Origin: Arthrobacter sp.
Lineage (GTDB): Bacteria > Actinomycetota > Actinomycetes > Actinomycetales > Micrococcaceae
Assembly: GCF_030540645.1 (NCBI RefSeq)
Contig: NZ_JAUNVV010000002.1
Location: 8,132-54,770 of the forward strand
Length of the DNA: 46,639 nucleotides
Direction of reading: 5' to 3'
Of this stretch, positions 1 through 46,639 are shown one piece after another (position 1 is the stretch's first letter; every line of letters begins with the position of its first letter). Position numbers and translations under genes: made by a program. Below the pieces are notes generated by a model. That model saw nothing but the letters and a program-made list of their open reading frames with translations, did no database searches and was not told the DNA's origin.

Positions 1-10
1 CAGTGAGGGT

Positions 11-62
11 AAAGTACGACGGCGCGTCCCCCACACACGGGGGGGCCGCGCCGTCGTACTTT
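11..62. terminator. Long hairpin, probable terminator of the gene left of the window
   Basis: A perfect 16-bp inverted repeat (AAAGTACGACGGCGCG at 11-26, its complement at 47-62) closes on an inner CCCCC/GGGGG stem after one mismatch. It is very stable, and A and T runs at its ends could serve termination in either direction. No gene is visible to its left within the window. Confidence 0.7.
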
Positions 63-165
63 CCGCCTTTGCATTGGTGGCACCGAGTCACGGCACCTGA
101 GCAGGGACGGGGAATGGCGTAGGATCGGCTGGGTAGGCTGTCCACCTGAGGAATAGGAAGCGCAG

Positions 166-210
166 ATGAACGTCCAGTCACCGACTCCCATGAAGCCGGT
201 CTCAGCATGA
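166..210 (+). CDS. 14-codon leader ORF overlapping the DUF1961 gene
   Basis: ATG at 166 sits about 6 nt after a good ribosome binding site (AGGAAG, 155-160) and opens MNVQSPTPMKPVSA, then TGA at 208-210. That stop overlaps the ATG at 207 of the next gene as ATGA. The downstream ATG has no ribosome binding site of its own, so its translation is probably coupled to this mini-ORF. The peptide shows no run of one amino acid that would suggest attenuation. Coupling is inferred; a frameshifted N-terminus is the alternative. Confidence 0.5.
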   Translation: MNVQSPTPMKPVSA

Positions 211-896
211 GCGTCGATGTGAGCGGGGACGCCAGTCCGGAGCCGGTGCTGTACAGCAACGCGATGTCGGTGGAGTCCCTGGCGGACTGGGTTCGTGAAG
301 GCCCGGTCACCATCACGGACGGGCATGGCGGTGCCGTGTTGGGCAGCAGTGCAGACCCTGACGCAAGGGGCCCGTACGCGCATTTTGTGCTGTGGTGCCC
401 GGTGAGCTTCCCGGACCGAATCCGAATTTCCTGGGAGTACCACCCCATCGAAGGCCAGGGACTGGCCATGCTGTTCTTCGGGGCACGTGGCAGCGCCGGA
501 CGGGACCTTTTTTCTCCGGAGCTTGCTCCGCGCACCGGATTTTATCCCCAGTACCACTCCTCGGACATTGACACGCTTCACGTTTCATACCAGCGGCGAA
601 AATTTTCCTCCGAGCGGGCGTTCCGCACGTGCAACCTGCGCAAGAGCCCCGGTGCCCACATGGTCGCGCAGGGAGCGGACCCGCTGCCAAGCCCCGAAGA
701 CGCTGACGGGTTCTACCGCATGGACGTGTGCAAGGACGGTCCGCAGGTCACCCTGAGCATCAACGGCCTCCAGATTTTCCAGTGGCTCGACGACGACGCC
801 ACCGGTCCCTGCCTCGAAGGCGGCTATTTGGGTCTGCGCCAGATGGCCCCGTTGCTGGCAGCGTACAGAAATCTCACCGTCACCGCGCTCCCCTGA
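207..896 (+). CDS. DUF1961 (YesU-like) family protein
   Basis: This 229-residue protein matches the DUF1961/YesU family over its length as I recall it: LYSN near residue 15, ADWVREGP, FVLWCPVSFPD, RISWEYHPIEGQGLAMLFF, DLFSPELAPRTG, QYHSSDIDTLHVSYQRRK and MVAQGADPLPS. The family has a concanavalin A-like jelly-roll fold. Bacillus subtilis YesU lies in the rhamnogalacturonan (pectin) utilisation cluster, so a carbohydrate-related role is likely, but no enzymatic activity can be read from the sequence. There is no signal peptide, so it should be cytoplasmic. The gene stands alone, lacks its own ribosome binding site and starts inside the stop codon of a 14-codon leader ORF. No pectin genes surround it. 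Confidence 0.8.
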   Translation: MSVDVSGDASPEPVLYSNAMSVESLADWVREGPVTITDGHGGAVLGSSADPDARGPYAHFVLWCPVSFPDRIRISWEYHPIEGQGLAMLFFGARGSAGRDLFSPELAPRTGFYPQYHSSDIDTLHVSYQRRKFSSERAFRTCNLRKSPGAHMVAQGADPLPSPEDADGFYRMDVCKDGPQVTLSINGLQIFQWLDDDATGPCLEGGYLGLRQMAPLLAAYRNLTVTALP

Positions 897-1010
897 GACA
901 GCGCATGGAACGTGCTGGCTAAACTGTAACCCCCGCCCGGAGCGAACACCGATACGCTGGGACTAGCGTCGGCAATCAAGGTGCCGGCCAACTCGCGAGG
1001 AGAGTGGATC

Positions 1011-2270
1011 GTGACCAGTGCAACGGCGCCTGAACATGTAGTTGTTGTTGGTGCAGGAATCATCGGATTGTCCACTGCCTGGTACTTGCAGGAACACGGC
1101 ATCAAGGTCACCGTGGTGGATCGCAGCGGCGTTGCCTCCGGCTCCTCGTGGGGCAACGCAGGATGGCTCACCCCGGCATTGACGCTGCCGCTGAGCGAAC
1201 CGTCCGTGCTGACATACGGCCTCAAGGCAATGCTGGACCCGAACTCACCCCTCTACATTCCCTTTTCCACCGATCCGGCACTGCTGCGATTCCTGCTGGG
1301 CTTCGCCCGCAACTGCACACCCGGGAAGTGGCGGGCGGCCATGGCCGTGTTTGCTGAAATCGGACGCAGCGGCATTGATGCGTTTGCAGAACTCGCGGAA
1401 GGAACTCCGCCGGTGGCCGAAAACACGCACCCGGCGGACCCTTTCCTGACGGGCTTTGCATCGTTGCAGGACCGCGAAGCTTTGGTGAAGGAACTGCACG
1501 TCATCCGCGAGACCGGAGGAACCGTCGACTTCACGCTCATGTCCGCGGAGGAGATCCGGGCGCTTGAACCCACGCTGGGCCGCGGAGTGGTGGCCGGCGT
1601 TGAGATCCGCAACCAGCGCTACATCAACCCCCCTGCATTCATGGATTCCCTGGCCAACACCGTGGTGGCCCGGGGCGCTGAGCTGCTGACAGCCTTCAAC
1701 GTGCTGGACATCCGTGACGACGGTCGCAGCGTGGAGGTAATCGGTTCGGAAGGGCGCTCACTGAAGGCCGACGCCGTGGTTCTCGCCACGGGTGCCTGGC
1801 TGGGGACGCTGGCGCGTAAGTTCGGCGTCAAGCGCGTGGTCCAGGCAGGCCGCGGCTACAGCTTCACGGTGGTTCCGGAGTCGATGCCGACTCATCCGAT
1901 CTACTTCCCGGCCCAGCGGGTGGCATGCACGCCGCTGGGGGACAGGTTCCGGGTGGCCGGCATGATGGAGTTCAAGGATGCAGACGCACCCTTGGACCCG
2001 CGGCGCATCCAGGCGATCGTGAAGGCTGCCTCACCCATGTTCACCGGCATCAACTGGGAGGACAGGGCGGAGGAATGGGTGGGGTCCAGGCCGTGCACCA
2101 CGGATGGTTTCCCGCTTGTGGGCGCTACCCGGTCCCCGCGCGTCCACGTTGCAGGAGGCCACGGCATGTGGGGGGTTGCGCTGGGGCCGCTGACAGGGAA
2201 AATGGTGGCTGCTGAACTGACGGGGAACACTCCGCCTGAGATCATGCGCCACTTTAATCCGCTGCGCTAG
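1011..2270 (+). CDS. FAD-dependent oxidoreductase, D-amino-acid dehydrogenase (DadA)-like
   Basis: This 419-residue flavoprotein belongs to the DAO superfamily. The FAD-binding GAGIIG motif lies at about residues 13-18, followed by TVVDRSGVASGSSWGNAGWLT, the usual region after the dinucleotide fold in DadA-like enzymes, and the C-terminus carries the second FAD contact (VAGGHGMWGVALGPLTGKMVAELL-like). Such enzymes oxidise D-amino acids or secondary amines with electron transfer to FAD; the substrate here cannot be read. The GTG at 1011 is preferred over a GTG at 981 because GAGGAGAG lies about 7 nt upstream and the protein then begins just before the dinucleotide fold, as in the family. It is monocistronic and followed by a hairpin at 2281-2322. 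Confidence 0.8.
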   Translation: MTSATAPEHVVVVGAGIIGLSTAWYLQEHGIKVTVVDRSGVASGSSWGNAGWLTPALTLPLSEPSVLTYGLKAMLDPNSPLYIPFSTDPALLRFLLGFARNCTPGKWRAAMAVFAEIGRSGIDAFAELAEGTPPVAENTHPADPFLTGFASLQDREALVKELHVIRETGGTVDFTLMSAEEIRALEPTLGRGVVAGVEIRNQRYINPPAFMDSLANTVVARGAELLTAFNVLDIRDDGRSVEVIGSEGRSLKADAVVLATGAWLGTLARKFGVKRVVQAGRGYSFTVVPESMPTHPIYFPAQRVACTPLGDRFRVAGMMEFKDADAPLDPRRIQAIVKAASPMFTGINWEDRAEEWVGSRPCTTDGFPLVGATRSPRVHVAGGHGMWGVALGPLTGKMVAAELTGNTPPEIMRHFNPLR

Positions 2271-2280
2271 CCGAACCATG

Positions 2281-2322
2281 GGACATGCTGGGTCGCTGTG
2301 CTGACAGCGCGCCAGCATGTCC
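2281..2322. terminator. Hairpin after the flavoprotein gene
   Basis: Two nested stems are visible: GGACATGCTGG (2281-2291) with CCAGCATGTCC (2312-2322), and CGCTGT (2294-2299) with ACAGCG (2304-2309) around a GCTG loop. There is no T-tract after it, so it may be a Rho-assisted terminator or a processing barrier. Confidence 0.55.
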
Positions 2323-2337
2323 TGGGTCACAATGGAT

Positions 2338-2367
2338 TTGGCGGATGGGCGCGGCCCGGCATATGGT
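2338..2367 (+). promoter_or_regulatory. Putative promoter of the aroG leader transcript
   Basis: TTGGCG (2338-2343), an 18-bp spacer and TATGGT (2362-2367) form a plausible sigma-70-type promoter. The expected start falls at or next to the leader ATG (2374), which lacks a clear ribosome binding site, so the leader mRNA is probably leaderless. This is inference from consensus only. Confidence 0.45.
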
Positions 2368-2373
2368 GTGGAC

Positions 2374-2433
2374 ATGACAAACCGTTGGTATGCGTATTTT
2401 TCGTTGGCTCTGGAGGGGCCCGCGTCTAACTGA
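2374..2433 (+). CDS. Aromatic leader peptide of aroG
   Basis: A 19-codon ORF, MTNRWYAYFSLALEGPASN, ends with TGA at 2431-2433, 120 nt before aroG. Within five codons it has Trp, Tyr, Tyr and Phe (codons 2386-2400), the three end products of the pathway whose first enzyme is encoded next. Ribosome stalling on a cluster of regulatory codons is the established logic of attenuation leader peptides (trpL, pheL). It overlaps the 5' arm of one alternative stem (2404-2412) and precedes a strong terminator hairpin. The peptide is too short for standard gene callers. I am confident of the assignment; the stalling mechanism is inferred. Confidence 0.8.
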   Translation: MTNRWYAYFSLALEGPASN

Positions 2434-2524
2434 CACGCATCCAATCACCTTCAGAGCCAACAGGACAGGAAATTTATTTCCTGTCCTTCGCCATTTTCAG
2501 GCGGGCTCCGGAAGAGGGGCCCGC
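2404..2524 (+). promoter_or_regulatory. Attenuator of aroG
   Basis: Three structures are visible. (1) TTGGCTCTG (2404-2412) is perfectly complementary to CAGAGCCAA (2452-2460). (2) A terminator hairpin, 2462-2472 with 2477-2487 (arm AGGACAGGAAA, loop TTTA), is followed by a moderately T-rich stretch with TTTT at 2495-2498. (3) GCGGGCTCC (2501-2509) pairs with GGGGCCCGC (2516-2524, one G-U) just before the ribosome binding site. The 11-base GAGGGGCCCGC at 2413-2423 repeats at 2514-2524, so the early copy could compete for 2501-2509. A ribosome stalled on the WYAYF codons would mask 2404-2412. Which fold is the antiterminator remains open. Confidence 0.65.
2462..2499 (+). terminator. Attenuator terminator hairpin before aroG
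   Basis: A perfect 11-bp stem (2462-2472 with 2477-2487) with a TTTA tetraloop is followed by TCGCCATTTTC. It lies between the aromatic leader peptide and aroG, so termination here would stop aroG transcription when aromatic amino acids are plentiful. Confidence 0.65.
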
Positions 2525-2553
2525 TGCCAGCCCCAATATAAGGAATCAATTCC

Positions 2554-3681
2554 ATGAGCATTGCAGCAGCCCCCGAAAGCACAGTAGCGGTTCCGGCATC
2601 CACCACGAACCTGCGTGTCAGCCACTTCACCGAACTGCCGTCGCCTGCCGAGCTGGATGCCACGCTTCCGCTGGACTCCTACACAAGCAACGTCGTCGAA
2701 CGCGGCCGCGACCAGGTCCGGGCCATCATGGACGGGCTGGATGACAGGCTGCTGGTGGTGGTGGGCCCGTGCTCCATCCATGACACCGAGGCTGGGCTGG
2801 AGTACGCCCGTCGCCTGGCTGCAGCCGCGAAGGAGCATGAAGAGGACCTGCTGATCGTGATGCGCGCCTACTTTGAAAAGCCCCGAACCACGGTGGGCTG
2901 GAAGGGCCTGATCAACGACCCCGGCCTTGATGGCAGCCATGACGTGGCCAAGGGGCTGGAAATGGCGCGGAAGTTCCTGCTGGACGTGGCCCGGCTGGGG
3001 CTCCCCACAGGTACTGAATTCCTTGAACCCATCAGCCCGCAGTACACCGCCGACTTGATCTCCTGGGGTGCCATTGGTGCCCGCACCACCGAAAGCCAGA
3101 TCCACCGCCAGCTCTCCTCCGGGCTGTCCATGCCCATCGGGTTCAAGAACGGCACCGACGGGGACCTGCAGATTGCCCTCGATGCATGCAACGCCGCCAG
3201 CGCTCCGCAGTCTTTCTTGGGGATCGACGGCGCCGGACGGGCCTCCCTTGTCAGCACGGCAGGCAACCAGGACACTCACGTGATCCTGCGCGGCGGGCGC
3301 CAGGGCCCCAATTACCATGCCGCGGACGTGGCACAGGCCTCGGACCAGGCGGCCCAAGCCGGCATCAACCCGCGGCTGATCGTTGATGCCAGCCATGCCA
3401 ACTCCGGCAAGAGTCACCATCGCCAGGCTGAGGTTGCGCTGGAAGTGGGCGCCCAGCTGGAGGCCGGGGACGCTTCGGCGCACACCATTGCCGGCGTCAT
3501 GCTGGAGAGCTTCCTGGTGGGCGGTGCGCAGAAACTCGACGTTGACCAGGTGGCTTCCGGAGAAGCCGAGCTGGTGTACGGCCAGAGCGTCACCGATGCC
3601 TGCATGGACTGGGATGTCACGGCTGACGTGCTCGCCAAGCTGGCCGGGGCTTCGCACACACGCCGCAACAGCGGTTCCTGA
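2554..3681 (+). CDS. aroG: 3-deoxy-7-phosphoheptulonate (DAHP) synthase, class I
   Basis: This 375-residue enzyme condenses phosphoenolpyruvate and erythrose 4-phosphate to DAHP, the first step of the shikimate pathway to Trp, Tyr and Phe. Class I (AroAI-alpha) signatures are present: VVVGPCSIHD near residue 70, MRAYFEKPRTTVGWKGLINDP near 110, TGTEFLEPISPQY near 155, IGFKNGTDGD near 195 and VDASHANSGK near 280. Its length equals the family norm of about 350-375. The ATG at 2554 has AGGAA (2541-2545) 8 nt upstream. Regulation is indicated by the upstream WYAYF leader peptide and terminator, implying transcription attenuation by aromatic amino acid supply in addition to the feedback inhibition known for the family. 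AroG, AroF and AroH isozymes cannot be told apart by eye. Confidence 0.93.
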   Translation: MSIAAAPESTVAVPASTTNLRVSHFTELPSPAELDATLPLDSYTSNVVERGRDQVRAIMDGLDDRLLVVVGPCSIHDTEAGLEYARRLAAAAKEHEEDLLIVMRAYFEKPRTTVGWKGLINDPGLDGSHDVAKGLEMARKFLLDVARLGLPTGTEFLEPISPQYTADLISWGAIGARTTESQIHRQLSSGLSMPIGFKNGTDGDLQIALDACNAASAPQSFLGIDGAGRASLVSTAGNQDTHVILRGGRQGPNYHAADVAQASDQAAQAGINPRLIVDASHANSGKSHHRQAEVALEVGAQLEAGDASAHTIAGVMLESFLVGGAQKLDVDQVASGEAELVYGQSVTDACMDWDVTADVLAKLAGASHTRRNSGS

Positions 3682-3708
3682 AGAGCGGTGCTGCCTGAAG
3701 AAACAACT

Positions 3709-3737
3709 TTCACAGAAGTCACTTCTACACCTAGAGT
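3709..3737 (+). promoter_or_regulatory. Promoter with a palindrome in its spacer, upstream of the BldC-like gene
   Basis: TTCACA (3709-3714), a 17-bp spacer and TAGAGT (3732-3737) give a good promoter match. The spacer carries a perfect 13-bp palindrome, AGAAGTCACTTCT (3714-3726). MerR-superfamily proteins typically bind between -35 and -10, so autoregulation by the downstream HTH protein is possible but unproven. Confidence 0.45.
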
Positions 3738-3810
3738 TGAACTTAGGAGCAGAAGGGGGCAACAGCTAAGACAATGGATTTTCACTGGCTAGTGGATACC
3801 GAGGATGGCC

Positions 3811-4047
3811 ATGACGCACGACCAGGATTTTAGCAATGTGAAATTCTTGACAGTTCAGGAAGTCGCTGAACTCATGCGCTTGTCCAAAATGACCGTTTAT
3901 CGGATGGTGCACGCCGGTGAGCTGCCGGCAGTCCGTTTTGGCCGGTCATATCGCGTACCAGCAAACGCCGTCGAAACGTACCTGCGTGCGGCCGTGGTGG
4001 ACAGCACAGCGACGCACGAGGGGCCCAGTTCGGCGCATGCAGGTTAA
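3811..4047 (+). CDS. Excisionase/BldC-like helix-turn-helix DNA-binding protein
   Basis: A 78-residue protein made almost entirely of one MerR-type winged HTH: FLTVQEVAELMRLSKMTVYRMV (about residues 12-33) then HAGELPAVRFGRSYRVPANAVETYL, the wing and recognition pattern of the excisionase/BldC family. BldC-type proteins lack an effector domain and bind DNA cooperatively on direct repeats. The ATG at 3811 is preferred over that at 3805, because GAGG (3801-3804) directly abuts the first but is 6 nt from the second. It sits just upstream of bS22, an arrangement I recall from other actinobacteria, and its own promoter contains a 13-bp palindrome. Target genes cannot be inferred. BldC itself is possible but not certain. 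Confidence 0.85.
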   Translation: MTHDQDFSNVKFLTVQEVAELMRLSKMTVYRMVHAGELPAVRFGRSYRVPANAVETYLRAAVVDSTATHEGPSSAHAG

Positions 4048-4080
4048 AGGCGGTACCCTAGGAAAGATCCATTTTCGGCT

Positions 4081-4109
4081 TTGACCGATTCCTGCGATCG
4101 GTCGACCAA
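4081..4109 (+). promoter_or_regulatory. Inverted repeat and possible promoter upstream of bS22
   Basis: GACCGAT (4083-4089) and ATCGGTC (4097-4103) form a perfect inverted repeat with a 7-nt gap. It overlaps a TTGACC (4081-4086) that could be a -35 element with a weak ACCAAT about 18 bp downstream. It may be an operator or a weak stem ending the HTH gene transcript. Confidence 0.35.
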
Positions 4110-4160
4110 TCGTTTACGGCCTCAACCGAGGTTGTTCTATGCAGTTTGTGAGGAACTTTC

Positions 4161-4259
4161 ATGGGTTCAGTAGTTAAAAAGCGCCGCAAGCGGATGTCTA
4201 AGAAGAAGCACCGCAAGCAGCTGCGCAAGACGCGTCACCAGCGTCGCAATAAGAAGTAA
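4161..4259 (+). CDS. Small ribosomal subunit protein bS22 (AURKAIP1/COX24 domain)
   Basis: This 32-residue, extremely basic protein, beginning MGSVVKKRRKRMSKKKHRK and ending in RNKK, is recognisable as bS22, the tiny 30S protein seen in mycobacterial ribosome structures and annotated elsewhere as an AURKAIP1/COX24 domain protein. Fifteen or more of its residues are Lys or Arg. The ribosome binding site GAGGAA (4150-4155) lies 5 nt before the ATG. A strong terminator follows 20 nt after the stop. It is too short for default gene callers and easily missed. Its neighbour upstream, a BldC-like HTH gene, is a frequent companion in actinobacteria as far as I recall. Confidence 0.93.
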   Translation: MGSVVKKRRKRMSKKKHRKQLRKTRHQRRNKK

Positions 4260-4279
4260 GCAGCTTCTTCGCGAAAGCG

Positions 4280-4315
4280 CCCGTCCACCCTTGTGGTGTA
4301 CGGGTGTTTTTTGTT
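4280..4315 (+). terminator. Rho-independent terminator after bS22
   Basis: CCCGT (4280-4284) and CCAC (4285-4288) pair with ACGGG (4300-4304) and GTGG (4293-4296), with a 3-nt bulge, followed by TGTTTTTTG. It separates bS22 from the convergent phosphatase gene. Confidence 0.85.
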
Positions 4316-4323
4316 TAAGTCCC

Positions 4324-5136
4324 CTAGCGGCGCCGCACCATGGCGATACCCTTCCACAGCCCGTAGACCACGCCCGCGCCCGTAGCCGCCTGCAGGCCCA
4401 GTGTTGCCGCACGGCGTCCTGAACGGAAGTCGTAGACGGGCCAGTTGTTGTCGCGGGCGTACTTGCGAAGTTTTGCATCTGGATTGATGGCCACAGGGTT
4501 GCCCACGGCTGTCAGCAGGGGGATGTCATTGAAGGAATCGCTATAAGCCCAGCTGCGGGAAAGATCAAGGCCCTCCTTTTCGGCCAGTTCACGAACTGCC
4601 CGGCCCTTTGCGGGGCCATGCAGAATTTCACCCACCAGCCGGCCCGTGTACATGCCGTCTTCGATCTCTGCGACAGTACCCAATGCACCCGTGAGGTGCA
4701 GCCGCTTGGCAATGACGCCGGCAACCTCCACCGGGGTTGCGGTCACGAGCCACACTTGGCGGCCGGATTTCAGGTGTTCTTGTGTCAGTGCCCTTGTGCC
4801 AGGCCAAATCTTGGAAACGATCATCTCGTCGTAGACTTCTTCGCCCAGCTGGCGGATGAAGTCCGCGCTGATGCCAGCGGCGAGTTTCTGTGCGGAGTCC
4901 TGGATGGAATGAACGTCGTTCATGCTTTCGCCGCGGAGGATGAACTTCGCCTGTTTCCACGCGAAGCCGGTCGCATCTCTAAGGGTGAATGCGCGCTTCT
5001 GGTACATTTTCCGGGCCACATGGAACAGGCTTGCGCCCTGCATCAACGTGTTGTCCACATCGAAGAAAGCAGCCTCACCCTGGTGCAGCGCAGTGGTCGA
5101 GACGGCCTCGGCACTGTTGGTATTCACGTCGGGCAT
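4324..5136 (-). CDS. HAD-IB family phosphatase (SerB-like) with a C-terminal hydrophobic helix
   Basis: This 270-residue protein of the HAD superfamily has motif I FFDVDNT with nucleophile Asp26 and general acid Asp28, motif II in VWLVTATP (Thr), the conserved Lys in GPAKGRAVREL, and motif III in AYSDSFNDIPLL. This places it in subfamily IB with phosphoserine phosphatase-like enzymes. Many actinobacterial members have unknown substrates, and some resemble lysophospholipid or CicA-type phosphatases. A Gly/Ala-rich C-terminal segment (about residues 245-265, then RRR) may contact the membrane. The gene is convergent with bS22 and divergent from the glutaredoxin-like gene. No good ribosome binding site precedes the ATG. 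Confidence 0.85.
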   Translation of the reverse strand: MPDVNTNSAEAVSTTALHQGEAAFFDVDNTLMQGASLFHVARKMYQKRAFTLRDATGFAWKQAKFILRGESMNDVHSIQDSAQKLAAGISADFIRQLGEEVYDEMIVSKIWPGTRALTQEHLKSGRQVWLVTATPVEVAGVIAKRLHLTGALGTVAEIEDGMYTGRLVGEILHGPAKGRAVRELAEKEGLDLSRSWAYSDSFNDIPLLTAVGNPVAINPDAKLRKYARDNNWPVYDFRSGRRAATLGLQAATGAGVVYGLWKGIAMVRRR

Positions 5137-5261
5137 GGAACGAGTCTAGTCAATGCTGCCCTCATGTGCCCGCTACGCCACCTGAGCGCGGGTTAACTGT
5201 GGTGAAACTTTCATTCGTGTCTGCAAACGGCGCTCTGGCATGGCCGGGGATGTGTATTGGG

Positions 5262-5274
5262 TAGGTTGTAGCCA
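5262..5274 (+). promoter_or_regulatory. Possible -10 element of a leaderless glutaredoxin-like transcript
   Basis: TAGGTT (5262-5267) lies 6 nt before the ATG at 5274, where no ribosome binding site is seen. This fits a -10 box with transcription starting at the initiation codon. No clear -35 element was found. Confidence 0.3.
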
Positions 5275-5588
5275 TGACACGAGCAGCCGGGGACCCGGCC
5301 CACAGCGATAACGCCACCAGTAGTGGCAGGCCTGTTCCACTGATTGAGCTGCTCACCAGAGGCGGATGCCATCTGTGCGAGGACGCCCGCTCCGTTGTTG
5401 CCGACGTGACCGGCAGTCTTGGACTGCTGTGGCAGGAGGTCGACATTGACGACGACGCAGAGCTGACGGCGCGCTACGGCGAGGAAATTCCGGTGGTCCT
5501 GGTGGACGGCATTCAGCGAGACTTTTGGCAGATAGACCCGCTCAGGCTGCGCAGCATCCTCAGCCGCGCCGTGGCAGGGGAGCCTTAG
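5274..5588 (+). CDS. Glutaredoxin-family (DUF836-like) protein
   Basis: This 104-residue thioredoxin-fold protein carries the redox motif CHLC at residues 32-35 after a beta-strand (LIELLTRGG), a cis-proline region in EEIPVVLVDG near residue 75, and a final helix. This is the pattern of short glutaredoxin-like proteins often found next to rex in actinobacteria. The first 20 residues are low-complexity and probably disordered. It lies 224 nt upstream of rex on the same strand, consistent with a role in redox balance, although the electron partner (mycothiol or other) is not determinable. It is transcribed divergently from the HAD phosphatase and may be leaderless. Confidence 0.85.
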   Translation: MTRAAGDPAHSDNATSSGRPVPLIELLTRGGCHLCEDARSVVADVTGSLGLLWQEVDIDDDAELTARYGEEIPVVLVDGIQRDFWQIDPLRLRSILSRAVAGEP

Positions 5589-5812
5589 GCCCAAGGGAAA
5601 GCCATGGATCGACCCTGCCCACATCCCGCATGGCTGCTCCAGGAACAGGGGCAGTGGCCTGCGGTTTTTGGTGATGGACGGGGCACGACTTACAGTGGAT
5701 GCAGGCGAGTGCGGACCTTGTGGAGACACGTTCAGCAACGGCGTACGGCCTTAGTTTGAGAATGTGGAGTGTTGTCTTGATCCCAGCGCAGATCCCGGAG
5801 GGAGAGTCGCCC

Positions 5813-6478
5813 GTGCCTGCCCGGGAGCTCCCGGCTGCCACGGTGTCCCGGCTGACATTGTATTTGCGTACCCTTGATGCCTTGCTGGTCAGTGGCACCG
5901 AGAGCGTTTCCTCGGAAGCGTTGGCGGAGTCCGCCGGTGTTGGCTCGGCCAACGTTCGCAAAGACCTTTCCCACCTTGGCTCCTACGGAACCCGCGGTGT
6001 CGGCTACGACGTGGCCAACTTGAGCCGGCAAATCTCCCAGGCACTGGGCTTGACGCACGAGTGGCGCGTAGCCATTGTCGGTGCCGGCAACTTGGGCCGT
6101 GCGCTCGCCCGCTACGCCGGATTCGAATCACGCGGCTTTGACGTGGTGGCCTTGTTGGACGCCGACCAAATGCTCGTGGGAACTGAAGTTGGCTGGCTGC
6201 GTGTCAGCGACGTGGTGAATTTGGAGAGCGTGCTAAAAAACACACGCGCCAACATGGTGGTGCTGGCTCTGCCGGCAACCGTGGTCCAATCAGTGTGCGA
6301 CAGGGTCGTTGCGGCAGGCGTGCACAGTATTCTCAGTTTTGCTCCGGTCGCATTGAGCGTTCCGGACTATGTGAATTTGCGCAAGGTCGATATGGCCACC
6401 GAACTGCAGATTCTCGCTTATCACGCCAAGAGATCCCAGCATTCCTCCATGGAAGCGCAACGCCGCACCGGAGCGTAG
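5813..6478 (+). CDS. rex: Redox-sensing transcriptional repressor Rex
   Basis: Rex senses the NADH/NAD+ ratio and represses respiratory and fermentative genes when NAD+ is abundant. The 221-residue protein has an N-terminal winged helix (VSRLTLYLRTLDALL, then SSEALAESAGVGSANVRKDLSHLGSYGTRGVGYDV up to residue 67) and a Rossmann domain with GAGNLG at 90-95, followed by a domain-swap helix at the end (KVDMATELQILAYHAK). I chose GTG at 5813 because GGAGGGAG lies 8 nt before it and the protein then begins right at the DNA-binding domain. An upstream ATG at 5699 would add 38 residues not expected in Rex. hemA, a frequent neighbour, is absent downstream. I saw no convincing Rex operator upstream. 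Confidence 0.93.
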   Translation: MPARELPAATVSRLTLYLRTLDALLVSGTESVSSEALAESAGVGSANVRKDLSHLGSYGTRGVGYDVANLSRQISQALGLTHEWRVAIVGAGNLGRALARYAGFESRGFDVVALLDADQMLVGTEVGWLRVSDVVNLESVLKNTRANMVVLALPATVVQSVCDRVVAAGVHSILSFAPVALSVPDYVNLRKVDMATELQILAYHAKRSQHSSMEAQRRTGA

Positions 6479-6480
6479 CC

Positions 6481-6499
6481 GCCGCAGCGCCGCTGCGGC
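6481..6499. terminator. Stem-loop between rex and the convergent membrane protein gene
   Basis: GCCGCAGC (6481-6488) pairs with GCTGCGGC (6492-6499) around a 3-nt loop. It lies directly after the rex stop and reaches the stop codon of the convergent gene, so it may serve both. Confidence 0.5.
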
Positions 6500-7188
6500 T
6501 AAGGCCGGTGCGCCTTGTGCGACACAAAAAACTCCTTGCCCGGCGAGCGGAACAACAGGATGACGGCGATGACGCCCAAGGCAATTTGAATGATGGCGAG
6601 GACATTGGGCTGACCCAGCGCCAAAAGTGAGATCAAGGCCAGCACCATGGACGTGATTCGGGCCCAATTGGCCCCACGGCGGATCTTCTTGGCTAGATAT
6701 AGGTAGAGCACGCTGGCTAGCACGCTCAGCACAAACGCGGTGTAGAGCAGGGCATTCATCATGGCTGGATCCTGGTACAGGGCGGCAATGGCGGGGTCAC
6801 CGGCCGTGGCTGCCTGCAACGTGTTCACCGCGACGTCTCGGAGCGAGGGAACAAACAAGACCAACGCTATGGCCAGTGTGGACAGCAGCTGCAGCACTCC
6901 GGCCAGCTGGATCAGCCTTATTGACACGAGGACGGTTTTGGGCGGGGCTAAGTGTGCACCGGCAGCGGTGGGCTTGCCCTGCAACGGGCCCTGGTATCCC
7001 GGATAGGCGGTGGCGGAGGAAAGGGTCGACGGCGGCGTGCTGGCATTCTTCGCATCCCCCACCTGCTGCGGCGGTTCCCAACCGGCGGGTGCATACTGCC
7101 CGTACTTGGGGACGCCAGGGGCAATCTCACCGTAGCTGCCGGGGCGGGGAGTGGGGCGCTCTTGAGGTTCTTCACCGGAGGTTGTCAT
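6499..7188 (-). CDS. Four-helix membrane protein with a proline-rich N-terminus, function unknown
   Basis: A 229-residue protein that I do not recognise. Residues 1-80 are Pro/Gly/Gln-rich and probably a disordered cytoplasmic tail. Four hydrophobic segments follow: about 86-113 (IRLIQLAGVLQLLSTLAIAL), 146-166, 178-194 and 198-215, ending in FRSPGKEFF and a short basic tail. The layout matches the neighbouring protein at 7340-8077, which has a Pro/Gln-rich tail and four helices, so the two may be distant paralogues. The tail-plus-four-helix design is common among actinobacterial envelope proteins of unknown role. The start ATG at 7188 has only a weak AAAGAG upstream. It is convergent with rex. 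Confidence 0.7.
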   Translation of the reverse strand: MTTSGEEPQERPTPRPGSYGEIAPGVPKYGQYAPAGWEPPQQVGDAKNASTPPSTLSSATAYPGYQGPLQGKPTAAGAHLAPPKTVLVSIRLIQLAGVLQLLSTLAIALVLFVPSLRDVAVNTLQAATAGDPAIAALYQDPAMMNALLYTAFVLSVLASVLYLYLAKKIRRGANWARITSMVLALISLLALGQPNVLAIIQIALGVIAVILLFRSPGKEFFVSHKAHRP

Positions 7189-7264
7189 GACAGCTGCTCT
7201 TTCAATGGTGCGAAGTCCTGGCCAATGCTGCGGACCAGAGAATGTGCCGATGGTGGCCAGAGAC

Positions 7265-7312
7265 GAAAAAAGAGGCCGCGGCGGGTAAGTTCCTTAACCC
7301 TACGCGACCTCT
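7265..7312 (-). terminator. Terminator of the QP-rich membrane protein gene
   Basis: Read on the minus strand, AGAGGTCGCG (7312-7303) pairs imperfectly with the complement of 7271-7281, with a second inner stem, and is followed by a run of six T (complement of 7266-7271). It lies 28 nt past the stop of the gene at 7340-8077. Confidence 0.75.
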
Positions 7313-7339
7313 CCCCGCACAACTATTGCTGTTGCGCCC

Positions 7340-8077
7340 CTACTTGCGCTGACTCGACTGGGCATTGAGCCAGGCGGTTGACTCAGGCAACCACATCAGC
7401 ACTGCCGCGACGACGCCCAGCAGTCCGCCACCAGGGGCGCCGAAGAACATCAAGACGATGCCCAGAATAACGATGGCTGAAAGTGCCAGCCTGGCCCATT
7501 GCATGCCTTCCTTCAGTTTCATGGCGCAAATGACAATCGCGGCGATGAGCACGAGGGAAATGACGGTCATCACCATCCCGCGGATGCCGTCTGTGCGCAC
7601 ATTGGGGAAAGCCAGCACGATGAGCGAGGCAATGAAGGTCAGCAGGGCAAAGAAGAGCGAGAGCCCGGCCGTGACCAGCCAGATGATGTAAGAGATTTTC
7701 AGCAGTGGTGGAAGCCCATCGGTTTTGAACAACCTGGACAAACCACCCACAGGCATCACATCCCGCATGGACTGCGGTGCATCGGCGGGCATCTCAAACT
7801 TAAAGTTGCTGTTCCGCTGCTGATACTGCGGCGGGCCGGGCTGCTGGTAGCCAGGCTGCTGCTGGTATCCGGGTGGGGGTTGCTGCTGGTAACCCTGCTG
7901 CTGCTGGTATCCGGGTGGGGGTTGCTGCTGGTACCCCGGAGGTGGCTGTGCGGGGCCGCCGGGTTGGTTCGGCCGTGCTGGTGGCGCGGCGTTGGGATTG
8001 GGCTGGGAGCCATGACCGTCAGGAGATGGCTGCGAACCTGGTTGCTCGGGACCTGTTGACTCGTTCGGTGTGCTCAT
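7340..8077 (-). CDS. Membrane protein with a PPPGYQQQ-repeat N-terminal tail, function unknown
   Basis: A 245-residue protein. The N-terminal half is a Pro/Gln/Gly low-complexity tail with repeats of PPPGYQQQ and GYQQP (about residues 40-90). Four hydrophobic segments follow (ISYIIWLVTAGLSLFFALL near 128-150, GMVMTVISLVLIAAIVICAM, ARLALSAIVILGIVLMFFG, GLLGVVAAVLMWLP). It ends in a short polar tail. Similar tails occur in actinobacterial DUF4190-like and Tim44/YIP-type membrane proteins, but no family can be named safely. I chose ATG at 8077 because upstream in-frame residues up to 8191 look non-coding. It stands next to a protein of the same layout (6499-7188), and a terminator follows it. 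Confidence 0.7.
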   Translation of the reverse strand: MSTPNESTGPEQPGSQPSPDGHGSQPNPNAAPPARPNQPGGPAQPPPGYQQQPPPGYQQQQGYQQQPPPGYQQQPGYQQPGPPQYQQRNSNFKFEMPADAPQSMRDVMPVGGLSRLFKTDGLPPLLKISYIIWLVTAGLSLFFALLTFIASLIVLAFPNVRTDGIRGMVMTVISLVLIAAIVICAMKLKEGMQWARLALSAIVILGIVLMFFGAPGGGLLGVVAAVLMWLPESTAWLNAQSSQRK

Positions 8078-8220
8078 AGCTAGAACCCTAGCCGTGGTGG
8101 TGCCGCTTTCATAGGAGGCTAAAGACGTGTTCACCATGCCGGTCCGCAGCAAGTGCGGACCGGCATTGCCGGCCGGTAAGAATACTGGCAAGTACAGGCG
8201 AATTCATCATTAGGCGGGCT

Positions 8221-8778
8221 TTAGGCGTCCTTCACAAAGGCGACGTCGAGGGTGATGACTACTTTGTCTGAAACCAGCACGCCACCGGCTTCCAATGCAG
8301 CATTCCACGTCAATCCAAACTCCTTGCGGCTAATGACGGTTGTGGCTTCGAAGCCGGCTCGGGTGGCACCGAACGGGTCCACTGCCACTCCGTTGAACTC
8401 TCCGCTGAAGGTGACGGTCTTGGTGATGCCGTGGATGGTGAGCTCGCCGGTTAATTCAAAGCTGTCCGCGCCGCCGGAAACGGCCGTGGAGGTGAATGTG
8501 AGCGTCGGGAAGGTTTCGACGTCGAAGAAGTCGGCGCTGCGGACGTGGGCGTCGCGGTTGGCGTCGCCCGAGCTGAAGCTGGCCGCCTGGATAGTGGCGC
8601 TGACTGAGGAATCGGCAAGAGTTCCTCCCAGTACCAGTGTGGCTTCGAGATCGGTGAACTTTCCACGGACCTTGGAGATGCCTGCATGTCGGACCGTGAA
8701 GCCAACCTCTGAGTGTGCGGGGTCAAAGTTCCAGGTGCCCTGGGCAAGTCCGGTGGATTCGATGGTTGTTGCTGACAT
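8221..8778 (-). CDS. YceI family lipid-binding protein
   Basis: This 185-residue protein has the YceI beta-barrel pattern: GTWNFDPAHSEVGFTVRHAGISKVRGKF near residues 12-40, ATIQAASFSSGDANRDAHVRSADFFDVETFPTLTF near 65-100, then FELTGELTIHGITKTVTF and ATTVISRKEFGLTW. YceI proteins bind long polyisoprenoid or quinone-like lipids in a lipocalin-like barrel. No signal peptide is present, as is usual for actinobacterial members, so it is probably cytoplasmic. The ATG at 8778 is preceded by AAGGAG with ideal spacing, which rules out the longer frame to 8853. A 16-bp perfect operator-like inverted repeat lies 64 nt upstream (8842-8857). I recall relatives beside MarR regulators, but none is adjacent here. 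Confidence 0.9.
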   Translation of the reverse strand: MSATTIESTGLAQGTWNFDPAHSEVGFTVRHAGISKVRGKFTDLEATLVLGGTLADSSVSATIQAASFSSGDANRDAHVRSADFFDVETFPTLTFTSTAVSGGADSFELTGELTIHGITKTVTFSGEFNGVAVDPFGATRAGFEATTVISRKEFGLTWNAALEAGGVLVSDKVVITLDVAFVKDA

Positions 8779-8841
8779 GGTGTGCTCCTTGAAAAGTTCT
8801 GGGTTATTGAGTGCAGGTACCGCTTCCACGTCACCTGCACT

Positions 8842-8857
8842 ACGTATAAACATACGT
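8842..8857. promoter_or_regulatory. Perfect inverted repeat upstream of yceI, probable operator
   Basis: ACGTAT (8842-8847) and ATACGT (8852-8857) are separated by AAAC. The site lies between the divergent yceI and histidine phosphatase genes in an AT-rich patch, where a repressor such as a MarR-family protein could bind. Its regulator is not encoded nearby. Confidence 0.5.
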
Positions 8858-8941
8858 TTGCATGTAATATTCCCGGGTTGCTAAAAAACTCTCCACGGGC
8901 GGATTAACCCCTTGCTGGTGAACTTTGAGAAACTGGGAGGC

Positions 8942-9604
8942 ATGTCCCAAGTAACAGTTCACCTTTTGCGCCACGGCGAAGTCTTCAACCCCGACGGCGT
9001 CCTCTATGGCCGGCTCCCAGAGTTCCACCTCTCCGAGCTTGGACGGGCCATGGCTGTGATGGTTGCTGAGCACTTCGCGGCCCGCGCCGCGCAGGGTTCC
9101 GCCCCGGTCTACCTGGTCGCTTCGCCGCTGACGCGTGCGCAGGAAACTGCCCAGCCTACGGCCGAGGCATTGGGGCTGGACATTGTGACGGATCCGCGCA
9201 TTATCGAGGCTGAAAACCATTTTGAAGGCCTTGTCATGAAGCCCTCGGAACTGCGCAAGCCCAAACACTGGCCCTACTTCGTGAACCCGTTCAGGCCTTC
9301 CTGGGGCGAAGCGTACTCGGCCCAAGCCGAACGCATGATGGCAGCGGCACGCGATGCCCGACGTCGTGCGTTCGAATTGGGCGGGGACGGCGCCGAAGCC
9401 ATCATGGTCAGCCACCAGCTGCCCATCTGGTCCACGCGCCGCAGCGCCGAAGGCAAGCGCCTGTGGCACGACCCCCGCAATCGCGAATGCACGCTTGCCT
9501 CATTGACTTCATTGACGTTTGACGGCGACGACGTGGTCAAGGTGGCGTACAGCGAACCGGCGGCCGAATTGCTGCCCGGCGCGTCGACCACCCCCGGGGC
9601 ATAG
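8942..9604 (+). CDS. Histidine phosphatase family protein (phosphoglycerate mutase-like)
   Basis: This 220-residue protein shows the branch-1 histidine phosphatase signature LLRHGEVFNPDGVLYGRLPEFHLSELG with the phospho-accepting His near residue 11. YLVASPLTRAQETAQPTA supplies the second Arg, PRIIEAENHFEG the Glu, and MVSHQLPIW the second catalytic His near 160. Substrate specificity is not readable. In Micrococcales such a gene commonly opens the tlpA-ccdA-resB-ccsB block, as here, with an 87-103 nt gap to tlpA. The ATG at 8942 fits the family N-terminus, but its GGGAGG (8935-8940) is only 1 nt away. An in-frame GTG at 8918 is the alternative. Confidence 0.88.
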   Translation: MSQVTVHLLRHGEVFNPDGVLYGRLPEFHLSELGRAMAVMVAEHFAARAAQGSAPVYLVASPLTRAQETAQPTAEALGLDIVTDPRIIEAENHFEGLVMKPSELRKPKHWPYFVNPFRPSWGEAYSAQAERMMAAARDARRRAFELGGDGAEAIMVSHQLPIWSTRRSAEGKRLWHDPRNRECTLASLTSLTFDGDDVVKVAYSEPAAELLPGASTTPGA

Positions 9605-9619
9605 GCGAACGCGGCATAC

Positions 9620-9638
9620 AGCTGACAATCAGCTTTTC
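9620..9638 (+). terminator. Small stem-loop after the histidine phosphatase gene
   Basis: AGCTGA (9620-9625) and TCAGCT (9629-9634) enclose a 3-nt loop, followed by TTTCG. It is a weak intrinsic terminator candidate between this gene and tlpA. Confidence 0.45.
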
Positions 9639-9706
9639 GACGTAGCGTAGAAGATAATGCCATTTCTGCGTCCGCCGGTGGCTTCCAAGACATGAAAGGC
9701 AGCATC

Positions 9707-10306
9707 GTGACGCTCTCGATGAGCCGCAGGGCATTGCTGGCAGCTGGCGGTGCTGCCCTGACGGTGGCACTCGCAGCCTGCTCCGGCACGGACCCGCTCG
9801 CTGAGCAGGCAAATGCCGGGGATAACAAGAACTACATTGCAGGGGATGGCTCCGTGACCGAATATGGTGCGGCCGAGCGGAAACCTCCTGTGCAGTTCAC
9901 TGCGGCTTTGTTCGACGGCAAGAAAATCGATGCCGCCAACTTCCCCGGCCACGTCACGGTGCTGAACTTCTGGTATGCAGCCTGCGCCCCCTGCCGCTCC
10001 GAAGCTCCCGATCTGCAGACACTGTCGAAGGACTTTGCCGCTCAGGGCGTCGAATTCCTGGGTGTGAATGTCCGGGACGAGCAAGCGACGGCAGAAGCCT
10101 TTGAACGAAACTTCGGGCTGGAATACCCCAGCATCGCGGACAAGGACGGCGGTGTTTTGCTGGCGTTGACCAAGTTTGTGCCGCCGGCGGCCGTGCCCAC
10201 CACGCTGGTACTGGACAAAAAGGGCAGGGTCTCGGCGCGCATCCTGGGCATCGCTGAAAAGGGCACGTTGAAGGCCCTGATCACCGGTGCACTGGCGGAA
10301 AACTAG
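9707..10306 (+). CDS. TlpA/ResA-like thiol-disulfide oxidoreductase lipoprotein
   Basis: This 199-residue lipoprotein reduces apocytochrome c cysteines outside the membrane before haem attachment. The signal peptide ends in the lipobox LAAC (Cys25) after a twin-Arg-like SRRALLAAGG. A thioredoxin fold follows, with the redox motif CAPC at residues 93-96 in LNFWYAACAPCRSEAP and a cis-Pro region AAVPTTLVLDKKGR. I prefer GTG at 9707, which has AAAGG 8 nt upstream; ATG at 9692 has none. It is the first gene of the cytochrome c maturation operon, 13 nt before ccdA, and receives electrons from CcdA. Confidence 0.9.
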   Translation: MTLSMSRRALLAAGGAALTVALAACSGTDPLAEQANAGDNKNYIAGDGSVTEYGAAERKPPVQFTAALFDGKKIDAANFPGHVTVLNFWYAACAPCRSEAPDLQTLSKDFAAQGVEFLGVNVRDEQATAEAFERNFGLEYPSIADKDGGVLLALTKFVPPAAVPTTLVLDKKGRVSARILGIAEKGTLKALITGALAEN

Positions 10307-10319
10307 CAGCCCTGCCTTC

Positions 10320-11075
10320 ATGAACAATCCTTTCGCCGAGACTGTCCTCAGCGGCTCAATGCTGTTGGCCATGCCCGTTGCGCTCCTGGCCGGACTGGTT
10401 TCCTTCCTCTCACCGTGTGTGCTGCCGCTGGTGCCCGGATACCTGGGCTATGTGAGCGGACTGAGCGGCGCCGACCTGCAAGATCAACGCCGTGGGCGCA
10501 TGTTTGCCGGGATCGGGCTGTTCGTGTTGGGTTTCTCGGTGGTTTTTGTGCTGATCGGGGCCGTCTTTGGCCAACTGGGTGCCTGGCTGATGGGGCCCGA
10601 CGCCGCATGGGTCACCCGGGTGCTGGGAGTAGTGGTTATTTTGATGGGCGTGGTGTTCCTGGGCGGCATGAGCTGGTTCCAGAGCGAAGCAAAGATCCAC
10701 GCGAAACCACCGGCCGGGCTCTGGGGTGCACCAATTTTAGGCGTAACCTTTGGACTGGGCTGGGCTCCATGCATTGGTCCCACTTTTAGCGCCGTGCAGC
10801 TCATGGCATTTTCTGATGGACCCAACGCCGTCAAGGGCGCTTTTTTGACGTTTGTGTATTGCCTGGGGCTGGGACTGCCGTTCCTGCTGATCGCCTTGGG
10901 CGCTCGCAGGGGGTTGGGGGCCCTCGCGTTCTTCCGCAAGCACCGCCGAGGATTGCAATATTTTGGCGGCGGCATGCTGGTGTTGCTGGGCCTGCTGATG
11001 GTGTCGGGCCTGTGGGGTGTCTGGATCAACGAGTTGCAGTTCTGGTTTGCCAATGAAGTGAGATTGCCAATCTAA
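10320..11075 (+). CDS. ccdA: Cytochrome c biogenesis protein CcdA
   Basis: A 251-residue integral membrane protein of the DsbD/CcdA family that moves reducing equivalents from cytoplasmic thioredoxin to the extracytoplasmic ResA/TlpA protein. The first helix contains the conserved FLSPCVLPLVPGYL with one redox Cys (near residue 27), and a later helix holds GLGWAPCIGPTF with the partner Cys near residue 145. Six hydrophobic segments can be traced. The ATG at 10320 is 13 nt past the tlpA stop, and the gene ends in a TAATG overlap with resB, so the operon is tightly coupled. Confidence 0.95.
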   Translation: MNNPFAETVLSGSMLLAMPVALLAGLVSFLSPCVLPLVPGYLGYVSGLSGADLQDQRRGRMFAGIGLFVLGFSVVFVLIGAVFGQLGAWLMGPDAAWVTRVLGVVVILMGVVFLGGMSWFQSEAKIHAKPPAGLWGAPILGVTFGLGWAPCIGPTFSAVQLMAFSDGPNAVKGAFLTFVYCLGLGLPFLLIALGARRGLGALAFFRKHRRGLQYFGGGMLVLLGLLMVSGLWGVWINELQFWFANEVRLPI

Positions 11076-12799
11076 TGAAAGAGACAGTGGTGAAAGAACC
11101 CGTGGACACAGGGCTCAAGGACGCGCAGCCCAAGGACGGCGGTGCTGGGGTGGTCCTGCCACAGCTGGGCATCCTGGGCATGTTCCGCTGGGCCTGGCGC
11201 CAGCTGACCAGCATGCGCACGGCCTTGTTCCTGCTGCTGTTACTTGCCGTGGCAGCTGTGCCCGGTTCCCTGTTCCCGCAGCGTCCCTCCGCGCCGTCGG
11301 AAGTGACCCAGTACTTGAAGGACAACCCTGTGTCAGGGCCCATCATGGACTGGTTCAAACTCTTTGACGTGTATTCCTCCCCATGGTTCGCAGCCATCTA
11401 CCTGCTGCTGTTCATCTCCTTGATTGGCTGCGTTCTGCCGCGGGCCAAGATCCATGCCAAAGCCATGCGCTCCGCGCCTCCCCGGACTCCCAAGCGGCTT
11501 TCCCGGCTGGCCGAGTATGGCACCGTCACCATCCCGGCCGGCAGCGGCATTGATGCCGAAACCGCCGTCCGCGATGCCGCCGGTATCTTGAAATCCCGCC
11601 GCTACCGCGTGGACATCCGCGACCTGGACACGGACCGCCCTTCGGTAGGTGCTGAAATTGGCTTCATGAAGGAAGTGGGCAACCTCCTGTTCCACACGGC
11701 CTTGATTGGTGTTCTGGCTGCCGTCGCTTTCAGCGGACTTTTTGGCTACAGCGGCCAACGCGTGCTGGTGGAAGGCGAAACCTTCGTCAACACACTGGCC
11801 AGCTATGACACCTTCACACCCGGCGCCAATTTCACCGGCAACCACCTCACACCGTATTCGGTGCAGCTGGACAGGCTTGTGGTCAAGTACGACCGTTCCA
11901 CGCAGGCGCACTACGGGCAGCCACTGGACTTCACCGCCACCATGACCACCAAGGACGGGCCAGGGGCGGAGGCGAAGACCCAGACTTTGAAGGTCAATGA
12001 CCCGGTGGGAATCGGCGGCACCAACGTCTACCTTGTGGGCAACGGCTACGCACCCGTCGTCACGGTCAAGGACGGTGAAGGAAAGATCGCGTTCCAGGGC
12101 CCGGTCATCACCATCCCCACCGACGGTGCCTACACGTCGTTGATGGTCATCAAGGTACCTGACGCCAAGCCCAAACAGCTGGGATTTGTGGGCTTCTTCC
12201 TGCCCACCGCACTCATTGATGAGAAGGGCGTGGCGTTTGGCTCCGACCCCGATCCGTTCAACCCTCAGTTGAACCTCAACGCCTTCACCGGCGACTTGGG
12301 TCTGGACAGCGGTGTCCCGCGCAATGTGTATACCTTGGACACGTCCAAGATGACTGAGATCAACTCCCGCAAACTGGAAGCTGGCGGCATTGTGCTGGCA
12401 CCCGAGCAGAGCTACACGCTGCCCGGGAACAACGGCAGCATCAGCTTCGACGGCATCAAGCGATTTGCTGCGCTGGACATCCGCCACGACCCAGGTCAGG
12501 TGTACGTTCTGGTGTTCGCGCTTTTGGCTCTCGCCGGCCTCATGGGCTCCCTCTTCCTGAACCGACGCAGGGTGTGGGTCCGCACGGGCAACCACCCCGA
12601 CGGGCGTACCATGGTCGAATTCGGCCTGCTGGCACGCGGTGAAGATCACCGCCTGGCCGGCGAATACGCTGCCATCAACAAGGCTCTGCACACCAAGTGG
12701 CTGGTGCCAATGGATACTGCAGGGCAAAATGGTGAGCAGGGACATTCAACAACCATCGACTCCGACCAAAGTGTCGCCGCGGCAAGTAAGGACCACTAA
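11075..12799 (+). CDS. resB: Cytochrome c biogenesis protein ResB (Ccs1)
   Basis: This 574-residue membrane protein is the larger half of the System II cytochrome c synthase, which pairs with CcsB/CcsA to carry haem across the membrane and attach it to apocytochrome. Features: a first helix with SMRTALFLLLLLAVAAVPGSLFPQR (near 45-70), a second with SPWFAAIYLLLFISLIGCVLPR, a third near 205-225, a long extracytoplasmic domain (about 230-465) and a last helix near 475-490 before NRRRVWVR. Its start overlaps the ccdA stop (TAATG), and its own stop overlaps the ccsB start in the same way. Confidence 0.95.
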   Translation: MKETVVKEPVDTGLKDAQPKDGGAGVVLPQLGILGMFRWAWRQLTSMRTALFLLLLLAVAAVPGSLFPQRPSAPSEVTQYLKDNPVSGPIMDWFKLFDVYSSPWFAAIYLLLFISLIGCVLPRAKIHAKAMRSAPPRTPKRLSRLAEYGTVTIPAGSGIDAETAVRDAAGILKSRRYRVDIRDLDTDRPSVGAEIGFMKEVGNLLFHTALIGVLAAVAFSGLFGYSGQRVLVEGETFVNTLASYDTFTPGANFTGNHLTPYSVQLDRLVVKYDRSTQAHYGQPLDFTATMTTKDGPGAEAKTQTLKVNDPVGIGGTNVYLVGNGYAPVVTVKDGEGKIAFQGPVITIPTDGAYTSLMVIKVPDAKPKQLGFVGFFLPTALIDEKGVAFGSDPDPFNPQLNLNAFTGDLGLDSGVPRNVYTLDTSKMTEINSRKLEAGGIVLAPEQSYTLPGNNGSISFDGIKRFAALDIRHDPGQVYVLVFALLALAGLMGSLFLNRRRVWVRTGNHPDGRTMVEFGLLARGEDHRLAGEYAAINKALHTKWLVPMDTAGQNGEQGHSTTIDSDQSVAAASKDH

Positions 12800-13896
12800 T
12801 GCCAGAGATCAATGAGGGCTTTGCCCAACTGAGCGAGCAGCTAATGCTGGTAGCCGGATTGGCTTATGCGGTCGCGTTTTGTGCCTACGCCTGGGATCTT
12901 GTGACCTTCAGCCAGGCGGTCAAGAGGGGCCTGGCTGGCCACTCGGCTGATGAGGCGGCAGGTGCCCACAGTGAAAGCCACGTAGCTGAATTTGCCGGCA
13001 TTGGTGCTCGTCGTGCTGCAGAACAGGGGCTGGGTTCCGGCCCGCTTGACCGTGCGGTTCGTCCCAGCAGCAAAACCCATGGCGGTTCCGACGGCATCAC
13101 CGCCGGGGACTCCATGCGCTACGGTGCGGAACGCCGCGTTGTGGCCCGGGTGGCCGTGGCGCTGACTGTTGTGGCCGCCGTCGTCCAAGGCTTTGCCGTG
13201 GTGTTCCGCGGTTTGGCCGCAGGACGCGTGCCGTGGGGCAACATGTATGAATTCTGCACCACTGGATCGTTCGTGGTGGCCGTGGTGTTCTTGTTGGTTC
13301 TGACCCGCCGTGACCTGCGTTTCCTTGGCACTTTTGTCATCGGCCTGGTGCTGGTCATGGTGGTCGCCGCCTCAGTGTCATTCTGGACGCCTGTGGGGCA
13401 TCTGGTTCCCGCATTGCAAAGCTACTGGTTGATCATTCACGTCTCAATCGCCGTCATGTCCTCGGCGTTGTTCACGCTCACGTTCGCCATGTCGGTCCTG
13501 CAACTTTTCCAGGCTCGCCGTGAAGCCTCGATCGCATCCGGAAAGAAGGACAAGGCGCTCGTCATGCGACTTGTCCCGAACGCTTTGAGCCTGGAAAACC
13601 TGTCCTACCGCATCAACGGCATCGCCTTTGTCGGCTGGACCCTGACGCTCATGTTTGGAGCCATTTGGGCGGAAAAGGCGTGGGGCCGCTTCTGGGGCTG
13701 GGATACGAAGGAAGTGTGGACGTTCGTCATCTGGGTGGTTTACGCCGGCTACCTGCATGCCCGTGCCACGAAGGGCTGGACCGGCACCCGCGCCGCCTGG
13801 CTGTCCATTGTTGGCTACCTGTGCGTGGTCTTCAACTTCACCATTGTGAACATGTACTTCTCCGGCCTGCACTCGTACGCAGGCGTCGGCAGCTGA
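12799..13896 (+). CDS. ccsB: Cytochrome c biogenesis protein CcsB (CcsA/ResC family)
   Basis: This 365-residue membrane protein is the haem-handling partner of ResB. The tryptophan-rich WWD haem-binding signature WGRFWGWDTKEVW begins near residue 295. Conserved histidines lie in a helix before it (LIIHVSIAVMSSALFTLTF) and after it (GYLHARATKGW, SGLHSYAG near 358). Eight or so hydrophobic segments are present, with a polar insert at about residues 45-110 that is typical of actinobacterial CcsB. It is the last gene of the operon, followed by a 21-bp perfect-stem terminator. The gene name is given as ccsB or ccsA in different annotations. Confidence 0.95.
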   Translation: MPEINEGFAQLSEQLMLVAGLAYAVAFCAYAWDLVTFSQAVKRGLAGHSADEAAGAHSESHVAEFAGIGARRAAEQGLGSGPLDRAVRPSSKTHGGSDGITAGDSMRYGAERRVVARVAVALTVVAAVVQGFAVVFRGLAAGRVPWGNMYEFCTTGSFVVAVVFLLVLTRRDLRFLGTFVIGLVLVMVVAASVSFWTPVGHLVPALQSYWLIIHVSIAVMSSALFTLTFAMSVLQLFQARREASIASGKKDKALVMRLVPNALSLENLSYRINGIAFVGWTLTLMFGAIWAEKAWGRFWGWDTKEVWTFVIWVVYAGYLHARATKGWTGTRAAWLSIVGYLCVVFNFTIVNMYFSGLHSYAGVGS

Positions 13897-13926
13897 TTTA
13901 GCCGGAGCTCGACGGCCCCAAGGGGG

Positions 13927-13975
13927 CCACAGAGAACCGCCCGGCTTGGTTCTCAAGCCGGGCGGTTCTCTGTGG
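13927..13975. terminator. 21-bp perfect hairpin between ccsB and the convergent doxX-like gene
   Basis: Positions 13927-13947 are perfectly complementary to 13955-13975 around the 7-nt loop GGTTCTC. It is the strongest hairpin in this region and can terminate transcription from both sides. Confidence 0.85.
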
Positions 13976-13999
13976 GGACAAGGTTGCAGGATTCAGCGG

Positions 14000-14458
14000 T
14001 CATTTGTGGGTCTTGCGAAAACCTGGAGTCGTGTAGCCGCGGGCAAGCAGACCCAGCGCAATGGCGGCCACCATCAGGCCAAAGTCACGCAGTGCCACGT
14101 CGTAGAAGCCCGAGTACGTGAGTAGGTTGATCACAATGCCAGCCAGCCAGAGGGACACTATCCAAGCCGCGTAGCGTGGTCGCAGGATCATGGCGATGGC
14201 GGCGATGACCTCCACGACCCCAATGGCCATCATGGTCCCGTGTGCACTGAACGGGGAAAGATTCTCGATCCACGGGGCGAGGTAGTTTTCCCAGTTGGTC
14301 AGGACGTTGAAGAACTTGTCCAAGCCCATGATGAGCGGGATGGCGATGAAGCCAAGCCACAACAACACGAAGGCACCGTAGGCCGGATCCGCCTTCGCAC
14401 GCGCCAATGCATGTGAGCTCCAACCGGTGGACGGGGCGGGAATTGAATGGGTTGCCAT
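14000..14458 (-). CDS. DoxX-like membrane protein
   Basis: A 152-residue protein with four hydrophobic helices: AYGAFVLLWLGFIAIPLIMGLDKFF (about 26-50), GTMMAIGVVEVIAAIAMIL (74-92), AAWIVSLWLAGIVINLLTY and DFGLMVAAIALGLLARG. This is the DoxX/DoxD-like layout, in which short four-helix proteins are linked to respiratory or redox functions without a defined reaction. The ATG at 14458 follows GGAGGAG at ideal spacing. A 25-bp almost perfect palindrome (14470-14494) lies directly upstream and must overlap its promoter or leader, so the gene is probably controlled by a dedicated repressor. It lies downstream of tmm on the same strand, but a 30-bp palindromic terminator stands between them. Confidence 0.75.
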   Translation of the reverse strand: MATHSIPAPSTGWSSHALARAKADPAYGAFVLLWLGFIAIPLIMGLDKFFNVLTNWENYLAPWIENLSPFSAHGTMMAIGVVEVIAAIAMILRPRYAAWIVSLWLAGIVINLLTYSGFYDVALRDFGLMVAAIALGLLARGYTTPGFRKTHK

Positions 14459-14469
14459 GACTCCTCCAT

Positions 14470-14494
14470 CTAAAAACGTAAGTTATGTTTTTAG
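14470..14494. promoter_or_regulatory. 25-bp palindromic operator upstream of the doxX-like gene
   Basis: Left arm CTAAAAACGTAA (14470-14481) and right arm TTATGTTTTTAG (14483-14494) flank a central G and differ from perfect symmetry at one position. The AT-rich, long symmetric form is typical of repressor operators such as HxlR, MarR or TetR. No such regulator is encoded nearby. Confidence 0.65.
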
Positions 14495-14556
14495 AATGCG
14501 CCTGAAGTCATCAGGTGTCAATAGCCCGGGTTCCAATGAATCAGGAAACGCAGAAA

Positions 14557-14586
14557 CGTGGGCCGGGGCAGCTGCCCCGGCCCACG
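14557..14586. terminator. 30-bp perfect palindrome, terminator of tmm
   Basis: CGTGGGCCGGGGCAG (14557-14571) is followed directly by its complement (14572-14586). On the minus strand it is followed by TTTCTGCGTTTCC, moderately T-rich. It lies 36 nt after the tmm stop. Confidence 0.75.
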
Positions 14587-14622
14587 CCGTCGAACATGAA
14601 TAATGACCTGCTTGCGGTGGAG

Positions 14623-16029
14623 CTACTTGCTGTGGACGTGGTCCTGACCGGTCAATGTGGCCAGTGTGCCGGTGTCCACATTCTGTGACGGGCCGTTGAG
14701 GTAGCGCCCCAGGGAATCATCCATGGCGTTGATCCAGCGGGTGTGGTGCCGGCTGGCCATGGTGCCGGTGACAACCGAGCGGTGGGCCATGTCGCGGTAG
14801 CCAAGGATGTCTGTTTCCTTGTGGTGCATCCAGTCCTTGAATAGCTGTGAAACTGCGTCCAGATCAAACGGCGGGTAGTCAGTGGCGCCGATGAGCTCGC
14901 GCAGGTAGTCGGACTGGAAATCCGCCTCGGCGTTGTGGTCGGGCAGCGCAGCCTGGCGCTCAAGCCATAGCGCGATGTCGGCCTCCCGAGCAGCCAACTG
15001 TGGCAGTTCGATCTTGCCTGTCATGACATCACGGGCAAACCATGCCTGCGCGTCAAACATGTTGAACGTGTAGTACTGGTCCTGGGCGCCAAGGTAGAAC
15101 AGGTTCGTGTTCTGCTGCCACACAATGCCCTTGTATAGATTCCCCGGGTAGAGCACGTTCTTGGACTTCAGCGACAGTTCGCTGGGTAGGAACGGGTACT
15201 TGTGCTGGTATCCGGTGCACAGCACGACGGCGTCAAAGTCGCCTTGGGTGCCGTCGCTGAAGTGCGCCGTGGTGCCCTCGAAGCGGGTGACGAGCGGACG
15301 TTCCACCGTGTTCTCGGGCCAGTCAAAGCCCATGGGTGCGCTGCGGTAGCTGAACGTGACGGAGGCTGCACCCATTTTGTGGGCCTGCATGCCAATGTCC
15401 TCGGCTGAGTAGCTGCTGCCGATCATGAGCATGTTCTTGCCCGAAAAACGCTCGGCGCCACGGAAGTCATGGGCGTGCAGGACTTCGCCTGGGAACGTGT
15501 TGATGCCCTCGAATTCGGGGACTGCCGGAGTGGAGAAGTGGCCGGTGGAAACCACCAGTTTGTCAAAGATGTGGTCCGTGGTCCCGCCCGTGGCAAGGTC
15601 CTCGACAGTGAGCGTGAACTCCTCCGTGGTCGGGTTCCAGCTCGTGTGGCGGGCTACGGTGTTGAACTGCACGTACTTGCGGACATCGGATTTCTCAACG
15701 CGTCCTTTGATGTAGTCAAAGAGGACCTCACGCGGCGGGAAGGAGGAGATGGCGCGGCCGAAGTGTTCGTCAAAGGAGTAGTCGGAAAATTCCAGGCATT
15801 CCTTGGGTCCGTTGGACCAGAGGTGCCGGTACATGCTGGAGTGGACGGGTTCCCCGTGGCCGTCAAGGCCCGTGCGCCAGCTGCTGTTCCACTGTCCGCC
15901 CCAGTCGGCCTGCTTTTCAAAGCACATGATTTCGGGGATTTGTGCACCGTTTTTCCGCGCTGATTCAAATGCGCGCAACTGTGCCATGCCACTGGGGCCT
16001 GCGCCAATGATTCCGACTCGCAATGACAT
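14623..16029 (-). CDS. tmm: Flavin-containing monooxygenase, trimethylamine monooxygenase (Tmm)-like
   Basis: This 468-residue enzyme is a bacterial FMO. From memory it matches Methylophaga/Roseobacter Tmm closely along its length: GIIGAGPSGMAQLRAFESA (FAD site, residues 7-12), CFEKQADWGGQWN, the FMO fingerprint FPGEVLHAHDF near residue 180, the NADPH site MIGSSYSAEDIG near 200, CTGYQHKYPFL, and NMFDAQAWFARDV. Tmm oxidises trimethylamine to its N-oxide with NADPH and O2 and can also oxidise dimethyl sulfide or indole. No TMAO demethylase or methylamine genes are adjacent, so the natural substrate is uncertain. The ATG at 16029 has GAGGAG upstream. It has a long leader with alternative hairpins and an operator-like promoter (16309-16346). 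Confidence 0.88.
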   Translation of the reverse strand: MSLRVGIIGAGPSGMAQLRAFESARKNGAQIPEIMCFEKQADWGGQWNSSWRTGLDGHGEPVHSSMYRHLWSNGPKECLEFSDYSFDEHFGRAISSFPPREVLFDYIKGRVEKSDVRKYVQFNTVARHTSWNPTTEEFTLTVEDLATGGTTDHIFDKLVVSTGHFSTPAVPEFEGINTFPGEVLHAHDFRGAERFSGKNMLMIGSSYSAEDIGMQAHKMGAASVTFSYRSAPMGFDWPENTVERPLVTRFEGTTAHFSDGTQGDFDAVVLCTGYQHKYPFLPSELSLKSKNVLYPGNLYKGIVWQQNTNLFYLGAQDQYYTFNMFDAQAWFARDVMTGKIELPQLAAREADIALWLERQAALPDHNAEADFQSDYLRELIGATDYPPFDLDAVSQLFKDWMHHKETDILGYRDMAHRSVVTGTMASRHHTRWINAMDDSLGRYLNGPSQNVDTGTLATLTGQDHVHSK

Positions 16030-16308
16030 GCTGCTCTCCTCATCACTTGGATAAATTGTGTCGACAAATACCGACGCTTCGAATCCATGCCCGCCTCAAA
16101 GAATCGGAGCGGGTTAAAAGGCGCATCCGAGGCGGAACATCAAGGCGCGGTGTGCGCGCGGGCAGGCGTTGCTGCAGTAAAGAACCGGCGGATGGCCGCC
16201 GGCGGTTCCAAACTCAACCGCCGCTAGTGGCGGGCTGGAACCGGTCGTGGCGCAAGCGTGCACCAGGATTCGATAAGCCGTTTGCCGCAGATCCAAGACG
16301 CAGCAAAC
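16030..16308 (-). other. Long structured 5' leader of tmm
   Basis: About 280 nt separate the likely promoter from the tmm ATG, with no credible ORF. Two mutually exclusive stems share 16204-16208. One is 16182-16191 (GAACCGGCGG) with 16196-16199 and 16203-16208, with a 3-nt bulge. The other is GGTTCCA (16204-16210) with TGGAACC (16236-16242). This could be a riboregulator, but no known riboswitch class was recognised. The rest of the stretch shows nothing clear. Confidence 0.4.
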
Positions 16309-16346
16309 ATGTTACCTATTGCAACATTTTAGCTTTCATAAGTCAA
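16309..16346 (-). promoter_or_regulatory. Putative tmm promoter overlapping an inverted-repeat operator
   Basis: On the minus strand TTGACT (16346-16341), a 17-bp spacer and TGCAAT (16323-16318) fit a promoter. The -10 lies within ATGTT (16309-16313) and AACAT (16323-16327), an inverted repeat spaced by 9 bp. A repressor bound there would block tmm. This is inference from pattern only. Confidence 0.4.
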
Positions 16347-16398
16347 AATTTGTGAATTCGTAAGATCAGCTAATGTATGCATTTTGGGTGATTGCCCC

Positions 16399-18036
16399 CT
16401 ACAGCTCCTGCAGTTGCCCTGCCTTGACCGACCAGCGTGTGTCGAGGCGAACATTTTCCAACAGCCGCCTGTCGTGGGTCACCAGCAGCAGCGTTCCCTC
16501 GTAGCTGTCCAGCGCCTCCTCCAACTGTTCAATGGCAATCAAGTCAAGGTGGTTGGTGGGTTCATCCAACACCAGCACGTTGACGCCACGTGCTTGCAGC
16601 AGGGCCAGGGATGCACGGGTGCGTTCGCCGGGGGAGAGCGCTCCAATCACGCTGGTGACCTGATCCGCTTTAAGCCCAAATTTGGCCAACAGCGTGCGCA
16701 CCTCGGCTTGATTCATCTCGGGAACCAATGCTTCAAAGGCTGCGCCCAGAGGATCATGTTCCGGAAACTGGCTGCGGGCCTGGTCAATCTCACCGATGGC
16801 CACGTTGGCACCCAAGGAGGCGGTTCCGGCGTCGGGCATGGTCCGGCCGAGCAAAAGCCGCAACAGCGTGGACTTGCCAGCGCCGTTGGGGCCGGTGATG
16901 CCAATCCGTTCCCCGGCGTTGACCTGTGCCGAGACCGGGCCGAGGGTGAAGCCGCCCTGGCGCACCACGGCGGCGTTCAAGGTGGACACCACTGTGCTGG
17001 AGCGCGGTGCCGCACCGATGCTGAACTGCAGCGCCCACTCCTTGCGCGGTTCCTCCACTTCATCCAAGCGGGCGATCCTGGACTCCATCTGGCGCACCTT
17101 CTGAGCCTGCTTCTCACTGGATTCGGCGCTGGCGCGGCGACGGATCTTGTCATTGTCCGGATTCTTCTTCATCGCATTGCGCACGCCCTGGGAACTCCAT
17201 TCGCGCTGCGTCCGGGCACGCCCCACCAAGTCAGCCTTCTTGTCCGCGAACTCGTCGTACGCTTCACGGGCGTGGCGCTTGGCGATGGCGCGCTCTTCCA
17301 GGAACGAGTCATAGCCGCCGTCGTACACGGCTACCTTGTTTTGTGCCACGTCCAGTTCCACCACGGAGGTGATGCAGCGGGCCAGGAACTCCCTGTCGTG
17401 GGACACCAGCACGACGCCGCCGCGCAGGCCCGTGACGAACTCCTCCAGACGCGCCAGTCCAGCCAGATCCAAATCATTGGTGGGCTCATCCAGCAGCACG
17501 ATGTCGAAGCGGCTCAGCAGCAGGGCCGCCAGCGAAACCCTTGCTGCTTGACCGCCGGACAGGCCCGTCATGGCTGCCTCGGGGCCCACCTCCAGTCCCA
17601 ACTCGGCCAGCGTGGCGGGGATGCGTTCGTCAAGATCGGCGGCGCCGCACGCCAGCCAGTGGTCAAGGGCGTCGGCATACTTGTCATCGTCGGCGGAATT
17701 GCCGGAGCCCAGCGCATCGGCCGCAGCTTCCATGGTTTCGGTGGCCAGTGTGCAGCCCGTGCGGCGGCCAATGTACGCGGCCACGGTTTCACCCTCAAGA
17801 CGCTCGTGTTCCTGCGGCAGCCAGCCCACAAACGCATCCTGCGGGGCTGTGCTCACTGTGCCGGCCTGCGGCGTCCCTGCCCCGGCGAGCAAGCCAAGCA
17901 GCGTTGACTTCCCGGCACCGTTGGCGCCCACCACGCCGATCACATCGCCCGGGGCCACCGTGAAGGAAAGGTTGTTGAACAAGGTGCGGTGTGCGTGGCC
18001 CCCGGAGAGGTCCTTCACGACAAGTGTTGCGCTCAT
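16399..18036 (-). CDS. ABC-F family ATP-binding protein
   Basis: A 545-residue soluble protein with two ABC ATPase domains and no membrane segment. Domain 1 has Walker A GANGAGKST (37-45), signature LSGGQAARVSLA (near 170) and Walker B IVLLDEPTNDLD (near 190). Domain 2 has GPNGAGKST (near 375), LSPGERTRASLAL and VLVLDEPTNHLD. Between them is a charged helical linker (about 250-325). ABC-F proteins act on the ribosome as translation factors (EttA, Uup) or antibiotic-protection proteins. The subgroup cannot be assigned by eye, and no antibiotic gene is near. It is transcribed divergently from the SAM riboswitch-osmC unit and upstream of the tmm promoter region. Confidence 0.92.
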   Translation of the reverse strand: MSATLVVKDLSGGHAHRTLFNNLSFTVAPGDVIGVVGANGAGKSTLLGLLAGAGTPQAGTVSTAPQDAFVGWLPQEHERLEGETVAAYIGRRTGCTLATETMEAAADALGSGNSADDDKYADALDHWLACGAADLDERIPATLAELGLEVGPEAAMTGLSGGQAARVSLAALLLSRFDIVLLDEPTNDLDLAGLARLEEFVTGLRGGVVLVSHDREFLARCITSVVELDVAQNKVAVYDGGYDSFLEERAIAKRHAREAYDEFADKKADLVGRARTQREWSSQGVRNAMKKNPDNDKIRRRASAESSEKQAQKVRQMESRIARLDEVEEPRKEWALQFSIGAAPRSSTVVSTLNAAVVRQGGFTLGPVSAQVNAGERIGITGPNGAGKSTLLRLLLGRTMPDAGTASLGANVAIGEIDQARSQFPEHDPLGAAFEALVPEMNQAEVRTLLAKFGLKADQVTSVIGALSPGERTRASLALLQARGVNVLVLDEPTNHLDLIAIEQLEEALDSYEGTLLLVTHDRRLLENVRLDTRWSVKAGQLQEL

Positions 18037-18169
18037 GAATCCATCTTAAGTTGCTTCCGGGGCCGACTCTGACGGCAGTGAGGTGAGCTTGCCGCCGTCG
18101 TGCATGGAAGAACTGTTGCCCCGTGTGACGGTGGGATTGAAACTGGGAGCCCTGGGCAGGCAGACTGAT

Positions 18170-18317
18170 GGGCAGAATCAAGAGTTTCGACCACAGGCCC
18201 TGGCCGGTCGAGCGGCAACCCTCGCCACCATAGTGGGGTGCCCCAGGTGAGGATTCGACGCCCCGGCACCCGCCGCCGGCGTAAGTATGGCGCGGCATGC
18301 GCCTTCCCGAACGAAGG
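18170..18317 (+). promoter_or_regulatory. SAM riboswitch (SAM-I/SAM-IV type) controlling osmC
   Basis: The aptamer core CGGCAACCCTC (18213-18223) and GGGGTGCCCCAGGTGA (18235-18250) matches the SAM-I/SAM-IV superfamily, closest in my memory to actinobacterial SAM-IV. P1 is GAATC (18175-18179) with GATTC (18252-18256). P2 is TCGACC (18187-18192) with GGTCGA (18206-18211). A further stem is CCAC (18225-18228) with GTGG (18233-18236). The expression platform is also visible: CCTTC (18302-18306) pairs with the osmC ribosome binding site GAAGG (18313-18317), while GGCGC (18289-18293) with GCGCC (18299-18303) would compete for 18302-18303. This suggests translational control. The subclass needs a covariance search. 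Confidence 0.82.
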
Positions 18318-18323
18318 AACACC

Positions 18324-18884
18324 ATGACTGAAACAATCACCCGCAGCGAGATCCCTGAGACCACTGACGCTGCGACGCAGCGCTCGGCCCGTTTGGGTGA
18401 AGCAGGGACCGCGTGGGCCAAGCGCATTGGCGCCAAAGCCGAGAACGCGAAGCTGAGCTACAAGGTGACAGGGGTTGGCGTGGGTTCGGTGGCCACGCGC
18501 ATCAGCGCCGGAAACCACCAGTTCACGGTGGATGAGCCTGCCGCGTTGGCGGGTGACGATGTCGCTGCAAGCCCGGTTGAGTACGCGCTGGGAGCCGTCA
18601 TTGCATGCCAGGTGGTGGTGTACCGGCTTTACGCCGAGCAATTGGGCATCCAGATCGATGACATCACCATCGACGCCGAAGGCGACCTGGACGTGCGTGG
18701 CTTGTTCGGCCTGGACGAGGCCGTGCGCCCCGGCTTCAGTGATATCCGGCTGGCCGTGAGCATTTCCGGCCCCGAATCACAGGAGCGCTATGAGGAACTG
18801 GGCCGGACAGTGGAAGCCCGCTGCCCGGTGCAGGACCTTTTCAGCAACACCACGCCGCTGAGCGCCGTCGTCACGAAGGTCTAG
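18324..18884 (+). CDS. OsmC family protein
   Basis: A 186-residue protein of the OsmC/Ohr fold, thiol peroxidases that reduce organic hydroperoxides through two cysteines. Both expected cysteines are present: Cys95 in VIACQVVVYRL and Cys167 in EARCPVQDLF. The ASPVEYALGA stretch before the first Cys is typical. The ATG at 18324 follows GAAGGAA, and the longer frame from 18297 is not supported. The gene is preceded by a SAM-I/IV-type riboswitch whose hairpin can hide this ribosome binding site, so expression should fall when S-adenosylmethionine is high. That suggests a function in sulfur or thiol metabolism rather than general stress. Its end is 18 nt from the convergent GntR gene. Confidence 0.9.
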   Translation: MTETITRSEIPETTDAATQRSARLGEAGTAWAKRIGAKAENAKLSYKVTGVGVGSVATRISAGNHQFTVDEPAALAGDDVAASPVEYALGAVIACQVVVYRLYAEQLGIQIDDITIDAEGDLDVRGLFGLDEAVRPGFSDIRLAVSISGPESQERYEELGRTVEARCPVQDLFSNTTPLSAVVTKV

Positions 18885-18902
18885 CTGCCGGCGCCGGAAG
18901 GA

Positions 18903-19571
18903 CTAGCTGCCAGGAGCTTCTGACTCTGCAGTGCGGCCCAGCGACAGCCAGTTCTCCCGGGTGCGCAGGGCCGCGCCGTCGGCGTCTCCTGCGGCTGCCA
19001 ACGCAATGATCCCGGCATGTGCCGTCACGGAGTGGCGGGCGGCGTGTGAGCTGAAACGCTGTCGCTCCACCCGCCGCACCACCGGCAGCGCAGAATCCAG
19101 CACCGTGGGGATCATGTCATTGCCGCACGCGTCCACGAAGACGGCATGAAAGTCGTCATCGGCGGCCAAGGCGGCGTCGACGTCGTCGTTCTTCAAGGCC
19201 GCGGCAAACTTGGCATTGGCCGCCGTCATGGACTCCAGCGCAGCATTTTTCAGAACCGGTACGGCAAGGCGCGCAGCGAGTTCGTGCATGGCGGCCACTA
19301 CCTGCTGCGCGCTGAGCGTCGATTCAGGGTTGAACGGCGCCACGATGGTGGCTCGTCCGGGTTGGGCAATGATCAGCCCGGCCCGTTCCAGCCGCAGCAA
19401 TGCCTCACGGATGGGGGTGCGGCTCACGCCAAGCCATGCCTCCAGTTCTGGGTCCCGCAACCTTTCGCCCGGAGCAAAAGTGCCGTCCACAATGGCGTCG
19501 CGAATGGATTCGTATACGTCGTTGCGCAAGAGTGAACGTTTGTGGATCCCTTGGGGCTGGGGTGTGGGCAT
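18903..19571 (-). CDS. GntR family (FCD-type) transcriptional regulator
   Basis: This 222-residue regulator has an N-terminal winged HTH (RNDVYESIRDAIVDGTFAPGERLRDPELEAWLGVSRTPIREALLRLERAGLI, about residues 14-65) and an all-helical FCD ligand domain with the metal/ligand-binding pattern DDDFHAVFVDACGN and HAGIIALAAAGDADGA. The ATG at 19571 is chosen because the HTH then begins at residue 14 as usual; the open frame further upstream is Ala/Pro-rich and unlike the family. It is transcribed divergently from acdS, and a 22-bp palindrome lies over the acdS promoter, so it is most likely the local repressor of ACC deaminase. The inducer may be 1-aminocyclopropane-1-carboxylate or a related amino acid. 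Confidence 0.9.
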   Translation of the reverse strand: MPTPQPQGIHKRSLLRNDVYESIRDAIVDGTFAPGERLRDPELEAWLGVSRTPIREALLRLERAGLIIAQPGRATIVAPFNPESTLSAQQVVAAMHELAARLAVPVLKNAALESMTAANAKFAAALKNDDVDAALAADDDFHAVFVDACGNDMIPTVLDSALPVVRRVERQRFSSHAARHSVTAHAGIIALAAAGDADGAALRTRENWLSLGRTAESEAPGS

Positions 19572-19752
19572 GCAACATAGGATATATCGCGCGGCGGCGG
19601 GTGGGGCCATTTTTGATGGTGGTGACGCGTCCTGACTGCAGCTGATGCGGGTTGCTGCCATCGGCGTTCGTTCATTCTGCAGCTGATGCGGGTGCTGCGC
19701 CTCGGCACCCGCCGGAGCTGCAGTATGGATGCCGTTTTCTACCAGTAAACCC

Positions 19753-19793
19753 TTGACAGGCTTTAGATTTGCGTATCCAATATATTGCATACG
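19753..19793 (+). promoter_or_regulatory. acdS promoter with a 22-bp GntR-type operator
   Basis: A perfect -35 TTGACA (19753-19758) is followed 17 bp later by TCCAAT (19776-19781). The palindrome with arms CGTATCCAATA (19772-19782) and TATTGCATACG (19783-19793), symmetric except for one C/C pair, covers this -10. Binding of the divergently encoded GntR protein would repress acdS. Confidence 0.65.
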
Positions 19794-19845
19794 AAAATAC
19801 TTGTTTCGGCAGCACAACGCCGGCCCAACCTGAAAAGGAATTCCC

Positions 19846-20853
19846 GTGGCAATCTCTGATTTCGAGCGTTACCCGCTGACCTTCGGCCCCAGTCCCATCC
19901 ACGACCTGCCGCGACTCAGTAAGCACCTTGGTGGGGCGAAGATCTGGGCCAAGCGCGAGGATGTGAACAGTGGTCTGGCTTTTGGCGGGAACAAGACCCG
20001 CAAGCTTGAGTACATCGTCCCGGATGCCATTGCGCAGGGTGCCGATACGCTCGTTTCCATCGGCGGCTACCAGTCCAACCACACCCGCCAAGTTGCCGCC
20101 GTGGCTGCAAAGATCGGTATGAAGGCCCGCCTGGTGCAGGAAAACTGGGTGGACTGGCCGGACCCGCTTTCGGACCGTGTCGGAAACATCCAGCTGTCAC
20201 GCATCATGGGTGCGGATGTCCGTCTTGACGCCGCGGGTTTCGACATTGGCATCCGCAGCAGCTGGGAACAAGCCATCAAGGACGTCGAGGATGCCGGTGG
20301 GAAGCCTTACCCAATCCCAGCCGGGGCATCAGAACACCATTTGGGTGGTTTGGGCTTTGCGAACTGGGCCTACGAGGTGGAGGCACAGGAGCAGGAACTG
20401 GGCATCTTCTTCGACACCATTGTGGTCTGCACCGTCACAGGCTCCACCCATGCCGGGATGATCGCAGGATTCGCCGGTCAGGACCGGCCGCGCCGCGTCA
20501 TCGGCATCGATGCGTCCGCCACCATTGAAAAGACCCGCGCCCAAGTGGGGCGGATTGCCCGGCACACCGCGCAACTGATTGGCCTGGATCGGGAACTGCG
20601 CGATGATGAGATCACCGTGCTGGAAGGCTGGGCCGGGGACTACTACGGCATCCCCGTCAAATCCACCTTGGACGCCATCCACCTCACCGGCTCGTTGGAG
20701 GGGATGATCATCGACCCGGTGTATGAAGGCAAGTCCATGGCCGGGCTGATTGACCTTGTCCGCAGCAAGGACATCCCGGAAACCAGCAATGTACTCTACG
20801 CCCACCTCGGAGGTCAGTTGGCCCTCAACGCCTACAGTGGGCTGTTCCGCTAA
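19846..20853 (+). CDS. acdS: 1-aminocyclopropane-1-carboxylate (ACC) deaminase
   Basis: This 335-residue PLP enzyme cleaves the plant ethylene precursor ACC to 2-oxobutanoate and ammonia. It follows the Pseudomonas enzyme closely: [13 protein letters not shown] at the start, [22 protein letters not shown] with the PLP Lys50, [48 protein letters not shown], and DPVYEGKSM with Tyr293 and Glu294. Leu321 is in YAHLGG. Glu294 and Leu321 correspond to the Glu295/Leu322 pair that separates true ACC deaminase from D-cysteine desulfhydrase. GTG at 19846 follows AAGGAA. It implies a plant- or soil-associated lifestyle, is probably repressed by the divergent GntR protein, and its end overlaps the next minus-strand gene by 4 nt. 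Confidence 0.93.
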
Positions 20854-22112
20854 GGAAGTTTCGGCGACGTTTCTGCAGGCTCGGTTTCGGCCGCCCCAGC
20901 CTCGGCAGCCTCAGCGGCAGAGGCTGCCTGTTCGGCCTTGAGCCGTTCCAGTGTGGTGGCATAGTGCTTTTGGCGGCGTGCCTCGATGAGCAGTTCAGTC
21001 CAGTAGGCGCTCTCCCTGGCGCCGTCAAAGCAAGCAATCAGAGTGCGGGTGAACCGATTTTTGGGCCTTGCCGCCATCCTGTACTGCAGGCGAGTCATGT
21101 GTGCCGCCTGCGGCTTGCGGAAGATCAGCAGCAAGGATGGTCCCAGCCAGAGGAAGTAGCTCAGCAGCGAAAGGAACGCCTGTTCGTTCTGCCACGCCGC
21201 CGCCGCGAAGGGAACCACCACCACCATGCCCACCAACACCAACAGAACCAGAGCATAGCCCAGCCCCACGCCGGGGCGGGGGCTGCTGCGGTACAGCGAC
21301 ACGGCTAGGGCAGTCAGGGTGGCTGCGCCAGCAGCAATCACGGTCAGCAAAAGGGCCGAGACGGCAATCCGCGCAGGAGTGAAAGTGCTGTTCAGGATCA
21401 GCGAGACCAACGTGAAGACGAAACCGCTGCCGGCCCACAAAAACACCAATCTGACGATCTTCCTTGGCTGCACCGCAATCATGTTGTGCACGGGAACCCC
21501 CCACATACGCTCCCAGCGGTACATGTGCAGCCGCATGGAAGTGGTGAGGTGGAAAGCGTCAATTTCGTGTTGCACTGCCGCGTCGCGTTGGCGGACCACG
21601 GAGAAGATGACAAGCATCAGGCATAGCATTCCCAAAAAGAACTTCGGGCCGGAATCCGGGTCAGAGGACAGGAAAACCACATTGTGGAGGGCCATCCACA
21701 TGGTGGCAGCTGCAGAAATTCCCACCAGCAGGGTGAGTAACTCCAGCAGTTCATCCAGAGCCATAACCTGGGACTCGTTGGCCATTCCCAGCGGATTCCT
21801 GCCGCTGAACACCAGCGCCACGAGGATGGTTGCCGTGGATCCAATGATCCAACCCAGCGAATCAATGCCAAAGTCAAAGGTGCCCGGGCTGGTGAAGGGG
21901 GCCAGAGCCCGCTCGCTGAAACGGGCCCAGACCACGTTCAAATCGCCAAAGCTGGAAATAACGCCAGTGTCGAGGGGGTGGTGAATCTGCAAGATCAAGA
22001 GCCAAAGGAGCCAGCCAAGGAATAGCAGGGTGAATATCTGCCGACGTTGGCTGCGCTTCTCCCGGTGGAATTCGGAGATAGCGGCTGTGTTGTGTTCGTG
22101 AAGTGCAACCAC
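20850..22112 (-). CDS. Polytopic membrane protein of unknown function
   Basis: A 420-residue protein that I cannot assign. It has about eight hydrophobic segments: [18 protein letters not shown] (near 27-45), [117 protein letters not shown] and [16 protein letters not shown]. The C-terminal cytoplasmic tail holds a coiled-coil-like [30 protein letters not shown] and an Ala/Glu-rich end. The GTG at 22112 is chosen because a GGGGG run lies about 5 nt upstream; longer starts lack this. It overlaps acdS tail-to-tail by 4 nt. Confidence 0.65.
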
Positions 22113-22265
22113 TAATACCCCCAAATGAACAGGTGCCAACTTGAGCTGATACTACCTGAAAGACACGGTGGAAACCGCTGGGCTTCGCGGTATGGGCGGC
22201 TACCCCTGTTGAGCCTGTGGCAATCGGCGTAACGTTGATCGAGGGGGCAGTTTGGGCCGCACGAC

Positions 22266-22277
22266 CTGAACCGGTTC
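22266..22277. promoter_or_regulatory. LacI-like half-matching operator upstream of the 47-residue gene
   Basis: CTGAACCGGTTC contains the palindrome GAACCGGTTC and shares 12 of 14 positions with the perfect LacI-type site at 42861-42874. It lies 25 nt before the start codon of the small basic protein gene. It may be chance. Confidence 0.25.
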
Positions 22278-22302
22278 TACTGCTGAAGGAGCGTTGGAGA
22301 AG

Positions 22303-22446
22303 ATGCCAGACAAACAGCCGCACCATCACGAACACAAGAAGCTGGACAAGGGTCATGCAATCAAGGCAAAGCGTGCGGAAAAGAAAGCCCGCGGCGCAGT
22401 TGACGAATCAGCAGATCCGGTGGCCCACATGACCAAAAAACGCTGA
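22303..22446 (+). CDS. 47-residue basic protein, unknown function
   Basis: A short gene with a good ribosome binding site (GGAGAAG ending at 22302, plus GAAGGAG further up) encoding a 47-residue hydrophilic protein. It starts MPDKQPHHHEHKKLDKGH, continues with a Lys/Arg/Ala stretch and ends in HMTKKR. Six of the first 18 residues are His or neighbouring Glu/Lys, which could bind metal or nucleic acid, but that is speculation. Lys and Arg make up roughly a third of the chain, and there is no membrane segment. I do not recognise the family. It lies alone between the unknown membrane protein (divergent) and the LLM flavoprotein gene. Confidence 0.6.
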   Translation: MPDKQPHHHEHKKLDKGHAIKAKRAEKKARGAVDESADPVAHMTKKR

Positions 22447-22554
22447 CAAACTGCTTCCCCTGGCCCCGCTGCCGGCAGGCATTTTTACCGCTGTGTGATG
22501 GTGGTTCATGCGTCTGCATGGAATAACCGGGGCCGGGCAGGAGTTGCAGCAAGC

Positions 22555-23604
22555 ATGAAAAGCATCGGATTTCTTTCCTTTGGGCACTATGGCCCAGACC
22601 GCGGATCCCACAGCAATGCGGCTGCTGACGCGCTGCATCAGGCGATCGACCTTTCCGTGGCAGCCGAGGAGCTGGGCATCGACGGAGCTTTCTTCCGTGT
22701 GCACCACTTTGCCCGCCAACAGGCCGCACCCTTCCCGCTGCTGGCGGCCATTGCAGCCCGCACCAGCCGGATCGAAATTGGCACGGGCGTCATTGACATG
22801 CGTTATGAAAACCCGCTGTACATGGCTGAACAGGCGGCTGCCACCGACCTCATCAGCGACGGGCGCCTGCAACTGGGCGTCAGCAGGGGATCCCCCGAGC
22901 CGGCCGCCCACGGTGCAGCAGACTTTGGCCACCACCCGCTCGACGGCGAATCACCTGCCGACATGGCCAGGCGGCACACTGCCGAGTTCCGGCACGCCAT
23001 CAGCGGCGCAGGCGTTGCCGAAGCTGCCGAACACACCGCGGTGGACCATGGCTCGCTCCCAGGTAAACGGTTGCTGCGCATCGAACCCCAGTCACCTGGC
23101 CTTTCCCGGCGCATCTGGTGGGGAGCAGGCTCGCGCGGCACCGCGGTGTGGGCGGCGCGGCAGGGCATGAACTTGATGAGTTCGACGCTGCTCACCGAAG
23201 ATACCGGCATCCCCTTCGACCAGCTGCAGGCCGAGCAAATACAGCTGTTCCGGGAGGAGTGGGCCGCGGCAGGCCATGATTTCACACCGCGCGTTTCCGT
23301 TAGCCGCAGTGTGATTCCCATCGTTGATGATGTGGACAACATGTACTTCGGTCTGCGTGCCCAGGCTGACAGCAGCGACCAGGTGGGTGTGATCGACGGC
23401 TTTCTCTCACGCTTTGGGAAGAGCTATATCGGCGATCCTGCGGACATTGCCCGCGACCTATCCGCCGATGCTGCCGTCCAGGCAGCCGACACGCTCATGC
23501 TCACTGTGCCAAACCAGCTTGGTGTTGCCTACAACACCAAGCTGCTGGCCAACATTGCCGAGCACATCGCCCCGGCCATCGGGTGGGAACCGGCCATCGC
23601 ATAA
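22555..23604 (+). CDS. LLM class (luciferase-like) flavin-dependent oxidoreductase
   Basis: A 349-residue TIM-barrel flavoprotein of the bacterial luciferase-like family. Typical segments: KSIGFLSFGHYGP at the start, AIDLSVAAEELGIDGAFFRVHHFARQQAAPFPLLAAIAARTSRIEIGTGVIDMRYENPLYMAEQAAATDLISDGRLQLGVSRGSPEP (about 28-115), and IWWGAGSRGTAVWAARQGMNLMSSTLL near 185. These enzymes use FMN or F420 as co-substrate; the substrate is not determinable. The ATG at 22555 is chosen over 22495, as the family begins here and AGGAG lies about 11 nt upstream. It is followed by RNase J after 257 nt with a separate promoter likely, so it is probably monocistronic. Confidence 0.88.
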   Translation: MKSIGFLSFGHYGPDRGSHSNAAADALHQAIDLSVAAEELGIDGAFFRVHHFARQQAAPFPLLAAIAARTSRIEIGTGVIDMRYENPLYMAEQAAATDLISDGRLQLGVSRGSPEPAAHGAADFGHHPLDGESPADMARRHTAEFRHAISGAGVAEAAEHTAVDHGSLPGKRLLRIEPQSPGLSRRIWWGAGSRGTAVWAARQGMNLMSSTLLTEDTGIPFDQLQAEQIQLFREEWAAAGHDFTPRVSVSRSVIPIVDDVDNMYFGLRAQADSSDQVGVIDGFLSRFGKSYIGDPADIARDLSADAAVQAADTLMLTVPNQLGVAYNTKLLANIAEHIAPAIGWEPAIA

Positions 23605-23861
23605 GGCGTTGGAGGGGCAATCCCGGCAGCAGCCAACCGCGGCGAAACGCTGAGCCATGTGCTCAACGGGAGTGCCGCCGTCGTGTTTCTCGGGCCGCCT
23701 GCGGCACGTGGCAGTTCCCGCGCGGCGGCGGTGGTAAAATCGGCTGAGGGAAAACCCGAACTTTTTTGCGATACCGGAGCAACACCTGGCCGAATGCATC
23801 GCACCAGAAGGCAGTGCATATCGCCTGCCCGCCACCCACGACACGACAGAGTCTGGAATCC

Positions 23862-25535
23862 ATGAGAAGAACACCACGCCGGACCCCGCCCACCTTGGAA
23901 GACGGCGCAATGCGCATCGTCGCCCTTGGCGGACTGGGGGAGATCGGCCGCAACATGACCGTCTTCGAATTCGCAGGAAAATTGCTGATTGTTGACTGCG
24001 GGGTGCTTTTCCCCGAAGAGCACCACCCGGGCGTCGATCTGATCCTGCCCGATTTCTCCTATCTGAAGGACAGGTGGCAGGACGTTGTCGGCCTGGTCCT
24101 GACCCACGGCCACGAGGACCACATTGGCGGTGTGCCGTACCTCCTCAAGGAGCGCGGCGACATCCCGGTCATCTCGGCCAAACTGACCCTGGCCTTCGTG
24201 AAGACCAAGCTCGACGAGCACCGGATCAAGGCCAAAATGATCCAGGTCAAGGAAGGCGACCGCCGCAAGTTCGGCCCGTTCGACGTCGAATTCCTGGCAG
24301 TGAACCACTCCATCCCGGACGGTCTGGCTGTTGCCATCCGCACACCGGCCGGTCTGGTGCTGGAAACCGGCGACTTCAAGATGGACCAGTTCCCGCTGGA
24401 CAAGCGCATCACCGATCTGGCTGGCTTTGCCCGCCTGGGCGAGGAAGGCGTGGACCTGTTCCTGCCCGACTCCACCAATGCCGAGGTCCCGGGCTTCCTG
24501 GCTGCTGAAGCAGATCTGATTCCGGCCATTGACGCCGTCATGCGCACCGCGCCGCGCCGCGTGGTTGTTTCCAGCTTCGCCAGTCACGTCCACCGCATCC
24601 AGCAGATCATCGACTCTGCCCACAAGTACAACCGCAAGATCGCGTTTGTGGGCCGCTCCATGGTGCGCAACATGACCACGGCACGCGAGCTGGGCTACTT
24701 GAAGATCCCGCGCGGCATGCTCGTTGACGCCAAGGAATTGGAGAAGATGGCCCCGAACAAGGCCGTCCTCATCTGCACCGGTTCACAGGGCGAGCCCATG
24801 GCAGCGCTGGCCCGCATGGCCAACGGTGACCACCAGATCAACCTGACCGAAGGCGACACCGTCCTGCTGGCCAGCTCACTGGTCCCCGGAAACGAGTCCT
24901 CGATCTACCGCCTGATTAACGACCTCACCAAGCAGGGTGCCAATGTGATCCACAAGGGCAACGCAAAGGTCCACGTCTCCGGCCACGCCAGTGCGGGCGA
25001 GCTCGTGTACTGCTACAATCTGGTGCGTCCGCGCAACGTCATGCCGGTGCACGGTGAATACCGCCACCTCAAGGCCAACGCCGAACTTGCCATCCGCACC
25101 GGTGTCGACCCGAAGAAGGCGTTCATTGTTGAGGACGGCACCACCATTGACCTCAAGGACGGCGTGGCGAAGGTGACCGGCAGCGTTCCGGCCGCCTACG
25201 TGTATGTGGAGAACATGGTTGCCGGTGCGGCAACTGAGGAATCCCTGCAGGACCGCCTCCGTTTGGGTGCAGACGGTGCCGTTACACTGCTGCTGATTGT
25301 CAACCCGGACACCGGCAAGATCGAAGAGGACCCGGAATTCTTCCCGGTGGGCTTCAACTTGACGGCGAAGGACCTGGAAAAGGCCACGGGCATCGTGGAA
25401 AAGACCATCTCCGGACTCCGCGGCGAGAAGACAGGACCCGTAGCGGAGAAGACCATTGCCGACTCACTGCTGCGCTGGTCCGACAGGGCGCTGCGCCGCA
25501 AGCCGGTCTACACCGTCATCATCGTGGACGCGTAA
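23862..25535 (+). CDS. rnj: Ribonuclease J
   Basis: A 557-residue metallo-beta-lactamase/beta-CASP nuclease that processes and degrades mRNA and rRNA by 5'-to-3' exonuclease and endonuclease action. The zinc motif HGHEDHIGG puts His82, His84, Asp86 and His87 in place. Further zinc-ligand motifs are VNHSIPDG and ETGDFKMD. The beta-CASP domain has VSSFASHVHRIQQII, FVGRSM, ICTGSQGEP and VHVSGHASAGEL, then MPVHGEYRHLKAN and a C-terminal domain ending in VYTVIIVDA. The ATG at 23862 is chosen by comparison with family N-termini; its ribosome binding site is weak, and a longer frame back to 23766 looks untranslated. The common partner dapA is not upstream here. Confidence 0.95.
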   Translation: MRRTPRRTPPTLEDGAMRIVALGGLGEIGRNMTVFEFAGKLLIVDCGVLFPEEHHPGVDLILPDFSYLKDRWQDVVGLVLTHGHEDHIGGVPYLLKERGDIPVISAKLTLAFVKTKLDEHRIKAKMIQVKEGDRRKFGPFDVEFLAVNHSIPDGLAVAIRTPAGLVLETGDFKMDQFPLDKRITDLAGFARLGEEGVDLFLPDSTNAEVPGFLAAEADLIPAIDAVMRTAPRRVVVSSFASHVHRIQQIIDSAHKYNRKIAFVGRSMVRNMTTARELGYLKIPRGMLVDAKELEKMAPNKAVLICTGSQGEPMAALARMANGDHQINLTEGDTVLLASSLVPGNESSIYRLINDLTKQGANVIHKGNAKVHVSGHASAGELVYCYNLVRPRNVMPVHGEYRHLKANAELAIRTGVDPKKAFIVEDGTTIDLKDGVAKVTGSVPAAYVYVENMVAGAATEESLQDRLRLGADGAVTLLLIVNPDTGKIEEDPEFFPVGFNLTAKDLEKATGIVEKTISGLRGEKTGPVAEKTIADSLLRWSDRALRRKPVYTVIIVDA

Positions 25536-25684
25536 ACCGCACCACTTCTAAAGGGCCTGGATGGAGCCCATGTCCCTTGCGGATGTGGACGCTGCCCGGG
25601 CCCTTTGCTGTCTCCGGGCTCATTGTGCCGGCAAAGAAGCAATGTGGGAGGTTTTCGGTGACTACCATCAGAAGCTGATTGATG

Positions 25685-26851
25685 TCACTGGAGCAGGCGC
25701 TCCATCACGTGGTCCCAATGCAGCAGTTCCTGTTCCAAGCGAAGCTGCGGAGCGAACGTGCCGGCCTGCAGTGCCGCATACAAGGCACTTTCTGCTGGGC
25801 CCAAGTGCGTCAGTGCGGCATGAGTCGGAGTGTCCTCGCGACCCCAAAAGGCGCGGTGGGCCAGCAGTGTTTGCTGATCCATCAGGATGCTGCGCACGTG
25901 CGGGTGGTGGGCACGCAACTGGTCAAGGATGTGGAAGCCATGCGTGTCAATGTCACCCCAATAAAGCACCTCAACATCCTTTAGCCATGCCGCACCCCCG
26001 AGCGCCGCAAAGCCATATCCGCCACCAAAAACTGCCAGCGCCCGGGGAGTAGTGGGCAGCGCTAAGAAGTTGACCAGATTCTCGGTGGCGATGACACGGT
26101 CCATGTCCAGTTGCAGGGCAGCGAATCCCGCAGCCGTCACTTCCACGTCCGCCATGCCGGGTACAGGTATCTGGGTGGGGTCTAAAAACCGGATCCGGAC
26201 CCTGTCCGGTGCTGCCAAGAAGCCGTGCCGGCGGGCATAATTCTTCCCGGACAGCACCCGTTCCGGTGCCAGGGTTGAAATCATCTCGTCGATGATCCGA
26301 CGGTGAGTTTCCACGAATTTGGTGTGCACACCCGGAAGTGTCAATTGCCTCAGGTGGATTCCCGGATGCGGGTTGGCCGCCAGCCAGATGGCCACACGGG
26401 CCGCAACCAACGCGTCCTCACCCTGCCTGAGTAGTTCAAGCGGTCGGCGTAATGTCCAAGCCGACAACCCGGCGTCGAGATTCATCACGCGCTCCCGAAG
26501 TTCCGCAAACCTGGCTGCCTTATGGCTCAGCCCCAGAAACGTGATCTCGTCGGCCGCACTGCCAAATACGGCGGCCGACGGCACTGTGTTTGCCCCGATG
26601 GTGTTCGCTCCAACGGAGATGCGCTCCAATGAACCCCCTCTCAACCCCTGTTCCCAAGAGGAGGCCCATGCCGCTGCCAAGGCGTAGTCAGTCCGCAACT
26701 GGGTGGCACTGGGATGCCTGATGGCACGACGGCGAGGATGCAGTCCTGATGGTGCGCCCATCTCGCGCAGCAGCTCACCATTGTTCCAAGACCGAAGCGA
26801 AGCAGCCCGGACATCTGCCGGGGTGCTCCACAGGTGGGGGTCAGCTGCCAC
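25685..26851 (-). CDS. jetD: Wadjet anti-plasmid system protein JetD (Toprim-like nuclease)
   Basis: A 388-residue protein of the DUF3322/DUF2220 pair. In Wadjet, JetD is the topoisomerase VI-like nuclease subunit that cuts circular plasmid DNA after the JetABC motor has extruded it. The N-terminal arm covers about residues 1-190. The Toprim core follows, with ATENLVNFLALP (Glu near 253), AVFGGGYGFAAL, and VLYWGDIDTHGFHILDQLRAHHPHVRSILMD with catalytic Asp300 and Asp302. The conserved RLEQELLHWDHV lies at the end. GTG at 26851 overlaps the jetC end by 11 nt and uses GGAGCGGG inside jetC as ribosome binding site. It is the last gene of the jetABCD operon. Confidence 0.93.
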   Translation of the reverse strand: MAADPHLWSTPADVRAASLRSWNNGELLREMGAPSGLHPRRRAIRHPSATQLRTDYALAAAWASSWEQGLRGGSLERISVGANTIGANTVPSAAVFGSAADEITFLGLSHKAARFAELRERVMNLDAGLSAWTLRRPLELLRQGEDALVAARVAIWLAANPHPGIHLRQLTLPGVHTKFVETHRRIIDEMISTLAPERVLSGKNYARRHGFLAAPDRVRIRFLDPTQIPVPGMADVEVTAAGFAALQLDMDRVIATENLVNFLALPTTPRALAVFGGGYGFAALGGAAWLKDVEVLYWGDIDTHGFHILDQLRAHHPHVRSILMDQQTLLAHRAFWGREDTPTHAALTHLGPAESALYAALQAGTFAPQLRLEQELLHWDHVMERLLQ

Positions 26852-29800
26852 GTTTGTCCCGCTCCGCCCGGTATTCTTGAATTGTCATGTTGCGCAGCTG
26901 GGAATCTTCTCCTGACCCGTTGGCCACGAAGCCCACATTGGCCACATTGGCCACAAACGGCTCAATAACATGGATTTTTTGCAGCGGTGTGACAATGAGC
27001 AGCTGGAGCTTGAGCCGCTTGAACAGTTCCAACCCGTACTTGGCAGATTCGTCGGAGCCACGGCCAAATGCCTCGTCAATGACAACGAAACGGAAGGAAC
27101 GCTGGTTGCCCGGACCGGCCGCGATGCCAAACTGGAACGCCAGGGCAGCAGCCAAGATGGTGTAGGCCAGCTTCTCTTTTTGACCACCGGACTTGCCACC
27201 GGAATCCGTGAAGTGTTCGTGTTCCTCACCCGTTTCGGTCCACTTTTCTGAAGCGGAGAACGTAAACCAGTTACGCACATCAGTGACCTTGGCGGTCCAG
27301 CGCTCGTCAAGGTTGGTCAAGCCAACCCTGCCGCGAAAGCGCTCCACCAGGGCCTCAACCTGCAGGAATTTCTGTTCAGAGTACTGCTGCTCCAGAGCGC
27401 CGATGGAGCCTTCCGAACAGGCCCGCAGCTCCGCACCGAACTCGCGCACCTCGGCGTCGGAGGTTGGCTGTGGTTCCAGCTGGATGTGCCGGCCCGGGTT
27501 GTACTCGATCCGTGCCAGAGACTGGTTGATTTCGTCGATGCGGGAGACGATGTCCTGCCGGCGGGAATCGAGGAACGCGTTGAAGGCCACGATCTCATGG
27601 ATGGTATTTTGCGTGAGGGATTCCTTGAACCTCTCGGCAAAGCGGGGGAGGTCATTATCCACCAACTGCTCCAGGATTATGTTGAAATCCCCGGCGGCCT
27701 CCAGCGACGCATCCAGCTCGGTGGTCTCTGCCGGATACTTGTTCCGGAAATCCACCATGAAACGGATGGTGATCTCTGCCGCCCGGATCACTTGTTTGTT
27801 TACGGCGTCGATGGTCGCCGTCAGTTTATCCCTGACTTTGCTTTCCATCCTTGCCGTGTTCTTGTACGTCAGTACCTCAGCCCCGAATGCCGCCTCAACC
27901 AAGGTGTCCAGCTCAGCAAGCATGCTGGTTCCGGACGTTAGGGGCGCGCTAGCGAGGGAATCCTGGCAGTCGGCGATCTGCTCTGTAATGGCGTTGATCT
28001 CTGCCGTGTGGGAACCGATGCGGCGGTCCAATGCACTGAGTTTGTCATTGGCCTTTGCCAGCCGCAGACCCGTTGCGGATTCGCGTTCCGTGAGCTCGCG
28101 CAAGATGTCGGTGGAGGACTCCAACGCTGATTTTTCGTGGGCCAAGTCTTCCATGGTCCTAGCCGTGGTGCGCCAGTCCAAGCTGGAAAAGCCAGCGATG
28201 GCAGACACCGTGCCAATGAGCTGCTGCTGGCGTCCTAGATTTCCCAGTTGGGAATCGATGCGGCCTAACCCGTCGGTAGCCGTGCGAACTTGTCCCTCCG
28301 CTTTGTCCATAGCGGCGCGGAGCCGGGCAATTTTATCGTGGTTGTCCCAGCCCAGGACATAGTTGGAGCGGTCAGTGAGTTCCTTGCGGTCGTCCTTCTC
28401 GTGCCGCCCTCCGCCACCCTTAAGCTGGCCGTTGATGGACAGCGCCTTCGGATAGCGGCGGAAGTCTGCCATGGTTTCGCAGCACTGGTGGTCAAAGCGG
28501 CGACCCAGTTCGTTGAGCAGAAAATCCCGGAAGCTGGTACCGGGTTTGATGCTGATCTTCCCCGCCAACGTATCCACAGCGGCGGAGGACGAGGCGGGTT
28601 TCTCACCCACTTTCAGGTAGACCAGCCGAGCCCTCAGATTATGGCTGTCAACCCACTCGCTGACGGCCGGGTAGTGCCCATCGGTCACCAACAATGACAG
28701 CGCGAAGCCATGCAGGGTGCGTTCGGCCGCACCTTCCCATGCGGACTCGGATTCACGCACGCGCAGCAGTTCCCCGGCAAACGGCAGCTCCGCTTCCGGG
28801 ATGCCGGTTCCGTCGCACAGTTTCTTGCGCAGCGCGATGAGCCAAGCCGGAAGTAAATTCTGCCGATTCAGCAGGCTCTTCAACTCGGACTTGTGGTCCC
28901 CGGCCAGCTCGGAAGCCTCGGCACGCTGACGATCCAGGACGGTTCGCTGTTTCTGCAACTCCGTGTTGGCTTCGAACAGCCGTTTCTCGACCCCGGGCAG
29001 GGCTACCGCGTTGGCGTCGAAGACCACTTGGTCCTCGGGCTCGAACAAGCCGAGGACCGTTGCTGCCTCTGAATAGGATGTGTAGCGCTGGCGCTGAGCT
29101 GAAGAATCGATGGCCAAGCGGGCCAGCTCGCCTTCGATGGCGGCGATACGGCCGCCGCCGCTGTTGCGGATGTCATCGCGGAGATCGGCCAGTTCACGGT
29201 TGAGGCTGCCGACTGTGGCCGTCAGTGTGTTTCGTTCCGAAGTGACCTTGGCTGCAGCGTGTTGCACCTCTTGCAAATGTGCCTCGCTCAACTCCAACCT
29301 CTTTGTGGTGAACCACGGTGAGAGCTGTTCGCGTTGCCCGTGGGCGCGGGCATAGTCGGCCGTGAGAGTTTGGTGGCGCTCGGCATTGTGCCGGACGGGT
29401 TCCAACATCCGGATCTGGTCCTTGGCCTGCAGGACGGCGTCGTGGGCCTTCTTTAAGTCGTCGAAGTGGTGCAACAGATTCTTGATGCGTGTATCAACAT
29501 CGTCTTCTTCAAGCATGTTGGTGCGCACAAAGTGGGTGATGTTCTCCACCTGTTTCATGGAGACCGTGCGGTGGAACAAGTCCATGGCCTGGGCTGAACC
29601 GATGCCAAAGTGGCGCTTGAAGGCGGCGGCATACTTTTCAAAAACGTCAAAGACCGACACTCCGCCATCACGCAGCCTTCGCTTGAGCTTGGCCATGTCG
29701 GTGCCAAAGTCGGAGAAATCCGCCTTGATGCTTTGCTCGCCTTCGGCAATGGAGTAGAAGCGGGTGGGCTGCCCCGCCTCCTGCGTTGCCCACAGCGTGA

Positions 29801-30233
29801 TGGCCAGGCTGACGGTCTTGTCCAAGGCCGCATTGTGAAAAATGCCCAGCACGACGGTGAAGGTGCCCGGGCCGCGGAGTGCAACCGGGCGTGAGGTGTC
29901 GCCAATGCCGCTGCGGGCGCTCTTGTGAAAGCCGCGCACATAGGACATGAGGCTGCGTTCCTTCTTTTGCGCCCCAGCGGCCTTGTTGTATTCGATCCTG
30001 TTTGCTGGAAGCAACAGCGTGGTGATGGCGTCGACAATGGTGGACTTGCCGGAGCCGATGTCACCTGTGAGCAGGCTGTTTTCACCACCGAGCCGGAACG
30101 TGCGCACATCCTTGTTAAAGGTGCCCCAGTTCAGTAGTTCCAAACGGTGCAGCCGGAATCCTGGACGCGCGCCGGCGTCGTCCTCGGTCAGGTCATCCAG
30201 GCTAAACAGACCTGGCTGGGTCTGGGTGCTCAT
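26841..30233 (-). CDS. jetC: Wadjet anti-plasmid system protein JetC (SMC/MukB-like ATPase)
   Basis: This 1130-residue protein is the SMC-like motor of the Wadjet condensin, which extrudes DNA loops to recognise small circular plasmids. Walker A GDIGSGKST lies at residues 57-65 after NWGTFNKDVRTFRL. A long coiled-coil middle (about 280-950) is interrupted by a hinge-like region near 500-620 containing FAGELLRVRESESAWEGAAERTLHGFALSLLV. The ABC signature SGGKSGGQKEKLAYTILAAALAFQFG and Walker B RFVVIDEAFGRGSDESAKYGLELF lie near 1040-1090. The ATG at 30233 overlaps the jetB stop (ATGA). Near the end VANVANVG reflects an in-frame tandem duplication of 9 bases (26933-26950). Confidence 0.95.
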   Translation of the reverse strand: MSTQTQPGLFSLDDLTEDDAGARPGFRLHRLELLNWGTFNKDVRTFRLGGENSLLTGDIGSGKSTIVDAITTLLLPANRIEYNKAAGAQKKERSLMSYVRGFHKSARSGIGDTSRPVALRGPGTFTVVLGIFHNAALDKTVSLAITLWATQEAGQPTRFYSIAEGEQSIKADFSDFGTDMAKLKRRLRDGGVSVFDVFEKYAAAFKRHFGIGSAQAMDLFHRTVSMKQVENITHFVRTNMLEEDDVDTRIKNLLHHFDDLKKAHDAVLQAKDQIRMLEPVRHNAERHQTLTADYARAHGQREQLSPWFTTKRLELSEAHLQEVQHAAAKVTSERNTLTATVGSLNRELADLRDDIRNSGGGRIAAIEGELARLAIDSSAQRQRYTSYSEAATVLGLFEPEDQVVFDANAVALPGVEKRLFEANTELQKQRTVLDRQRAEASELAGDHKSELKSLLNRQNLLPAWLIALRKKLCDGTGIPEAELPFAGELLRVRESESAWEGAAERTLHGFALSLLVTDGHYPAVSEWVDSHNLRARLVYLKVGEKPASSSAAVDTLAGKISIKPGTSFRDFLLNELGRRFDHQCCETMADFRRYPKALSINGQLKGGGGRHEKDDRKELTDRSNYVLGWDNHDKIARLRAAMDKAEGQVRTATDGLGRIDSQLGNLGRQQQLIGTVSAIAGFSSLDWRTTARTMEDLAHEKSALESSTDILRELTERESATGLRLAKANDKLSALDRRIGSHTAEINAITEQIADCQDSLASAPLTSGTSMLAELDTLVEAAFGAEVLTYKNTARMESKVRDKLTATIDAVNKQVIRAAEITIRFMVDFRNKYPAETTELDASLEAAGDFNIILEQLVDNDLPRFAERFKESLTQNTIHEIVAFNAFLDSRRQDIVSRIDEINQSLARIEYNPGRHIQLEPQPTSDAEVREFGAELRACSEGSIGALEQQYSEQKFLQVEALVERFRGRVGLTNLDERWTAKVTDVRNWFTFSASEKWTETGEEHEHFTDSGGKSGGQKEKLAYTILAAALAFQFGIAAGPGNQRSFRFVVIDEAFGRGSDESAKYGLELFKRLKLQLLIVTPLQKIHVIEPFVANVANVGFVANGSGEDSQLRNMTIQEYRAERDKRGS

Positions 30234-30880
30234 GCGGTGGCCCTTTCGGAATGGTTGCCGGTGAGTGCAGAACGGTAGTCGGCAAGCCGGGCGTCGAATT
30301 CTTCCAGCCACTGGGCGTCCACGTAGGCCTTGAGAATGCGCGCCACTTCGAAGGTCTGTTCCTGGCCACGCAGTTTGCGCAGGAAGCCCAGTTCAGTGAT
30401 CTTTTTGATATTGGTGGCCAGCTGGTCTTGGATGCGGGCTTCATTGCTCGATTCGGGCAGGAAGACAGAGACCATGTCCCCGATTTGTTCCGCAGTCAGA
30501 ATGAGGCGGGTATCGCTATTTTGCGTATCAAACTCGGAGAGCCGGGCGCGCAACAACGCCAGCAGCAGGCTGACATTGAACGTTAGCTGGCGGCGGGGGA
30601 TGAGCCGGGGCAGCTCGGGATCGGCGTCGGGACTGGACCGGAGGAAGGCATACCCCTCGGTATCGTCGATAACCAGTTCCAGGCCCAGCACGGCCACATA
30701 GTCACGTGCCTGTGCGGAGATTTCCAAGAGACGCTGCCAGAGTTTCTCATCTGACTCGCGATACACTACGCCTTTAAAAAGCTTGGTGATGGCCAGGGGT
30801 AGGCCGTCCGGAGCCTTGGCAGCTTCGGGGGAGTGCCCACCTTCGGGCATGGTCTTGTCGTCGTTCAGGGCTGGGTTCAT
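30230..30880 (-). CDS. jetB: Wadjet anti-plasmid system protein JetB (DUF4194, MukE-like)
   Basis: A 216-residue DUF4194 protein, the kleisin-associated KITE (MukE-like) subunit of the Wadjet complex. Recognisable segments are LPLAITKLFKGVVYRESDEKLWQRLL near residue 25, YVAVLGLELVIDDTEGYAFLRS, PRLIPRRQLTFNVSLLLALLRARLSEFD, the winged-helix segment TAEQIGDMVSVFLPESSNEARIQDQLATNIKKITELGFLRKL, and FEVARILKAYVDAQWLEEF. The ATG at 30880 overlaps the jetA stop as ATGA, and its own stop overlaps jetC in the same way, showing strong translational coupling. The longer frame to 30985 lies inside jetA and is rejected. Confidence 0.93.
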   Translation of the reverse strand: MNPALNDDKTMPEGGHSPEAAKAPDGLPLAITKLFKGVVYRESDEKLWQRLLEISAQARDYVAVLGLELVIDDTEGYAFLRSSPDADPELPRLIPRRQLTFNVSLLLALLRARLSEFDTQNSDTRLILTAEQIGDMVSVFLPESSNEARIQDQLATNIKKITELGFLRKLRGQEQTFEVARILKAYVDAQWLEEFDARLADYRSALTGNHSERATA

Positions 30881-32319
30881 GATGGCCTTACGAAGATGAT
30901 CTGGTCCACAGTGGCCTCGCGCAGGCTGCCGTCGGGCAAGGTCCAGGACAGTGTTTGGGAACGGTCGGAGTTGATGGTGGCCCACATCGATTCGGAGGCC
31001 AACTGGAAGTAGGTGACGAGTTCGGCCAGGCCCTGGCTGAGCGGGTAGGCATCGGTGATGTCCGCCAACGTTGCCTGCCCCGCTTCGGTCACGACGGCGT
31101 CGATGTTGCCTGCCAGCCGCTGAGGATCAACATGGAACTGTGTGAAGAGTGCGTTTGCGTCCACGTCCAAGTCCTCGGCGACGCCGACGCCGTCGTGGAT
31201 GGCAATCTGCCTGCTCGGCTCATAGAGAGGACGCTCGAAGGGGAGTGCAACGGGGACGTCATGGCCGGATAGATCGGCGAAGGTGCCCGATGGCGGGTTG
31301 GTCCGGACTGCAACAGAGCTGGACTCGATACTGCGAATCAGAGCCATGATGCGTTTGTTTTCCAAGTAGACCTTGTCATCGAGCAGTCGCCGGATTTGAG
31401 CGGAGAGCTGGCGGACAGTGGCCTGGGTTTGTTCGACGGCGGGCAGCCAGTCCTTCTGCATGGACGTGATTGATTGCAGTCCATCCTGGTTGGTGAGAGC
31501 CTCGATCCGGGTAGCGCGATCCAGGAGTTCGTGGAGTTCGGAGCGCAGTGCCGGGGACATGAGGTAGTCCCAGAAGCCTTGGAAAGTGCGTCCCTGCAAG
31601 GATCCGCTGATGTCCTGCTGGGAGGAGAAGATTGACTCAAGAAGATCGCCCTGGCTTCCTTCCCACATGGAAATTTGTTCGCGGAGATTCCGGTCCAGCT
31701 TCCGGAAGTTCGTTTCGACTTCGCGGAAGTCAGCGAGAAGGTCCTTGGCCTGCGTCGTGAGCTGGTGGAAGTGGTCTATCGCTTCCGGGCTGCTCATGAC
31801 AGGAACGTCGCCGGAGCGGATCTGCTGCATTTGGGCGTCGATGTCATCGCGTTGGCGCTGTAGTTCCGCCAGCCTCTCCTCGGGGTCTGTTTCCGAGCCA
31901 TGAACCAGGGTCTTGAGCAGGTTGAAGATGCTGGAAAGGCGCGACTGCGTGGGGACAAAATCGCGGCCCCGCAGGGCCTCCACCCAGCGGATTACGTCCT
32001 CGGTGGCTGCCGTGAGGTCGTAGACAGGTTCGTCTTGTTTGTCTGTGTAAAACTTCCGCAGCCACGCTTTCCCTGGTTCCGCCCAGTCGTCCAGATACTC
32101 GGCGGCGGTGCGCGGGAACCGGTCCTCACCGAGGGAGTCACGCAGACTGAAGAGGACGTCCTCCAGCACGTCGATCAGGTCCTGCCGACCCAAGTTGCGC
32201 TGGTTGGGAACGGTGAAGGCAGACATGAAGAACGTCAGTGCCAAAGGTGCGTTTTGGGCACGCAGCAGCGACCATCCCGCGCTAGCTTCACGCAGGGAAT
32301 TGATCGAAAAGTAGTCCAC
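30877..32319 (-). CDS. jetA: Wadjet anti-plasmid system protein JetA (DUF3375, MukF-like kleisin)
   Basis: A 480-residue DUF3375 protein that serves as the kleisin (MukF-like) subunit linking the JetC heads. The N-terminus SINSLREASAGWSLLRAQNAPLALTFFMSAF is typical, followed by YLDDWAEPGKAWLRKFY (near 95), DLTAATEDVIRWVEAL and FVPTQSRLSSIFNLLKTLVHGSETDPEERLAELQRQRDDIDAQM, a helical middle (about 170-330) and a beta-rich C-terminal part with FERPLYEPSR. GTG at 32319 has GGGAG about 7 nt upstream. It is the first gene of jetABCD and lies 131 nt after the UPF0158-family gene on the same strand. Confidence 0.93.
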   Translation of the reverse strand: MDYFSINSLREASAGWSLLRAQNAPLALTFFMSAFTVPNQRNLGRQDLIDVLEDVLFSLRDSLGEDRFPRTAAEYLDDWAEPGKAWLRKFYTDKQDEPVYDLTAATEDVIRWVEALRGRDFVPTQSRLSSIFNLLKTLVHGSETDPEERLAELQRQRDDIDAQMQQIRSGDVPVMSSPEAIDHFHQLTTQAKDLLADFREVETNFRKLDRNLREQISMWEGSQGDLLESIFSSQQDISGSLQGRTFQGFWDYLMSPALRSELHELLDRATRIEALTNQDGLQSITSMQKDWLPAVEQTQATVRQLSAQIRRLLDDKVYLENKRIMALIRSIESSSVAVRTNPPSGTFADLSGHDVPVALPFERPLYEPSRQIAIHDGVGVAEDLDVDANALFTQFHVDPQRLAGNIDAVVTEAGQATLADITDAYPLSQGLAELVTYFQLASESMWATINSDRSQTLSWTLPDGSLREATVDQIIFVRPS

Positions 32320-32450
32320 GGCGCCGCTCCCAAGCCTCTAACTGGATCCATGAACAATCGTAGGCGCAAGAGGTGACAAACGTTGATTGTTGCCCCGCTG
32401 CTATTCGGTGCGTGGACCGATGTGAGGCGCTCGTGACCTGGTTGGCGGTA

Positions 32451-32918
32451 CTAGTTCTCGGCGTCGAGCTGAGCCAAGGCCGCGTCGGCTTCCGAGAAGT
32501 CAACCAAGCCGTTGTCCCGAAGCCATTCGATGGATCGAACAGTCATGACTTTGTCATGGAACGTGTACCACTGGGGCAATAAGTCCGGGAGTTGGTGGAC
32601 TGCGTTCTTGAAATGTCGGAACGGTTTGCTGCGCTCGATTGCGTGGGTGAGCTGGGCCCGGTGGCTGCTCTCCGCAACGGTGGCGATGAACTTCTCCATG
32701 TCCCTGAATGCCTCGTAGGAATCGATGGTGTCGATGCGCACACCATCACGGCTCTCCACATCCCAGCCTTCGGCCTCAGCCTCATCGGCCACTCCTTCGG
32801 CCCACAGTTCAATGCTGCCATTGGCAGGATCCACCCAAAAGAATGTTTCATAATCCTCGAAGTGGTTTTCCAGCGCCATGGCCAGCTGTTCAAGATCGAA
32901 TTTCTCCAAAGGCAACAT
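32451..32918 (-). CDS. UPF0158 family protein upstream of the Wadjet operon
   Basis: A 155-residue acidic protein that I place in UPF0158: DLEQLAMALENHFEDYETFFWVDPANGSIELW (residues 8-39) resembles the family's opening two-strand motif. HRAQLTHAIERSKPFRHFKNAVHQLPDLLPQWYTFHDKVMTVRSIEWLRDNG near 85-140 matches its helical C-terminal half. Its function is unknown. The ATG at 32918 has AAGGAG at good spacing. It is co-directional with jetABCD, 131 nt upstream of jetA, so it may be co-transcribed, a Wadjet accessory or only a neighbour. No HTH or nuclease motif is visible that would point to regulation or defence. Confidence 0.75.
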   Translation of the reverse strand: MLPLEKFDLEQLAMALENHFEDYETFFWVDPANGSIELWAEGVADEAEAEGWDVESRDGVRIDTIDSYEAFRDMEKFIATVAESSHRAQLTHAIERSKPFRHFKNAVHQLPDLLPQWYTFHDKVMTVRSIEWLRDNGLVDFSEADAALAQLDAEN

Positions 32919-33036
32919 GGCAGGACTCCTTAGGGCGGTACTTGAAATCTTGGGATGCCTAGGACACCAATGTTTCTCCTTGGCACGGAATAAGGCAAGG
33001 GGCTGTTGGCGCCCGAATCACTGGCGGTTCCTGGTG

Positions 33037-34221
33037 CTAATGGAATGCCCGAATGCCGGTGATGTGGTTGCCCAGGATCAACGTGTGGACTTCATCCGTG
33101 CCTTCGTAAGTGCGCACCGACTCAAGATTGTTCGCGTGACGCAACGGCGAATGATCCAAGGTGATGCCGTTGCCACCCAAAATTGAACGGGCCTCGCGGC
33201 AAATGCCGATGGCTTCACGGCAGTTGTTCAACTTGCCCAGCGAGATGGCCTCCGCAGTCAGCGTCCCGGCGTCCTTCATGCGGCCAGTGTGGATGGCAAG
33301 CAGGGTCCCCTTCTGGATCTCCATCAGCATATTGACAAGTTTTTGCTGGGTGATTTGGTAGGAAGCCAGCGGTTTGCCGAACTGCAACCGCTCCAAGGAG
33401 TACGCCAAGGCGGCCTCGTAGCTGTCGCGGGCAGCACCCATGACACCCCAAACGATCCCGAACCGTGCCTCGTTCAGGCAGGAAAACGGACCACGAAGCC
33501 CCCTGGCGCCTGGAAGCAGGGCATCGTCAGGCAGACGCACATCGTCCAGATGAACATCGCATTGGATGGAGGCCCGCATGGACAGCTTGGCGTCGATCGG
33601 AACTGCTGAAAAGCCTGGCGTTTCCGTCGGCACCAGGAAGCCGCGCACGCCGTCGTCCGTTTGCGCCCAAATCACCGCAACGTGGGCAATGGAGGCCATC
33701 CCGATCCACCGCTTGGCCCCGTTGATCACCCAGTCCGTGCCGTCGCGCCGGGCAAAGGTGGCCATGGCTGACGGGTCGGAACCTGCTGTGGGCTCCGTCA
33801 ATCCGAAGCAGCCGATGATGCGGCCCTGCGCCATGCCCGGCAGGTAACGGTTCTTCTGCTCTTCCGTACCCCACTTGTGGATGGCACTCATGGCCAGGGA
33901 ACCTTGCACACTGACAAACGTGCGCAAACCTGAGTCGCCAGCTTCCAACTCCATGGCGGCAATTCCATATTCGACGGCGGAGCGTCCCGGGCAGCCGTAG
34001 CCGGACAGCTGCATGCCCAGCAAGCCCAACGCCCCCAGCTCCGCGGCGATCTCGACAGGAAAAACAGCGTCCTCATACCAGGCAGCGATGTTTGGCCGGA
34101 TCCGCACGTTGACAAAGTCGCGGACCTTCTCGCGAAGGGCCAGCTCATCGGTGCTGAGCAGGGTGTCCAGGCAGAGCACATCGGAGCGGCTGGCAGGAAG
34201 TGCAGGAATCGGGGTGTTCAT
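33037..34221 (-). CDS. gcdH: Acyl-CoA dehydrogenase, glutaryl-CoA dehydrogenase-like
   Basis: A 394-residue flavoenzyme of the acyl-CoA dehydrogenase family. FGLTEPTAGSDPSAM (near 150) binds substrate and FAD. RFGIVWGVMGAARDSYEAALAYSLERLQFGKPLASYQITQQKLVNML (near 265-310) and ARSILGGNGI follow, and the catalytic base is Glu373 in VRTYEGTDEVHTLILGNHITGIRAF, the glutaryl-CoA dehydrogenase arrangement. The length of about 395 fits GcdH, which converts glutaryl-CoA to crotonyl-CoA in lysine and tryptophan breakdown. The ATG at 34221 has CGGAG upstream. The start codon overlaps the stop of a peptidase-like remnant frame (ATGA). No CoA-transferase gene is adjacent, so glutarate metabolism is inferred from the family only. 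Confidence 0.85.
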   Translation of the reverse strand: MNTPIPALPASRSDVLCLDTLLSTDELALREKVRDFVNVRIRPNIAAWYEDAVFPVEIAAELGALGLLGMQLSGYGCPGRSAVEYGIAAMELEAGDSGLRTFVSVQGSLAMSAIHKWGTEEQKNRYLPGMAQGRIIGCFGLTEPTAGSDPSAMATFARRDGTDWVINGAKRWIGMASIAHVAVIWAQTDDGVRGFLVPTETPGFSAVPIDAKLSMRASIQCDVHLDDVRLPDDALLPGARGLRGPFSCLNEARFGIVWGVMGAARDSYEAALAYSLERLQFGKPLASYQITQQKLVNMLMEIQKGTLLAIHTGRMKDAGTLTAEAISLGKLNNCREAIGICREARSILGGNGITLDHSPLRHANNLESVRTYEGTDEVHTLILGNHITGIRAFH

Positions 34222-34634
34222 GGTTTGTCTCCGGGGGTTGGCTGAGGATTCTGGAAGCTGGAACTGGCAAACGGCTCGACAACCGACCCTTCTGCCGGCA
34301 TGCCCACAGCCACGTTGCGGGACTCTTTGGCGTCGTGGGGCCACTCGCGGGAGTGGCGAAAGACCATGGCCAGGTGCGACCGTCGGGCAGAGTGGTCGGC
34401 TTCACTGTCGGGCACAGCTACGACGACGCCTGCGGAAGGCGCCAGAATGTCCCCGCCAAAACCGATGAACCGTTCGGGGGGTTCGGTGGCGAGGAATGTG
34501 CGCCAGTCCCGATGGCGGGCTGTCCGCCGCTGTGGGTCCACGGCGACAAAATCGGTGGAGTGGCTGGCGCCGGGCAACTCAGTGCCATGGCTTGGAATCC
34601 GACGGGCATCACTACTGGCTCCGAGTGGTTCGAG
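34218..34634 (-). pseudogene. Remnant of an M23 (LytM)-type peptidase-like protein
   Basis: An open frame of 138 codons without a good start or ribosome binding site. It holds segments typical, as far as I recall, of actinobacterial M23 family proteins: DARRIPSHGTELPGASHSTDFVAVD (about 8-32), then RDWRTFLATEPPERFIGFGGDILAPSAGVVVAVPDSEADHSARRSHLAMV. After that, homology stops, and the frame runs through an unrelated tail to TGA, which overlaps the gcdH ATG (ATGA). Both the N-terminal part (interrupted by TGA at 34637-34635) and the C-terminal catalytic region are missing. The upstream end overlaps the alpha/beta hydrolase gene by 23 nt. This suggests an old deletion; it may still act as a coupling ORF for gcdH. 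Confidence 0.55.
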
Positions 34635-35757
34635 TCAAAGAATTCAGGATGGCGGCGTGACTGGTGGTGCCATAGGACACGATGTCATCCCGGCCGACGA
34701 TCCGACGAAGGACGCTGTCCATGGTGGGCACATCATTGTCGAACGCAGTGTGTGTGGTGGCGGAACTGCGTGAATCCAATGGACCCGACGCGGTCACGGA
34801 CCACACGGCCTCTGCAATCCCAGTATCTGGGAAGGTCTTGAACAGTGCGTCCAGTTCAGGGTCGTCGAACACAGACTTCTGCAGACCCAGAATGGGTGTT
34901 CCCGCAACGGGATCCAGAGCGTTCTGGATCAAGTAGAGCAGTGACTTGCGGTACAGCCCAAACGTGTTGTCGGTCAATGCCACCTCCTGCTGCATACCGA
35001 ACAAGGAAAGGGATTTGATGCCTGTGCCCAGTAACGGTGCCAAGCCGTTCTTGAAGGACGCGGTGCTTAAGGAAGGTACCAGCAGGTTGCATGTTGTGAA
35101 CGCGGCACCCCCACTCTGGACTACGTTCGGCACAAAGTAGCGCTGGAAGTTGGCGCCGGCGCTGAACCCGGCTGCATGAATGGTGGCAGGTTCAGCCGCG
35201 AGATACGTCCGGAGGGCCTGCGCCACATAGGTGGCACCGCCGTCGGGCTCCGACGCCTGGCGGGCATTGTCCTTCATCGCCGTCCAGACGGCAGGCCCAC
35301 CGATGGACCGCAGCAGATTTTCAATGAGCCGGTCGGTGAAATCAGTGGCGGCGGCCGGGGCGGCAACGGTCCGCTCCAGCTGTGCCAGTTCCCCGAGGTG
35401 GTCTGCCAGCAGGTCGCCGAGTGTGGCCAGAAAACCGGAATGCCACACGAAATGGATGGGGTAGACGCCGTTGGCCAGCCACCAGGGAATATTGCGGTGG
35501 GCGTATTTCAGCGCAGAATCTTCACTGACCAAACCACCGTGGGCCCAAAAAACCACTTGAACCGGCCCTGGGCCTTGACTGCGCGCGAACGCCGGAAGAT
35601 GTGTGGCGAAGATGGCGTCCACATCCGCCTTGGTGGTGTTGAGTTTTGCTGTGGTGGCAAACTTTCCGTTCTGAAGTTCCACCACATAGGGCCGCAGCGC
35701 ATCGAGTTCAACCGAGTTCAGCCGCGTGGTGACGGCTTTTCCGTTGTCCTGTCCCAT
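34612..35757 (-). CDS. Alpha/beta hydrolase-like protein, family unassigned
   Basis: A 381-residue cytoplasmic protein. VQVVFWAHGGLVSEDSALKYAHRNIPWWLANGVYPIHFVWHSG (about 62-105) resembles the oxyanion HGG region and first strands of an alpha/beta hydrolase. IHAAGFSAGANFQRYFVPN (near 195) offers a GFSAG nucleophile elbow with Ser, and SYGTTSHAAILN near 365 could supply the His. The acid residue is not obvious. I know no reaction for this family. The ATG at 35757 has AAGGAGG at ideal spacing; the longer frame to 36111 lies opposite the S4 gene and is rejected. Its stop overlaps the M23 remnant frame. Confidence 0.7.
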   Translation of the reverse strand: MGQDNGKAVTTRLNSVELDALRPYVVELQNGKFATTAKLNTTKADVDAIFATHLPAFARSQGPGPVQVVFWAHGGLVSEDSALKYAHRNIPWWLANGVYPIHFVWHSGFLATLGDLLADHLGELAQLERTVAAPAAATDFTDRLIENLLRSIGGPAVWTAMKDNARQASEPDGGATYVAQALRTYLAAEPATIHAAGFSAGANFQRYFVPNVVQSGGAAFTTCNLLVPSLSTASFKNGLAPLLGTGIKSLSLFGMQQEVALTDNTFGLYRKSLLYLIQNALDPVAGTPILGLQKSVFDDPELDALFKTFPDTGIAEAVWSVTASGPLDSRSSATTHTAFDNDVPTMDSVLRRIVGRDDIVSYGTTSHAAILNSLTRTTRSQ

Positions 35758-35851
35758 AGTGGCCTCCTTGCGGCACGGTGCTCTGTTGATGCCATGTTTG
35801 CCGTGCCACGGTGGGCTGTCAAGGGATGACGTCGGATGGCAAGCACTCCTG

Positions 35852-36235
35852 TCACTGGTCTCCGCGCAGCTTGTCCATGTCGCGGCGGTCCTTCTTGGTG
35901 GGCCGGCCTGTCCCGCGGTCACGCTGGGGCAGGCCCAGAGCGGGCAGCGCGGGGCGCGGGGGAGTGTGGTCGGTGAAGCAGTGTGAGGCAGCTTCGGCGC
36001 CAACACGCTTGTTGATGAGCTGGCGGACTTCCAGGATTCGGTCGTAGCCGGGCTGGCGGACACGGATGGTGTCGCCGGGAACCACGGTGTGGGAGGCCTT
36101 GGCGTTGACATCGTTGAGTTTTACGTGGCCGGCACGGCAGGCCGCCGTGGCCATTGACCGTGTTTTGTAGGCGCGGATCGACCACAACCACGCGTCTATG
36201 CGGACCGAGGCCGGTGCGTTCTTTGGAATACTCAT
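35852..36235 (-). CDS. S4 domain RNA-binding protein (Hsp15-like)
   Basis: A 127-residue protein with an N-terminal S4 RNA-binding domain: VRIDAWLWSIRAYKTRSMATAACRAGHVKLNDVNAKASHTVVPGDTIRV (residues 11-60), the pattern of Hsp15/HslR. Hsp15 in E. coli binds stalled 50S subunits carrying peptidyl-tRNA. The C-terminus is polar and basic (RGTGRPTKKDRRDMDKLRGDQ), as in actinobacterial members. The ATG at 36235 is chosen because the frame further upstream is not S4-like; its ribosome binding site is weak. It lies 58 nt after the sugar catabolic operon on the same strand, but functionally it seems unrelated. Confidence 0.88.
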   Translation of the reverse strand: MSIPKNAPASVRIDAWLWSIRAYKTRSMATAACRAGHVKLNDVNAKASHTVVPGDTIRVRQPGYDRILEVRQLINKRVGAEAASHCFTDHTPPRPALPALGLPQRDRGTGRPTKKDRRDMDKLRGDQ

Positions 36236-36293
36236 GGTGAGTTCCACTCTAGCTTCGAGCCGGAGCGCACAGGCCCGATCACCGGCCGCCGGG

Positions 36294-37295
36294 TCAGTCC
36301 TGGTTGCTGAAGGCAGCGTCAAAGGAGAGCTTCGACGGAGCGAAGTTGAACCTTTTCAGTGCGGCCAAGGCTTCAGGAGCGCCCTGTAGTCGGTCCATGC
36401 CAGCGTCTTCCCACTCGATGGAGATTGGGCCGTCGTAGCCGATGGCCGTGAGGGCGCGGAACGCGGATTCCCAGGGCACGTCACCTCGGCCCGCGGAGAC
36501 AAATTCCCAGCCGCGGCGTGGGTCGCCCCACGGCAGGTGGGATCCCATGACCGTGTTCCGCCCGGTCAGGCGCATCTTCGTGTCCTTGCAGTCCACATGG
36601 TAAATCCGGTCCTTGAAATCCCAGATGAAGGAGACCGGGTCGATGCCCTGCCACATGAAATGCGACGGGTCCCAGTTCAGCCCAAACGCCTCCCGGTGGC
36701 CAATGGCCTCCAGCGACCGCACGGTGGTCCAGTAGTCGTACGCAATCTCGGAGGGGTGCACCTCATGGGCGAACCGGACGCCGCATTCGTCAAAGACGTC
36801 CAGGATGGGGTTCCAGCGGTCGGCAAAGTCCTGATAGCCGGCGTCGATGACGGATTCCGGCACCGGCGGGAACATGGCCACGTACTGCCAGATCGAGGAG
36901 CCGGTGAAACCCACCACGGTCTTCACCCCAAGGGCCTTGGCCAGGCGCGCGGTCAATTTCATCTCCTCGGCGGCACGACGGCGGACGCCTTCCGGTTCGC
37001 CATCGCCCCACACCTTGGTACCGACGATGGCTTGGTGGCGGAAGTCGATCGGGTCATCGCACACGGCCTGGCCCTTGAGATGGTTGGAAATGGCCCACAC
37101 CTTCAGGTTGTACTTCTCCAGCACGGCCAGCTTGCCCTCGACGTATCCGGGCTCGTCCCAGCGCCAAGCATCCAAGTGGTCGCCGGAACAGGCGATTTCC
37201 AGCCCGTCGTAGCCCCACTTGGAAGCAAGGCGGGCCACTTCCTCGAAGGGGAGGTCGGCCCATTGGCCGGTGAACAGGGTATAGGGGCGGGGCAT
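36294..37295 (-). CDS. Sugar phosphate isomerase/epimerase (AP endonuclease 2-like TIM barrel)
   Basis: A 333-residue protein of the xylose isomerase-like TIM-barrel superfamily. It starts MPRPYTLFTGQWADLPFEEVARLASKWGYDGLEIACSGDHLD. Metal-ligand segments follow: FAHEVHPSEIAYDYW (Glu, His), FGLNWDPSHFMWQGIDPV (Asp, His), YHVDCKDTKMR and PISIEWEDAGMDR (Glu). Members act as isomerases, epimerases or inosose dehydratase-like enzymes on keto-sugars. It is the last gene of a four-gene operon, 4 nt after the upstream oxidoreductase gene, with ATG at 37295 and AAAGGACT as ribosome binding site. Together with two Gfo/Idh/MocA oxidoreductases it suggests oxidation followed by isomerisation of an imported sugar or inositol-like compound. 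Confidence 0.88.
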   Translation of the reverse strand: MPRPYTLFTGQWADLPFEEVARLASKWGYDGLEIACSGDHLDAWRWDEPGYVEGKLAVLEKYNLKVWAISNHLKGQAVCDDPIDFRHQAIVGTKVWGDGEPEGVRRRAAEEMKLTARLAKALGVKTVVGFTGSSIWQYVAMFPPVPESVIDAGYQDFADRWNPILDVFDECGVRFAHEVHPSEIAYDYWTTVRSLEAIGHREAFGLNWDPSHFMWQGIDPVSFIWDFKDRIYHVDCKDTKMRLTGRNTVMGSHLPWGDPRRGWEFVSAGRGDVPWESAFRALTAIGYDGPISIEWEDAGMDRLQGAPEALAALKRFNFAPSKLSFDAAFSNQD

Positions 37296-37299
37296 GGTG

Positions 37300-38514
37300 T
37301 CAGTCCTTTGCAACGGGAAAAGTGGATGGGGTCTCGGCGGGCTCGGCCACCGGCGCGGGCTCGGCCACAGTGATGGTGGTTCCGCCGGCTGCGGAGGAGG
37401 CTTCGATGGCGGCCAGCACGTGTTGGACGCCAAGCCCCTCTTCGAACGACGGGGATGGGTCGGTGCCGGCATCAATAGCCAGCAGGAAGTCGCGGATCTG
37501 GTGGGTGAAACTATGCTCCCAACCAAGCACATGCCCCTGTGGCCACCACCCGGAAATGTAGGGGTGCTCCGGCTCGGTGACGAGGATCCGGCGAAAACCC
37601 TGCACCTCGATGGGCTCCGTGCCGTTGAGGAAGTACAGCTCGTTGGGGCTCTCCAGATTGAAAGTGAGCGAGCCCTCAGTGCCATACACCTCCAGGCGCA
37701 GTGCATTCTTCTGCCCCAGGGCCACGCGGGACACCTCCACGCTGGCCACCGCGCCACCGGTCATGAACAGGGTGGCCCAGGCGGCGTCGTCGACCGTCAC
37801 CGGCTCCGGTCCGTCCGGCCCGGGACGCTCGGTGACAAAGGTGTGTAGCCGGCCGGATACCTCAGTGACGGTGTCCCCGAGCAAGTGCTGGACCTGGTCG
37901 ACGGCGTGGGAGGCGATGTCACCCAAGGCGCCGGAGCCTGCGGTTTCCCTGCGCAGACGCCACGTCATGGGGGCCTCCCGGTCCGCGAGCCAGTCCTGCA
38001 GATACGACGCGCGGACCTGCCGGATGGTGCCCAGCCGACCGTCCGCGATGAGCTGGCGGGCCAGTGCCAGAGCGGGCAGTCGCCGGTAGTTGAAGCCCAC
38101 CATGGAGCGGACTCCGGCCAAGCGGGCCGCCTGGGCGGCGGACACCATGGACTCGGACTCGGCCAGGTTGTTGGCCAGCGGCTTTTCCACCAGCACGTGC
38201 TTGCCTGCTGCGAGGGCTGCCGTTGCCATTTCCGCGTGCAGCCAGCCCGGAGCGCAAATATCCACGATGTCGATATCGTCCCGCGCGATGACTTCCCGCC
38301 AGTCGGTCGCGGACTCGCTCCAACCGTACTTCCGCGCAGCCGCCGCCACGGCTTCCGCGTGCCGGCCTACAAGAACCTTTTGTTCAAAAGCCGGTACGTC
38401 GAAGTGGCTGGCGACGGTGCGCCAGGCGTTGGAGTGCGCTTGGCCCATGAATGCATAGCCGATGGCGGCGACGCCGAGCGGACGCTTCGATTCGGAGGGC
38501 TGGGGGGAGGTCAT
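37300..38514 (-). CDS. Gfo/Idh/MocA family oxidoreductase (sugar dehydrogenase)
   Basis: A 404-residue NAD(P)-dependent oxidoreductase. The Rossmann start is LGVAAIGYAFMGQAHSNAW (GYAFMG near 20-25). Substrate-binding Lys lies in HVLVEKPLANN near residue 105, VGFNYRRLPALALARQLIADGRLGTIRQVRASYLQDWLADREAPMTWRL follows, and GALGDIASHAVDQVQHLLGD near 200 carries the catalytic Asp/His pair. The YLQDW and W-R features recall levoglucosan- or inositol-type dehydrogenases, but the substrate is uncertain. The ATG at 38514 is preceded by AGGA. It sits 9 nt after the first oxidoreductase of the operon and 4 nt before the isomerase, so all four genes should be translated from one mRNA. Confidence 0.88.
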   Translation of the reverse strand: MTSPQPSESKRPLGVAAIGYAFMGQAHSNAWRTVASHFDVPAFEQKVLVGRHAEAVAAAARKYGWSESATDWREVIARDDIDIVDICAPGWLHAEMATAALAAGKHVLVEKPLANNLAESESMVSAAQAARLAGVRSMVGFNYRRLPALALARQLIADGRLGTIRQVRASYLQDWLADREAPMTWRLRRETAGSGALGDIASHAVDQVQHLLGDTVTEVSGRLHTFVTERPGPDGPEPVTVDDAAWATLFMTGGAVASVEVSRVALGQKNALRLEVYGTEGSLTFNLESPNELYFLNGTEPIEVQGFRRILVTEPEHPYISGWWPQGHVLGWEHSFTHQIRDFLLAIDAGTDPSPSFEEGLGVQHVLAAIEASSAAGGTTITVAEPAPVAEPAETPSTFPVAKD

Positions 38515-38523
38515 CAAGGGGTC

Positions 38524-39630
38524 CTAGAGGGTTGCTTCGGTGGGGTCCCAGCTGGCTGGCAGCGGTGCCGAGGCCGGGGCTGTGCTGTTGACGGCCACAA
38601 ATTCGCCGCTTTCCACTGATTCGGAGATTGACACCATGGCGTCCAGCACGTGGTACGCGAGCTCGCCGGGTGCCCGGTGCGGAACGCCGGCACGGATGGC
38701 TCGGGCCATGTCCAGCACGCCCATGCCGCGCCCGTTCTCGGCTCCTTCGCAGGGGATCGTAGTCCAGTCTTCCTCGCCGCGCCTGCACAGCCGGATGTCG
38801 CCGTCGAAGTTGTTGGGGTCCGGCAGCGAGATGGTGCCCTCGGTACCGGTGATTTCCACAAAACCCATGCGGGCCCGGGGAGACTCGAAGCTGAACACGC
38901 TGTGCGAGGAGGCGCCGGAGGCAAACTGCGCGATGGCGCTCACGTGGGTGGGAACTTCGACGTCGAACACCTCGCCTTCCTTGGGGCCGGAGCCGATGGT
39001 GCGGGTGGGGAAGGCGGTGTTGCCGACGGCGGCCACTTTGGTGATGGGGCCAAATGTCTGGACCAGGGCGGTTAGGTAGTACGGGGCCATGTCAAAGAGC
39101 GGGCCGGCACCTGCCTGGAACAGGAACGCCGGGTTCGGGTGCCAGGATTCGGGGCCGGGGGACTGGAACATGGTCAGTGCCGTCTGCGGTGTACCGATTT
39201 CCCCGGCGTCGATCAGGCGGCGGGCGGTTTGCAGGCCGGCACCCAGGAAAGTGTCCGGGGCGCAGCCGAGACGCACGCCGGTGGCCGCTGCTTCCTGCAG
39301 CAGACCGAGGCCGCTTTCACGGTCCAGCGAGAAGGGCTTCTCGGTCCACACGTGCTTGCCAGCGTGCACGGCCGCCAAGGCAACCTCCACGTGTGCTGCC
39401 GGGATGGTCAGGTTGACGACGATCTCCACACCGGGGTGCTCGAGTGCCGCATCAACGCCGCCGGAGGCTTCGATGCCGTATTCCGCGGCACGGGCTGCCG
39501 CGGCCTCCTCAAAGAGGTCTCCGATGACAAGCACCTTCACGTCGGGGAACGTGGTCAGGTGGTCCAGGTACTGCTTGCTGATGTTCCCAGCTCCAATGAC
39601 GGCGACGCCGACGGGTCCCTTCGTGGGCAT
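38524..39630 (-). CDS. Gfo/Idh/MocA family oxidoreductase
   Basis: A 368-residue NAD(P)-dependent oxidoreductase different from its neighbour. VGVAVIGAGNISKQYLDHLTTFPDVKVLVIGD has GAGNIS near 13-18. HVWTEKPFSLD near 95 supplies the Lys. GCAPDTFLGAGLQTARRLIDAGEIGTPQTALTMF near 125 and FLFQAGAGPLFDMAPYYLTALVQTFGP near 170 follow. The Asp-Met-Ala-Pro-Tyr-Tyr motif in place of the usual D-x-x-x-H marks the subgroup often found in sugar clusters with TIM-barrel isomerases. The ATG is at 39630, 6 nt after the first isomerase gene. Its substrate is probably the same sugar as that of the second oxidoreductase. Confidence 0.88.
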   Translation of the reverse strand: MPTKGPVGVAVIGAGNISKQYLDHLTTFPDVKVLVIGDLFEEAAAARAAEYGIEASGGVDAALEHPGVEIVVNLTIPAAHVEVALAAVHAGKHVWTEKPFSLDRESGLGLLQEAAATGVRLGCAPDTFLGAGLQTARRLIDAGEIGTPQTALTMFQSPGPESWHPNPAFLFQAGAGPLFDMAPYYLTALVQTFGPITKVAAVGNTAFPTRTIGSGPKEGEVFDVEVPTHVSAIAQFASGASSHSVFSFESPRARMGFVEITGTEGTISLPDPNNFDGDIRLCRRGEEDWTTIPCEGAENGRGMGVLDMARAIRAGVPHRAPGELAYHVLDAMVSISESVESGEFVAVNSTAPASAPLPASWDPTEATL

Positions 39631-39636
39631 GGCGGT

Positions 39637-40371
39637 TCAGGCCTTTCCGTTGTTCAGGTAGGCAAGGCTCTCGGCGATGCCCTCAAAGATGTCCCCAGCG
39701 TAGTCGTCAAATTCCACGACGCCGGTCTCCAGCGAGCTTGCGGCGTCCAGAACGTCCCAGATGGCGACCCTGCCTTGGCCAGCGGGGAGCTGGTCAAGGT
39801 TTTCGGTGGTCAGCGGGCCGTCCTTGATGTGGATGAACTTCACCCGGTCCCCGAGACGCCGCAGCAGGGCGGCGGGATCCTGCCCGCCCACGGCCGCCCA
39901 GTAGGTGTCCACCTCGAGCACCAACTCAGGATCGAGGAGGGATTCGAAGTACTCCAGGGCGGTGGTGCCGTTGATTTTGGACTCCAACTCCCACGCGTGG
40001 TTGTGGTAGCCAACGCGGATGCCGTAACCGGCGCCCTTCCGTGCCGCGGCGTTCAGCCCTGCGGCCGTCTTTTCAATGTTGGTGGCGTCCTGCCACCGCT
40101 CGGCCGGGATGAACGGGTCGATGACAGTGGTGATGCCCAACTTCTTGGCGGCGGCGAAGATCTCATCCTGGTCTTCGGCCAGCAGGGGTGCGTGGCCGGA
40201 GGGAGCGCTGATTCCGTGGGCGGCAAAGGCCTCGGCAAGGGCGTCGGCGGTGGCCACGAAGTTGTAGGGCTCCACCTGGGTGAAACCAATCTCCGCGATG
40301 CGGGCGATGGTTCCGGGCAGGTCCTCCTCGAGGGGCCTGCGCACGGTGTACAGCTGCAGGGAATACGTCAC
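39637..40371 (-). CDS. Sugar phosphate isomerase/epimerase (TIM barrel), first gene of the catabolic operon
   Basis: A 244-residue xylose isomerase-like TIM barrel: YSLQLYTVRRPLEEDLPGTIARIAEIGFTQVEPYNF at the start, IRVGYHNHAWELE with metal-binding His near 125, ELVLEVDTYWAAVGGQDPAALLRRLGDRVKFIHIKDG near 155-190, and VVEFDDYAGD with Glu near 220. The short IolE-like form is common in inositol and keto-sugar degradation. GTG at 40371 has AGGAG at ideal spacing, so the longer frame from 40410 is not used. Its promoter carries a 29-bp element almost identical to that before the ABC transporter genes. Confidence 0.88.
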   Translation of the reverse strand: MTYSLQLYTVRRPLEEDLPGTIARIAEIGFTQVEPYNFVATADALAEAFAAHGISAPSGHAPLLAEDQDEIFAAAKKLGITTVIDPFIPAERWQDATNIEKTAAGLNAAARKGAGYGIRVGYHNHAWELESKINGTTALEYFESLLDPELVLEVDTYWAAVGGQDPAALLRRLGDRVKFIHIKDGPLTTENLDQLPAGQGRVAIWDVLDAASSLETGVVEFDDYAGDIFEGIAESLAYLNNGKA

Positions 40372-40413
40372 TGTGAATCTCCTGAAAAAGTTGCGGACGG
40401 GGTGTTCCATTTC

Positions 40414-40451
40414 AACTTAGGGGAACTTATGACGAGCGTCAAGCAAAAGTT
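40414..40451 (-). promoter_or_regulatory. Shared sugar-regulon promoter/operator, copy 1 (catabolic operon)
   Basis: On the minus strand TTGACG (40442-40437), 17 bp and TAAGTT (40419-40414) form the promoter. It lies within a 29-bp element (40423-40451) that matches the copy at 43020-43048 in 27 of 29 positions and in the same orientation to the downstream gene. The core TGACGCTCGTCA is palindromic, with outer AACTT/AAGTT arms. It is probably the operator of the ROK or LacI protein. Confidence 0.75.
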
Positions 40452-40476
40452 GCCGGCGAATCAACATTTTTAGGAA

Positions 40477-40511
40477 TTGTCAGAATAGAAGCCGTGTGTT
40501 ATTTATTGTGA
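40477..40511 (+). promoter_or_regulatory. Putative leaderless promoter of the ROK-lacI regulator operon
   Basis: TTGTCA (40477-40482), 17 bp and TATTTA (40500-40505) put the start of transcription at about 40512, the ROK start codon. No ribosome binding site is present, in line with a leaderless mRNA. It begins 26 bp from the shared operator, so the divergent promoters may be co-regulated. Confidence 0.45.
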
Positions 40512-41753
40512 ATGCCGAAGACATCAGCCCCGAACCGTTCCGCGCAGGCCACCCCCAGCAGTTCCGTCGGTTCCAACGGGGTGGGTGTCTCGCGTGCGGG
40601 GGACGTGTTCCAGCTGTTGCGCGACGGTCACGCCAGGACCCGCGCGGAACTTGCGGACATCACCGGCCTTGCCCGTTCCACCGTGGCTGCCCGCATCGAC
40701 GCCCTGGCGGCGGCGGGCTTGATTGGCCCGGCAGGGGAGGCCGTCTCCTCCGGTGGCAGGCCGCCGTCACGCTTTGCCTTTCAGCCCGCCACGAGGGTGA
40801 TCCTGGCCGTCGACATCGGAGCCACGCACGTGCTGATCGGCCTAACCGACCTCAGTGGCAAGCTGCTGTGCGAAATGCGTGAACACATTGACGTCGCCAC
40901 CGGCCCCGTCCCCGTGCTCGACGCGGTCCTTGACCATTGCACGCAGCTGCTGGCTCAGGCCGGGCGCCACGCCAGCGAACTGGCAGGGATCGGGATCGGG
41001 CTGCCCGGGCCGGTGGAACACTCCACCGGCCGTCCGGCGAGCCCGCCCATCATGCCCGGCTGGGACAGCTTTGACGTGCCCGAGTACGTTCAGCGACGGT
41101 TCAGGACGGACGTCCTGGTTGACAATGACGTGAACATCATGGCGCTGGGCGAGCGCGCCGCATTCTGGCCCGACGCCGAGAACCTGCTGTTCATCAAGGT
41201 CGCCACGGGTGTCGGCGCCGGCATCATCAGTGGCGGGCTGCTGCAGCGTGGCGCCGACGGCACAGCCGGGGACATTGGCCACATCCGCGTTCCGCGAGGG
41301 GCCGACGTACTCTGCCGGTGTGGGAACCACGGCTGCCTGGAGGCCATGGCTTCCGGACCCGCCGTGGCAGCCGCCCTCGCCGCGGGTGGAGTTCCCGCCG
41401 TCACCGGCGAGGACGTGCTGGATTTGGCCCGACGTGGCAATTTGGCGGCAATCTCGGCCATGCGCCAAGCAGGACGCGACGTCGGCGAGGTGCTGGCGGC
41501 CTGCGTCAACCTGCTCAATCCCTCCATTATCGTCATTGGCGGGGGCCTCTCCTCGGCTGGCGAGTACCTGCTGGCCGGGGTCCGGGAGATCGTCTATCAG
41601 CGCTCGCTACCGCTGGCCACCGCACGGCTGCGGATCGTCCAATCCATGGCCGCCGACCACGCCGGAGTGCTCGGCGCAGGGCAGATGGTCATAGACCACG
41701 TGCTGGCCGCGTCCGGAGTGGAACGCCTCCTGGCCGAACAACAGGCGTCATGA
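40512..41753 (+). CDS. ROK family transcriptional regulator
   Basis: A 413-residue ROK protein with a MarR-like winged helix (DVFQLLRDGHARTRAELADITGLARSTVAARIDALAAAGLI, about 31-71) and a sugar-kinase-like domain. It has DIGATHVLIGLTDLSG near residue 100, GIGIGLPGPVE near 160, VDNDVNIMALGE near 205, the zinc motif CRCGNHGCLE near 270 and IVIGGGLSS. The presence of the HTH marks it as an NagC/XylR-type regulator rather than a kinase. No ribosome binding site precedes the ATG at 40512, which probably lies at the transcription start. Its stop overlaps the lacI-type gene (ATGA). It is expected to bind the shared operators flanking the regulator pair. Confidence 0.9.
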   Translation: MPKTSAPNRSAQATPSSSVGSNGVGVSRAGDVFQLLRDGHARTRAELADITGLARSTVAARIDALAAAGLIGPAGEAVSSGGRPPSRFAFQPATRVILAVDIGATHVLIGLTDLSGKLLCEMREHIDVATGPVPVLDAVLDHCTQLLAQAGRHASELAGIGIGLPGPVEHSTGRPASPPIMPGWDSFDVPEYVQRRFRTDVLVDNDVNIMALGERAAFWPDAENLLFIKVATGVGAGIISGGLLQRGADGTAGDIGHIRVPRGADVLCRCGNHGCLEAMASGPAVAAALAAGGVPAVTGEDVLDLARRGNLAAISAMRQAGRDVGEVLAACVNLLNPSIIVIGGGLSSAGEYLLAGVREIVYQRSLPLATARLRIVQSMAADHAGVLGAGQMVIDHVLAASGVERLLAEQQAS

Positions 41754-42820
41754 CGGACACGGCCGGCGGCACGGCCGGAAAAGTCACCATCAAGGGGCTC
41801 GCCGAGCGCCTCGGCATGTCCAAGGCGTCGGTTTCCTACGCACTCAACGGCCAGCCCGGGGTCAGTGATGCGACTCGTGCCCGTGTCCTGGCGCTGGCCG
41901 CGGAACTTGGCTGGTATGCCAGTTCCAGCGCCCGTGCGCTGTCCCAATCCCGTAGCGACGCCGTCGGGATCGTGCTTGCCCGCTCGCCCGAGGAAGTCGG
42001 CTCGGAGTCGTTTTACATGAACGTGCTGGCAGGTATCGAGGCCGTGCTCAGCGACCATGACATGAACCTGATGCTGCGCATGGTGGCACCCGGGCCCGAG
42101 CCGCGCCGCGACTTGGGCGTTTACCGGCGCTGGGCCGGGGAGCGGCGCGTGGACGGCGTCATTGTCTTTGACCACACCGTCGACGATCCGCGCCCGTCCA
42201 TGCTGGCCGCCCTGGGAATGCCGCATGTGCTGGTGGGTGCGGCCGTGGATGCAGAACCAAGCGCCTTCGGGGCCAACACCACGGTGGATCAGGGGCGCGA
42301 CGCCGGCACCGTGATGGAGGCTCTGCACCGGCTCGGCCACCGACACGTCGCCTATGTTTCCGGCCCGCAGCGGTTGACTCACGAGGCGGCCCGAGCGGCC
42401 GGGGTCCACGCCCACGCGGCACGATTGGGTATGACGGCCGCCGTCAGCCACTCGAACTACGCCGCGGACGACGGCGCGAAGGCCACCATCGCCGTCGTCG
42501 CCGGCGTGGTGCCGGGGTCCGCATTGTTTCCCACCGCACTGGTCTATGGCAACGACCTCATGGCGATGGGCGGATTGCGTGCACTGAAGCAGCTTGGCCT
42601 CGCCGTGCCTGGGCAGGTGTCGGTGCTCAGCTGGGATGATTCCATCCTGTGCCAGCTTGGCTCTCCGTCCGTGGCTGCCCTTGCCCGCAACACCATGGAC
42701 CTAGGGCGGAGGTCGGCCCAACTGCTGCTGGAGGCAGTTGCCGGGCATCACTGTGCCAACGCCGCCATGCCGGCAGGCGTGCTGCAGGTCAGGGAAACCC
42801 TGGCCGGAGTGCTCCCGTAA
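41750..42820 (+). CDS. LacI family transcriptional regulator
   Basis: A 356-residue LacI/GalR regulator. The HTH and hinge KVTIKGLAERLGMSKASVSYALNGQPGVSDATRARVLALAAELGWYASSSARALSQSRSDAVGIVL span about residues 11-75. The periplasmic-binding-protein-like effector domain follows, with RRVDGVIVFDHTV, HRHVAYVSGP, ALVYGNDLMAMGGLRALKQLGLAVPGQVSVLSWDDS and the C-terminal end. The start ATG overlaps the ROK stop (ATGA), so both are translated together. A perfect LacI-type palindrome (42861-42874) lies 41 nt after its stop, upstream of the ABC transporter genes. Two different sugar sensors for one locus hint at two signals or at antagonistic control. Confidence 0.93.
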   Translation: MTDTAGGTAGKVTIKGLAERLGMSKASVSYALNGQPGVSDATRARVLALAAELGWYASSSARALSQSRSDAVGIVLARSPEEVGSESFYMNVLAGIEAVLSDHDMNLMLRMVAPGPEPRRDLGVYRRWAGERRVDGVIVFDHTVDDPRPSMLAALGMPHVLVGAAVDAEPSAFGANTTVDQGRDAGTVMEALHRLGHRHVAYVSGPQRLTHEAARAAGVHAHAARLGMTAAVSHSNYAADDGAKATIAVVAGVVPGSALFPTALVYGNDLMAMGGLRALKQLGLAVPGQVSVLSWDDSILCQLGSPSVAALARNTMDLGRRSAQLLLEAVAGHHCANAAMPAGVLQVRETLAGVLP

Positions 42821-43019
42821 CACCAAAAAATCATAACGAAGCGATAACGATCCCTCATTGCTGAACCGGTTCAGTTGCGCCCGTCACAGTCTTTTGTACC
42901 TATTTTTGTTCCACCAATCCGCATGATATCAGTCATTTTGGGCAGTATTGACGGGGTGGACTTCACTTTCCAGCATTCTCTTCGACGGTATTCGGACGAT
43001 AGTGGAGAAAAAGAACCTT
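42821..43019 (+). other. Intergenic regulatory region between lacI and the ABC transporter
   Basis: No gene is present in 42821-43139. It contains two ATAACGA units (42832-42850 region), the LacI-type palindrome (42861-42874), a TTGCGC (42875-42880) with TACCTA about 16 bp on that could be a second promoter, and the shared 29-bp element at 43020-43048. I see nothing else clear. Confidence 0.4.
42861..42874. promoter_or_regulatory. LacI-type operator before the ABC transporter genes
   Basis: CTGAACCGGTTCAG is a perfect 14-bp palindrome with the central CG typical of LacI-family sites. It lies 41 nt after the lacI-like gene and 266 nt before the binding protein gene, beside a possible -35 (TTGCGC, 42875-42880). 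Confidence 0.65.
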
Positions 43020-43057
43020 AACTTTTGATTGACGCTCGGCATAAGTTCATCTAGGTT
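43020..43057 (+). promoter_or_regulatory. Shared sugar-regulon promoter/operator, copy 2 (ABC transporter)
   Basis: TTGACG (43029-43034), 17 bp and TAGGTT (43052-43057) form the promoter. The 29-bp element 43020-43048 differs from the copy in front of the catabolic operon in two positions only. The palindromic core has one mismatch here (CGGCA instead of CGTCA). Confidence 0.75.
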
Positions 43058-43139
43058 TGGTTTCACGAAGAGAAATGGGCCCGCTCGAAGTGCCCCAAGA
43101 AGGATTCTTCGGGTATCCCACGACTAGGACAAGGAAGTC

Positions 43140-44450
43140 ATGACAGTGAAAATTCGTACTTTTGCCGCAGCGGCGGCAATTGCGGCACTCGCAATCACAG
43201 CCACCGGCTGCAGCGGCGGCAACAACAACAGCTCAGCGGACGGCGGCGGCAAGACCCTCACCTACTGGGCCAGCAACCAGGGCACCAGCCTGGACAACGA
43301 CAAGGAAGTGCTCACCCCGGTACTGCAAAAGTTCCAGGATGAGACAGGCGTCAAGGTGAACCTCGAGGTTATCGGGTGGAACGACCTGCAGACCCGCATC
43401 CAGACAGCTGTCACCTCCGGACAGGCCCCCGATGTGCTGAACATCGGCAATACGTGGGCGGCTTCGCTGCAGTCCACAGGCGCGTTCCTGCCGTTTGATT
43501 CGGCAGCCTTTGACGCGATCGGCGGCAAGGACAAGTTCGTGAAAACGGCCATGGACACCGGTGGTGTACCCGGACAGGATCCCACCTCGGTGCCGCTCTA
43601 CGGACTGGCCTACGGCCTGTACTACAACAAGGCCATGTTCAAGGACGCCGGTCTTACCCCGCCCACCACTTGGGAGGAAATGGCTGCCGACGCCAAGGCC
43701 CTCACCAAGGACGGCAAGTACGGATTCTCCCTGGCAGCAGGTAGTTACACGGAAAACTCACACTTCGCCTTCATCAACGCAGCCCAGAACGGTGCTGACT
43801 TCTTTGATGCCGACGGCAAGCCCACTTTCACTTCCGATGGCATTGTTGACGGTATTGCCCGGTACCTGGATCTGATGCAGACGGATAAGGCAGTCAACCC
43901 CTCCAACGCACAGTATGACAACGGCACCCAGGCCATCAATGACTTCGCCAACGGCAAGGCCGCCATGATCCTCAGCCAGAACAACGCCGACAGCTCCATC
44001 GCCTCCCAGGGGATGAAGAACGACGAGTACGGTGTGGTTGCCTTCCCGGCACCCGAAGGCGGAAAGCCGATTGCCACCATGGTTGCCGGCATCAACATGT
44101 CCATCTTCAAGAACACGAAGAACAAGGACGCCGCGCTGGAATTCGTGAAGTTCATGACCAGTGAAGCCACCCAGGCCACCCTGGACAAGTCCTTCGCTGC
44201 ACTGCCCGTACTCGACGGGGTGACCCCTAGCTTCACTGACAATGCAGAGGAAGCCAAGACCTTCTCCGACATCTACTCCAACAAGTCCAAGCCCCTGCCG
44301 CTCGTGGCAGCTGAGGACCAGTTTGAGAGCACCGTCGGCAAGGCCATGAACCAGATGTTCGCCACCATCGCCTCCGGCGGCACCGTCAGCAAGGCAGACA
44401 TCAAGTCCGCACTGACCACCGCGCAGCAGGCAGTGGAAGCCGCCGGCTGA
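43140..44450 (+). CDS. Extracellular solute-binding protein, ABC sugar importer
   Basis: A 436-residue lipoprotein of family 1 solute-binding proteins (MalE-like). The signal peptide has a positive start (MTVKIR), a hydrophobic Ala-rich core and the lipobox ATGC with Cys24, followed by a Ser/Gly/Asn linker. The mature part has TLTYWASNQGT near 40, TPVLQKFQDETGVKVNLEVIGWNDLQTRIQTAVTSGQAPDVLNIGNTW near 60-108, YGLAYGLYYNKAMFKDAGLTPPTTWEEM near 155-180 and a C-terminal lobe. It delivers a mono- or oligosaccharide to the two permeases. The ATG follows AAGGAAG. Its promoter has the shared 29-bp operator, so its sugar probably feeds the leftward catabolic operon. Confidence 0.93.
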   Translation: MTVKIRTFAAAAAIAALAITATGCSGGNNNSSADGGGKTLTYWASNQGTSLDNDKEVLTPVLQKFQDETGVKVNLEVIGWNDLQTRIQTAVTSGQAPDVLNIGNTWAASLQSTGAFLPFDSAAFDAIGGKDKFVKTAMDTGGVPGQDPTSVPLYGLAYGLYYNKAMFKDAGLTPPTTWEEMAADAKALTKDGKYGFSLAAGSYTENSHFAFINAAQNGADFFDADGKPTFTSDGIVDGIARYLDLMQTDKAVNPSNAQYDNGTQAINDFANGKAAMILSQNNADSSIASQGMKNDEYGVVAFPAPEGGKPIATMVAGINMSIFKNTKNKDAALEFVKFMTSEATQATLDKSFAALPVLDGVTPSFTDNAEEAKTFSDIYSNKSKPLPLVAAEDQFESTVGKAMNQMFATIASGGTVSKADIKSALTTAQQAVEAAG

Positions 44451-44475
44451 CACCCTTCCGCTTCAAACAGCCATG

Positions 44476-44511
44476 AAGGGGCGGGGCCCGCACTCCGCGG
44501 CCCCGCCCCTT
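44476..44511 (+). terminator. Intercistronic stem-loop between binding protein and permease genes
   Basis: A perfect 13-bp stem (44476-44488 with 44499-44511) followed by CCCCTTTTCC. Such stem-loops after binding protein genes commonly cause partial termination or protect the upstream mRNA, giving more binding protein than permease. Confidence 0.7.
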
Positions 44512-44550
44512 CCCCTTTTCCAGTCCTCCGAAGAAAGGTGGGTGTTCGCA

Positions 44551-45528
44551 GTGTCTGCTTCCACCACCACTAGCAAGTCCGCCGGGGCGTCCGCCAAGGC
44601 GCCGCGGGGCGGGACCCGCAAAAACCGCCGTCCAGGCTGGTGGCTGCCGTATGCGCTGCTTGCCCCCGCAGTGGTCTTCGAGCTCGTCATCCACGTCATT
44701 CCGATGGTCACCGGCATCTGGATGAGCTTCCTCAAGCTCACCAAAATGTTCATCTCCAACTGGGGCAACGCGCCCTTCATCGGCTTCAAGAACTACGCCG
44801 TCGCACTCGACTTCAACGCGGCCGTGGGGTCGGGGCTGCTCAAATCCTTCCTCATCACCTGCGCCTTCACCATCCTGGTTGTCGCCATTTCCTGGGGACT
44901 GGGCATGGCGGCCGCCGTCGCATTGCAAAGGAAGTTCTTTGGCCGCGGCTTCTTCCGCACCCTGTTCCTTGTTCCCTACGCACTGCCCATGTATGCCGGC
45001 ATCATCGCCTGGAAGTTCATGCTGCAAAAGGACAACGGCGCACTGAACCACATCTTGTATGACAACCTCGGGCTGCCGGGGGACAAGCCATTCTGGCTGA
45101 TCGGCGACAACGCCTTCGCCGCCGTCGTCATTGTGGCCATCTGGCGGCTGTGGCCGTTCGCCTTCCTCATGCTCATGGCAGGGCTGCAGTCCATCCCCAA
45201 CGACGTCTACGAGGCCTCCGCTGTGGATGGTGCACGGCCGCTGCGGCAGTGGTCGGCCATTACGCTGCCCATGCTCCGCCCCGTCAACATGGTCCTGCTG
45301 CTGGTCATGTTCCTGTGGACCTTCAACGATTTCAACACGCCGTTCGTACTCTTTGGCGGTTCCCAGCCACCGGCCGGCGACCTGATCTCCTTCCACATTT
45401 ACAACGCCTCCTTCCTGACCTGGAACTTTGGCTCCGGCGCCGCCATGTCGGTGCTCCTGCTGCTGTTCCTGCTGGTGGTCAGCGGCATCTACCTCATCAT
45501 CATGAACCGGAGGTCGCATCGTGCGTGA
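44551..45528 (+). CDS. ABC sugar transporter permease, MalF-like
   Basis: A 325-residue inner-membrane permease. After a polar Lys/Arg-rich start, six hydrophobic segments follow, beginning with WWLPYALLAPAVVFELVIHVIPMVTGIW. The EAA loop that contacts the ATPase is EASAVDGARPLRQWSAITLPMLRP near residues 230-253. GTG at 44551 is chosen because AAAGGTGG lies about 9 nt upstream; a frame starting at the ATG inside the stem-loop (44473) would lack a ribosome binding site. No ATP-binding gene is present in the operon. Its end overlaps the second permease by 8 nt. Confidence 0.92.
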   Translation: MSASTTTSKSAGASAKAPRGGTRKNRRPGWWLPYALLAPAVVFELVIHVIPMVTGIWMSFLKLTKMFISNWGNAPFIGFKNYAVALDFNAAVGSGLLKSFLITCAFTILVVAISWGLGMAAAVALQRKFFGRGFFRTLFLVPYALPMYAGIIAWKFMLQKDNGALNHILYDNLGLPGDKPFWLIGDNAFAAVVIVAIWRLWPFAFLMLMAGLQSIPNDVYEASAVDGARPLRQWSAITLPMLRPVNMVLLLVMFLWTFNDFNTPFVLFGGSQPPAGDLISFHIYNASFLTWNFGSGAAMSVLLLLFLLVVSGIYLIIMNRRSHRA

Positions 45529-46360
45529 AACCAATCCAGCCAAGGTCTTTCGGATCGTCGTCGTCACATTCCTGACCATCTTCACCGTCATCCCCGTCTA
45601 CGTCATGGTGATTTCCGGGCTTAAGCCGCTCAAGGACGTGCAGGGCGCATTTTCGTGGTGGCCAAGCACCCTGACCGTTCAGCCCTATATCGACATGTGG
45701 CAGACGGTCCCCTTGGCCAGCTACTTCGTCAACTCAGTGATTGTTGCCACCGTCGCCACGGTGCTCTCCCTGATCATTGCGATCTTCGCCTCCTACGCGA
45801 TCTCCCGCTACCAGTTCCGCGGCCGCTCGCTGTTCTCCACCACGGTGCTCTCCACCCAGATGCTCCCCGGCGTGCTGTTCCTCCTGCCGCTGTTCTTGAT
45901 CTTCGTGAACATCAACACGAACTTCGGCATCCAGCTGGTGGGAACGCGCACGGGCCTGATCATCACCTATCTGACGTTCTCGCTGCCGTTCTCGATCTGG
46001 ATGCTTGCCGGCTACTTCGACGGCATCCCGAGAGAGCTTGACGAGGCTGCCAAGGTGGATGGGTGCGGCCCCATGCGTGCACTGCTGACGGTCATCCTTC
46101 CAGCAGCCCGCCCGGGTTTGGTGGCCGTGGCCATCTACAGCTTCATGACCAGCTGGGGCGAGGTGCTGTTCGCCTCGGTCATGACAACAGATGCGAACCG
46201 AACGCTGGCTGTCGGCTTGCAGCTCTACTCGACGCAGACCAACGTGTACTGGAACCAGATCATGGCAGCCTCCGTGGTGGTCTCCATCCCGATCGTCATC
46301 GGGTTCTTGCTCCTGCAGAAGAACTTTGTGGCCGGGCTGACAGCCGGGGCCGTCAAATAG
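45521..46360 (+). CDS. ABC sugar transporter permease, MalG-like
   Basis: A 279-residue permease forming the second half of the channel. VFRIVVVTFLTIFTVIPVYVMVISGLKPL is the first helix, YFVNSVIVATVATVLSLIIAIFASYAISRYQFRGRSLF the second to third, and the EAA loop is ELDEAAKVDGCGPMRALLTVILPAARPG near residues 175-200. The chain ends in VAGLTAGAVK, typical of MalG-like proteins. GTG at 45521 follows GGAGG at good spacing and lies within the end of the first permease gene. The transporter probably relies on a shared MsiK-type ATPase encoded elsewhere, as is known in Streptomyces and relatives. A strong terminator follows. Confidence 0.93.
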   Translation: MRETNPAKVFRIVVVTFLTIFTVIPVYVMVISGLKPLKDVQGAFSWWPSTLTVQPYIDMWQTVPLASYFVNSVIVATVATVLSLIIAIFASYAISRYQFRGRSLFSTTVLSTQMLPGVLFLLPLFLIFVNINTNFGIQLVGTRTGLIITYLTFSLPFSIWMLAGYFDGIPRELDEAAKVDGCGPMRALLTVILPAARPGLVAVAIYSFMTSWGEVLFASVMTTDANRTLAVGLQLYSTQTNVYWNQIMAASVVVSIPIVIGFLLLQKNFVAGLTAGAVK

Positions 46361-46375
46361 CCCGGTCTTTGGCAT

Positions 46376-46443
46376 CGAGGGCGTGCCGTGCCGGCGCGGG
46401 CGGGTGAAATTTCACGGCCCGCCGCCAGCATGGCACGCCCTCG
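46376..46443. terminator. Large hairpin ending the transporter operon
   Basis: CGAGGGCGTGCC (46376-46387) pairs perfectly with GGCACGCCCTCG (46432-46443), and inner GC-rich segments around 46394-46424 can also pair. It stands between the permease gene and the convergent protease gene, so it may stop both. Confidence 0.65.
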
Positions 46444-46463
46444 CGTTGAACGAGGGACCGCAG

Positions 46464-46639
46464 CTAGGGAATAGTCCCCAACGTGATCGTGGTGGTCGCC
46501 GTCTTGCCGTTCCGGACGTACGTTGCCACGACCTTGTCGCCCGCCTTCCTGGCAAGTGTCACTTCGGTCAAAACGGCAATGCTGGTGGCAGGGCGGTCAT
46601 CCAGCAGGGTTACGACGTCGCTGGCCTGCAGACCGGCTT
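46464..46639 (-). CDS. C-terminus of an HtrA-like serine protease (PDZ domain), partial
   Basis: The last 58 codons of a gene that continues beyond the right end of the window. The frame reads AGLQASDVVTLLDDRPATS, then IAVLTEVTLARKAGDKVVA and TYVRNGKTATTTITLGTIP, ending in TAG (46466-46464). This is the second half of a PDZ domain as found at the end of HtrA/DegP-type trypsin-like proteases in actinobacteria: the GLQASDVV loop, the D-D-R-P turn, the helix, KAGDKV and the final strand. The protease domain is outside the window, so the full function is inferred. It is convergent with the sugar transporter operon. Confidence 0.8.
   Translation of the reverse strand, partial: AGLQASDVVTLLDDRPATSIAVLTEVTLARKAGDKVVATYVRNGKTATTTITLGTIP

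Follow-up and report, generated by a model that had tools for sequence, protein, structure and literature searches.

A probable leaderless leader-peptide attenuator in front of a class I DAHP synthase gene of Arthrobacter

Introduction

In Corynebacterium glutamicum, the aroR attenuator (Neshat et al., 2014) precedes aroF, a class I DAHP synthase (DAHPS) gene, according to the available portions of four sources (PMC11802643, PMC7356990, PMC11525245, PMC4046766). The aroR leader carries Phe-Tyr-Phe, and in the accessible text of PMC11802643 and PMC4046766 it is Phe limitation that induces expression, with no effect of Tyr; Phe-dependent expression is likewise reported for aroR in PMC11802643. 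The level at which aroR acts differs between sources, since PMC7356990, in the portion available, terms it translational. Leaders for other amino acids have been described in related organisms, as far as the accessible sections of the respective papers go. The trpL, leuL and ilvL leaders of Streptomyces lividans are short ORFs with control codons, several of them leaderless and several without a U-rich terminator (PMC8079986), the ilvB-II motif of Corynebacterium contains a short ORF with control codons (PMC10272879), and the C. diphtheriae ilvB leader is reported to be leaderless (PMC5784534). The accessible text of PMC1262725 gives no conserved structures before genes of pathways outside its list, and we found no leader of the type described below in print outside Corynebacterium among open-access papers.

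Here, we analysed a stretch of 46,639 nucleotides from Arthrobacter sp. (contig NZ_JAUNVV010000002.1, positions 8,132 to 54,770; hereafter the window), in which a short ORF rich in aromatic codons stands 120 nt 5' of a class I DAHPS gene. We are highly confident that this element is an aromatic-tRNA attenuator of that gene, and it is likely to be a leaderless attenuator that is mediated by a ribosome on the leader peptide ORF.

Materials and methods

The named-record sample comprised 80 of 579 DAHPS loci, and the family labels of these loci are our own, based on record titles. In the final set family labels are partly our own assignments, and the 78 Micrococcaceae (f1) loci include the window. 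From L082 onwards the ORF-picking script favoured a TANNNT motif upstream, which leaves the figure for the 80 loci picked blind to the promoter unaffected. The Corynebacterium locus L080 was omitted from the early set and entered later as L219, and the starts of three box-less Corynebacterium loci (L223, L224 and L228) were set two codons late. A leader ORF was found in 182 loci. Outside this set, with no leader by script, are L136 and L137 (the other DAHPS genes of genome G283), the f4 loci L138-L150, the 22 f35 loci, and L171, L180, L190, L191, L197, L198, L232 and L233; the duplicates L163, L205 and L206 were also excluded from it. Loci L124, L125 and L181, with uncertain starts, were removed before 58 representatives were taken, and L104 and L125 before the 32-sequence alignment A1, on which the covariance model R1 was built. 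For the analysis of hairpin T, which was looked for only 0-7 nt 3' of segment 2, the 58 representatives were reduced to 53 by leaving out, where included, L194, L195, L200, L208, L209 and L196 (bad parsing or no T).

Results

The leader ORF has 19 codons (Table 1), and it carries Trp, Tyr, Tyr and Phe within five of them, as the first-pass annotation had pointed out. This places a short ORF with end-product codons in front of a biosynthetic gene, as in an attenuator. The position of the -10 box, 6 nt 5' of the leader ATG, leads us to expect a transcription start at or adjoining the ATG. A TANNNT motif lies 6-7 nt 5' of the leader start in 80/80 loci in which the ORF was picked blind to the promoter, and 6-8 nt 5' of it in 179/182 leaders, for which the choice of ORF was partly guided by the box; the chance rate of TANNNT at the leader spacing is 0.6-0.7%. 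Furthermore, an SD-like sequence precedes only 2/182 leaders, compared with 160/182 DAHPS genes. Taken together, the placement of the box and the missing Shine-Dalgarno (SD) sequence indicate that the transcript very probably begins at the first base of the leader, and the leader mRNA would then very probably be leaderless with its 5' end at the ATG, much as had been supposed when the ORF was first noticed.

Table 1. Positions of the predicted elements of the leader region and of the downstream gene within the window.
Feature	Position	Strand	Remark
-35-like TTTGGCG	2337..2343	+	TTTG at -45..-27 in 64/80 loci
-10 box TATGGT	2362..2367	+	6 nt 5' of leader ATG
Leader ORF MTNRWYAYFSLALEGPASN	2374..2433	+	no Shine-Dalgarno in front
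Control codons TGG TAT GCG TAT TTT (W5 Y6 A7 Y8 F9)	2386..2400	+	TAT/TTT dominant in leaders
Segment 1 (5' strand of P1, within ORF)	2403..2416	+	covariation; swap test p 8e-11
Segment 1d GAGGGGCCCGC (first repeat copy)	2413..2423	+	2415-2423 complementary to segment 3
Segment 2 (3' strand of P1)	2448..2461	+	2450-2458 may alternatively pair with segment 3
Hairpin T (11 bp, loop TTTA)	2462..2487	+	arms 2462-2472/2477-2487; no linker to P1
Tail CGCC	2489..2492	+	can pair with GGCG 2500-2503; weak, swap p 0.08
Segment 3 GGCGGGCTCCGGA	2500..2512	+	partner is segment 4, or segment 2 plus tail
Segment 4 GGGGCCCGC	2516..2524	+	3' arm of hairpin 3:4; inside second repeat copy 2514-2524
Shine-Dalgarno AAGGA of DAHPS gene	2540..2544	+	sequence
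Class I (AroFGH-type) DAHP synthase, presumed regulated gene	2554..3681	+	PF00793 288 bits; TIGR00034 473 bits

Codon use differs sharply between the leaders and the genes behind them. The Micrococcaceae leaders (n=78) contain TAT and TAC in a ratio of 156:0 and TTT and TTC in a ratio of 79:0, and the leaders of the 58 representatives contain 71 TAT to 4 TAC and 65 TTT to 19 TTC, counts that are non-independent as they come from related leaders; among the L002-L081 loci that were used, the DAHPS genes have 1 TAT to 366 TAC and 15 TTT to 527 TTC. The f19 leaders are an exception to the TTT preference (7 TTC, 5 TTT). We take this reversal as a sign of selection on decoding, with selection against local structure as the alternative. 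Among the 182 leaders, whose loci were picked for having one, W, Y and F all occur within the first 14 residues in 158, in an order that differs among leaders (WYAYF, WFTYA, WYWRF, RYPYF, RFYF).

The ORF and its codons are conserved in close relatives, as they should be if the first reading of the locus was right: the peptide is identical to that of the window in 48 of the 78 Micrococcaceae loci of the final set. Among the 80 named loci (of 579), an element of the window type was recognized by script or by eye in all but L080, a Corynebacterium locus whose leader has a different form (MSVQRFYF...). At the level of the order, the class I DAHPS gene is present in 75/297 genomes and R1 matched in 55/297, a figure from a search with stricter filters, in which weak matches were lost, and from genomes that supplied some of the A1 sequences, which match by construction. 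Each of these matches lies within about 150 nt 5' of a class I DAHPS match. The 55 genomes are the 75 gene-bearing ones minus 19 of f4 and one weak match (G257), and an aromatic leader before the class I DAHPS gene, the mark of the aroR group, was found in 55/55 non-f4 gene-bearing genomes. Except for a reverse-strand echo in G038, no genome gave more than one R1 match; in the genome of the window, the single R1 element was accompanied only by a weak match to its reverse strand (E 0.17).

At the level of the class, the gene is present in 79/394 genomes, and a scan of 66 loci gave 38 leaders in which six codons include three or more for W, Y or F, 3 of which repeat genomes already counted. In three loci (L171, L190 and L191), a TANNNT box accompanies a short ORF whose two aromatic codons are adjacent, a form that falls below the threshold of the script. 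Within the genus Corynebacterium, the gene occurs in 15/61 genomes and the script found a leader in 13/15 loci; L232 has a YY leader that was found by eye, and neither script nor eye detected one in L233. No leader was accepted in the 13 f4 loci, 5 of which have a threshold-passing ORF that we set aside by judgement; the only one of these with a box, in L145, overlaps the gene's own start region. Related leaders occur in Corynebacterium and in other actinobacterial families.

No leader was accepted in the 22 f35 loci either, although 3 of them contain an ORF that passes the threshold but has no box and that we likewise set aside by judgement. In 12 of these 22 loci, a short frame with the conserved end E-(F/Y)-W-E-E-D-L-P-G-L was observed (e.g. 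L161, L164 and L173), about 220-360 nt 5' of the DAHPS gene, and 9 of the 12 have TAAGAT 7 nt before the GTG. This frame may represent a leader, or it may be the end of some other gene.

The DAHPS protein of the window passes the TIGR00034 (aroFGH) and PRK12755 models and falls below the cut-offs of the AroG- and AroH-specific ones, so the name aroG used in the first-pass annotation is only a label; by family, we take its counterpart to be C. glutamicum aroF. A class II DAHPS is encoded on another contig of the same genome (G000:C24:21060-22352), and only one leader element was found in that genome. The earlier idea that a single attenuator would sense the complete pathway is therefore not supported. 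A class II DAHPS was present in 70 of the 73 genomes examined, two of which (G161 and G653) share their coordinates and probably represent a single assembly, and we rejected the notion that Trp in the leader goes with the lack of a second DAHPS. The three misses are the 3 f4 genomes examined; f4 genomes (e.g. G020, G152 and G237) usually carry two class I DAHPS genes, often adjoining. Genome G283 has three class I DAHPS genes (L135, L136 and L137), one alone of which has an aromatic leader.

Several other observations were made on the way. Just 3' of the DAHPS gene, 3805-4047 encodes an 80-aa HTH_17 protein (PF12728) that is either excisionase-like or BldC-like, and a 32-codon ORF at 4161-4259 (MGSVVKKRRKRMSKKKHRKQLRKTRHQRRNKK) matches COX24_C (PF08213) and presumably encodes bS22, a small actinobacterial ribosomal protein. 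The sole Rfam match of the window at the gathering threshold is a SAM-IV riboswitch at 18176-18293 (77 bits). Locus L005, titled Sporosarcina beigongshangi (a Bacillota name), contains an Arthrobacter-like DAHPS locus with 90% identity, and its record is probably mislabelled or mixed.

The RNA from 2374 to 2556 folds with -80.7 kcal/mol, while 200 dinucleotide-shuffled versions gave -51.5 +/- 4.3 (z -6.7; 0/200 as good), and the Rfam models found nothing at E <= 1 within 2280-2620. The 9-bp complementarity noted at first sight (2404-2412 with 2452-2460) is the core of a longer helix, P1, in which segments 1 and 2 form 14 bp with one G-U. In alignment A1 (32 sequences, five families), 95.0% of P1 cells are paired and 26 cells show double changes, a result that 0/500 shuffles matched; hairpin T has 89.4% of cells paired and 34 double-change cells, again with 0/500 shuffles as high. 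The covariation scores of P1 and T were likewise reached by 0/500 shuffles each. The compensatory changes that were expected of real stems are thus present in both. Lesser measures gave weaker results, since 79/500 shuffles reached the number of T pairs with two-sided changes and 46/500 the further pair types of P1. In addition, native segments 1 and 2 match each other better than swapped ones do (p 8e-11, n=58). P1 is therefore a conserved, covarying stem that overlaps the ORF, as in an attenuator. In the window, it begins 2 nt 3' of the final aromatic codon, and in 47/58 representatives this gap measures 2-5 nt.

Hairpin T follows P1 with a linker of 0 nt in 34/53 representatives and of 0-1 nt in 44/53. 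It had been proposed as a terminator hairpin, and the perfect 11-bp hairpin is there; its role as a regulated terminator did not hold up, as the U-tract behind it is poor and no conserved partner was found. The terminator scan called no site across 2462-2524, and four tests detected no conserved pairing of either P1 strand with the arms of T (p 0.47-0.83), on which ground we rejected T as a terminator that is switched through pairing with a P1 strand. No switched intrinsic terminator with a U-tract was found in this leader region; the Corynebacterium loci do have the U-tract. There, T comes right after segment 2 with a U-rich tail (mean of 5.8 U in 9 nt, n=13), and together with the abutment of P1 and T this would suit a model in which T terminates and P1 modulates it by abutment, with no competing antiterminator. 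We regard this model as unlikely, since the tail in Micrococcaceae has a mean of 4.0 U in 9 nt and that of the window reads UCGCCAUUUUC; moreover, a stem is not known to modulate a terminator by abutting it. Three loci (L194, L195 and L200) apparently have no T, and by eye their segments 2 and 3 form a direct hairpin (CGAGCCGG/CCGGCTCG).

Downstream of T, segments 3 and 4 form hairpin 3:4 (2501-2509/2516-2524), with no U-tract behind it in the window sequence. In A1, 89.6% of its cells are paired with 5 double changes, and 5/500 shuffles reached its score. Pairing 2:3 (80.9% paired) shows no covariation in the 32 sequences, as 283/500 shuffles were as high for paired cells and 447/500 for score; in the swap test it gave a modest signal (p 0.003, n=45) that fails in f22. 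Pairing of the tail with segment 3 was not significant in the swap test (p 0.08, n=45). The 11-base direct repeat reported earlier (GAGGGGCCCGC) was confirmed, and the proposal that its first copy competes for the last hairpin is partly supported: 1d:3 reaches a score matched by 0/500 shuffles with 81.7% of cells paired, and all 9 pairs can form in 7/10 Micrococcaceae rows (8 in L061 and L094, 6 in L089), while four f13 rows keep only 3-4 of the 9.

Control could also act mainly on translation, with segment 4 or 3 pairing with the SD region in one fold only. Matches of the GGGTCC/GGACCC type between segment 4 and the SD region occur in several families (L062, L105 and L186), and in L013 segment 3 is directly complementary to the SD region. 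However, the swap test for segment 4 with the SD region is weak (p 0.035, n=45), native pairs being worse than swapped ones in f22, f53 and f58, and the window has no match between segment 4 and its SD region, which is 69-70% open in all six modelled states. Over the 58 representatives, the openness of the ribosome-binding region at the first stall minus that at the stop codon has a mean of 0.03 (up in 27, down in 19; p 0.12) and hence shows no consistent change. The SD region of L013 is more open with a ribosome at the stop codon (0.24) than at the stalls (0.09), a result that counts against the mechanism that we propose below. With a weak swap test and steady openness, sequestration of the SD region by segment 4 was rejected as a general rule, and we consider mainly translational control improbable.

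To follow P1 during translation, we modelled a ribosome whose cover on the RNA ends 11 nt beyond the first base in the P site, with all RNA 5' of its front unpaired. In the window, the probability of P1 was 1.00, 1.00, 0.89 and 0.68 with the ribosome stalled at W5, Y6, Y8 and F9, and the best fold lost 0, 0, 1 and 4 of the 14 P1 pairs, respectively. With the ribosome at the stop codon, pairing of segment 2 with the downstream region (2:3 around T) rose to 0.64. Among the 58 representatives, P1 had a probability of at least 0.6 in 48 at the first aromatic stall, in only 39 at the last-codon stall and in 0 at the stop codon, where the masking rule overstates opening. Segment 2 paired with the downstream region at 0.3 or more in 48/58 at the stop codon, a position at which the rule hides one base more than at the stalls and, as elsewhere, ignores refolding behind the ribosome. 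Ribosome-free window RNA retains P1, so the run-through state depends on a ribosome that stays close to the stop codon.

The same rule was applied to E. coli trpL, in which stalls at the first and second Trp codons reduce 1:2 from 15 to 7 and 4 pairs. The procedure kept the trpL terminator in every state and did not yield the known 2:3 antiterminator; the folds are therefore no proof of direction, and trpL serves as a yardstick of geometry only. For this reason we put forward only tentatively, on the basis of the modelled folds, the direction in which a stall preserves P1.

The classical trp-type scheme is the best-known mechanism, and the chain of 1:2, 2:3 and 3:4 shares its topology. It would have a stalled ribosome mask segment 1 and thereby allow 2:3, and in the absence of a stall P1 together with 3:4 (or T) would shut the gene. 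A ribosome stalled at F9 does overlap the beginning of segment 1; for L008, the model of this stall leaves P1 at 0.23 and segment 2 with the downstream region at 0.43. On the other hand, the control codons lie 5' of segment 1 rather than inside it (the gap of 2-5 nt noted above), a stall at W5 or Y6 leaves P1 of the window whole, unlike in trpL, and 3:4 lacks a U-tract. We thus see this scheme as a possible reading that is open to considerable doubt.

The near-invariant peptide of the Micrococcaceae might instead suggest an arrest peptide whose nascent chain detects free aromatic amino acids. However, the order of the aromatic residues differs between families, and P1 accounts for the conservation of the C-terminal part. 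Furthermore, two frame-shifted leaders, L083 and L113 (one base more and two fewer than their relatives, respectively; a 1-nt insertion in L083), keep the stem RNA and a stop codon near the usual place, and their peptide is altered after the control codons, so that the C-terminal peptide is lost. On account of these frame-shifted leaders, an arrest peptide was rejected, and we consider it extremely improbable.

Conservation, promoter placement, codon bias and the P1, T and 3:4 structures were found by computation; that the ribosome stalls, which way the folds switch and whether termination or translation is affected are matters of inference. In the mechanism that we propose, transcription would start at the leader ATG and a ribosome would load at once. 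When charged tRNA-Trp, -Tyr or -Phe is scarce, the ribosome would stall at codons 5-9 and, since only 2 nt separate the final aromatic codon from P1, would spare all or most of this stem; T could then stack on P1, and 3:4 would form. When all three tRNAs are charged, the ribosome would proceed, open P1 and rest near the stop codon, which would free segment 2 for pairing with segment 3 around T. That starvation is the expressed state is assumed from the likeness to the reported C. glutamicum aroR.

Discussion

Our working proposal, which we offer with reservation, is a phase-shifted attenuator across actinobacteria, in which the control codons lie just 5' of the first stem, a starved ribosome protects that stem and free translation destroys it. 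Such a reading would invert the trp logic and turn one short leader into an OR gate that reads three tRNAs, with the aid of TAT and TTT codons that the regulated genes shun. If true, a leaderless three-tRNA element governs one entry enzyme of the aromatic pathway in many actinobacteria. The geometry of the element offers a clean test of whether a ribosome protects or masks the first stem, and for the engineering of aromatic compounds it provides a defined element to change in hosts other than Corynebacterium.

Like E. coli trpL, the window has a leader ORF that contains control codons, a stem that spans the end of this ORF and, by prediction, alternative hairpins further downstream. In trpL, which has an SD sequence, the first Trp codon marks the start of the stem and the terminator is followed by a U8 tract, whereas here the control codons lie 5' of the stem and a comparable tract was not seen. 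The S. lividans, Corynebacterium and C. diphtheriae leaders mentioned in the Introduction serve other amino acids and other genes than the element of the window.

The closest likeness is to C. glutamicum aroR, with the same downstream gene family and an aromatic leader peptide. Neshat et al. in 2014 reportedly described these attenuators as leaderless. The loci of the genus Corynebacterium show the same order of parts, an RFYF leader followed by P1 and an abutting T, and TANNNT precedes the leader in 10/13 of them, the other 3 having the box before the next upstream ATG. The family counterpart of the window DAHPS in C. glutamicum is aroF, as given in the available portions of PMC4046766 and PMC11802643. 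The two systems differ in that the window leader carries W, Y and F and that of C. glutamicum, which responds to Phe, carries F-Y-F; in addition, T has a poorer U-tract here, and segments 3 and 4 follow it. On the strength of the shared gene, the leader type and the order of P1 and T in the sequence, we group the element with the C. glutamicum aroR attenuator, as a variant of it.
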